Shown piece by piece: positions 1 through 64,000 of a DNA stretch of 64,000 nucleotides (positions are counted from its first letter, which is position 1; every line of letters begins with the position of its first letter). This DNA comes from Balamuthia mandrillaris (Eukaryota; Discosea; Longamoebia; Balamuthiidae): the NCBI GenBank assembly GCA_031835245.1, contig JAVKOQ010000258.1, forward strand, positions 1 to 64,000. The letters are read 5' to 3'. Both the position numbers and the translations under genes were made by a program. The notes under the pieces are model-generated. The model saw nothing but the letters and a program-made list of their open reading frames with translations. It was not told where the DNA came from and searched no databases.

Positions 1-124
1 CCCACCCGCCTCCATCTTTGACACTCTCGCTCTCAAAATGCTTCCTTTCTCTCCATGATACCAAAACAAACAAACAACAACACAAAGAAGAAGAAGAAGA
101 ACAAAGACCTTTGCCGCGCTATCG

Positions 125-2044
125 ATGAGCTGCTCCATGAGACGAACCAAAGTGGTGGTGTGCGGCTCGGACAGCAATGCCCACGTCCTCATGGTGGAGA
201 TCGGCAAGAGAGAGGCGGAGGTGGAGCTGAACGTGCTGGTGGCCACCGAGGAGGAGGCCAAATGCATCCAACGAGCCTTGCAGCAGAACAAAAACGTGGA
301 GATGTATTACCGAGGGCAGGTCTCTTACGGCAGGCCCTCTGTGGTGAGCAGCGACGCAAAGGCCGTTATTCCTGGGGCTGACGTTGTCCTAAGTATGTTC
401 TTGCTTCTTGTTCTTGTTTGCAGTTTTGTTTTCTTCTATCTGGAATGTAGTTAACACTCTTTATTGTTTTTTTTTATTATCTTATTTATTTTTTTGTGCA
501 CGCAAGTAACGGGGTTGGCAAGCAAGAGACAGGCGGTGCTGACAGCCATTGCTCCGTTTCTCAAAGAGGGAGCCATTTTGGCAGCCATTCCAGGACAGGT
601 TTGAAGATACTCTTTCCTTCAGTGTTTTTCTCTTTCTTCTCTTCATTTGATTTCATCTTCCGTTTTTTCCTCCGTTGACGCGATTTCTTATTGTTGTTTA
701 CATAGGGTGCATTTAACCTACGTGCGTTGGGTTTGTTAGGTCCTTCTGCATCACATGACAAAATCATTGTTGGCTTCAGTTATCTTCCTTTCGTACGTCG
801 CCTCTTCTCTCTTTCTCTCGCTCTTTGCCGTTTCCATACCCTCTCCTTGTTTTTTGCTTCCTTTCTTCGCTCTCCTCATTCTTATTGTGTATTTATTTGT
901 GTTTAGCAATCAGTTTTGTTGGAAATGGGAAAGCGAGTGGAACTAAAAGGCTACAAACGAGAGGTAGGAGTTGCTGCAGTTCCTTCTCTCAAATCCGACG
1001 CAATGGCTACCCTATTTTCCAACCTGCTCAGCTTCATTTCTGTCAAACCTTTGGGAAGTTACTTGAACGTCGCTCTTCATCCAGCCAATCAAGTCATTCA
1101 TCCCTGTATCATGTATGGGCTCTTTCGTCAGTTTCGAGGCACGACGACACACAAAAGCAGCAACAAATACAAAATGAAGGCAAAAGAAGACGAAGAGGAA
1201 TTGGAACTCGGAAGTGAGATGAGTGAAGATGAAAGCTTTGAAGAGAAAAACGAAGATGACGTGACGAAGAAAGGATATCCTCAGCCGCTGCTTTTCTTTC
1301 AAAACGTGGACGAGTTTACGGCAGATGTTCTTACCGCAGTCAGCGACGAAGTACAAGGCATCAAGTACACCCTGGAAGATCGGCTCTCTTTGAACTTGCA
1401 TGCTGTTCCTACCCTCGAGAACATGATGAGAGAAATGTATAAAGGTATTCTTTTCTTTTTTGTCGTTTCACTTATTTGTTCTTTTATTGCCCTTGTCGTT
1501 TATTCGCTCATTCGTTACCAAATCGTTGCGTTGGTTTTTAAAAAAATAGATGAAATACAAGACAATAGCACGTTGTTAAGCATATTCCGAACGAACCGTG
1601 GTTATGATGGGCTTTATGCTCCGATGGTATTCAGGGATGGAGCCTACTTCCCAGATTTTACTCATGAATATATGACGGAAGATGTTCCTGTATGTATCTT
1701 TCATTTTTTTCCCATTTTCTTCTGTTTCTCATCGTCCAAAATACTACCACAAAGTATGGAATGTGTTTTCTGAAAGGACTTGCTGAAATGTTGGACCTAT
1801 CCACACCCCAGATGGACACTGTTATTGAATGGGTACGACGGCTTTTCTATTCTTCCTTCTTTGTGTTTGATGATACACAATCTTAAACGTGGAACGAACC
1901 AATGGCATGTTGCTCTGACAGGCTCAAACGAACATGAACAAGGAGTACATCATCAACGGAGAGTTACGAGGCAGAGATGCAGAGGAGACCGGGGCACCTG
2001 CCTTCCTTGGCTACACGCTTGAAAACTTGCTTTCTCAATTTTGA
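125..2044 (+). CDS. Opine (octopine/nopaline) dehydrogenase-like enzyme, about seven exons
   Basis: The start at 125 places a Rossmann-type strand (KVVVCGSDSNAH) at the N-terminus; exon 1 ends near 393 after GADVVL. Exon 2 (about 505-599) reads in frame to AAIPGQ, and exon 3 (about 706) gives GAFNLRALG. This matches the 'LPGQGGF' region of the octopine/nopaline dehydrogenase family. The exon from about 907 carries ANQVIHPCIMYG, corresponding to the family's catalytic N...HP segment in its C-terminal domain. Further exons (1550-1690, 1755-1830, 1921-2044) end in TGA. Family members reductively condense an amino acid with a 2-oxoacid using NAD(P)H. The substrate cannot be told from sequence. 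An acidic insert (about 1165-1265) is unusual. Exon joints at about 1690/1755 are less certain than the rest. Confidence 0.72.
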
Positions 2045-2194
2045 GCCTTGTTTTCCTTCACTCCTTCTCCTCCTTTCTTTTTATTGTAAAGTTTTAATGC
2101 AAAAATCGTTATACAGCACAGCGTCGACAAAAAACGTTTCACTTAAACTATTTTGTTGAAACGAAAACAAAAAGAAAAAGTGTTACCGAAGAAG

Positions 2195-3682
2195 ATGGAG
2201 GAGGGACGAGAGGACGAGAGGCGGAGAACGCACGGAAAGAAAGGCATAAAGACTAAAGCAACGATTCGCGACAACACCTACGATCGTCATTACGCCTCAC
2301 CGAAGCCCATTCTTTATTTTCCTAACGTATAGCTTGCTTGCTTTCTTTCTTTCTTTCTTTCTTGTCGTTTCTTTCTTGTTCTTTCTTCTGGTCGTTTCTT
2401 TCTTTCTTTTGGGTTGTTTTCATTGCTCTCAAACCAAAAAAAAAAAAAAAAAAAGGAGGCGGACGTGCCTTACTCTATCAACAAAGCGAAACGATGGGAG
2501 TTGGTGGAACAGCTTAAACAAGTTTGTCACACGTGTGAACATGCTCAGGAGGATGAACTACGGAACGGCGTCGCGGACGAAGGAAGGGAAAAGCACTGTG
2601 AAGAGGGCATACCTGACATCAAAGAAGTGATGGAAGTTCAACTTCGCGAAAGCCAGGACATTGGCGAAAAGTCTTTCAGGGTAACCTATTGAAACAAATC
2701 TCTCTCTTATTATATGCTTGTTTTTTTTTACGTTATTCTCTGTTGTTGTCTTCATCTTCTTCTCCGACTTGTTGTTATTCTTTAAGTGTTTCTTATTCAT
2801 CTTTCTTTTTGAAACTTAAAGTCCTTGGGAAGCAATGACCCATCTCATGGATACTTTCCAGGGGGATGCTGGGGCAAAGAGAAGGGAGGAAGGTATGTTC
2901 TCTCTTCTTTCATCTGTTTCGTTATTATCTCACCTTCAAAACAAAACAAAGAGATTTTGTTCGTGTAACAGTAACGTTGGGCGCTTGCAACGAGTGTCAT
3001 AACCCTAATGAGAACGTTTTTGCGTCCACAACAGCAACAACCAATGAAGGTGAAGTACAGGATGAAACAAAAGAACAACAAAAGGAGGCAAAACGTTTGC
3101 TTCGCAAGGAGCGAAACAAAGCGAAAGTAGAAAAGAAAGACTTGCACCGGAAACATCATGAAACAGCTGAAGAAAAAGAAGAAGCACACCAACACGAAGA
3201 AGAGGACCAAGAAGAAGAAGCAGACTGTGAAGAAGATAGCGAAGACGAGGTAGAAGAAACATTAGAAGGAATCCAAGTTGTGAAAACGCAAGAACGTAAA
3301 CTGGCTCAAGTGAAAGATGGAAGGGTAATCGTACAACAACCATTTGAAAAAGGCAAGTTTGCCATTTGGTTTGAATAGCGGAAGTGATCTCTCTAACTTT
3401 GTTACTAAAACAGGACAGTATCCTTTATATCGAGAAACCAACTGGAAGTACTCTACGCCTTGTAAAGGATGCCTGTATTCTTATGTATGTTGTTGGTCTA
3501 TTTCTCTTCTTGTTCTCGTTCTTCTTTTTCCTGATCTTTTTCTTTCCTTGACTCACCCATCGCAACTGTAGGGAGGCATTTGGCTAACAAAAGGCATGGG
3601 TGACAAGTCTAAAGGCAAGACCAAGGGACAACACCGCGTAAAACAAAACGAATGGAACTCTTACCTTCGTGGCGAACTGTAG
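2195..3682 (+). CDS. Unrecognised charged protein with several CxxC pairs
   Basis: I do not recognise this family. The proposed start at 2195 begins a basic N-terminus (MEEGREDERRRTHGKK) ending FPN before a GT donor at about 2325. Exon 2 (from 2456) has VCHTC. A small exon (2821-2891) has NDPSHGYFPGGCWGK. Exon 4 has GACNECHNPNENVF followed by a long Lys/Glu coiled-coil-like stretch (3040-3340). The next exons give STPCKGCLYSY and GGIWLTKG, ending TAG at 3682. The repeated CxxC pairs suggest metal binding, which is inference. The intron after PFEK uses a GC donor (gcaagt at about 3353) with AG acceptor before 3412, and only this choice keeps the frame open. No localisation signal is visible. 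Confidence 0.55.
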
Positions 3683-3701
3683 CCATTGTTCTCATTGCTT
3701 T

Positions 3702-3842
3702 GCTAAGAAGAAGAAGAAGAAGAAGACGAAGAAGAAGAAGAAGAAGAAGCAGTAGAAGAAGAAGAAGAAGAAGAAGAAGAAGCAAGAACAAGAAGAACAA
3801 GAAGAAGAAGAAGAAGAAGAACAAGAACAAGAAGAAGAGAAG
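3702..3842. repeat. AGA/AAGAAC purine microsatellite
   Basis: About 140 bp of almost pure purine triplets, mostly AGA with some AAC interruptions. It lies between the stop of the upstream gene and the SOD gene, so it is intergenic. Long Arg, Lys, Glu or Leu open frames across it are artefacts of the repeat. Confidence 0.95.
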
Positions 3843-4061
3843 AACATGCTCCTATTGATTCAAGCGCAAAGTTGGTTGGCTGGTGCCTCCACATCAGCTT
3901 TTTCCAAACAAAGTGGAAACCTACGTGTCACAACATTTTATTATTTCACCCAACTTTCCTCGAGTTCCACAATCAATCAAAAACAAAAAAACACAACGAA
4001 AAGATTTGGTTTGGACCGCCTCTCTCTCCCTCTCTCTCTGGTGTGTGTGAGGACTACGACG

Positions 4062-5352
4062 ATGCAACGAGGAACTCCAATGCTTAGGCGAGGCCTTTTC
4101 TCCACCTCTTCGACCCCCAGATCTCTTGGTGGCACCGTCTCGCGTCCGCAATGGGCATCCAGCAGAAGGCCCTTCGCCTCCTCTTCTTGGTCAACCTCCT
4201 CCTCCTCCTCCAGGTTCGGCGGTGGCAGGGGGTGGTGGTTGGCTTCGAGCAGAGGCGCTTTGCCGGTGGTGTTGACTGCTGTTGCGGGCGGCGCTGCAGC
4301 TGCCGTTGGTCTTGCGTACTACAACCTTGACGAAACCTCCAGAAAAGTTCATGCCGCTGAGCACAAGGTGAACATTTATACTTTCTCTTCTACTCAGATT
4401 CAAGAGCTTGCACACATTTTTCTTCCAAGCGAAACTCACCCAAAGGCGACCTTAACAGGAGTATTACCAGCTGCCAGAGCTGCCGTGGGGCAGGTCGGCG
4501 TTGGAGCCGCACATCTCCAAAGAGACCATTGACTATCACTACGGAAAGCACCACCAGGGCTATGTCAATAAGCTCAACGACATGATCAAAGGCACCAAAT
4601 GGGCGCAGGTTGACAACCTTCCTTCGTCTTCTCCCTCTCTCTGTCTCTCTCTCTCGCTCTGTTTGCCTCTGGTTCCACTATCTTCTCCTCTAGTATTTTC
4701 TCCACCTCTCTCTTCTTTGTATTGGTTTTCCTGTTCTCTGTTCACTTTTCTCTTCTTTCCTGCTTCTCTTCTCACTCATCTGTACAAATAAAACTCCCCA
4801 CTAAACAGGGTTCATTGGAGAAGATCATCAAAGAGTCCCCAGCGGGTCCTCTCCTCAACAATGCCGCTCAAAGCTGGAACCACAACTTCTACTGGCACAG
4901 CATGTCCCCTCTTGGTGGCGGCCTGCCCACCGGAGAGATCCGCAGCCTCATCCTGAAGTCGTGGCCCTCCTTCGAGTCCTTCAAGGACGAGTTCTCCAAC
5001 GCTGCTGGTGGACACTTTGGCAGCGGTTGGGTTTGGTTGGTGTACGACCCGAAGGATGACAAACTTCACGTGCACAGCACTCATGACGCTGGAAATCCGT
5101 TGCGAGATGGAACAGGCATTCCCTTGTTGACTTGTGATGTTTGGGAGCATGCCTTCTATATTGATTATAGGAACGCTAAAGCTGAATACGTGAAGGTATC
5201 TATTTGTTGCTCTTCTCCTTCTGTTCATGTTTTTTTAGCTGGATTGAAAAACAACCTGACAATGTTTATTAATGTACGAACAGGCTTGGTGGAACGTTGT
5301 CAATTGGAAGTTTGCCAATGATCAGTTGGCCAGAGCAAGAGGAAGGTTTTAA
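4062..5352 (+). CDS. sodB: Iron superoxide dismutase with mitochondrial presequence and membrane segment
   Basis: Dismutates superoxide to hydrogen peroxide and oxygen. Four exons: 4062-4367, 4459-4608, 4809-5195 and 5285-5352. The catalytic domain begins YYQLPELPW, has [14 protein letters not shown], the Fe-type signature [12 protein letters not shown] (Gln in the position that separates Fe- from Mn-SODs) and the metal ligands in [13 protein letters not shown]. The C-terminus [10 protein letters not shown] is typical. Upstream of the domain is an Arg/Ser-rich presequence of about 65 residues, then a hydrophobic Ala/Gly segment (about residues 73-95). This suggests import into mitochondria with an inner-membrane anchor, which is inference. 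The start at 4062 is the first ATG in frame with the presequence. Confidence 0.93.
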
Positions 5353-5484
5353 CAGAATAGGAACTATCTCTCCTTCTCTATGCATATAAACAAACGTTAT
5401 CTCCTCCAACGAGGCAAATTAAGAGAAAGAAAGAAAAGGAGTTGAGCCGATTTATAAATACAACATGCTTCACTAATACAGCCC

Positions 5485-7300
5485 CTAAACAGCGTTGTTG
5501 GAGACCAAACTCACCAACCAACTGCTGAGCGAAGCCGCGCTGCTGCTTGGCACTGCGCAAACAAACTACAGTCAATCACTTAATTGCGGAGCAGGCAGGA
5601 ACGGTAAATAACGTACCAATGGTGGATACAACAGATGCGTAAGTACAGTATTCCTTGTAGTCTATCACGTTGTCTCCATCCTCATCCGTCTGTTTCACAC
5701 AAACACATAGCAGTCAGCAAACCAACAACAGAAGACACATGATAAAAGCGTACGGCAGCAAAGGTGGCGTTCACTTCAGCAGCATCCAAATATGCTCCCA
5801 CGGCTTCATACCACCGCTCAAAAGAGACCTTTCCTGTCTCATCGGCGTAGTCGTAATAGTCGCCGCAATACCTGACCTCGATCCTCTCCGCTTCCTCTCT
5901 TCCCGCTCTCGCCGCCACTTCCTCCAGGAAGGGCACCTTCATCGCGGACACGGAAATGGTGTGGTTCCCGTTCTGTTCGTTGGGAATGGTCGCGTTGGTG
6001 GAGTTTGTAGAAGGAAGGTCAACCACCCAGGAAGGGCAGCCCTCGCAAGGGTCGAGAGGGTTGGCGGTGTTGATGCACGCCCTGCGAGCACTGCACCAGC
6101 CACAGCCAGCATGCTCTTTGCATTCTTCGAAGGTTTCTATCCTGTTGCACTCCTCGACTGATTTTGTTTTGTTAGTTTAGCGGCTTGGCGGTACAAGGAA
6201 GAGTTCAGGTAAGGAAGGATACGACACGTACTCTCTCCCAACGTCTGGCAAAGGAACTCGATGGTGTTGGAGTACGACGAAGAGTCGATGCTGATCTGAG
6301 GGCAGAAGGAGATGCCCCTCATGGTCCAGAGGATGTCATTCAACAAGAGGCAGAACGCGTTGGGTCGGATCACGTCGCTGAAGAGGGAGGCACAGACGGA
6401 GATCTGTTTGCTGTCGTAGTCCCACTCGACCGTCACCTCCCCAGCGCCGATGTTGAAGGAGCGTTCCGAAGACTTTTCCTTCATACAGCCCAAATAGTCT
6501 GTGGTGGTGGTAGTTATTGCAAGAGACGGTAAAGAGAAGGCTGTTGAAAGAAAAAACTAACCGCCAAGTTCGATGGAAAGGTCGATGAGACGGTCTGAAC
6601 TGGTCTTCCCCAGCTTGATGCCCATGTTTACTCTCTGATACAAACCAAACGAGTCAGTGCCATTATTCACTTTGAAGAAACGAAGGAAGAAAGACAACAT
6701 ACGTCTTCACAAGGCGCACGGGTGACCTCGAAGCACAAATCAGGGGCAAAACTGAGCATGTCGGCAAGGTTCAAGACCTTGGGAGCTTCTCTCTGAGCCC
6801 CCTGGATGCTGGCGTCCAAGTTCAGCTGAACCGTTGGCAAAGCTTTGACCAAGTCTGCCAGAGGGATGGCTACGGTGAAGTCGTCCATTCCCAAGAACTC
6901 CACCACCTCTCCGAGCTCGCCTACCGGCACGGTGACCTCGTAGTTGCCCACGACGGAGGCGAGCATGTTTCCCAGGTTGAGCTTGACGGAGGACATGTCC
7001 ACCAGGGAGAAGAGGTTGTTCGTTTGGAGGTCCATTTTGAAGGGCACACAGACTGTTGGGTTTTGGTTGGAGTGTTCACCAGAAGCCAAAGAAAGATGGG
7101 TATGGGCTGACTGAAAGAGTACCTGAGCATGAGGAAGCCATTTGTCCGGCTGGAGCAGCGCACTCCCAAACCGCCTCCTCCGGGCCTCCTCCGCCACCCA
7201 GTGCGAATTCCGTGGCGTCGGCAAAGGGCGATGCCGCCGCACTCCTGCCAACGATGAGCGTTACCGATAGCACCGCAGCAAACGCCAACACAGCCCTCAT
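5485..7300 (-). CDS. Secreted PSI-domain and EF-hand protein, paralogue A
   Basis: Begins with a clear signal peptide (MRAVLAFAAVLSVTLIVG, Ala-rich cleavage region). Exon 2 (about 7053-6705) carries an amphipathic region with paired Cys. Later exons (about 6640-6555, then about 6500-6230) hold further Cys. The exon from about 6175 contains a plexin-type PSI cysteine pattern (EECKEHAGCGWCSARRAC). Possible N-glycosylation sites (NSTNATI) and a degenerate EF-hand (YADETGKVSFERW) follow. The last long exon has a canonical EF-hand loop DEDGDNVIDYKEYC. The order of domains matches the gene at 7561 on the opposite strand, so the two are paralogues. The final exon ends TAG at 5485. The choice of the last acceptor (about 5560) is uncertain. 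Function unknown; probably extracellular or luminal and calcium-binding. Confidence 0.72.
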
Positions 7301-7560
7301 TTTTTGAAGTCTTTGTTGTGTGTTGGTGCAGTCACGGTTAGATTGCTTTGTTAGAAAAGACTCTTTAGTTCGTGGAACAGCTTGTGGGTCACCGAAGCAG
7401 CGAGTGGATGTGCAACGACTGTAATGGGCAATTATACCGAAAGTAATGGTCGGCTAAAGGAAAAACCCGATAAGAAGAGACACGTGTTTCTTTGCATGAT
7501 CGGCCACCGAACCAACTTCCTTTTGTTTTTTTCCACAAAGTTCCAGCATAGCGGGTTTTA
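7301..7560. promoter_or_regulatory. Shared divergent promoter gap between PSI/EF-hand paralogues
   Basis: Only 260 bp separate the start codons of the two head-to-head paralogues, so both promoters must lie here or overlap the genes. I see no clear TATA box; the call rests on geometry. Confidence 0.5.
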
Positions 7561-9401
7561 ATGGCGTTTCGCAACGGTGCTCTGGTTTTGCTGCTTGCCC
7601 TGTCGGCTTTCTTGGTGGCGGGCGCAAGCAACCACAAGTTCTCCGGCAGCCCCGGACCCGACTACAAGCTGAGGCAACGAGGTAATGGCTGGTCCGTCTA
7701 CCACAGCAGACAAGCCAGCGCCGAGTGGGATTCCGCCGACACGAGCTGCAGACCGGAAGTCAATGAGGAAGGACTGATGTCCTATGTTTGCGAAGGTAAT
7801 GTTTGGTAGCTTTAACTTGTTTTCCTGCTTTTCTTACGAAGCTCAAACAAAATATATAGCTTGCTTTAACCCTATAGGAAGTGTTTTCAGACTCGCTGAG
7901 TTTGCCCGTAACTTTTCTCTCCGCTTGCATTTGCCTCTTTCTTTGTTTACTTACCTTCATAACAGCGGAATTAGAGTATGGGATAGACTTCGCTACCCTA
8001 GGCCTGGGCGGAGAGTTCACGTTCTCCGTGCCAGTTCCTTTCCACGAGTGCTTCCCTGTGCCTGATTGGCCCTTCAAACGTGGCGATAAGAGCGCCTCCG
8101 GCCTTCGTGAGAAACGAGACATTTGTACTCCGGACCGCGTCGACGTCAACATCCCATTCAGCGAGTTGTTCAGTGCGTTGGGAACGCAGACCGTCGACCT
8201 TACTTTTGGGCAAGCTGCGGTATGCTTTTGTTTGGCATCTGTTTCTTTGTTTAATGATTTTACTGACCCCAAACAATGAACACAATAAGATCGACTACCC
8301 AGACATATCTGACTTGCCCTCTTTCCCTGGAGCTCTTGACATCTTTGGCGATGTTTGTCTGCAGATGAAAGTAGACCTTTGCGAGATGGTAACAACAAAC
8401 CTTATTTTGTTCTGTTGCTTTCTTTGTTTGCATACCCTGTGCTCACCTTTGTTATAGGATCCCCGTATTAAATTGCTGTACGCGGATCGAGTCATTTTCA
8501 CCGCTTCCCTTAGCGACCTTCCGTTTGGGACTCTCAAAGTCTCTTCCAATGCTATAGGTTCGTTCCTGTTCAAGTTCCTTCACTCCCTGGATACTCTGTT
8601 TGTTGCATTTTAACGGATCTTCGATGTAGATGCCCTTGATAGAGCACGTTGCAACCCCAAGCTGGATGGCCAAGCCACCGTCTCTCCCATCTCCTTCGAT
8701 GAGTCTAGCGGCACCGTCAGCATTTGCCCGCCCTTCCTCAGCCGTTCCTTCACCTACTCTCCGTGCTTCTCCCTCCACAACCTCATCATCTCCCAGAGCG
8801 GAATGCAAGCCTGCATCAACGCTTCCATGGCCGGAAACAACTATGGATTGGGTTGCTTCCGTGTTGGAGAGGGTTTGTTTTCATTCTCCCACATCACCAA
8901 CTTCTTCTCACTCACCAAAACGATTTGAAAAATACAAATAAATAGTGACAGACTGCACCGCTATGAACTGCAGTGAGTGCATCGCAGATGACCGATGCGG
9001 ATGGTGCGCCTCCAAGACAGTCTGCATGCCCAAGGACCGCAACGTCCTCAACCCGTGCGACCAGTGCGTGGGCGGTCTGCAGTTTGAGGATGAGGAGGTG
9101 TTGTGCCAGGCAGCTGGTGGAGAGAATCCCTACGAGGACTGCATCAGGAAGTTCAGGAGGCTGGACAGCGAGAGGGACTACCAGCTCACCTTGTTGGAGT
9201 ACAGGTTGGGTCCTGGCAAGTGGCTCTCGTTGGATGGTTCGTATGCCTTTCTCTCCTGCCAGTCTTCACTTCCAGTTCGTTTGGTGTTAACAAGGTTGTT
9301 TCATGTTTGCAGAGAGCGAAAGGCACTTTAACCTCTTGGACTCGGATGGGGATGGGGTGGTGCTGATGGAAGAGTACTGCCAATCGGTGCTCAACCGTTG
9401 A
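7561..9401 (+). CDS. Secreted PSI-domain and EF-hand protein, paralogue B
   Basis: Signal peptide at the start (MAFRNGALVLLLALSAFLVAGA). Seven further exons join in frame: about 7976-8218, 8290-8387, 8459-8556, 8630-8873, 8946-9236 and 9313-9401. Cys-rich luminal domain first, then a PSI domain (CTAMNCSECIADDRCGWC), a CxxC pair (NPCDQC) and a final EF-hand loop (DSDGDGVVLMEEYC). Length, domain order and the spacing of the PSI cysteines match the divergent gene at 5485-7300. Likely extracellular or in the secretory pathway and binding calcium. No enzyme motif is seen, so function is unassigned. Confidence 0.78.
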
Positions 9402-9784
9402 CCTGTAGGTCCCAAACGTTGCCAACAAATTGTACTATTTTTTTGAAACTTTTCTACCAACAGAAGAACACTCCAAAGTTTACTTTTCTTTATGGTTGAT
9501 TCCCACCCACCTCTTGTCTTACTCGTAGAATTCTTCTTTTTTTTTAGTTCCATTAAAAAAAATGTCGTTGGCGGGAATCGAACAGAGAGAAGCCACAAAT
9601 AGGGTTGTCTACAAAAAAGAAATTTTAACGAAGTTTCCGCTTCAAACAGAAAGAAAGAAGGCACAAAGCTGCCAACAAAGACAAAACAAAGGAAAGGTCT
9701 TTTTTTTTTGTTGGTTTGACTTTGTTTGCCGTCGTCTGTGTCAGGGTTGCAACGTTATAGCACGCATCGCGCACAAAACCAAAC
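9402..9784. other. Intergenic stretch, no gene seen
   Basis: A/T-rich spacer between paralogue B and the nicotinamidase gene. It contains a T-run at 9533-9545 and short purine stretches. No supported coding or RNA gene. Confidence 0.6.
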
Positions 9785-10524
9785 ATGAAATCGGCGTTGG
9801 TGATAGTGGACGTGCAGAACGACTTTTGCGAGGGCGGTTCCCTGGCGGTGCCGCATGCCTCCGAGATCATCCCCGTTGTCAGCTCCCTCCGCCAGAGGAG
9901 GGGGAGCCTTTTCGACGTGCTCGTGGTCAGCAAGGACTGGCACCCTCCTGACCATTGCTCCTTCCGCTTGAGCAAGAAGGAGGGCAACGCCAACGGTTCC
10001 TCCTCGTCGCCTGCTGCCTCTCAAAGATGTACTTCTGCATGCAAACCCATTTGGCCTCCTCATTGCGTGAGAGGGACCAAAGGAGCAGAGCTGCACCCTC
10101 TGCTGAAAGGGTTGGAGGAAGAGGCCGACATAGTTATTCCCAAGGGCACGGACAAGATGAAGGACAACTACTCGGCTTTTTGGGATAACGAAAAGCAGGT
10201 TCCCAGCGGCCTGGAACAAAAGCTCAAAACGGCTGGGGTTAGAAAGGTTTGATTGCTCTTGTTCTTTCGGTCCTTCTCCTCTTCCTCCTCTTCTCTCTCT
10301 CTTCTCATTCGTTTCAAAACAAACAGGTTTATGTTTGTGGCTTAGCTTTGGACTACTGTGTGGGCAGCACCGCTATCGACGCAGCTGAAGCGGGCTTCGA
10401 GTGCTATGTGATACAGGATGCCACCAGGGGCATCTCTGAGGAGACCATTCGCAAGGAGTATGACCTGTTCAAGGCAAAAGGAGTAGGCGTAATCACCTCA
10501 AAGCAACTTCTTGGCGGCTGTTGA
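9785..10524 (+). CDS. pncA: Nicotinamidase (isochorismatase fold)
   Basis: Hydrolyses nicotinamide to nicotinic acid and ammonia for NAD salvage. Two exons (9785-10248 and 10327-10524). The N-terminus MKSALVIVDVQNDFCEGGSL supplies the catalytic Asp of VDVQNDF, IPKGTDKMKDNYSAFW the catalytic Lys, and GLALDYCV the catalytic Cys, a complete triad. The metal-site segment SKDWHPPDH is present. An insert of about 25 Ser/Ala-rich residues (near 9985-10040) interrupts the metal-site region, where shorter enzymes continue directly to the PxHC segment seen here as WPPHCVRGT. The start at 9785 directly begins the first core strand, so no targeting peptide is predicted and the enzyme is probably cytosolic. 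Confidence 0.93.
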
Positions 10525-11181
10525 GGTAGTTGTTGTACAGATCTGTTTGATGTTGTAGATAAAACTTTCTTGCTCTTTCTCGCTTGAAACACATTACCGT
10601 TACGGAATACCCTTAAGGCCAAGCCTCAAGGCTAACGTTAGAGACAAAGGAAGCATACTTTATCCATTGTGCTATTCTTTGGGTTCATTCCATTTTATTT
10701 ATTTTATTTTTCACGACCGGTAAAAGTCTAAAGTTTTCCTCTTGTTTAAGACAAAAGGTTGGTAATGCTTGGTTGCATTCAAGTTTCATTGTAATCATTA
10801 GATGCCATTGTAAAGTCTTAAAATTTGGGGAAGCGCGCCATGGAGCTGCACGATTTTTGTCTTAAAGTTTCGGCCAGGTTACCTCCTGCTGGTGGATTTA
10901 GGGTACCACATTGCCCGCTGGACGGACCCAGCCCAAGAATCCCCTGCCATAAATATTTTGTCGACACGGAGGCCTGAAATTTCGAACCTTTCCATTTTGC
11001 CGACTTCAGCAGCGTAATAGGGGGTAACCTGCAGCTAACGAATTGAATAGACACTTTTTTGCCTGTCGCCGAAGTGCAAGAGAAAATATCGTCATCGTTA
11101 TCTTAATATGGAAAAGGTGACGCGGGTCAATGTCCACAAAAAAAGAAAAAAAAAGACGAAAAAGAAAAGACACAAAAAAAA
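10525..11181. other. Intergenic stretch, no gene seen
   Basis: About 660 bp. A short open frame on the minus strand (10818-11054) has no family resemblance and no partner exons. I see no tRNA with a pairable T-arm. The right end is an A-rich run before the next start codon. Confidence 0.5.
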
Positions 11182-12839
11182 ATGATGGAAGCGCCTCAAG
11201 CACACGATGAGGAAAGTAAACTTGAGAGCGCTGGGTCAAAAATGCAAGCCATCCTCCTCGCCCATTTGGTGGTTTGGGTGAAAGGCCTTTCTCTGTCCTT
11301 TACAAACGACCGGCTGAGCGAATATTTCGGCTTTTGCGGACGCGTCATCTTTGCTTGTGTGGACAAGTACCAACAATTCTTTCCTTGTCTCCTTGTTCCT
11401 CTTCCTTCTTCTTCTTCTTCTTCTTTTTTCTTTTTGTACTTCTTCTTCTTTCTGATATGACATCTTTAAAAAAACAAGACAGGAAGGAGGTTTACTCTAC
11501 TTTGAAAGAGCCAATGCAGCAAAGACGGCTCTGCTCATGGACGGCGCAGTGGTGGACGGCTGTCGCCTCTCCGTCGAACTTCTCTACGCCTCCTCTCCTC
11601 TTTCCTCCTGCCCGAAACTGTTGCAGAGCTTCGCTGCGTTTCTCTCAGCTCCCCCTCTGCCTCCTCCTCCTTCCAACTACACACCCAGCAGCACCAATGC
11701 CACTAGCACGATTTGGACACCTTTTGCAGAGAGCTCATCTTCTTCATCTTCATCGTCATCTTCATCAACTTTTGTGCCTGCACATTATGTTTTGCCGGGA
11801 GCAGAGACCTCGCTCGACAATTCCCCTCTGGGAACACGCCACCATAAGCAGCATCCAACAAATCCTTTCTTGGAGGAGGATGATGAAGGAAAAGAGGATG
11901 AGGAGGAGAAAGAACGAAAAGAAGAGAAGGGAAAGAGAGGGCCGATGGTGGCATTGGTGCGGGACGAGGCGGCAGAGGAAGAGGCGGAGCTTGAGTACAG
12001 CGAGTCGGTTAGCTTTGATGCTCCTAACGCACGCCTCATATACAAGGCCAAGCCCATTCTCTTCAACTTCAGAGATGTTGCCTCCTTTGTGGTTACTGGG
12101 TACCTTGTTTCTGTTCTCTGTTTGCTCGTTGCCTTCTCTGCTCCTCTCTACTCTTTTATTTGCTTCTCTGTTCGTGCTACTCCTTTCTTTGTCTCTCTTA
12201 GCGGTTATCTCCTCTCTTTGATATGTGTTAACAAAAGATGGATTTGAAATATCTACAGTAAAGAGAAGAGTCCACTAAAAAGCGGGCAGGTATATCGTAG
12301 CGCATGTCTGTTTCGTGGTGGCAATGCAGTGGATCGTGAAGACGCGTTTGCAGCCATTTCCTACCTTCATCAACACTGCGGTATCAAAACTATTATTGAC
12401 CTTCGCTCCTCCGTAGAGAAAGGGTAGCATTGTCGTTCTTTTTATTTCTCTTTGCTCTCTTGTTCCTTTCGCTATTCCTCTACTTAACCTCTTTTTTTTT
12501 CCATTATTTATTACAGAGAAGATCCATTCGATGAGATTGCAGAACAACTCTATCCAACGGTCCCAGTACCATCAAGTGTAACGGCCTCTCCATTAGCTAG
12601 CAACAAGCCAAAACGATCCATTCTGTCCTCCCTTATTGGAGGTGAATACACATCAGGAATCCGAACGGACCTCAACATGCAGTACAAGCGCTACAACATC
12701 GACCTGGTAAACACCAACTTGAAGCTCAAGGGCCTGTTCTTGCCTTCTTCCTATAGCACCAAACTAAAGATGCTCACTTCGGCTTGGAACAGCATTCGCA
12801 ATCCGTCTTCCAACGATCTTTCCGAGGAGTTAAACAGTA

Positions 12840-12870
<31 letters not shown>

Positions 12871-14391
12871 GTTCTCTCTCTAGCTCTTCTCATTTGCAAA
12901 AAAGAAAGGCTAAATCTAATCTGTTTTCAAGAAACAACATCAGCTGCCTCTGCTGCTGCCACCATTACCCCCTCCTCCACCGAAGACATCAAATCTTCCA
13001 AACCCTCCACAACTGGCCTCATGAAGGAAGCCATCTCTCAAACCTTTGCTGAGGAGGTCTTTAACCAACTAGGCCTCTTCGGCTTCTCTAAGCTCATGCT
13101 TGTCCACTCCGGCCAAGAGATCGTTCGAGTGTTACGCATCTGCTCCATCCCAGAGAACCACCCTCTCATGTTCCACTGCAGCTCTGGCAAAGACCGAACG
13201 GGCATCATCGCCATGATGTTGCTCAGCCTTTGCAACATTCCCAAAGAGCAAATCGTTGAGCATTATCACCTCTCCGAGCGATTCCTGCGGTTCGTGGCAG
13301 ACGAGATTCGCAGAGACAACGTTCGTAAGAGGCTGTCGGAGGAGTTCGATGGCACCCCCAAGTATGTCATGTGGCAACTATTCGAGTTTGTGGAGGAGAA
13401 GTGGGGCTCTGTTTCTGGTTATCTGGCATTTCATGGCTTCGACTTACAAGAACAGAGGAAGCTACGCAAGCTGTTGTCAACGGAGGAGCATTATAAGCGA
13501 TTGATTCGACAACAACGCAAACTACAGGAACAAGAAGCTCAAAGAAAACAACAACACGAACAACAACATATTCGACCAACGAAAGCGGCGTCTGAACCTG
13601 TTTCTTTGCATACTTCACCGTCGTTTTATTCGATGACGGATAGGCCGACACGACTGGCTGAAATAGAGATAAAACGACGTCAAGAGAAGGAGATGCGAAG
13701 AGCGCAAAATCGAAGGAAAAAAGAAGGAAGAGGAGAAGGAGGGGGATACAATAGTCACCTTCTTGCTGGCGATGATGAAGATCATGGACATGAGCTTTCT
13801 TCTCTCAACAATAATGACGACAACTTTTTCAACACGACAAACCAAACTATGAACCAATACCCCTCCACGCCATCGTTGGCAGAGCCAGAAAAAGAGAAAG
13901 AGAAAGAGAAAGAAGAGGAAGAACCGATGGTCTCTCCTTCTTATTACTATCCCACTCTCAACGCATCCAAACCTGCTGTGGAAGATCCCTTTTTCTCTGA
14001 ACAGACACCTCTGTACCACCAACATCCTTCTTCATCTACGCTTCCTCCACCTATTCATTTCCCAGCCCCACAAATTACTTTGTCCTCCCAACCGCAGTAT
14101 TATGCTCAACCATTGCCTCCTCTGCCTTCGGACCTGCCCAACCAACAACAGCAACTGCCAGCAGTGCTTCACCCCCCTCCCATGTACAGTCCCATCGTTC
14201 CGCATCCCACTGCCAACAATAATAACAACCAACAACCCCTCTTCAACGATAATGCCGCTTTGTCATCTTCCGTTCAACAACATCAGCCGTATCGCCATCA
14301 GCAGTCTACACCGAATCTGGGTGCGGCCGTGCCTGTTTCACGAAAGAGCAGGATCAAAGCCAAACTCAAGGATCATTTCGCTTTTGAGTGA
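11182..14391 (+). CDS. RRM domain fused to Tyr/dual-specificity phosphatase (Y_phosphatase3 type)
   Basis: Exon 1 (11182-11366) ends in the first half of an RRM (VVWVKGLSLSFTNDRLSEYF); exon 2 from 11479 completes it with an RNP1-like GGLLYFERANAA. A Ser/Pro-rich and acidic linker follows. The phosphatase domain starts at 12259 (GQVYRSACLFRGG, then IKTIIDLRS), typical of the PF13350-type tyrosine phosphatase family. It reaches the P-loop HCSSGKDRTG at 13174-13203, with catalytic Cys and Arg intact. The intron at about 12834-12930 contains a CT repeat. The C-terminal 330 residues are Gln/Pro/Asn-rich low complexity. This would be a phosphotyrosine or phosphoinositide phosphatase able to bind RNA. 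Substrate unknown. Start 11182 chosen because it directly precedes the RRM and follows an A-rich leader. Confidence 0.8.
12847..12882. repeat. CT dinucleotide microsatellite in intron
   Basis: Run of CT on the plus strand just after the donor of the intron within the RRM-phosphatase gene. The gene is on the plus strand, so the sense strand is pyrimidine. Confidence 0.9.
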
Positions 14392-14457
14392 TTCCAACAA
14401 ACCTTTCGATGGCTCTCACCCTCGTGTCTTCCAGTTTTTGCAAAAAAAGAGTGGTTG

Positions 14458-14459
<2 letters not shown>

Positions 14460-14508
<49 letters not shown>
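14460..14508. repeat. CT dinucleotide microsatellite, intergenic
   Basis: Perfect CT repeat of about 48 bp, 70 bp downstream of the stop codon of the RRM-phosphatase gene, probably in its 3' untranslated region. Confidence 0.95.
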
Positions 14509-14510
<2 letters not shown>

Positions 14511-14698
14511 GTAATTTTTGTTTTGTAGTCAACCTTTCATGACGTCGTGAAATTTAAATACTATCGTGACGGCACGAAGCGACGGAATCTTTTCTTCGAA
14601 AGAAAGTTGTGAAAAACGTAGCAAACAAACGAACAAGAACCACCAAACAAAACCTGGATTCCCCTCTCTTTGGTTTTGATCTTTGCTTTTTTTTTTTA

Positions 14699-16723
<2,025 letters not shown>

Positions 16724-16789
16724 CAACTGCTCCACCCCTCAAGGGGCATGGTTTGGTCCTACAGCTCAGGAAAGATTTTGCACTCTTGG

Positions 16790-16795
16790 AAAGAG

Positions 16796-16865
<70 letters not shown>
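16790..16865. repeat. GAAA tetranucleotide microsatellite, intergenic
   Basis: About 18 GAAA units on the plus strand between the cyclin stop and the next start codon. Confidence 0.96.
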
Positions 16866-16985
16866 GGTATGGTAGTCTTCCTGGAGTGGTGGCCAACACT
16901 TTGAAACTTGGGACCGTGTTTTTCCGCTCTTTTCTTTCCAAGAAATTTTTCAAAAAAGTGACCTGCAAACAAACGAGTAGCGGCC

Positions 16986-18774
16986 ATGAGGAAGAACCCG
17001 GCAGCGGGCGGAGCTGGGCAGGAGGTGTGGTTAGTGCTGCGCGAAGAGGGACGTGACCGGCCTGTTGTCGAGGTGCACCTCAAACCGAACCATGGCTCCG
17101 TGCCTGCGGAGGAGACTTTGAGGTGGAAAGCGACTGCCAAATTGCGCAACAAAGAGATATGGGGCTCGCCCACCACGCTGTGCGTGGCCACCGATGCTTC
17201 GCCTTCTCTTGCTTCTTTGCCTGTTGAGGATGGTAAAGCGGAACCACCAGCTGTGCCGCTCCACTACAAAGTAGAACTGTTAAAAAGTGCGCTTCAGAAA
17301 GCGGTTCGTCGGCGTAAGACGTGGACAGGTACAGCGCCCTTCCATCGCTTCTCTGCTTCTCTCTTTCTGACTGCATTCGTGAATAGCTGTAAGAGTGGCA
17401 CACCAGCTGATGGAACAGGACATTGGTCAGTTCCTACGACGACTCCCAGTCATCATAATGGAAGATGCGGTGCTCCCTCCAGCTAGACTTTCAGCCACTG
17501 GGGACGAGGAACAAAGCTGGCCTGGACTGGGTTTAGTGGTGTGGTTGATGGTGGCTCATTCCAAAGGATGGAATGTTACCCGCGGGCAACGTATTGCTCT
17601 GTTGCAGCTTGTGCATCAAGTGGCTGCCACCCCCTATCACGATCTTATCCCGAAGCTTGAGCCTCGAGAACTTATCCCCACACCTTCTCTTTTATCTTTT
17701 TTCGTACGTGTTTCCATCCCCTTTGTGCTGGTCCTCCCTCTTCATCTCTTTTCCTTCCTTTCTTTCTTGTCTGCCTCCTTCTTCTTCGTTTCCTAACATA
17801 AGGAAATGTAGGAGGATGAAGAGGATGCAGGGAAATCGATGTACAGAAGAGCAACACTGACGGCGCTGTTGATCCGCGCAAGTTACGGTGGAATGAAAGG
17901 AGACGTGGAGATGCTAAGGGGATTTGCGTGCATTTGGGCGCAACGGTGGCAACATTATGCTCCACAATGGGAGTTCATTCTTTCTGAAATTGTATATCCT
18001 AGAGCGCTGCAAAGGGAGACTGCCAGAGTGAAGGCGTACTTCTACGGTAGCTTGCAAGGCACTGACGAAAGCGACCGAGAAGAAGACGCTGCTGTCACTG
18101 CTGTTGCTACTGGAGAAACAAGCAAAACACGTGGAATTGGGACGTTAAAAGCTAGAGACAAATTGCCAGAAGCAGTTGACTTTCACTGTTTTCCTGGCAT
18201 GATTAGGCGAATTCAAGAGCTGCACCTTCAACGAACGGGAAGAAATTGCGAAGAAGGGCAGATTAAAAGTGCTATATGGCACCATCGTAGCGGATGGTAT
18301 GAAAAAACCTGCATGAGCGCAGAGCAGGATCCTCTTTTCCCGGTTTTATTTTATAGACATCATCCAGAGAGAAGTCTCCAAACAACTGGTGCAGCAGAGG
18401 AAGGAACATCGAAAGAACACGAACGAAAGGACAATGCACAAAGCAAACGTGCAGAGGAACTGCGGTTAGGAAGCGAGTGGGAAGAACAACGAAGGATTTC
18501 CACGCAAGCGTTTTGGGATGATATAAAGCCTTCTGTGGAAGAAGTAACAGCATTACCCTTTTACTGGCGACCACAAAGAGATTCCAAAAGCATCGGAGGC
18601 GGTACAAATGTGCAACAGAACCAAACCAACTTGAAACGAAAGCGTGCATCTCTGGATACTACGGCACCACCAACCTCTGACAGTGCTGCCAACCAAGATA
18701 AAAAGAAGAGCAGACAAAGCTCCCTACTTGCTTTCTTTTCAAACAAGCCACAACCGTCACCCAACATCGAGTAG
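16986..18774 (+). CDS. Unrecognised protein with C-terminal PCNA-interacting (PIP) box
   Basis: Three exons: 16986-17328, about 17389-17670, and about 17811-18774. I do not recognise the family as a whole. Exon 2 reads MEQDIGQFLRRLPVIIMEDAVL after KSALQKAVRRR, a helical pattern seen in some replication ATPase C-terminal regions, but the similarity is weak. The long third exon contains VDFHCFPGMI and a Lys/Glu-rich linker. Near the C-terminus, QSSLLAFF (18715-18738) fits the PIP-box consensus QxxLxxFF exactly and is preceded by a basic patch (KKKSRQ), as in real PCNA ligands. It sits directly downstream of the cyclin gene on the same strand, 260 bp away. A role at the replication fork is inference from the motif. 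The end of exon 2 is uncertain. Confidence 0.68.
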
Positions 18775-18802
18775 TAGTTTAATAAAGAAGAAATCTTTAC
18801 AT

Positions 18803-18803
<1 letters not shown>

Positions 18804-18833
<30 letters not shown>
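18804..18833. repeat. GA microsatellite between convergent genes
   Basis: GA run, extended by GAGAAA-type sequence to about 18865, located between the stop codons of the PIP-box gene (plus) and the phosphatidyltransferase (minus). Confidence 0.9.
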
Positions 18834-18835
<2 letters not shown>

Positions 18836-18894
18836 AAAAAGGGAGAGAGAGAAAGAGAGAAAGAATGGATAGAAAGAAAACTCGGATTCGTGGC

Positions 18895-19334
18895 TCATTT
18901 GACTTTCTTGACTGGCTGGTTTCGTCGTGCGGCCAACCTGAAAGACACGTAACTGGCAGGGAAACTGAGGTAATAGACAGCAGCCAAAGCAAGGAAGGTG
19001 CGCCAAGGAGCCACAACGAAGCCAGCGATGCACCCCAATACACCACCCAACACAATCAGCAACTTGCCACCACGCAGCCATGACTTGTTCAGCAGCTTTG
19101 AAGAGAAAGTGGGGAGCTTTGAGATGCACACAAAGCCCACCAACAACGTGTAGACCACTAGGGCCAAGGGTTGCGCCTTCACTAGCATTTGGAAGAGTAG
19201 AGGGAACTCAAAGGAAAAGATGATCGGGATTAACGCAAGGAAGGCACCAGCAGGGGCCGGAACTCCCATGAAATAGCTCCTAGACCACTGTGAAGGCCAA
19301 GTGGAGGAAGTTGGAGGAGACGGGTGACTATGAG

Positions 19335-19390
<56 letters not shown>

Positions 19391-20037
19391 AAGAGAGGGA
19401 GAGAGAAGAGGGCTACCTGAGCAGCGTTAAAATCGATTCCAGCATTAAAACGGGCGAGCCTACAAGCCTATTGTTTCACGCAGAGCAAATAAAGTTAGGT
19501 ATTCGACAGGAAGACGGCCAAGATATGAGAGTTGAACCAAAGAAAAGAGTTCGAAAAGAGGGCGAAGAAAAAAAAGATCAGAGGAATGAAATAGAGGAAA
19601 TAGTGGTGGGAGGTTAAAAAAACGAACCATGCACATGACGTAAACGAGACACGCAGCGAAGCCAACCCAGTTTAGCTCGTGTAAGGACCACAGGTACAAC
19701 ACTATGCTTGGCGTCACACCAAAATTTACCAAGTCCATGAGGCTGTCCAGTTGAGCGCCAAACTCAGAAGACGCTGTTCTCCCCAGAGGTTAGCATGTTG
19801 GATACAATGACACGGAAGGAAGGGGGTACCTCCAAGGGCTCTGGCCGCGGGACCATCCAGAGTGTCCAAGATGCCTGCAACAAGAATGACTATGACACAC
19901 CAGCCATACAATCCCTTCAGCGCAAAATGCACTGCTGATAAACCAGTAGCGCATGCCAAGAGCGTGATGGCGTTTGGGACCCAGTAACGCCAGTATTTGG
20001 GAGCAAAGCCATCCGGCAGCAGCAGTGACTCTCCCAT
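18895..20037 (-). CDS. pssA: CDP-diacylglycerol-serine O-phosphatidyltransferase (PssA type)
   Basis: Membrane enzyme of the CDP-alcohol phosphatidyltransferase family; CDP-DAG plus serine gives phosphatidylserine and CMP. Exon 1 (20037 to about 19830) has MGESLLLPDGF, two hydrophobic helices and the start of the signature, LDTLDGPAARALG. Exon 2 (about 19773-19625) completes it with FGAQLDSLMDLVNFGVTPS, so the DG..AR..G...D...D residues are all present. A short exon (about 19475-19425) reads ACRLARFNAGIDF, then after a GA-repeat intron YFMGVPAPAGAFL begins the final exon. RLARFN followed by YFxGxPxPxxA is typical of bacterial-type phosphatidylserine synthase rather than phosphatidylinositol synthase. 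Several transmembrane helices; C-terminus basic (VKKVK). Confidence 0.86.
19333..19388. repeat. GA microsatellite in phosphatidyltransferase intron
   Basis: About 28 GA units on plus; the host gene is on minus, so the sense strand reads CT. Confidence 0.95.
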
Positions 20038-20348
20038 CTTTCTTTTCTTTTTTTCACACACAAAAAAACCTTCCTTAAATATCACCTTAAAATAATGTGA
20101 TTCAAATATTTAATAAAATCGATATTTTGTTTAAATAATTAAATAAAAATTGTGAGCCTATCGATAAAATGAAAGGAGAAGGGGAGCACCACGATAGCCG
20201 CAAAAGTAGGCCGAGAGGAGTGGAAGCGTAAAAGGATGTGTTTGCGATGTTTGTACGTTGCAGTGATGGCACGGCTGGGTTTTTGGCAGGCGTCGGTTTT
20301 TAGGGAGAACGAGGTAAATCGGGCGGTAGATGCAAAAAACATAGGCGA
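20038..20348. other. Intergenic, A/T-rich
   Basis: Spacer between the tail-to-head minus genes pssA and eIF4E, with an A/T-rich block at 20085-20165. No gene seen. Confidence 0.55.
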
Positions 20349-21840
20349 TCAGGAGGCGACAAGAATCTTCTTTGCATTCTTGTAGGTGCTCCTATCTTTG
20401 ATGGCGGATGAGTTGGTCTTGAATGAAAGGCTAACTTTGTTGTCCAGTCCTAATACTTCTTGTATCTTTTCTCTGTGATTTCCATCAAGTAACCAACAAC
20501 ACGGTGTGAGTGAAAGGGGTGATAACAAGAAATAATTGGAACACGAGAAGCATACCCGATCCTGTTTCGGACTTGAGGGTTGGTATGTTTCAACCAAACA
20601 GATAAAACGTTCTCTTTGCTGCGGATGCTGACAACAACACCGACAACAGCTGGGTCCTCAAACTCTTCTCCCAACGCCGCCATTACCTGTTTTCACTGCA
20701 TCGTCAACAACGTTCGTGCACAAAAAAAAAACAATAAAAAAATCTGAAACAAATTCTTTCTACTTACCAACTCTTCCCACTTCTGGTCTAATAGGCCTTC
20801 CTCTTTTCTTACTCGGACGATAAAGCATCCTCCTTTCGGGAATGTCTGAACCAATAAGACGAAACGAAGCGTGAGATCAAATAGCGAAAAGAGAATGGAA
20901 AGGAGGAACGAACCTCCCACATGGGAAGCAGGCGCTTGCGGAAGACATAGTAGTTACTCTCTTTAGGGAGTTCTTCGGGCCTTTTTAGCCAGCAATAATG
21001 TCTGTCGTAGGAGAATTATGTAAGCCGTGGTGTAAGTTTTTTTTTGTGACAGGTAGTGAAAGTTGCTCCGTTGAGTGAGGGAGAGATAGAGAGAGAACAT
21101 GGTACGTACGACCAAAACTCTTCCACAGTACGGAACAAAGAAAGGTGAGTGAGGTGGTCCTTGTGGTCGTCCAGGTCGCCGTTTTGGGAGTTGGCTTGCT
21201 TCTTGCCCTTGTTTTGGTTTTGGTTGCTGGTGGGGGTGTGGTGGTGCTTGCTCTTGCGAGAGTACCAAAAGGACCAAGCTGTGTGCAACTTGTGCTCTCC
21301 GAACAAAGGCAGCGTCTCCCACTGAATCGGTTCCACCGGTTCTTCGGGGAGGGAAGAGGACACTTGCGAGGAAGAACGCGACCGGTGACCACGGCTGTTG
21401 TTGACCATTCCTGAGTTGGTCCGCTTCCTACGGTTCTGAGCAGGGCTCTTGGTCTCGCTGGTAGTGCCGCCAGGGGCGGCAGCGCTGACCTGTTTGTTGA
21501 CGTTGGTGTTGCTCTTTTGACTGTTGCTTCGGCTTCTGTTTCCGCCTTTTTTGCTTCCGGTCCTTTCTCGTCGCTGTTTGCCGCTGGCCGTTCTCTCTCG
21601 CTTTTGTTTTTGGCTGCTGGTCCTGTCTCTTTTGCGCTGAGTGGCGTTGCTGTCCTTCCGGCTGCCCTCAGCCGCGGAGGTCTCCTTTTCGTTTTGTTTT
21701 TCTTGAGCCTCGTTCGTCTTTGGTTCCGAGACGACTTGCTCAGCTTCGTCTTTCTCCTTGGCGTCGCTATGAGGGGAGCCCACCTCGGCAACAGCTTCCT
21801 CCTTTACGGCCGGTGGCGTGTGCTGTTCACTCATTGTCAC
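20349..21840 (-). CDS. eIF4E-family cap-binding protein with long basic Ser-rich N-terminus
   Basis: Translation initiation factor fold. The first exon (21840 to about 21100) encodes about 185 residues of Lys/Arg/Ser/Thr-rich sequence before the core. It includes three near-copies of a ten-residue unit (KRDRTSSQKQ, KRERTASGKQ, RRERTGSKKG). The core has HKLHTAWSFWY, then FRTVEEFWSYV (the eIF4G/4E-BP contact Trp). Next come YYVFRKRLLPMWE (a cap-stacking Trp), ALGEEFEDPAVVGVVVSIRSKENVLSVW and the tail VLGLDNKVSLSFKT. The Trp corresponding to human W56 is not seen: the segment before FRTVEEFW reads DHKDHLTHLSL. This resembles 4EHP-like or divergent eIF4Es, which have lower cap affinity. Five exons. 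Confidence 0.83.
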
Positions 21841-22101
21841 TCACTCGCTTTATCCCTCTGTTTTTTTTTTTTGAACGATTGTTATTCTTCGTTCACTTTT
21901 TTTTTCGACAAACAGAAAAAAAAATCAAAAAACCGAATAAAATATTGTTCATTTTTGTTGAATTAATAATGTCGACATTACAAATAAATAAATAAATAAA
22001 ACCAACTTATAGTGGCCTTCTCCTCCAAAAACAAAATGGGGAATCAGGAGGGCTGCTGCGTGACGAGAGAGAAAGAAGAAACGAAGCAAGTACTGCTGCT
22101 G
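21841..22101. other. Short intergenic region, A/T-rich
   Basis: Upstream of the eIF4E start and downstream of the kinase stop. Contains A/T-rich sequence with repeated AAATA (21975-21999). No gene seen. Confidence 0.5.
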
Positions 22102-25090
22102 TTACTTGCCGGTGGCAGCACGATCCTTCAGTTTGGAATGTGCTCTTAGTCGATGTACATTTCCTGTGAGCGAATGGTCGCCCGAGCTTTGCAACGAAAG
22201 AGTATGTAAGGGATTGATGTGCTTCACCTCCGAAGAGGAGGAGTGATGGACAGCTCCCGCTGAACTGGTTCTCTTGCGTAGCTCTTTGGAGGAGTGGTTT
22301 GGTATGATCGCTGCTCCGCTGTTGTTCGATGCTCCACTGCTGCTGCTGTTGTGACCCTCTTTGGATGATGGAGTAAGTATAGAATGACCAAAGACGGCAC
22401 TCGCGCTTTTCCGGTCTGTTTCAAGAGAGAGTGTGAGAGATGAATGACAGTTTATGGTTTGAGAGAGAGTGTGAGAGAGAACATGTGAGAGTTAACTTAC
22501 TTCGTGTAAGGGAGGTAGTAGGAGCAGAGTGTGCGGACTGTGAAGAAGTAGAGGAAGAGGAACTAGAAAGCTGGTCGCAAGAAGAGGAGGTAGTGCTGAT
22601 AGAAGGAGAACTGCTTTGCAGACTAGCGCGCCGCTTTCCTTCCTTTTGTTCCTTTTGTTCCTTGTGAGCTTTTTTAAGGTTGCTTTTCTTCGGGTCTCTT
22701 CGAAGGGAAGTCAGGGAATAAAACGCTTGCTTCTGCTTTCGTCGTTTGTTTTTGCCCAATCCCATGAACGAGCCTAATGTGTTCTTGCTAATGGTTCCGC
22801 TGCTCTTTGCAGAGTCTGTACTGGCTTCCTCGTCCTCGTCCTCTTCTTCCAAAATAGAGGCGATGAAGAGAGAGCTAGAGCTGTCTTTCCTCAGTTCTTC
22901 TTTTCCGATGGCTTCGTTCTCCTGCAACAGTGCGTTCAACCGCCGCTTCACTTTGGCCCGCTTCTCTCTTTCCTTGTCGGTTAGCTTTGTATGAAAAGGA
23001 TTACTCGGAGTGGGAAGCCCTGCAAAGGCAAAACTGCTCAGCCGATTGCTAAACGAGGAGTTGTTCTCTTTTTCTGGCTTGGGGTCTGCAGGTGGTTGGT
23101 CTGACGTCACATCCGTATGACCTCCGTTCTCCTCTTCACTCCCGCTACTGGCGGTAGTGGCGGTCTCATCGTTTATGTCGTAGTAGGTGTCTTTGACCAC
23201 TATTTTGGCGAGGGTTATTATTTCTGCGTTTTTAGCCTTGATCTCCGCTAACCGAATGGTCATGTCGTTCTTCTCTGCGAGCAGTTCTTCCATCCCTATT
23301 TTCATCTTGTCAACCAGTCGTTCTAACCTTGCATTTTCCTTCAACGCGGATTCTAGTCTCAACCATAATTTCTATTTCCGCCGGAAAACAAATAAATGGA
23401 GAGGTAGAGATAGAGAGAGTAAATTAGTTCATCGACCAGCAAAAAGTAGGAATAAAACGGAACCTGTTGTACTTCTAACGAGTCTTTCTCCAAAAGTTTG
23501 GGTGCAACGTGCATTGTATCCACATCTCTGGCCGGTTCGGCGTCATCTTCATCTTCTACGTTGTCCTGCTCAAAGAATAAGAGGGGAGGTTTGGAAAGGT
23601 AAGACCATAATCTCTAGCAAACCTTAATTACAGTTTGTACAGATTGTCCGTCTGCGTCTTCTTCTGCTTTCCCATTCGCAGTGGCTGATGCTTTAGTTGC
23701 CTCTATGCCTTTTCGTATAGAAGAAGGCCCGTCTCGACGGCCCGACGCAACATTTGTTGTTGCTCCATTTTGGGTTGGCACAGCTGGGCTCGCCTTTTTG
23801 TCATCGTCACCTATGGTTCGAGAGTAAACGGTAGGGCTATCCAGTTCACCGTCTTCTTCCTCCTCTCTTGCTTTTTCGTGCTGTTGCTTTGCTGGCTCAT
23901 CACCAGCCACTTCTGCGTGCTCATCGTTGGCATCGGGTAGTACTAAGTTTTCCAGCTCAAGTTGTACTCCTGTTTGTTGTTTCAAAATGTTTGGTTAGAA
24001 TAAAGAACTGTGCTCATTTATCAGCTAATACCAACCCTTTTTCTTCTTCTCTTTGTATTTTCTTGGGTCTTCGATCACTAATGGCCCAATGCATTTAAGT
24101 TTTTTTTTTTTGTTTAAAAAAGAAACAGGTTAACAAAGTCAGAGCGATGAAGAGGGAGGAAGGAGGGACCTTCTAAAAGCTCAGGTGTTGCCAAATCGCA
24201 ACCGGCAATCTCGCCACTTTCAGAGTCTGTTTTTTCCACCAGCATTATGACAGGTTTGCCTTCCCTCTATCGTATTTGAAGTATTCATATAAGCAAAACA
24301 GCCTTTTTAAGGTGGCCATAAGAGAAGAGTACGTACCTCCCGAAGGGCTATAACTGTATCTTTGGCATTAACAATCCAGGGATGCTCTAAAAGTTCGACC
24401 GCAGAAGGGCGATGGTTGGGATCCTTCCTCCAACATTTGAGCAGAAAATCAGCCAGGTCATCAGATATGTTTTCTGGCAGCGGAGGGTGCTTATCCGACA
24501 CTATCCGAAACATTGCGGCCATCGCTGGCTGCTGAAAGTATGGCGGTTCTCCTCTGATCAGTTGAACAACAAGGCAACCAACACTCCTATATAAATGAAT
24601 TAGTCTCAGAAAGTTTGATCAGACAGAGGTTGTTTTGAAGATGATGCGGTTCCGGTCTCATCAGAAAAAAAAAAGAAGAAGAAGAAATAGGAGAAAAGAA
24701 AAAGAAGGAGAGGGTAGGAGTAAAACAGTATGCGCACCATATGTCAGACCGAAGAGAATGGCCAGATATTTCGATGACCTCGGGTGCCACTAGCAAAATG
24801 CGTTAGAAGCGTATGATATGATACAAGACCCGATTTCGCTAATGAGATAGAACGAGGGAAAAAAGCACTTACTCCAGTAAGGGGTGCCCACTACAGAAAA
24901 CCGCTTCTCGCTTTCATTTACAGTTGCACTGACGCCAAAGTCTGCCAACTGCAAACACCGCCAACACCATCGATGGAGTTAGTTGGGTGCAAATAGATGG
25001 GCCGTACATAGGAACTTACCTTTATTGTGCCTTCCTTTGTTATCAGGATATTGGATCTGTATTCACCATTGAGCGTTACAGGAGAGAAGG

Positions 25091-25141
<51 letters not shown>

Positions 25142-25855
25142 CAGAAAGAATAAGGAGCGTACCCTTTGATATCTCTATGTACGACATTATGTGAGTGGAG
25201 ATAGGCAAGTCCGTCAAGGACCTGTTTGATGTAGACAGCAGCAAGTTTTTCGGGAAAGTTTCCAAAGTCGTTTATAACTCTGGACAGACTGCCTTCCTCA
25301 ACGTACTCCATCACAAAGTAAAGATGGTGATGGGTCTTGACGTAGCCGTAAAACTTGACGATGTTGGAGTGATTAAGCGTTTTCAAAATCTCCGCTTCTC
25401 CCTGCAATTGGTTACAACATCTTAGTCGTAAGAGAGACAGGCGGAATAGACTGAGAAGAGACGAACCATTATGAGAGAAAGATTTGTCTTGGCGATTTTG
25501 TCGGCGCGGAAACGTTTGATGGCGACAATATTTCCTGTTTGAGCCCCTTCGTTGGTGCCTTGAAACCGGGTAAAAATACCAAGTGCGAAAGAGAGAAAGA
25601 GTACCAGTGTTGAGGTTAAGGCCCTTGTGCACGGTCCCAAAGCCGCCTCGCCCAATGATTTTCCCGAGTTGCTACCCAGCGCAAGCAGAAAAGAGAGAGC
25701 AACATGCATGAGCACACACATAGTTAAGCTAAGTAAGAAACGAGAACAGGGGGCAAAGCGGGCCACTGGTGCGGCTTGTGGAGGGGGTTAGCACGTACGA
25801 ATTGGCCGACATATTCCTCGTGTTCCTCCAGCTTGTCCTTGTCCTTGTCTTCCAT
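22102..25855 (-). CDS. Cdc7/SepH/MAP3K-epsilon-type Ser/Thr kinase
   Basis: Starts MEDKDKDKLEEHEEYVGQF at 25855. Kinase exons follow: the Gly-rich loop GKIIGRGGFGTV (about 25670-25640), catalytic Lys in IVAIKRFRADKIAK (about 25530), EILKTLNHSNIVKFYGYV and the catalytic loop HRDIKG (about 25175). Then come ITKEGTIKVADFGVS, the P+1 region GTPYW-APEVIEISGHSLRSDIW, and subdomain XI DPNHRPSAVELLEHPWI (about 24390). Residues match the septation-initiation kinase group (yeast Cdc7, Aspergillus SepH, plant MAP3Kε), which control cytokinesis. The C-terminal half is low complexity with one coiled coil (23345-23210) and several acidic/Ser-rich exons. The last exon (about 22410-22102) is read in the longest frame, ending DRAATGK. 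At least ten exons; minor joints uncertain. Confidence 0.84.
25092..25133. repeat. GA microsatellite in kinase intron
   Basis: GA run on plus within the intron after the HRDIKG exon of the minus-strand kinase, so CT on the sense strand. Confidence 0.92.
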
Positions 25856-26197
25856 GTTTTGTTTATACGCACAACAAGCAAGCAAGAGTGGGGAGCAACC
25901 AAAAAAAAAAAAAAAGGAGGGAAGAGGAGAGGAAGGAAAAGGGGGAAGGGAAAGGAAAAGGTAACGGGAGACGAAGAGAACGCGGAGAAACAGAGCTTTC
26001 TTTTTTTTTTTTTGTTCGAACGCAACACGAGGGGCGGTTTGGCTTGTTGGTGGCTTAGCAACCCTTATTATGACCGACAGTAGTTAGCGCATCATTCAAA
26101 ATCCGTGCACGCGTGTTGTGTGTTGTGTTCAAACCCCCCTGAGGGGTGGGCGTTGTCAACGATTTCACCCAGAGAGACAACAAGGAAAGGCACAGAC
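25856..26197. promoter_or_regulatory. Divergent promoter region between kinase and histidine phosphatase
   Basis: 342 bp between two divergent start codons. It contains an A-run with purine-rich sequence (25898-25985) and a T-run (25998-26013). No specific binding site recognised. Confidence 0.4.
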
Positions 26198-26984
26198 ATG
26201 AACGGAGGAGACAGCGGCGGCGGCAAACAAATCATTTATATCGCAAGGCATGGATGCAGGCAAGACTGGGTCGACAAAACATGGAAGTACACTGCGAAGA
26301 ACCGCCATGACCCACCGCTTAGGTAACGTTTGAATCTTTGGAAGGGCTGAGCTTGTTGTACTCGCTTTGCATAACGCAGCCTTTCGCAGCGAAGTAGGGC
26401 AAGCACAAGCAAAGGAAATGGCTGAATTCTTGAAAGATAGTGGCATCACGCACGTGTTGGCCTCTCCTTTCACGCGCACCGCTCACACTGCACACGAAGT
26501 GGCCGAAGCGCTCGGCCTCCCCGTCTGCATCGAACCCGGCTTGGGGGAGTGGATGTCGCACACCATCCCACAAAGGCTGAGCCCCGAAGAGCTCAAGCAC
26601 GTTTTCGAGCGCGTGGACGTGGACTATAAGGCCCTTATCCCCACTACCGGTTTGGAAAATGCAGCGGCACTACATCGGCGGTGCGAGCGGTTGGCTGCCC
26701 TCATTGAAGAAAGACACTTTGCTGCCGCAGAGCAAGAAGAAAAGAGCCCGGTTCTGCTGTTGGTGGGTCACGCTGCCTCCGTCATTGCAATATGCCGGGC
26801 GTTGCTGCGAGAGCCTGACCTGGATTGCTATCCGGGTGCTTGTTCCCTGACGAAAGTGGTACGCTACAGCAGTGAGGAGAGCTGGACGTTGGAGCAGGCT
26901 TGGGATTGCTCTCACCTTTCGACTGGCGTGGAAAAGCCTTGGCGGTTCCCTCCTCGCTCCCGCTGGGCTGAACAGGATCAATAA
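26198..26984 (+). CDS. Histidine phosphatase (UBASH3/TULA or TFIIIC tau55-like)
   Basis: Two exons, 26198-26321 and about 26391-26984. The RHG active-site motif is in YIARHGCRQDWVDKTW, with the nucleophilic His. The RHGxRxDW form followed by DPPLSEVGQAQAKEMAEFL is typical of the UBASH3/TULA and Tfc7 (tau55) group. LASPFTRTAHTAHEVA holds the second Arg, GLGEWM the conserved Glu, and LLLVGHAASV the second catalytic His. About 245 residues, so it is a stand-alone domain without UBA or SH3 parts. The substrate is unknown; family members act on phosphotyrosine or phosphometabolites. The intron acceptor at 26390 is chosen because it restores the SEVGQ frame. Confidence 0.86.
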
Positions 26985-27119
26985 TGTTTTTTCAACTTGA
27001 AAGCCTACAGAACAGAAAGGCCCTATGCTCTCTCTTAGGCGCCATAACACAACATAATTGCAAAAGCTCTCAAGATGAAATAAAGGCGATTGATTGTTGT
27101 TGGAATCCTACCACAAATA

Positions 27120-30100
27120 TTACAAATTATCGAGGTCAACTTCGTCTTCTTCCCTTTTAACGCCATCGTCCTCCTCTCCTTCTTCCTCGTCATCATCATC
27201 AGAGTCTTCTTCATCGTCATCAGAGTCGTCGTCTTCTTCCTCCTGCTGCTCTTCCTCTTGTTTTTGTTCTTGTGGTTCTTCTTGCTGGGCTTGTTGTTCG
27301 TTTTGCTGCTGTTCTTCTTCTTCCTCCTCCTCAGTGAGTTCAACATCATCATCATCGCTGCTATCAGAGATCTGACCAGGTTTACGAATGAGCTTGTGCA
27401 ACGCTCGCAAGCGGAGCAGCTGCAGTTCTCGTTCGGCCATCTTTTGTTTTTCCAAGAGCCTTTGTCTGTCTCGCTCTCTTTCCAACCTTGCTCTCTCCCT
27501 TTCTTTGTCCTTTTCCATCTGCTTCTTCCTTTCTCGTTCCCTTCTCTCTCGCTCCTTGAGCTGCCTTTCTCTTTCTTTGACTAACTGCTCTTGTCGTTCC
27601 TTTTCTTGTAGCAGTTGTCTTTCTCTTTCTTCCTCATCATCTGTTTCCTCGTCAGTTTCTTCGTCCGACTCTTCCCCTTCTTCTTCTCTTCTTCTCCACG
27701 CCGCTTCTCTTTCCATTTGCGCCTTCACGTCTGGATCAATGTAATAGTCATCGTCATCCGTTTCCTCATCTGTCTCTTCGTCTGTCTCTTCCTCTTCTTC
27801 CTCTTCCTCCTCTTCCTCTGCCTCGTCGCTGCTCTCTTTCTTCTTTCCTTTACTCTTCTGTTGCTGCACCTTTTCCTTCTCTTTATGCTGCTTTTGTTTC
27901 TCTTGCTCTTTGGTCTCTCGTTCGTCTTCCTCCTCTTGTTCTGAGTCTTCTTTCTTGACAGTAACCAACGCATCCTTCGCGGCGTTGACAATATTACTTC
28001 CACTCTCCGGTCGCAGCTTCTCCTCTTCCTGCTTTTGGCGACGAGCCAACAAGGTGTCCTTCACCTGTTGGATGAGCTCCTCTTCTGAGACAAAGAAGAA
28101 GAGAGAGGATATATCTGGAAGCTCTCCCAGGTGTCTATCATCCTCATCCAGCCTCCATCCGTCTTGATACTCGACTGGGGCACCATCGATGCTTCTCCAT
28201 TCCTCGATGCGTCGCATGGGAGGAGGTACTGTCGCGGCGTGGATGGCAAGCGACTTGTGGTATAACTTGAATCTCGCTTCTTGCTCTTTTTTTCTCTCTC
28301 TTTCAGACATCTCCGAGCTGTCTTTGGGTGAGTCGAGGGAGGCTTGCACGCTGATCGACTTCTTCCTGAAGTTGTCAACCTGTCTTAAGCCAAAGCTGTC
28401 TTCCTGTTCTTTTTTCTCGTTCTTCTCTCCACCAGCAGTTTCCTGTATCTCATCTTTTGGTGCTTGGAGCTCGTAATCTGTTGTAGCATGTTTTGCGGAA
28501 ACGTCTTCTTTGGGAGTGTTGGCAACGAGAGTGGTGCCCTTGCTTCCTTCTTCCTTCTTCTGTGAAGCTTCTTCAGTTTTCGTCGTTTCCTCTTTCTTTG
28601 TCATTTCTTCCTTTTTGTTCGTCTCAGAAGCTGGGGTTGGCGCAGTAGAAGGCTTGTTTGTTTTGCGAGGCTGTTCTTCCTCATCACTGTCGCTCCATTC
28701 GTCATCATCTTCGCTGTCTTCTTCCTCTTTCGTATCTTTTGATGGATGTTCCTCGTTTGGTTCTTCCTCCATAATATCTGCGGTTAGGCGACGTTTGGAC
28801 ATAGCATCCGCCAATGTGCTCACTAATGAAGCCGTTTGTTTCTCGTTCAGCGTAGTCAAGTTGGGAAGGTTCTCTCCTTCTTTCTTTTTGGGGACAATCG
28901 ACGATCCACCCCCAGGATATATGACGCTTCCTCCCCCTGCATGGGAATGGCCATGAGCATTTTGGTGGTCGCTGCTGGTAGCCGTGATGACTGTTTCCAT
29001 TATGAATTTGCTGGTTTCCTTGTCTTGAAGATCGCTTTTCTTGACTCCAGCTGCTTGAAACAGCTTCTTCCAGTCGGCAGGTATATTATTTACCTCAAAT
29101 CCAGCTGTGGGCAAAAAAAAAAAAGAAAAGAAAAGAAATTAACTCAAACTCAACAACAGCAAAACACCAAAAGAAAAATACTAACCAGTAGGATCCCACC
29201 CAATGTGGCCTTGGTGCCTGAATCCCGTGGGAGCACCCAGCTGGACGTCGGCGGGGTTCACACTTTCTTCCTTGTTGCTGCTGGGGATGATGTTCTTCCA
29301 CCAGCCAGCTTTTCTCCGTAATGTGTTTGATGCCGGGCCAACTATGAGACTGCCTCCACCAGCAGCGGGAGAAGGAGGCCCTCCAGCACTGCCAGCATTA
29401 GGGGTAGTCTTAGGCTTAACTATCATGCTGCCGCCTTCACCTCCTTTCTTGACCAAACGCTTCAAGCTGAAAGCTCTTCCTTTCTTTTTAAATTCCTCCG
29501 GCGTAAGCCGAGGTTTCTTTCCCGAAGAGGATGAGGAAGAAGAAGAAGAAGAAGAAGAAGAAGAAGAAGATGAAGATGAAGATGAAGAAGAAGTATTTGC
29601 GGAAGAAGTTGAAGACGAGATGGTACTCCCACTGTTGTTATTCACGGGAGGAGGAACAGTGGTGACGACAAGCGTGTTGACCGCTGCGGTTGTCGTTGTG
29701 GAGGGAGCTTTTGTCACTTCAGAAGAAGTGGAGGCAGGAGTAGTATTAGAGGTAGCAGGTTGGGAAGGAACAACAAGTTGAAATGCATTTGGTTGAGTGG
29801 CACCGGCTCCACCTCTTCGCATGGTGAGGTCATGATGCCTGATCCCAGGGAAAGGCTGGCTCTCTTTTCTTGGAGGTTGTTTTTTCTCCGGTCGGTTGTG
29901 CTTTTTGCTTTTCTTTCCCGTGTTGGCGGCTTTGGCAGCCTCGGCAGCAGCTGTGGCAGCAGCCACCATACGATTCTCTTCGTCCAATTTTTCTTGTTCA
30001 GCTTTTGCCCTGGCGGCTCGCTCTGCCTCTCGTTTGGTTTCCTGTTCTTCCATCTTCTGCTGTGCTCTCTCTTCCTGTTCCAAGAAGACAATTTCCTCGG

Positions 30101-33100
30101 CCTCAGCTCGAGCCTTTGCCAATGCTCTTACGACTTCCTCGTTATGCAGCTGCACCTTTTCTTTCTCGCCGAGTCTGGCCTGCATGGCGGCAAAGAACAC
30201 GTCGAAGTCATGAACTGTCATGTCAGAAGGAGCCACATCCACTCCTTCCAACAGCTTCTCCCATGGCTTGTTTGCTGGAATTTTTTTCGCATTGCGGCTT
30301 CTTTCGTGTTTGAAGTCAATGGTGCGGGTCTTGCGGTCTTGGGCAAAGAGAGCGGGATCTTCCCGGCCGACGAAGCAGAGGAAACTCTCCTCGTGGAAGA
30401 TGGAAGCCAGTTCCAACGTTTTGTGCTGCGAGTTGAGCTTTTTGTGATTTCTGGCCTCCTGAAAGGCTGTCCAGTTGCGTTGAATTGCCGCGCAGAGCGG
30501 ATGAGAAGGAGAGATAGAAGGTTCTTGCTTTGCGTTCCTTTTTCGTCTTAACGTTTTTTCTTCTTCGTCAGCATCCTCAACAGTACTGTTGTGGCTGGCT
30601 GCATTTTCATCTTCAGAGGCTCCCTTTACGATGCTTGCCGCAAGTTCCAAGTTTTCGGCGGCTTCTTCCAATTTTTTGCGGCGGGTCAAAACTACGGCGA
30701 AGTTATTAGTGGTTATAGCTGTTTCAAGGCTTCGCTCTCCTACTACGGTTTTGAAGATCTGAAGCGCCCTTCGAAAGAACTGTTCGGAGCGAGCATGCCT
30801 TCGATCCTTTTCCAAGGCGGGAGTTTGGTTGCTAGCCGCCATAGCTGCGTAAAGTTGGGCCAGAATGTCGACCGTCACTCCAGTGGAACGATGATTCTCT
30901 CCTAAGGCATTCACCTTGAGAGTAAGCGATCGTTCCAACAGTCCCTCAGCTTTGCTCAGTTTGTCCAGCATTATGCAGGTCTGGCCGAGATGATCGAGGG
31001 CCAGCGCCACGTCTGTCTCGGTAGCCTCCGGACAGTTCTTTATCTTTCTCAACACGTTCCAGCATTGACTTTCCATGTCGTGCAGCAATGCGGTGCCATA
31101 GTTGTGGTTTTTACACCGAGCAAACATGAGGTGATAGTATTGGAGATGAGTTCTGGCCATTTCCAAGGATGTAGCACCGTAGAGCGCGTCCTTGGCAGGG
31201 AAGACGTGGTGAGAGAAGAGACGTTCCGCCTCGAAGAGATTGCCTTGCTTCAGGTGAGTTACGGCAAGTAGCTCCGCAACCCTCGCCACGTTTGGATCCT
31301 GCGTCATCGTCTTCTCATGCAGCCGCCATATATGGAGTGCTTCCAGCAACGCCATTTGGGCCTTCATGAAACGGCCGTACTTGATATACATGTCGGCAAG
31401 CCGTTCCAGGATCATTGCCACCTCTGGATGTCCCGCTCCAAACACATCTCGAAGAATGAAAAGAGATCGCTGCAAGAGTGATGTCAGGAGATGGCTGAGG
31501 GAAGGAAGAAGAAAAGAGAGAAAGAAACAGACTGAAGTAAGAGCGCGCGCGAGAGAGAGAGAGAGAGAGAGAAAATCACATACCTGAAAAACTCTCTCAG
31601 ACTTGCGAGGTTTGTTGACAGACTTATACAACTCAGCAAGATTGGCGAGGGTGAGAGCAACTTGCGGGTGTGCATTACCAAGCTTGTTCTGTTTGATGGA
31701 AAGTTCTTCTCGATAGAAGGCCTCTGCTTGGTGATGTTGTCCTTCAGCAGCTAGCGTGGAAGCAAACGGAAGCGGATGAGCCGCTTTTGCTGTCACGCCA
31801 ATCTTAGGAATTCCCCCAGTTAGCAAATTCCCATTATTAATAAATAAAATTTAAACACAAAAATAATGTGGAGTGGGACTTACCTCCTCTATATCATCCA
31901 CGGACAAAACGACCTTGTTGTCAAAGGCGGGAAGAATAGCGCAGGTGCGTTTTGTGCCATTGTCATTGACCTCAATGTACTTCTTTCGTCGCAACCTGTG
32001 CATGGTGGAGTCAGCCAACCGCACACCGGTAAGCTCCAATGCTACCACTAATATGTTCCACTTTTCTGTGCTGGCCTCGATGGCAAGACGGTTAAACTCT
32101 TCCACCGTCTGGATCTTCATCACAGCCTTGGAAGAACTACGTTTGGAGGAGGAAGTGCTAGAAGTAGATCGTTCGCTTCGTCGGTCTCCTCTTGGAGTCT
32201 TGGAAGAGCTGCTGGATGAGTGAGTTCTTCGCTCTCTGTCTCTGTCTCCTCTGGGTGTTTTGCTCTCTCCCTCTTTCTTTCGAGAGGAAGAACTGCTGCC
32301 ACTCTTTGAAGAATCGAGGGCAAGAGGAGCTACCGGTGGACGTTCTCTTGGTGAGGTAGAAGAGGATTTGCCCTTGTCTTCTGTGGATGTTCCGGTCGTT
32401 GCCGTTGTGGTTGTGCTTGTTGAAGCGGAGGCAGCTGCCTTTCGGGGAGAAGATGGCCCCTTCAACGAGGCGGATGCAGACGATGAATGCGGTTCTTTCT
32501 TTTTGTTGGCTTCCACATCAAAGACCCTGTGCCTGAGTCCCTTGCCAAGACTGACCGCTAGTTCATGCTCCTCGAATGTGTATCTCTGCCTTAACCCTCT
32601 GACCACATACTCATCCCAGTAAAAGTCGAGGAGCTTGCCACTACCTAACCACTCGTTGAAGTGAGTGACCACAAAGGCCCTAAAGTGCTGCTCCGTTCGG
32701 TCCGTCTTTTGCTCTCTCATTTTTTCGTTGAGTTGAGCGCGGATGACCCTCGCCAGCATCTCCACCCAGATCCTCCTCCGCACGTTGGGCAGGCTCTTGA
32801 GATGACCTTGAACGATGCCCATATACCTCAGGTTCACGCCATGCTCGTGAAAGATAGTCTTGATGCTCCTTTCCTTGGCCATGGTGGTGGGGTCAACCAG
32901 CGAGGTTTCCGCCAACTTCTTCTCCATGGCTTGGAAAGTGGTAGTCCTGTGCAGAGAAGGAATGACTTCTTCCATGAGATAGCGGGTAAGCGCGATGACA
33001 TCCCCGTTGTTGAGGTTCTTGCTGAGGTGTCCCCAAGTGGTGAAGGCATCCGAGGAAAGCGGCATGGGGCTCCGCATTACTAGCTCCGGACGAAACGTTC

Positions 33101-34818
33101 GAAAGAGGTGACAACCGTGAAAGGAGCGATCAGGAGTCACTGGCGGGAAGAGACGCCCCGCGTTGAGATAATAGTAGCGGCCGTCCGTGCCAAAGTGGCC
33201 TTCCCCGTCCACCGGGCCGTAGATTAACTTGGGCGTTCCTGTGGCTTCTTCTCGGACATAGTGGGCTTTCAGGTTCTATTATAAAGGGCAAGTTAATAAC
33301 GTGGTGCAGTGCTGGTGGTCTTCTCTCTCATGCTTTCACTTCTTTTTTTTATTTCTTTTTCTTTTTCTTGGTTTGCACTAATTTCGTCTAATCGATCATT
33401 TAAAAAAAAAAAAAAAAGAAAAGGGCTGAACGAATGGTTTGCCGCCTACCATCACTTTACAGGCCGCTTGCAGCTTCTTCTCAAACGTTTTATCGGCGGT
33501 GGTGATATGGTAGCCGCCGTCCTGGCTTCCATAGACTAACGTTTTCTTGCTGATGGGCAGTCTCGATGCAACTAACAACCGATAGCCCAGATAGTTAACC
33601 AGAACCACCAGCGGGAAGTGCAAGGCACTCACTCCGCAGGCCATCAACGCGTTCAAAGACTGGAAGTAGCCAAATGGAGAGAGTGAGAAGAGAGAGAGAG
33701 AAAGAGAGAGAAAGAGAGAAAGAGAGAAAGAGAGAAAGAGAGAAAGAGAGAAAGAGAGAAAGAGAACCTTCAACTCTTGTGCTGCAGCTTTTCTGGAAAG
33801 AAGGAAATAGTTAGCAAAGCTAAGAGAATGGAGCAGCAAAGAAAAGCTTCTTACTGTGCATAATCGTCAGTCTTATACAGGTGATATGTGGTCTCGCCCT
33901 CCGTGAAGCGGATTATTGTCTGTTCTGTAACAAATCTATTGCAGAAGAAGCAAGCTCGTGTCAAATGAAGAGAGGACGATAGAAAAAAAAATTCGCTAGT
34001 GCATACTTATTGTCCCTTTTTCCTTCAATGCCTTCTATCATGAGGCTTTTCATGGTCCTCTTCTCTGGTGGCAGGTCCATCTCTTCCACTATTTTCTTTA
34101 CAATTGGCTTGGCGGCAAGTATGAATCTGTGTTGGGGTGAATGTAAGGTGAAACTGGGAAGGTAAGGAAAAGATGGCGAAGAACAAGCGTACCTATCTAC
34201 AAGTTGCTGAAGGGCAAGATTTCTCTCTTTGGCTTCTTCAGGAGTAGTGATGGGTCGTTCCAGCAAAACTTGAAAGCGCTCATTCCAGATAAACGTATCG
34301 AAGTACCTTTTGGCCGTTTCCTCACTTGTAGGCAAGGGGTCCGCCTCATCTTCTGGGATTGGAACGGCATCGTGGCCTACCTTCACGAGAGTAGAAGAAG
34401 GCAAAGTAAACGTTCCCATAGAAACGTTAGAAGTTGCAAGGTTTGACGCAAGATCTTCTCCCACGCAGTAGTAGGGAGAAGGGCGTTTGCAGTGCTCAGA
34501 GGACGATTCTTTCTTTTCGTGATCTTTTCCGTTTGAAGCTTGGGACAACCCGCTTCCTTCTTCCGAAACTCCTTCCGTATGCTCTGATTCTTTTGCTCTT
34601 AGTTTCTCTTCATCGCTTTCGTGAGGCTGTTGCGGTTTAGGTTCCTCAGGGAGATAGAAAAAATCGTTCAGAAGAGAGGGGGAAGATTCGTCGTCCGCCT
34701 GAGCGTCCAACTCATCTCTCCCTTTTGGTGCTTTCTTTTTAACATTCCTGTAGTATGGATCCACTTCATAGCGATAGTCCACATAATCATACTTGAAATG
34801 TGACCGAGAGCTGTTCAT
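27120..34818 (-). CDS. Clustered-mitochondria (CLU) protein with TPRs, a CRIB domain and ER/K helix
   Basis: Very large multi-exon gene. Exon 1 (34818 to about 34190) ends in the CLU segment FIWNERFQVLLERPITT; later exons give FILAAKPIVKKIVEEM and DDYAQ/ELK/SLNALMACGVSALHFPLVVLV. The exon from about 33275 gives GPVDGEGHFGTDGRYYYLNAGRLFPP, diagnostic of the CLU family, which governs mitochondrial distribution and binds mRNAs of nuclear-encoded mitochondrial proteins. Across an intron at 31885-31814 the frame continues (DDIEE to IGVTAKAAHPL) into kinesin-light-chain-like TPRs (about 31760-30700). A coiled coil and Ser-rich linker follow, then a CRIB motif, PTGFRHQGHIGWDPT, continuing after a short intron (29180-29107) as AGFEVNNIPADWKKLF. 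The C-terminus is acidic with an alternating Glu/Arg helix (about 27640-27400), ending at 27120. The one-gene reading depends on the two intron joints. Confidence 0.82.
29532..29590. repeat. Coding GAA/GAT repeat encoding poly-Ser
   Basis: Triplet repeat inside the CLU gene, in the linker upstream of the CRIB domain, that translates as a run of about 20 Ser on the minus strand. It is part of the open frame. Confidence 0.85.
31546..31572. repeat. GA microsatellite in CLU intron
   Basis: GA run on plus inside an intron that interrupts the first TPRs of the minus-strand CLU gene; CT on the sense strand. Confidence 0.85.
33678..33767. repeat. GAGAAA-type purine repeat in CLU intron
   Basis: About 90 bp of GAGAGAAA units on plus in an intron of the minus-strand CLU gene; the sense strand is pyrimidine. 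Confidence 0.9.
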
Positions 34819-35365
34819 GGCCCTCTTGCTATTGAACCCTCCAAACTAGACGTCAAGCGAAAGGAGTTCACAGATAGGTGGTAGCGTTATTTTTTTACGT
34901 CAACGGTAACAATTAAAAGTGCTTTTTTTTGCTTCCTTTCAGTAGTTTCTCGGGGGGTCACCATGCATGGAAAACCTTCTGGACTTGGTGCTCGTCAGTT
35001 CTGCCTTGAGATTACACGGCATTTTTGGGAGGGGTTCTTCGGACATTATGCTGCCTTGCACAAGTATTAGCCTTACATAGACAAGTTCGGAGAAACCTTG
35101 GCGTACACTTATTGGATCGGAGTTAGGTTAACCTCCTGGTCAAGTCCTGCTCCTATTATGCTGTCCCAAATTTTCATTGCCGCCGCTTTTCCGCTGGTGC
35201 GCCTTTGTTTTGCTGTCACGCTCTTCCCTTTGAGTTCTGTTCTCGCCTTTGTTAAGGTTTTCATGGCTTCATTGCGAGGAAAATAGTTTTCTTTTAAGTA
35301 GGTGGAGTAATAATGAGGTTTTGAGAGGTGGAGTACGAAGACACTTGAACTCTTACTGCTCCTTT
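34819..35365. other. Intergenic region, no gene supported
   Basis: 547 bp upstream of the CLU gene and downstream of the EF-hand gene. A 62-codon open frame (35098-35286, plus) is hydrophobic but lacks a recognisable family or neighbours, so I leave it out. It should contain the CLU promoter. Confidence 0.5.
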
Positions 35366-35871
35366 TTACTCAGCTTTGGAAGTTGCTGAGGAAGAAGAAG
35401 ATGATGAAGAGGATGATCCTCCGTCTGTGTCAAGTTTCATCGGGCCTTGCAGAGGCATACCCAGTTTCAGCCTGTGCTCCAATCCCAACAGCCATACACA
35501 CACGTTGCGGACATAACGAGCAGTGCCTGCTGTATCCCAATGGCAGAACAGTTTGGTGAAGCCACAATCCACCACGATGCGCCCTTCATGATCTTTGATG
35601 TCCGGATAATCGGCACAGAGCATGCATGGGTGGTTGTCGGAGGAAGTGGCAAGGATCTTCAGATTCTCGCCTATGGACTCTGGATAGCTGATGGTGATAC
35701 CCTCGAAGAGGTTGGTAATGCCCGATGTCAACAAGTGCCTTCCAAATTGTTGCCTCTTGTTCGCATCTCCAACTGACAGTGATTTACCGCCCGAATCGTA
35801 TCCTTTGTTACAGATGCAGCAATAGGTCAGCGAAAAGGAAAACGAAGAAGGAAGGCAGAAAGAAGCCAAAG

Positions 35872-35910
<39 letters not shown>

Positions 35911-37276
35911 TAAGTGGGAAGAAATTGTACCCGTAATAACAGTGCCAGGCGAAAGCTTCTTTAGGACTTCATTAGCGGTAGCAAAGTAAGGGGCGTTCTC
36001 CGCCCAAACGGCGAGACCTCTACCGGACTGGTGGTGGCGCCAACAGGCCTCCGCCACCGCAGGAGTATGTTCCGATACGGTGCGTGTGCTAATGACGAAG
36101 CCGATGTCATTGGCCGGCAAGTTCTTTGCAAAGCCCTCTTCGCTGGTCGTCACATAAACTCGGAAGCCCTTTGTGTTGTTATAGACAGTAAGCATTACCA
36201 TTCGAACGAGAACATCACAAGCAGAAGAAGAAGAAGAAGAAGAAGAAGAAGAAGAAGAAGAAGAAGAAGAAGAAGAAGAAGAAGAAGAAGAAGAAGAAGA
36301 AGAAGAAACTGTTGCTACTGCTTGTTCAAAAGTCTTACCTTCTCACCCAATGCCTTTCCAGCATCCTTCATGAAAGTTTCCTGTTGAAAGAAAAGCCACG
36401 CGTCAGCAAATGTTGGGTAAGGGCGCAATAACAACGGGAACTAGAAAGAACCTCGCTGAGCTGGTCAGGACAAAAGAGACCAACAAGCACTGAGAACTGT
36501 CCAAAGGCTCCTTCATGGCCAAGATCGTACTCTCTTCCTTGCGGGTTGGAGAAGCTGTCCCTTGGAGCAGCGTGGATCTGGTCATGCATACCGGCATAGT
36601 TGGTATAAAAGTCGGAGATGCTAAGACCTCGAGTTAGAGAGACCGGTCCGGAAGGTCCTTTTGCGAGCTTCAGTTGGCTATCCGCTCTTTTCAGCCTTCG
36701 TGAAGGAGGAGCTTGGGCTTTTGGAGCCTGAGGCTTTTCTTCCTCCTCTTCTTCTTCTTCTTTCTTCTTAGCCTTTCCTTTGTCTTTGGCGGATTTGGCG
36801 GGTGAGTGGGACGTTTTCTGCTTCTTTGTTTGCTTTTGCTTTTCCTTTGCTGCCTGCTTTTCTTTTTTCTTCTCTTCAGCCTCCTCCTCTTTGGTGGTTT
36901 TGACCAACCTCGCCATAAGGTTGATGAACTCATCCAACTCGATGGTGCCGTTCTCATCCTTGTCTGCCTCTCGCAGGATGATTCCGGCTTCGTGAGGTCC
37001 CACCCTGAAGCCGAGGTTCCTCAACACAGCCTCCAGCTCTTCAGGAGTAACGTGTCCGTCCTTGTCGCCGTCAAACATGTTGAAGACCATGCTGAACTCG
37101 GCTTTTTCTTCAGCAGAGAGCCGTTTGGCCTTCTCCCCTATTTGCACAGGTTGCGCATTCTTGCTTGCTTTGGTGGCCTTTTCCAGGAGTGGCTGAATAG
37201 TCTCCCTTGCTTTTTGTTTGTCAGGGTCAGCTTCCACCTCCTGTAGGTTTCTTTTCAAGCTTTTGCTTCTGGTCTC
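35366..37276 (-). CDS. EF-hand protein with a C-terminal alpha/beta domain of unknown type
   Basis: Begins METRSKSLKRNLQEV at 37276; an upstream in-frame ATG at 37330 would add 18 hydrophobic/basic residues. Two adjacent calmodulin-like EF-hands: FDGDKDGHVTPEEL and ADKDENGTIELDEF, both with full calcium ligands. A long Lys/Glu linker follows (about 36880-36700). The second domain spans several exons: FGQFSVLVGLFCPDQLSE, then GFRVYVTTSEEGFAKN-PANDIGFVIS, CWRHHQSGRGLAVWAENAPYF, and DHEGRIVVDCGFTKLFCHWDTAGTARYVRN. That alternating pattern looks like a glutamine-amidotransferase-type or related Rossmann-like fold, but I cannot assign it. C-terminus Ser-rich, stop at 35366. Introns near 35810-35930 and 36200-36335 hold purine repeats. 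Likely calcium-regulated and cytosolic. Confidence 0.75.
35872..35907. repeat. GA microsatellite in intron
   Basis: GA run on plus in an intron of the minus-strand EF-hand gene; CT on sense. Confidence 0.9.
36220..36307. repeat. GAA trinucleotide microsatellite in intron
   Basis: About 28 GAA units on plus in an intron of the minus-strand EF-hand gene, so TTC on the sense strand. Confidence 0.95.
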
Positions 37277-37622
37277 CATTCCTGTGGCAGCGAGAAGCAC
37301 AAACCAATTTTTTTTGCTTTTTCTCCACATTGTGTTCAGGGAAGAGCATTACTCTCTGACAAAAGAGAGCATCGGGGTTTAACCGCGAACTTTATTTTAA
37401 ATGAAAGCCAAGTCAGCGACTCATGTCACTGCTTAGTTACAAGCTGTGGAGTTTCATGTCCCCGCCCAAGTCCTAGGACTAAGGGCATGCTGTATGTACG
37501 TAAAGGACACTTGAAGTATTGTGAGAGGCAAACAAGAAGGCAGAAAGGGAGAAGAAGTAAGTCAAAGGTGAAAAGCGAAGAGCAAGGACCTTTCATTCCT
37601 CGTGGAGTGGGCGTTGATTTGT

Positions 37623-38420
37623 CTTTCAACCATGGTAGTAAGCACACAGGCTATATTGTCTAGAGGTGCTATGTTGTTGCTGTTGTTGCCACCGGGTCGA
37701 TCCACGGAGCTGCGTACAAGCCTTACAAGCCAGCATGATAAGTGCTGTACCTTTGGCCACCTGCGTGGGGTTGTGAGGTTGGTTTTTGGAGGCAAGAAGG
37801 GGATTGCGGCTGACCACTTGCTGCACTGCATAGGCACAAAGGAACTTTTTGGCTGAGTGTTTGATGGCTCCAAGGCTGCTCATGATGAAGGAAAACACTG
37901 CAGAGATGGCTCTGGCTCGGATTGCCGGCCTGTACTTGGTCCGTTTTCTGTCAAAGGCATCCTGGAGCACGTCCTTCATGGAGGTCAGAGGTCGAGAAGG
38001 TGGAGCTTTGCTTCGCCAGGCGGTGACAGAGCAGTTGATGGCCTCAGCATGAGCCTGCAGGAAGAGGTCTGCTCGCAAGGAGGCTAAACGTCTTCTACTG
38101 GTAGTGGTGATGGTGGCAGTAGAAGAAGAGGAAGAAGAAAAGGTCAGAGTGTGCTCACCTGCTCATGCAGCCTGAGGATGTTCCACAGCTGCTTCACCAG
38201 CACATCATGTCGGGCAGTTCAAAGAAGACAAAGATGGGCAGCAAAGGCAGTGAGTGATAGCATCACTAAGGTTCACACAGCAGAGTGGGCAGGTAGTGTG
38301 CACCTGGCTGGGGCTTTCCATGAGCTTGCTGGCCAGCACCAAGTAGAGATCGTCCTTGATGAGGAGATGCGGACTGCTTGCATCCATCAGCTGGTACCTT
38401 AGGAGACCGCTTGCAGGAAT
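37623..38420 (-). CDS. Unrecognised protein, fragmentary, probably several exons
   Basis: No family recognised. Open reading on minus gives RYQLMDASSPHLLIKDDLYL (about 38400-38340), then a possible exon QLWNILRLHEQ (about 38190-38158) ending at a GTGAGC donor. After an AG at about 38090 comes a long frame (RRLASLRADLFLQAHAEAIN) running to a TGA near 37626, with FDRKRTKYRPAIRARAISAV and KACTQLRGSTRW. Joints are tentative and no start codon is convincing, so this may be a remnant. It lies between the EF-hand gene and the recombinase relic, in the same orientation as both. It could belong to an older mobile element or be a degraded host gene. Confidence 0.35.
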
Positions 38421-38554
38421 GCAGGGCGAAGAGAATCAGCCTTGATTTAAGGCTACCCTTTGCCGAACAAGTATAAGGTATATCATAAACATAAATACAT
38501 CCAAAGGAAGAACAATACTTGAAGTATTTGCTACAATAAACAGTTTGGTATTTC

Positions 38555-39241
38555 ATTAAGATGTAACAAAGTTATTGAGGTGCAAAAATGTGGAACCAAG
38601 ATTGTTGGAGAATTCCGTGAGGAGATTGAGCCATTTATCATAGTGTTTGGCAATCTCCAACCAAGACCATTCATCATGCAAGTGCCAAGTGACAAGTCTA
38701 CGAATTTATGGTGCCTGCCAAGCAATCCATTGCTGATGAGCATTCTTCTGATATTTGAGTCAACTGGATAACAATTGTTGTTGCAGAAGTGCTCTGCAAA
38801 CTCGTTGTCATCATGGTGTTTGTTCTTTTGAGTCATGATTCTTGTCATCGTCATCATCATTGTTGTTTTTGAGGAAGCCATCAGGAGAAGTAGGTGAGGA
38901 TGGCTGCTCTTGAAGAGGGGTAAGGAATGCTTTGTGAATGGGTGATCCATTGACCAACTTGGGAAGTATAGGAGCTACAAACTCAGCCACTAGCTCATTC
39001 AAGCCACTGAAAAAGCTTTGTAGAATGCCAGAGATGTGTTGATAGCACAGCAGGCAATGAATATTGGGCCAACAAAGAGGAGATTTGTTTTTGGCCTCAT
39101 AGGTGGCTGCAGCTTCAGCTAGCACATCCTTATCAAACTCATCTGGATGATTTTCTACCCAAGCAGTACAACATTCAAGCCACAAGGAGCGATAAAATTG
39201 TATATGTTGATCTTTGGTTGGTAAATCTGTTCGTTTCATGA
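38555..39241 (-). pseudogene. Decayed copy of the telobox recombinase C-terminal region
   Basis: The exon from about 39240 (FMKRTDLPTKDQHIQFY) aligns with the intact recombinase at 41208-40930. Both have WV followed by a charged helix, a central W-N core, ISGILQSFFSGLNELVAEF versus IASLLSGNYDLLKELVDEF, and GSPI at the same place. The open frame stops at 38811. Downstream, in another frame (38747-38555), a Myb remnant is readable: AHQQWIAWQAP, a stop at 38706-38708, then IRRLVTWHLHDEWSWLEIA and DKWLNLL. These correspond residue by residue to NHRSRLPWKEQE, KRLVRLHLEEGASWIDIA and DKWRNLL of the intact copy. The loop and first part of the telobox are deleted. So this is a frameshifted, stop-bearing relic. 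Its 5' part is cut at telomeric repeats (39419-39436). Confidence 0.72.
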
Positions 39242-39277
39242 ACCTAAAGAAAGTGTAAAAGAAGAAGAGAAAGAGAA

Positions 39278-39309
<32 letters not shown>

Positions 39310-39365
39310 TGAGAGAAAGAGAGAGTAAGAGAGAGAATGAAAAAGAAAGAGAGAAAAAGAGACAA
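39240..39365. repeat. AGAGAAA purine repeat
   Basis: Purine-rich repeat on plus, between the relic exon and the TTAGGG run. It lies in what would be the intron preceding the relic exon and is pyrimidine on that gene's sense strand. Confidence 0.85.
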
Positions 39366-39418
39366 AAACGAAGTGTGAATGAATGTCAAAAGAAGAACAA
39401 ATGGACCAAGACTAATCA

Positions 39419-39436
39419 TTAGGGTTAGGTTAGGGG
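39419..39436 (+). repeat. Short interstitial telomeric repeat (TTAGGG/TTAGG)
   Basis: Reads TTAGGGTTAGGTTAGGGG on plus. Same orientation as the runs at 40070 and 43829. Confidence 0.9.
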
Positions 39437-39633
39437 ACTATTACCATTTTTGGTAAGAGCCTTTCTAGATCACATTTAAAGTTATGATCTTGAACAAAGT
39501 ATCCTTTTGAAGGGGAAAAGCTGTAGATAATGGGATTGTCAACCATTTTGCATGTGAATACAATGTGATGAAGCATTTGAAGCTGCAAAAGGCTGCACTG
39601 ACTGCACCATTTTGGCACAGCAGTGCCAATCAA
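39430..39633 (-). pseudogene. Cys-rich short frame, possible N-terminal exon of a recombinase relative
   Basis: Starts MIGTAVPKWCSQCSLLQLQM and continues HHIVFTCKM, a CxxC-x12-FxC pattern loosely like the N-terminal zinc finger exon of the intact recombinase (CKQC...LFCSREC). The coding read meets a GTAATA donor-like site immediately before the telomeric run at 39419. It could be the 5' exon of the same decayed element as the relic at 38555-39241, with the middle exons lost. The frame does not join cleanly to that relic exon, so the link is tentative. Confidence 0.3.
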
Positions 39634-40069
39634 ATCTAGGACTTTGTGAATTGTTGGCAGAAACAGCAGCCATTATGGAAAAATGTGATAGGATAGCAAT
39701 TATTATGATGTATTTCAAGTAAAAAATAAAATAAAAAAGGTTTTTGTAGAATGAAATGTGTTCTTTCCAACAAACTTACTTTTAATAACAGTAAATGCTA
39801 TGATGCGGAGAAATTAATTTTTTGAACCTCAAGCGGAATTTATCCCAAATAATCCATCATTCAAAAATTTGGCATTTTTTGGCATTTTTGGCTTGAATAC
39901 CAATAAGCAGAAAAAAAAGTAAAAGAAAGAAAAAAGAAACTGCAAGTGTGTGTGTGTGAAAGGGGATAAAGGGAAAAGTGGCCACTTCCTCCAAGGAAAA
40001 AAAACAAAAAAGAAAAAGTCAGGTGATAGTGGGCTTACAACCAAGTGCCAAGGTAAAGTATTTTATATG
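39634..40069. other. A/T-rich non-coding segment between telomeric runs
   Basis: Contains long A and T runs, a TG microsatellite (39945-39958) and no supported gene. By position it may be the 5' leader of the decayed element. Confidence 0.4.
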
Positions 40070-40087
40070 TAGGGTTAGGGTTAGGGG
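40070..40087 (+). repeat. Short interstitial telomeric repeat (TTAGGG)
   Basis: Reads TAGGGTTAGGGTTAGGGG on plus and forms the left border of the segment carrying the recombinase gene. Confidence 0.92.
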
Positions 40088-40614
40088 CATGAACTTGAAA
40101 CCCTGATCAGCAGCGCCTCCCCCCCTTTGCTCGCCTCCCCCAAAGGACGTCGTTGCGCAGAGCAGCCAGGCGGGTTTCCAACGCCACCAATGGGAGGCCC
40201 TGAATGCAAACCACGGGAGAGATACAAGGCAGATAAGGAGGTTTTCGGCACGGACTCTGTTTCAAACAACACACCCATAGGCCGTGTTTTCTGAGGAAAA
40301 AAAAGGGCTTTGATCCCCTTTGGCTTTGTGGAATGACATCCAGGTTTGTGTAAAGCGCAGGAAGGAGCAGATCCTTTCAACAACTGCTCTATTTGCCACA
40401 ACAAGACAAGACAAAAAAAAATACCAAAACAAAAAGACAATTGGATAGAAAAACTGGTAAATGTTATTTATTTAGGAGGAAAAAATGATGAAAGAAAAAA
40501 AAGAAGGCTTGGACATTGAAATCAAGGGCAAAAAAAAAAAAAACGTCCCACAACGTAAAAAAAAAAGAAATGAAAGAACCAAAACCCCTAATCAAGTCCT
40601 TTGCCTTCGTTTTT

Positions 40615-43547
40615 TCATTCTTTCCTAGGTTTTAAGTACTTGGCCCGAATATTTTCCACTGAACCAAGCTTTTGCAACAGATTTCTCCATTTATCTTTGC
40701 AATCCACATTGGTTCTTCTTTGCTCAGGGAGCTGTTGAGCAATGTCGATCCAGGAGGCTCCTTCTTCCAGATGCAAACGAACCAGTCTTTTGGTTTCTTG
40801 TTCTTTCCAAGGCAGACGGCTGCGATGATTGGAGCCTTGCAGCTTGATTCTCTTGGCCTCGATGCATTGTTTCAAGTCCGAGCCATCTTTTCTTCTCTTT
40901 CTGGTGGCCACCTGCTTGATAGGGGAGCCTTCTTCCAAGGTCTTGTCCACAGGAGCTGTAAACTCATCCACCAACTCCTTCAACAGGTCATAGTTCCCTG
41001 ATAACAAACTGGCAATGTGTCTGCGGGCCACAATCTTGTTGACATTGTTCCAACGTACGGGGCCTTCATTGCGAAGCTCATAGTCCCTGGCTTCCTTTTG
41101 CAACTCCTCTTGCAATTCCTCTTCATGAGTCCTCACCCAATCATTGCTACAACAATACCACAATGCATTGCATAGCTTCTGATTTTGAAAGCTTGAAAGA
41201 TCTTGTCTTTGCTTGAACCTTTGAGATATACAAAACAAACCAAACAAACAAACAAACAAACAAACAAACCAAACAAACCAAACAAACAAACAAACAAACA
41301 AACAAACAAACAAACCAAACAAACAAACAAATTCTTAAGTTAGCTCTCTTTTCAAATACAACAAAAGGAAAATAATAATAATAATAATAAGGAAAAAAGA
41401 AAGTTTGAAAAAAGTATAAATGCCTTTTAGAAACTAAGACTTGAAAGCTCTCATAATTACTGTCTGCAGACCATTGGGATTGCAAGGGAGTGCTTAGTTC
41501 ATGAAAGGCCTCCTTGGTAATCAACTGAGCATCTATATCTGAAGTAGAGCCAGCAGGTGTTACTAAATGAGTGCATACAATGGCTCTCTTCAAGGTATCT
41601 TTTACATAACGATGTTGGGACCTGCCGTTGGGAACCCAACCAGCAACCTGACATTTCAATGCACACACAACAATAATGGAAAATAAATAAAGAAAAAAAG
41701 AAGATATAAAAAAAAAAAAAGGTGAGCTGGATTTCTTTGAGAAAAAAGAAAATAACACAAACTTGAAAAAATCAATCACTTACCATTGCTGTTTTGTTGA
41801 GCACATCCACGCGTGTGTTGAGATTGTTAAGACCCTCTTTGATCAATGCACTGCATAAAAAGCCGGCACGCAAGGAGTGAAAGGAGAAAAGATATGGAGG
41901 ATAACCCGCTGCTTTTGCTCTGCTACGAAGACGCATGTTCAAGGCATCCCTATCCCAGCCCCACAAAAAGGTCTGTCGTTGTTCCTCGGTGAGATTCCAT
42001 TGGGCCAAATCTTGCAAACAAAGGTCATGTTTGCTTTGTAAATGAAGAGCCAACCAGTAAACAAAGTCTCCAATGATGCCAGAGTTTATGTCTGTGGTAG
42101 AAGTGTTGGTCATAGAAGGAGGGGAATGGATATAACCTTCAAAGGTTATATGGTGATCCCAACCTTTGCACTTTGGTTAGTTCTAGTCCAATTGTTTTTT
42201 TTCAGGCAAGCACACTCAATAATACAAACCTGAAGGTACTCCCTTGGTGACTTGATGTCTAAGCTTGAGAAAGTACTTGCCCTCCTGCTCAGCATTAGGA
42301 CGAAGCTCTCGAATGTCATCCAAGCGAATGTTGGCAGCAGTTATAGCTCGAGCTCCTGTGTAAGCACTGTGAAGCCAACAACTAGCTTCAGCAGCCCTGG
42401 AAACCTTGCCCAAAGGAGTAGTTGCAATGATATGAATCACATCATCACGTAAGCAAGCATCTCTTTTGGCTTGACGTTGTTGGCATTTGGGGAACTCCCT
42501 TTTGCATTTTTGAGCTGCTCTTTGAACCCTGTCACGGATTTCTCGTGGGACCTCCTTTCCGGTTTTCTCCTGGTGAATACGATACAAGCTGGCCATAATA
42601 ACATCTATCACAGAAGAGAGGGCATATTTGACATGTTTTACCAGCCATTCCACAAAGCTCCCTGGATGATGGACACTAGGATTCAAAGGAAAGTCTGGCC
42701 ATCCATATCGACTACAATATCCACGCCAAATAAGGTGAGCCCATGCATGTTTTCTCAAGGTAGAAGGACTCCATCGACTGCAAGCAGCAGTTAATTGTGC
42801 AATTAACTCAGGAGTTAAGCTATCTAACATTTGAAGAGCCCTTGGAGGTCTAGCCGAAGGACTTGTAGAACACAAAATCTCCAAATCTTAAAAAAAAAAA
42901 AGAAAACAAAGCAATAAAAAAAAAAAGAATAAGGATTAAAATAAGAAAAAAAAAAAGAATTAAAAAAAATATATTTATCTACCTTTTTCTTTTTCCAAGT
43001 CGATTCGTTCCTTTAAATGAGTAACCGTTTCATCATCTTCATCTTCCACCAAGTCAATGAAAAGACTTGTAGATGACCTTTGGTTAGATTGTTGAGGTTC
43101 CTCACATAACCATTGCAATTCATGTGTTTCTCTATCTTTTTCAGGCTCTTCATCTGTAAGACTAATAACCAAGATCAAACAAGTAATAAAAAATCTAGTT
43201 TAAAGATAAAATAATTAACAACTACCTTGAAGAAGCCCTAATGGTTGTAAATGATGAATTTGAGGGTATAGTTTCAACAGAAGGATCTACACAAGCCTCT
43301 CGAGGCAACAATAATGGATCTAATTCTTCCACGATGACAACAGAACTATACCAAGAAACAAAAATAATAAAGAAGTTAAAATAAAAAGTATAAAAACTAA
43401 AAATAATAAAAATAAATACTAAAATAATTAAAACAAAGAGACATACCTTTTGCATTCTCTGGAACAAAATAGTTGAATAGAAGAACAAGCAATAAAAGAC
43501 TTATTGCATTGTTTGCATCTTCTTAAAGAAGATAACAAATAAGACAT
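40615..43547 (-). CDS. Tyrosine recombinase with zinc finger and telobox Myb domain
   Basis: Seven exons: 43547-43447, 43345-43226, 43161-42983, 42886-42240, 42170-41784, 41647 to about 41430, and about 41208-40615. All joins keep the frame; about 750 residues. The N-terminus has a zinc finger (RCKQCNKSF-LFCSREC). A helical core-binding region is followed by the catalytic fold. It has Arg in SAYTGARAI (codon 42348-42350), a Lys in LRHQVTKG, HSLRAGF (His 41877-41879, Arg 41868-41870), Trp in VAGWVPNGRS and the Tyr nucleophile in HRYVKD (41606-41608). This is the full R-K-HxxR-W-Y set of active tyrosine recombinases. After a domain shared with the nearby relic comes a Myb/SANT repeat (LPWKEQETKRLV-SWIDIAQQL) whose third helix, VDCKDKWRNL (40678-40707), matches the telobox of telomere-binding proteins. 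No stops or shifts seen, so possibly active. Confidence 0.85.
40660..40815 (-). other. Myb/telobox DNA-binding domain of the recombinase
   Basis: Coding sub-region. Two conserved Trp (LPWKEQE and ASWIDIA) and the third Trp in KDKWRNL give the Myb spacing. The preceding RRTN plus VDCKDKWRNL differs from the plant telomere-binding form (NVDLKDKWRN) at one residue, Leu to Cys. In TRF and plant telobox proteins this helix contacts the TTAGGG-type duplex. Confidence 0.8.
41236..41333. repeat. AAAC repeat in recombinase intron
   Basis: CAAA/AAAC units on plus, about 95 bp, within the last intron of the minus-strand recombinase gene (GTTT on the sense strand). Confidence 0.92.
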
Positions 43548-43828
43548 AAGGATAAAAAGAATCTAAACAAGAAAAAAAAAAGCTGAAGTTAAACAAATGA
43601 AAAAAATAAAAAAAATATTAAAAGGAATAATTGTAACAAAAAAAAAAGCTAAAAATCAAAAATAAACAAGAAAAATAAAAAAAAAAGAATCCAAAAAAAT
43701 TAAAAACATTTGATTAAGAAAATAAAAAGAAAAAAATAAAAAAAAATTTAAAAAACAGAAATATCAAAAATATTAAAAATATTTAAATTTTTTCAAAATA
43801 TTAAAAATATTAAAAATATTTAAATTAT

Positions 43829-43993
43829 AGGGTTAGGGTTAGGGTTAGGGTTAGGGTTAGGGTTAGGGTTAGGGTTAGGGTTAGGTTAGGGTTAGGTTAG
43901 GGTTAGTTAGGTTAGTTAGGGTTAGGTTAGGTTAGGTTAGGTTAGGTTAGGTTAGGTTAGGTTAGGTTAGGGTTAGGTTAGGTTAGGGTTAGG
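43829..43993 (+). repeat. Telomeric repeat array (TTAGGG grading into TTAGG)
   Basis: 165 bp. The left third is about eight perfect TTAGGG units. The rest is mainly TTAGG with scattered TTAGGG and TTAG. The G-rich strand is plus. The array touches the A/T-rich 5' leader of the recombinase element on the left and, on the right, sequence that looks like the intron before the first visible BEACH exon. Confidence 0.97.
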
Positions 43994-44070
43994 CAAGATG
44001 TGCGTCACCAAAAACCTTTCTCTGGATACCTTTATTATTTTATTATTTCCATCATTTATATGCAAACTAG

Positions 44071-54809
<10,739 letters not shown>

Positions 54810-55655
54810 CATTCAAAGTTCGGATTTTTTTGTGTTATTTGTTTTGGCCGGTTTAAATGAATGTTTTTTTTGTTTGCCTTGTTCTTCTCTTCTCTCTTTC
54901 TCTTCACCTTTCTCTCGTTCTCTTTCGCTTTCTCTCTTTTAAGTTTTGTTATTGTTATTCTTTGTTAGTCTTGTTTTTGTGTGTGTGCTTTTTCAAATGA
55001 CGGAAGTGAAGAAGGAGGACCGTCTGATAACAAAATAGACTGTTCTCTGATACACGCTTCCAACAGCAAAACATATCACATATCGTTTTTCTATTCTTTT
55101 CCAAGGAGGGAACGATGTGTGATTTTCAGGGATGACTTCCATTCAGACCCCGTTTCACTTAGCGTTGGTGATTCTTTGCAAGGGGCTACACGACATCCCA
55201 CATATCCTTCTTGTTATTGCTTCCCGTTCTTTCTTTTTCTTGTCCTTCCTTCCTTTGCTTCTTTCCTTCCATGGCACGTTAAACAACGTTTGGTCTTAGC
55301 GATGGTTGCGTGTTTGCTTCATTTTTTTTTTTTTTGTCAGTGAACCGTTTGCATATTTTGGCTTGCAACGGGTTCCCAGCACCAGTGAGCTCCTCTCGTA
55401 AGCCTGTGGTACGAGAGGAAGAGGAAGAGGAAGAGGAAAGAAGAGGAAGAGGAAAGAAGAGGAAAAAAAAAAAAAAAAAACAAAAGAGAAGAGAAGAAGA
55501 GGAAAGAAGAGGAAAGAAGAGGAAAGAAGAAGAAGAAGAAGAGGAAGAGGAAGAGAAGAGGAAAGAAGAACAAGAAGAAGAAAGGAAGAAGAAGAGAGAA
55601 GATCTTTTTGAAATCTTTTCGAGGAAATATTTTATTGTAAAACAAAAAAATTTGG
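54810..55655. other. Intergenic and purine-repeat region
   Basis: Between the BEACH stop and the FAAP100-like gene. It includes CT-rich sequence (54885-54940), an unsupported open frame (54981-55343) and a GAA/GAGGAA-rich block (55420-55600). Leader exons of the next gene could lie here but I cannot support one. Confidence 0.5.
55420..55600. repeat. GAGGAA/GAA purine repeat
   Basis: About 180 bp of purine-only units with an A-run at 55466-55483. Poly-Glu/Lys or poly-Ser/Phe open frames across it are repeat artefacts. Confidence 0.9.
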
Positions 55656-55990
55656 TTGATGATGAAGAGAAGAAGGGAAAGAGAGGAGGCGTCTCGAAGC
55701 GGCGGCGGCAATCCCTCTCTGCGGCTGCTGCATTCCTGCCAGCTGGCAAGGGTGGTGGGCCGCCCGCTGCTGCGCGGCTGCGGGGCCCTCCTTCCCTCCA
55801 CCAAGGAACGCCTGGGCCTCCTCGTTGTGCGCGCGTTGCCCTCTTTGCTACACTTTTTTCATCGTGGTGAACTTTTGGTTTGATTTGTTTTGTTTTGTTT
55901 TTTTGCTGCTTCTCTCCTTCCTTCTTCCACATGCAAACGCGAACGGACTCCTCTTCTCCTTCTTCTTTCTTGTTGTGTGCGCAACTTAGT

Positions 55991-56033
<43 letters not shown>

Positions 56034-57715
56034 AAAAAAAAGGACGTATGGCAGTTTCCTTCGGAGGTTGTGGAGGTTGTGTTGGCGCCGGGTGAAGCGC
56101 GCGTGGTGGTTGCTACGGCGGAGGGGCGGGTCTGGGTCTTGCCTTTGCCTCTGGAATCAGCGTTCAAGCCCCAACCCACCTTCAAAACAAAGTTTGTTTC
56201 GAAGCCTCCTTCCTCTCCTTCTCTTTTCCTTCGTCGTTCTCTTTCGCTTGTCGTTGTTATGCTGCTCTGCTTCATGGCTTCGTTATTCTTATCAACGCTG
56301 ACAACCGTATAATAAACCACCAGAAAAAGGACTCACAAAGAAGAGGACGGAGCAGAGAAGGATCAACGACAGAAGAAGAAAGAGAGGAGAGCGAGCATTA
56401 GAGAAGAAAAAAAGAAAGAAGAAGAAGAGATAGAGCCACAATCTCAACAGGGAACAGAAAAGAGGAGACGTGGTGGAAAAGGGTTGCTACAGCTGAAGAA
56501 AACAAAACAACAGCTACACCAACCTGAAGAGACAAAGAAAGAAACCAAGAAGAAAAACCTTGATATTCCCGAAAGCAAAGAAGATGACTCGCTGTCGTCA
56601 CCAGATGACGTGCAACGAAAGAACGCCTTCTCTACCGCAGGAGGTCAGTTATGGTTGGTCTCGTCTCGTACTTCTTCCCAAGCTCCACTGATGCTTGATT
56701 ACACTCTGCACACTCCTTTTATTCTTGCCATAATGGTATGATTCTCTCCTTTCCTCCAGTTCTGTTCCTTTTTGTTTGTTTCTCAAAGAAACGAGGCTAA
56801 CAAGAAAAGTATTTACTACTAGCCTTCTGTGGAGTGTGTTCTTTCATCTTCATCTGGAGTGTATGTGAGCAGTTCTAGCGTTGGTATTAGCTTGTTTGAT
56901 AATGATTTAGACGCAACGAAATGGGGCACCACACTTGCCACATGGTGTCACTCACGCAACCAACGAACTACTTGCATGCTGGTGATTGGTATATATATTT
57001 TCTCTCCACATCTCACCGTCCACTCCCTCTCCTTTTTTCTTCCTCTTCCTTAAGCTAACGTTCACAATAAACAGCCCCATCCATCAGCAACGAGGAGCGA
57101 CTAGAAGAGACACAGGCGGTCTCCTTCCTCGCACAAGATAGTGGTATTACTTACGTGACTCGTTTGCTGTTTACCGCTCTTTTTGGTCAAGCCCTCTCTC
57201 TGCTGAACACGCCAGTTTTGGTGCACGGTGATACTGACGGTCGCGTAGCTTTTGTGCCATGTGCGTCAGCCACAAACAGAACAGAGGAATGCGCATCTTT
57301 TTCTTCTTCTACTTTGTGTCAACTTCAGGTGCGTTTGTAGCTATGCCCTCTGCTTCTAGTTTGTATTACTCACAGCAAACACTTTTTCAGGAACCAGTAC
57401 AGAATGTTTTAGTATCTGGCGATGATATGTTTCTAGTGATTGGGTAATACTTTTTATGCTGTTTGCTTGTTTTTTCATCCTTAACTTAGGTTTAACTGTT
57501 ACTCTTGCCCACAGTAAAATGGGAAAAACGATTGTTTTGACTGCTGATGGGGCACAATTGCACCAAAAAGACTTTGAGCTCTCTATATCAGTGGAGGATT
57601 CTTGTTGTGCTGCCAACCATGTGTTTTGTGTTTCTACCTCTGGTTCCCTTTATCTCTCCTCTTTGCCTTCTATCAACACTTCAAACGTAATTCTCCTTCT
57701 CCTTCTCCCTCTCTC

Positions 57716-57753
<38 letters not shown>

Positions 57754-59808
57754 TTGCACCAAGACTAAGTTTTCAATTATAGGGAGGCCGAAGGCCAATG
57801 GAAACGCTTTTTCCACGATCCATTCCATTTGAAAAAGGCATTTGTAGGGTGACTACAGTCGCAGAAACTGCTCCTGTAACGTTGGGGAATTTTGCGTCTC
57901 GGTCCAGTTCTTTGGAGTCTTTAACTGTTATAGCTCTCACAAAGAGAGGACGGCTGATCAGCTTTGCGCTGCCATCAGAAGCGTAAGTCAATTTATCTTC
58001 TTTTCATTTTCTGCTTCTAATTCTCTTTTTTGTTGGATTCAAAGATCGGTTGATAGAGAGAATGCACAACTGAGCAGCATTCAAACAAAGAACAACAACG
58101 CAGGACAAAGAGTCAAAACGTTACTTCAAACCATCGCATCGGAGGCCCAACATAGCGAACACATTGCAGAGCAAGAGCAAATCGTCAACCAACAGATTTC
58201 TTCGGTGAACTCAGCTATTCATCTGGTACTCTCTCACGCGTTGCGTTCCATTCGTGATCGCGATACAACGGGTGCTGCTCAACTCTGTACCATAGAGGCT
58301 TTTAATTTGCCGGAAATCGCTCAACTTGTGGATGTGCCTCAGACTGCGATCCGTTTGTCCTTTCCTGCTGATATCTTTTCCTTATTTACTCCCGAGTGGT
58401 GCTGTACGTTTCTCTTTCGACTTCTGCTTCTGTTTCTTCTCCCTGCCTCCTTAAGCTTTTCTTTTCTTTTGACCTCAGATCTTTTTTTTTTCCATTGCTA
58501 GGCGTACTTCAAGTGAAACCATCACTACCTCATCTCAACGCCAAAGTATCAAGTCACTGGATTACTTTAGGTACTCTGTTCTCTCTCACATTTTTAACCA
58601 TTTCTCACCTTTTAACTACAGACAAGTTTTTACGTCCACGCTCTGGTTCTCATGTTTGCGTTGAGATTCCGTCACAAGTTTCCAACTTTCACTCGCTCCA
58701 TATTCGCGTCCTCTTGTGCTATCATCTGTCGTCTCATCCACTCAACAACAACAAAAAAGGAGGAGTCACATTGAAAGCAGGAGAAAGAGAGGTCAGTGTG
58801 CTAGACTTCCTCAGTCGCTGCAAAAGCAAGATGAAGGCAATAACACCAGCAGCAACAAAAACAACTGCCTCCTCTTCTTCTGCCGCTGCAACTATGGTGT
58901 TAATTCATCGCGATTTCACCACCCAAGAAAGTCTTGCCTCTTCTTCTTTATCTCACTCCATTCGCTCCATTTTATTTGAACACGAAAACTCACCTTCTAA
59001 GCTCGAGAAGGAATCAAACGTACTCATCCCACGAAACGGCTTGACTGCAGCTTCCTCTTCTTTCAAGATTTTAATTGATGCCCGTGGCATCTCTCGAGAA
59101 GAGCTTTTACCTTTGCTCTTTCCGGAATATGTTGATCCCTCTCACCGATACTCTTCTTTTTCAGCTGCTTCCTCCTCTTCTTCATCTTCTGCTGCAATAG
59201 AGAGACGAAGAAGAGATTCGCTTTTTAACGCGACTTCAACTTCTCGAATTTCTTCTTCGCTATTCCATAACGTTCACGTATCGATGCGTGTCACAAGCAA
59301 AAAACAAGAAGAAAGAAACAGCATTTCTAACAACAAAGGGAAGGTTACGGCCACTTCGCCATCATCTTCTATTTTTGAGTTAACCGTACAGTGCTCTTAT
59401 GCTCCATTATTACCGTTACTACGAGCTCTTCTCTTACGACGAACTTCTGAAAAGCTATATTCCTCCTCTTCTTCTTTTCAACGACAGAAGCAAAAGCACG
59501 AAGCAGAAGACAAACTAGAAGAACAACAGTGGCGTGTTTTAGAAGAGTTGGAAGCGATGAAAGATTCCCTTTTAGTTTTGGAGGATGAGATTCAAGAACA
59601 GTTTATGTGGCTACAAGAATGGAAGGCGACAACCAAAGCAAAAAGAACAACGGAGAACAGTTCTCGTCTTCTTTTCTATGGTTCTTATGCTTCTAGTTCA
59701 TCATTGGTAGACATCAACGAAAGTGTTGCTGCCACTTTCGTCGCTTTGAAAGAGCTTTACATGAACCTTCGCCAACAACTTCAGCCACAACTCTCTACTC
59801 TCTTCTAG
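55656..59808 (+). CDS. FAAP100-like Fanconi anaemia core-complex protein
   Basis: FAAP100 partners FANCB and FANCL in the ubiquitin-ligase module that marks FANCD2-FANCI at DNA crosslinks. Recognition rests on ordered motif matches to human FAAP100. The exon at 56043 reads VWQFPSEVVEVVLAPGEARVV, an early propeller strand. LLFTALFGQALSLLNTPVLV and GDTDGRVAF (about 57160-57250) match ALFGAEAALLDSPVL and its following strand. EPVQNVLVSGDDMFLVIGKMGK and VIALTKRGRLISFAL match later blades. AGQRVKTLLQTI (about 58100) matches AGQKIKELLSGI. The C-terminal helix ELTVQCSYAPLLPLLRALL and the final LYMNLRQQL match the human end. Many exons; Ser/Lys-rich inserts (56325-56620, 58820-58900, 59160-59240) expand it. 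The first exon and start (55656) are uncertain; support is firm from 56043. Confidence 0.68.
55994..56031. repeat. CT microsatellite, intronic
   Basis: CT run on plus just upstream of the AG acceptor at 56042 in the FAAP100-like gene. A similar run is at 57718-57750. Confidence 0.92.
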
Positions 59809-59874
59809 CATCACCTCTTTAAAACTAAAATGAACTTTACATAAAACGAGAAGAGATATCAAACAACGTTTAAC

Positions 59875-62103
59875 TCATTCGGGTGTTGGACCAACAGCAC
59901 TAATTTCGGGAGCAGTCAGATCAGCATACTTCGAAAAGTTGGAGACGAATTTCTTTGCAAGATTATTGAGAGTGTGATCGTAGGCCTCTTTGTCTTGCCA
60001 CATCTTGCGAGGATGGAGCAGTTCCGGAGGAACGTTGGAGCAGGACTTTGGAATTTGCAGGTTGAAGTAAGGTAACGTCTCATATTCTGCCGATGCGAGC
60101 TCGCCGCTGTGAATGCCATCTATAATGGCTCTTGTGTGCTGTTTTGTTTGTTTAGGAGAGAAATTTGATATGAGTATTTGCGCTGATATTTTACCTTTCT
60201 ACTACAGAAGGAGAATACGCACGCGAAGCTTGATACGATAGCCAACGCCATAACCACCGGCAGTCCAACCCGTGGACACCAACCAACAATAAGTGCCATG
60301 CCTCTTGACCCTCTCCGCCAACATCTCAGCATACTTGGCTGGATGCCACACCAAGAATGCCGCACCAAAGCCCGGTGAGAAGGCCACCTGCGGCTCCGTG
60401 ATGCCTTGCTCCGTGCCAGCCACTTTGGCGGTGTACCCGCTAATAAAGTAATAGCTAGCCTGCTCGGGGGTCAAGCGACTCACTGGTGGCAACACTCCGA
60501 AAGCATCACAGCAGAGCATGATGATGTTACGCGGATGGCCGACTGAGAGACAGGGGATCTTTGCATTGGGGATGAACTCGATGGGATAGGCCGTGCGCGT
60601 GTTCTCCGTGATGGAGGCGTCGTTGTAGTCCACTTCTCTCGTGCGTTCATCAAATACAACGTTCTCTAGGACGGCGCCAAAACGGACGGCTTGGAAGATC
60701 TCTGGCTCCTGAGCAGGGTCGAGACCGATGGCCTTGGCGTAGCACCCTCCTTCGATGTTGAAGATGCCGTCCTCGTACCAGACATGCTCGTCATCGCCGA
60801 TGAGTTTCCTCCGCGGATCTGCGGAGAGAGTGGTCTTTCCGGTGCCGCTCAATCCAAAGAATAAGGAGACGTCCCCGTTTCTTCCGTCCTCTTCTTCATT
60901 ATTGTTGGAGGAGGGCAGGCCCTCGTTGCAACTGCTATGCAAGGAGAGAACTCCGCGAAGGGGCATTATGTAATGCATTACGGTGAAGATGCCTTTCTTC
61001 ATCTCCCCAGCGTATTCAGTGCCCAGAATAACTGCCTCCATTCGTTTGAAGTTGATGGCGACGCTCGTGCTCGATGTCATTCCTCTGTTTTGCCACGAAG
61101 ACAGTTAGGACGAGAAACAGCAACAAGAAACACGACACAACACGATCGAGAGAAACAAGAACCGAGAAGAACAACGCAACAAGACTCAAAACAGCAAACG
61201 TAAAGATAAACGACAAAGATACGAACTTGGTGTAACGATTGGCCGGGAACTGACCGGCATTATAGATAACGAAATCAGGCTCCCCAAACTCAGCCAGCTG
61301 TTCGGGAGTGGGACGGATCAGCATGTTCTTCATGAAGAGGGCGTGATAGGCTCTCGCGCAGATGACCCTCACTTTGAGCCTGTACTTTTCGACCCAGCCG
61401 GCATACCCGTCGATCACGTATAGTCTCTCCCTTGTGTTGAGGTAATCAATTGCTCGTTCCCTTTTGTTTGTTAATATCCAGATGAAACAGAGTAACAACA
61501 GAGTACGAAACGGAAGGAAAGACAACAAACGATACGAAATGGAAGAGAAAGAGAGCAGTGGTTACCGATTGATCATGAAGGACTTTTCAGAGAGAGGAAT
61601 GTTGACGGGTCCCCACCAGACGTTCTCTTGGGAGGTCTCCTCCTCCACGATGCGCTTGTTTTCAGGGCTGCGCCCGGTCAACCGACCGGAACGACAGACC
61701 AACGCGCCGGTGCTCGTGATGTTGGTGCCCGTTTCATGCCGTAAACCTTCTTCATATAATATCGCCACACTTTTTTTTGATTAGGAACCAACCAACAAGC
61801 ACGTAAAACAGAATAAAATAGGTTCAAACGAGGGCACCTTGGATTGCGAAGGACGTTGCGGATGTGAATGCCTTTGTCTTCCAGACTAACGGTATCGAAG
61901 TCTTTTGTTGTTATTGTTGTTGTAAGCCACTAAAAAAAAGAACTGTGAAGGAAAAGGACAAAACCAGAAAACGGAGAGTGGATTTGGGTCCAGTTTTCTG
62001 CTTTCGGTGGTTCCTCCGGTCTTGTGGGCGTCAATGACCGGTCGAGGGTCTGCTGAAAGAGCGTGTCACTGCTGTTGCCGCGTTGTTGTTGTTGTTCTGC
62101 CAT
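59875..62103 (-). CDS. pckA: Phosphoenolpyruvate carboxykinase (ATP type)
   Basis: Converts oxaloacetate and ATP to phosphoenolpyruvate, CO2 and ADP in gluconeogenesis. The start at 62103 ([19 protein letters not shown]) opens a short Gln-rich leader. Exons continue [40 protein letters not shown] and [17 protein letters not shown], then [20 protein letters not shown]. The large exon (about 61080-60220) has [18 protein letters not shown], the kinase loop [25 protein letters not shown] and NPAQ-like LDPAQEPEI, and [11 protein letters not shown]. The last exon (60133-59875) gives [14 protein letters not shown] and stops at 59875, using a GTGCGT donor after YRIKLR. All active-site signatures of the ATP-dependent family are intact. 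An acidic Asn/Glu insert ([12 protein letters not shown], near 60890) is unusual. Likely cytosolic. Confidence 0.94.
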
Positions 62104-62401
62104 GGAGGTCTAGCGGTGGGTATGTTTGTCTCTCTCGGAGAAGAGGAAGAAAGAGTAGTGGAGATGTTTTATTGCTAATACCTTTGGCTGCTCGTGTTCG
62201 ATGCCGGCATCTCCCGCTACGCCGAGAAAAAAAAAGAAACGGGGTTGGTATAAAAGAGGCTCCGTGAGTGCGTGGTGGTCGACCACTTTTCGCTCCCCGG
62301 CCACTCGGTGTGTATGTGTGGAATCATTCAAACAAACTGCAGAGGGAAGCAATTTTTCTGTTTGAAATAATAATAAATAATACATATCATACAACAAGGC
62401 A

Positions 62402-62869
62402 TTACTCCTTTGACAGCAACTCTGCAAGAGGTGGTAACAGCGCTTCATAGCAGCTCAGTTTGGTCCTCGCAAGGAGGAGCTCTTGTTTCAACCTGTTGAT
62501 CTCTTTGTCTCTTTCATGAATGCCTCTTTGGTATTCATGAAACCGTTCGGTCAGCCCATTCACCAGCCCCTGGTCGTCCCTGTGTAACTCGCGAGGCCGT
62601 TCCCCCTCCCTGTTCCCGTGCTGTTCTGCTGCTTGCGCGAGTTCCCCTTGGCGTGAGCCGGTCAACTCTCTCACCCTGCCTTGAGGTGCCTGGTGTTGGG
62701 AGCTTGTACCTCGCTGGCGGGGACTGGAATGGTTCCGTAGCGCTCCTCTTGGAGACCCGTGTTGTGCTCCTGCATGGCTGCCTCCAAAAGGGTGCGTCTC
62801 CCTTTCATGGGAACGCGGCCGCTTTCTGCATTGTCGTTGGAGTGTGCGGCTCGTGCTTCGTGAGGCCAT
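62402..62869 (-). CDS. Small protein with C-terminal coiled coil
   Basis: Start at 62869 (MASRSTSRTLQRQCRKRPRS), 155 residues, stop near 62402. The N-terminal two thirds are Arg/Gln/His/Ser-rich and disordered-looking. The C-terminal part (FHEYQRGIHERDKEINRLKQ onward) is a leucine-heptad coiled coil ending LLPPLAELLSKE. An AG acceptor lies just before the start (about 62885), so an upstream exon is possible (for example a frame through 62970). It is divergent with the bZIP-like gene at 63202, suggesting co-regulation or partnership, but no sequence match between them beyond the coiled coil is evident. Confidence 0.55.
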   Translation of the reverse strand: MASRSTSRTLQRQCRKRPRSHERETHPFGGSHAGAQHGSPRGALRNHSSPRQRGTSSQHQAPQGRVRELTGSRQGELAQAAEQHGNREGERPRELHRDDQGLVNGLTERFHEYQRGIHERDKEINRLKQELLLARTKLSCYEALLPPLAELLSKE

Positions 62870-63201
62870 GTCGTCGAAGTGCTGAAAATAAAAACAAAAT
62901 ACCAACCTAGTTTGAAAAACCCAAAATGGACCTGCCACCAAAGGAGGTGAAAGAGCTCGTATCCTCCCACCGTCTTTCAAAATGGAAACGCTTTGCTCTG
63001 GGTTGCCACTTTGGCATCCGGTGAAGCCACAAATGCAAGCGGTTGCCCAGTTGCTTGACCAATCCTTGGCCAGAAGTGCGGTAATGAACCAGCAGGTCGC
63101 CCATGAGGAATCACATTGGTCTCAGATAGTCCACCTAGTTTTGCTGCTAATATTAAACCACACGAAGAAGAGCTCACTACCCCGCCGCTCCCATCTTAGC
63201 C
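62870..63201. promoter_or_regulatory. Divergent region between coiled-coil and bZIP-like genes
   Basis: 332 bp between two divergent start codons. Short minus-strand frames occur here (62907-63104, 62977-63177), but none is well supported, and one may be a leader exon of the coiled-coil gene. Confidence 0.4.
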
Positions 63202-63618
63202 ATGGCGACCACGCGCTTGGAAGCCAAACAGCCTCCTCGTCAGCTCATCGCGATACCAGAGACGCAGCTTGCCCTGAACAAGGACTGGCGAACCGTCTAC
63301 CAGGGCTACATGGAGAACGAGATGAAAAAAGAAAAGGACAGAGAGCGGTGCAAAGTCTACCGCCAGAATAAAAAAAGCCAAACGGAGGAACTGAAGAAAC
63401 AGAACAGCGAGCTGGTTGCAGAAAACCGGCAGCTGAAGGCAGAGAGGCAGCACATCCAGGAAGAGAAGCTGCAGCTGCAGGCGGAGAACGAAGAGCTGTG
63501 CGAGCAACTGAGGGCTTTGGAAGAGAAGCTTTCCCAGTGGAACCGGTTTGGCAACTCCTTCCTCGAGGTTTGGCGCTCAGGCACCCGCGGGGAAGAGTCT
63601 CCATCTAGCGCCTATTGA
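63202..63618 (+). CDS. bZIP-like transcription factor
   Basis: Single exon of 138 residues. An N-terminal part (MATTRLEAKQPPRQLIAIPE) is followed by a basic region, KKEKDRERCKVYRQNKKSQ, and a heptad zipper: Leu or Ile every seven residues from EELKKQ through SEL, RQL, HIQ and LQL. Relative to the first zipper Leu, the conserved Arg at -10 is present (YRQNKK). The normally invariant Asn at -18 is Asp (KDRER). That substitution would alter base contacts, so DNA binding may be atypical, or the protein may act as a dimer partner. Start at 63202 is the first ATG. The frame is short for a full transcription factor but typical of small bZIPs. Confidence 0.65.
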   Translation: MATTRLEAKQPPRQLIAIPETQLALNKDWRTVYQGYMENEMKKEKDRERCKVYRQNKKSQTEELKKQNSELVAENRQLKAERQHIQEEKLQLQAENEELCEQLRALEEKLSQWNRFGNSFLEVWRSGTRGEESPSSAY

Positions 63619-63713
63619 TTCTTTGTACAAATATTATAAATGCTGCTGCCTTGACATTACGATGTGGAGCCCTTTTTCTTTCTTGAGTTCGACCAGCTGC
63701 TGATTTTTTTTCT

Positions 63714-63747
<34 letters not shown>

Positions 63748-63950
63748 ACAGTGCCAAGGAAGTAGACGAAGCAGAGACAATGAAGATAAGAAAAAGAAAC
63801 CGCAGTGCCACCCAAGAATTCAAGCCAATAATTGATGACATTCGGAAAAGTTTTTGAATTTTCGACAATTGACATATCATATTGAATTTCTTGGATAATA
63901 GCAATAAAAACACGATTATATCTGATAAAAATCAAAAGAGCGAAGAAGAA
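63619..63950. other. Intergenic, with poly-T run
   Basis: Includes a T-run (about 63713-63745) and A/T-rich sequence before the next start codon. No gene supported. Confidence 0.6.
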
Positions 63951-64000
63951 ATGGAAGGGTTCAGCAGCGGACTACGACTCACGGGGCTGGACGACCACAT
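63951..64000 (+). CDS. NAR1/CIAO3-like cytosolic Fe-S assembly factor, first codons only
   Basis: Only about 16 codons are in the window: MEGFSSGLRLTGLDDH. This fits the conserved start of NAR1/NARFL (CIAO3), the hydrogenase-like factor that hands Fe-S clusters to the cytosolic targeting complex; human and plant forms begin with F-S-x-x-L-x-L-x-D-L-[DN]-D-F-I. The tripeptide-rich context upstream (GAAGAAGAA before the ATG) is compatible with a start. The gene is cut by the window edge. The match is short, so the identification is provisional. Confidence 0.5.
   Translation, partial: MEGFSSGLRLTGLDDH

Follow-up and report, generated by a model that had tools for sequence, protein, structure and literature searches.

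The free-living amoeba Balamuthia mandrillaris carries small DNA elements that encode a tyrosine recombinase (YR) with a telobox-type Myb domain and are stacked at chromosome ends, an arrangement better known from retrotransposons. Their anatomy is that of chromosome-end attachment, similar to HeT-A and the terminons, by a YR-encoding element. We give about even chances to the reading that these mobile elements spread by joining to chromosome ends, with the YR acting on their own TTAGGG ends; the role of the YR and the telobox, and the way in which the join is made, we infer from the sequences described below. The analysis was centered on a stretch of 64,000 nucleotides (positions 1 to 64,000 of contig JAVKOQ010000258.1, assembly GCA_031835245.1), here called the window, and extended to the genome.

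A spliced tyrosine recombinase gene with a telobox-type Myb domain

At positions 40069 to 43993, the window holds a spliced YR gene that is bordered by a short TTAGGG end on one side and by a long TTAGGG/TTAGG array on the other. The gene lies on the minus strand (40615 to 43546; the 5′ limit is approximate), its GT-AG introns are readable, and it is publicly annotated as QOT17_018219, encoding a hypothetical protein (P0003, 703 amino acids). The residues that we take to be catalytic from general knowledge of YRs were placed by alignment and are, in P0003 numbering, R287 in the motif TGARAIT (42348 to 42350), K322, H413 and R416 in HSLR (41868 to 41879), W448 (41636 to 41638), and Y458 (41606 to 41608), all on the minus strand. 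In an alignment of 11 proteins, these R, K, H, R, W, and Y positions were invariant or nearly so. The first-pass annotation of this DNA had described a spliced YR gene with intact R, HxxR, W, and Y residues, and both the alignment and the introns bear this out. It had also described a C-terminal Myb domain with the third helix VDCKDKWRNL; this helix is translated from positions 40678 to 40707 (minus strand), and the domain was confirmed by a significant profile match (2.5e-10).

Profile support is strong for the Myb domain and modest for the YR, for which it comes from some relatives and not from the window protein. The latter gave no integrase match in Pfam, PHROG, or NCBIfam; a PHROG integrase match was obtained for 4 of 11 members (best, 7.1e-6) and a match to Pfam Phage_integrase for 2 of 11 (best, 0.0024). 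The Pfam profiles for Crypton/DUF3504 did not match these YR proteins. The third helix of TRF/TRB-type telobox domains reads VDLKDKWRN or similar, and VDCKDKWRNL, which is found in families A and B (see below), agrees with this pattern; the profile scores for TRF1 (34.8 bits) and for a c-Myb repeat (35.4 bits) did not separate a TRF-type from a c-Myb-type domain. Eight relatives from metagenomes, 33 to 41% identical to a family B query, have the active-site set and the domain order in common. The pairing of YR and telobox, which had been singled out in the first-pass annotation, is conserved beyond Balamuthia: a Myb domain was found in seven of the eight (in one of them just below the Pfam cutoff), the exception being P0004, and helix 3 contains VDCKD in four and reads LDLKDKWRNL in one (P0006). 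A search for relatives in IMG/VR returned seven pattern matches, none of which was confirmed.

Related families and copies in the genome

Searching the genome with exon 1 yielded 112 matches, which merged to 71 loci, spread over 65 contigs. The genome contains at least three related YR-Myb families, namely, A (the window element), B (approximately 4.3 kb), and C (7.8 kb or more), and the 71 loci consist of 2 A copies (the window and contig C436), 20 B copies, and 49 others, most of them of the longer family C. Introns between the YR and the C-terminal parts are present in all three families. Element A occupies positions 40069 to 43826 of the window (minus strand); the C436 copy is 99.2% identical over 3758 bp and starts within one base of the same point, next to another inner flank. 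Both copies of family A are now internal, and the one in C436 adjoins bacterial-like DNA, so that this contig may be chimeric.

Family B copies showed 48 to 55% protein identity to the window gene in the exon 1 search; in 10 of the 20 matches, the searched exon is interrupted by at least one stop codon. Eight distinct copies have a frame that stays open throughout the YR core (nine loci were compared, two of which represent the same copy), with a dS of 0.018 or less. The B copies in C52 and C511 are 99.9% identical over 4339 bp from the exact start of the TTAGGG run and have different flanks; those in C16 and C52 are 99.9% identical over 4020 bp from the same starting point.

Among ten frames of A and B compared with Pfam, the YR-Myb gene was the only one recognized, and neither a reverse transcriptase nor a DDE transposase was matched. 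The annotation of the window element as a compact, multicopy YR-telobox element tied to telomeric repeat therefore holds, with no reverse transcriptase recognized in A and B. For family C, which was partly read, four frames gave no Pfam match to a reverse transcriptase or DDE transposase. This family has further frames toward the outer side beyond the YR gene, and matches to known domains in these outward frames were subthreshold and of the low-complexity type. A further type, the D elements, may represent a putative second kind of YR; the assignment is tentative because an integrase profile match is absent, and LHSFNTHETHY, motif-like by eye, was not accepted as proof. Telomerase is present in the genome, which encodes a TERT-type domain and, at two places, a telomerase RNA-binding domain.

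Inner ends are fixed and join arbitrary sequences

The inner end of each element, on the gene 3′ side, is conserved and reads GGGGCATGAACTTGAAACC in A, GGGGCGRGTACTCTTAAACC in B, GGGGCGGGTACTCAGAACC in C, and similar to GGGGAYTATTACC in D. The sequence TTAGGGTTAGGGGC occurs at 86 places in the genome (reversed control, 0). The family C inner end is found at 83 places, 82 of them identical and one a variant; 31 of the 83 lie outside the TTAGGGTTAGGGGC list and therefore lack two perfect repeats. We read 76 distinct junctions (55 C, 16 B, 2 A, and 3 D) plus one B junction in C395, and their inner flanks were arbitrary and mutually unrelated. The perfect telomeric match before GGGC measured 15 to 16 nt in A, 14 to 18 nt at the 16 B junctions (12 nt in C395), and 0 to 16 nt at the 55 C junctions. 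With imperfect repeats counted, the longest inner end comprised about four TTAGGG units.

A related sequence without the interruption could be compared for 27 junctions. The overlap at the join was 2 nt or less in 25 of them and mostly between −5 and +2 nt, four values (−16, −13, −13, and −10) being skewed by imperfect repeats. The two larger overlaps were one of 4 nt, which is a self-match, and one of 6 nt at a C target whose counterpart reads GTTAGG. No target consensus was visible among these 27 junctions, a set that cannot by itself exclude array targets because the filter dropped counterparts with longer telomeric repeat. The larger collection bears directly on the proposal in the first-pass annotation that TTAGGG serves as the crossover site in the target: at none of 73 A to C inner junctions does a TTAGGG array run past about four repeats before the nontelomeric flank. 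That annotation had named copies at sites without TTAGGG among the observations that would refute its model, and tabulation of the flanks of further copies revealed such sites on the inner side.

Elements point outward, are stacked head to tail, and in several copies end in telomeric repeat

Orientation was scored for the 92 of 117 distinct inner-end places that lie on contigs of known extent. The inner end pointed to the nearest contig end in 91 of the 92 (C, 62 of 63; A/B, 29 of 29) and in all 52 on contigs at least 100 kb long. The distance to the end pointed to exceeds 15 kb for nine of the 92 places, and the DNA lying beyond was read for two of these. Counted as one YR match per locus on contigs of known extent, 53 of 55 matches face outward, and the two turned the other way are C12 and one copy in C223. 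In C12, a YR fragment is followed by a TTAGGG array (11925 to 12064) and then by more than 400 kb of other DNA. Interstitial copies are those in the window, C436, C12, C19, and perhaps C223.

The elements form head-to-tail stacks in which the outer side of each is truncated before the next one starts. In C4, family C starts at 11296 and 9216 are followed by three B starts near 3300; in C108, three C starts lie 219 and 346 bp apart, within 565 bp. The earlier pieces in both stacks are inner ends trimmed on the outer side. Two C starts each are present in C500 and C31, two B starts each in C572 and C763, and C followed by B in C16, C68, and C72. A B copy in C572 is cut in a GAA tract, with telomeric repeat directly after it; C763 ends at the same cut and shows identical spacing of its two B starts. 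C24 matches C52 without a difference in the 699 bp compared, which extend to the C52 junction, and then runs on for about 800 bp more before its own element. These two contigs are two forms of one chromosome end that were trimmed to different points.

Telomeric repeat was reached at the readable outer ends (gene 5′ side), which are those of the window A copy, of five B copies, and of the C12 stretch. Among eight B regions covered over all or nearly all of their length, the outer array was reached in five: the copies in C52, C72, C75, and C756 meet TTAGGG at the contig end, and that in C511 does so within about 20 bp of it, while the sequences of C16, C367, and C142 break off within the element. 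Family C contigs often stop inside the element, before the outer end. A reverse transcriptase is encoded outward of a C end in C55; it was considered as a possible partner sharing the family C end and rejected, as it belongs to a Ty3/gypsy pol.

The window copy lies in a probable former terminal stack

To the left of the window element, the host flank at 33800 to 37280 is 100% identical to C395, which we take as the other haplotype, a contig of 43931 bp that terminates in a family B element with its inner end at 39902. It is followed by a repeat (37375 to 38433), which recurs with 71 to 78% similarity in C33, C637, C294, and C302, and by the inner (gene 3′) fragment of an older family C element (38478 to 39418, minus strand), 84 to 90% identical to many family C inner ends; an open reading frame at 38811 to 39437 corresponds to the C-terminal region of its recombinase gene. 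The inner fragment of a D element (39419 to 40068) begins with TTAGGGTTAGGTTAGGGG, is cut in the first repeat of about 150 bp, and matches seven other contigs at 93 to 97% over the whole query and an eighth in part. Element A is joined to this broken fragment by its inner end (40069 to 40088, plus strand), in which nearly three TTAGGG (GTAGGGTTAGGGTTAGGGG, from 40069) precede GGGGC. On its outer (gene 5′) side, it continues into 167 bp of TTAGGG/TTAGG array (43827 to 43993, plus strand), which we read as a former telomere. TTAGGGTTAGGG, with one mismatch or less, occurs 16 times in the window versus 0.22 expected from shuffling.

Beyond the array lies part of a host gene region (43994 to 46300), of which C320 and C426 contain uninterrupted forms. 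In C426, about 40 bp are deleted no more than a few bases away from the window break point, the 1500 bp to the left of the break in C320 have no match in the window, and the two flanks of the window copy are not contiguous in either form. The first-pass annotation had described the segment as bordered by TTAGGG repeats on both sides. The repeats are there, and both are telomeric, but they differ in kind (a short end versus a long degenerate array), and the segment is not an isolated insertion, with C and D fragments on its left and a host gene on its right. The window copy reads as a terminal stack composed of a C fragment, a D fragment, A, and a telomere array. From the flanks and the uninterrupted forms, its internal position is either a former chromosome end fused to a break or an assembly join; in the former case, the terminal stack would later have become internal by fusion to a break in the host gene.

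A possible mechanism and its alternatives

Each element has a fixed inner end, which consists of none to about four TTAGGG followed by GGGGC, and, in our proposal, an outer end that continues as telomere. The telobox Myb domain may bind TTAGGG at the element ends, and the YR would recombine the inner and outer TTAGGG, releasing a copy as a circle with a TTAGGG joint. The released copy would then cap unprotected chromosome ends or be copied onto them, the join being formed by its TTAGGG end and involving slight homology at most. We favor a DNA-level cycle because the active site and the telobox are conserved, eight recent B frames are open, and the introns were kept; since these introns lie between the YR and the C-terminal parts in A, B, and C, a spliced RNA is not an obvious template. 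Excised or circular element forms were not seen in the genome data, and the narrow range of inner repeats could have another source in template-like priming. The more specific idea of a DNA-level telomere-capping transposon, in which a telobox-guided YR makes TTAGGG-ended copies that heal broken chromosome ends, is tentative, and we lean somewhat against it.

Polarity and telomere-outward order are also what one would predict if the elements spread passively with the subtelomere, as yeast Y′ elements do, through broken ends that copy the end of another chromosome by break-induced replication with the YR gene as a passenger. Telomerase is present, half of the B matches hold an internal stop, and some ends (C572 and C763) resemble duplicates of one stack. 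Near-identical B copies that begin exactly at the TTAGGG end within unrelated flanks, 76 distinct junctions, some open B frames, and a YR active site and telobox kept in distant relatives nevertheless speak against such copying, which we consider unlikely. The terminal location might alternatively be an assembly artifact, with ordinary interior insertions at which contigs broke inside the repeat. Contigs often do stop inside C elements, and interstitial copies exist (C12, C19, and the window). Because contigs can break in repeats, the reverse case, a contig that starts inside an element and continues into the outer flank, constitutes the deciding test. An artifact predicts about equal numbers of such ends, but only C12 fits among the 55 YR matches, one C223 copy and no more is likewise turned, and the B copies described above meet TTAGGG at or close to the contig end. 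We give this explanation hardly any credence.

RNA-templated addition, in which telomerase or another reverse transcriptase extends the chromosome 3′ end on element RNA, is possible because the gene-sense strand terminates in GAGTACTCGCCCC(TAACCC)n, a sequence complementary to that of the telomeric G strand. It would suit the arbitrary targets, the variable repeat phase, and the presence of telomerase, which has been reported to copy RNA at breaks, where pieces of telomerase RNA are described (available text of PMC2246262). Reverse-complement telomeric repeats at the 3′ side, repeat-capped outer (5′) cuts, and head-to-tail arrays correspond to the description of terminons in the accessible part of PMC6431247. 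However, no reverse transcriptase was recognized in A or B, introns are retained in all three families, and Rfam searches of the window stretch and five loci gave weak matches below the gathering scores at the ends, with no hammerhead among them. The single reverse transcriptase examined beside an element (C55) is that of the Ty3/gypsy pol, though the genome holds many others. We regard RNA-templated addition as quite unlikely. Site-specific insertion by the YR into TTAGGG arrays, with crossover at TTAGGG, has a precedent in the nimaviruses, as described in the available text of PMC10871703. A and five B copies have TTAGGG at either border, an 89-nt array in C572 is followed by a diverged element end, and one C target counterpart reads GTTAGG. 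The targets with known uninterrupted counterparts are arbitrary, however, and with none of the 73 A to C inner junctions in a longer array, this model is largely refuted for the inner side. We judge it very improbable as a whole.

To our knowledge, most known elements that specialize in chromosome ends are retroelements, the terminons among them (PMC6431247). That a YR-telobox element has this terminal anatomy too suggests that attachment to ends has evolved with another kind of enzyme, and it opens to testing the question of whether a recombinase is able to build or heal the ends of chromosomes. The genome of this human-pathogenic amoeba offers a readable set of end-joining events. If the telomere-capping idea is true, an amoeba that has telomerase would be able to cap or extend its chromosomes in a second way, based on a YR, and there would be a class of mobile elements that target chromosome ends instead of cut sites. 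A telomeric YR element of Balamuthia was not the subject of any paper among the matches listed in the open literature, subscription papers being mostly outside the scope of that search.

Comparison with known systems

Drosophila HeT-A and TART are retrotransposons that stand in for telomerase and form terminal stacks with a defined polarity. The Balamuthia elements share the stacks and the polarity; in contrast to the host of these retrotransposons, in which telomerase is replaced, Balamuthia encodes a TERT-type domain. With this terminal anatomy and no reverse transcriptase recognized in A and B, the earlier description of a DNA-element counterpart of telomere retrotransposons stands. Yeast Y′ elements are likewise subtelomeric repeats between telomeric tracts, but they lack a YR and are spread by recombination.

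Cryptons are YR DNA transposons of fungi, oomycetes, and animals (available text of PMC3212892). They resemble the Balamuthia elements in being compact, with a YR plus an extra DNA-binding domain as the sole recognized enzyme, and in having short terminal direct repeats (PMC3212892, same text). A and B show intact YR residues and no recognized reverse transcriptase or DDE transposase; the TTAGGG that borders A and five B copies on either side might be compared with a Crypton-type direct repeat shared with the target, but the inner flanks are arbitrary and the two flanks of the window copy are not contiguous in the uninterrupted forms. Unlike Cryptons, the Balamuthia elements carry a telobox Myb, are stacked at chromosome ends without a fixed short target, and encode YRs without a match to the Crypton or DUF3504 profiles. 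CryptonV families have been reported in microsatellites (accessible part of PMC8869645). Endogenous nimaviruses, which insert in (TAACC/GGTTA)n and have a YR family in common, provide another case of a YR family tied to telomeric repeat; those YRs reside in repeat-flanked endogenous viruses of roughly 280 to 400 kb and have a C2H2 domain, and the portion of the report available to us does not mention Myb (PMC10871703).

The terminons of rotifers, with endonuclease-deficient Penelope-like elements, are proposed to extend chromosome 3′ ends; as far as the accessible text of PMC6431247 goes, they encode a reverse transcriptase, carry a 3′ hammerhead, and are described without mention of a YR. In A and B, a reverse transcriptase was not recognized, but the inner (3′) telomeric repeats, the repeat-capped outer cuts, the outward polarity, and the head-to-tail arrays of terminons all have their likeness in the Balamuthia elements.

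A second putative recombinase element

The D element, of which a fragment lies in the window, was read in contig C188 (locus L084, C188:91700-96200), where it reads towards the contig end. From its sequence, we read the N-terminus of its product as C2H2-like and the C-terminus as putatively tyrosine recombinase-like. Five tandem repeats of about 150 bp are located close to the inner end. A homolog search recovered relatives from Balamuthia only; divergent ones were found in contigs C100, C587, C769 and others.

Sequences in and next to elements and arrays

In family C (L079, C90:1-8300), open frames rich in low-complexity sequence lie outward of the recombinase gene, and their Pfam matches all fell under the curated cutoffs. 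A Ty3/gypsy pol (L129, C55:1900-4400) shares the terminal region of C55 with a C element end, and the C element junction in C33 (L094) falls within a related copy (93.7% over 111 bp). The string ACTCTGGGCTATAAGGAG occurs within TTAGGG arrays of contigs C9, C65 and C511 (L048, L126, L127), perhaps as a tiny remnant of another element's end.

To the right of the family A copy in C436, a PTS EIIA gene was observed (L039, 5830-6264; Pfam, 1.5e-24), whose translation requires TGA to be read as tryptophan. This mollicute-like DNA on an amoeba contig represents either contamination or a chimera, or transferred DNA.

Comparing L083 with L082 near window position 43994, about 40 bp are deleted in C426, at most a few bases from the start of the window's gene fragment; it is as if two homologs had been broken at one site, adjoining ATAACC.
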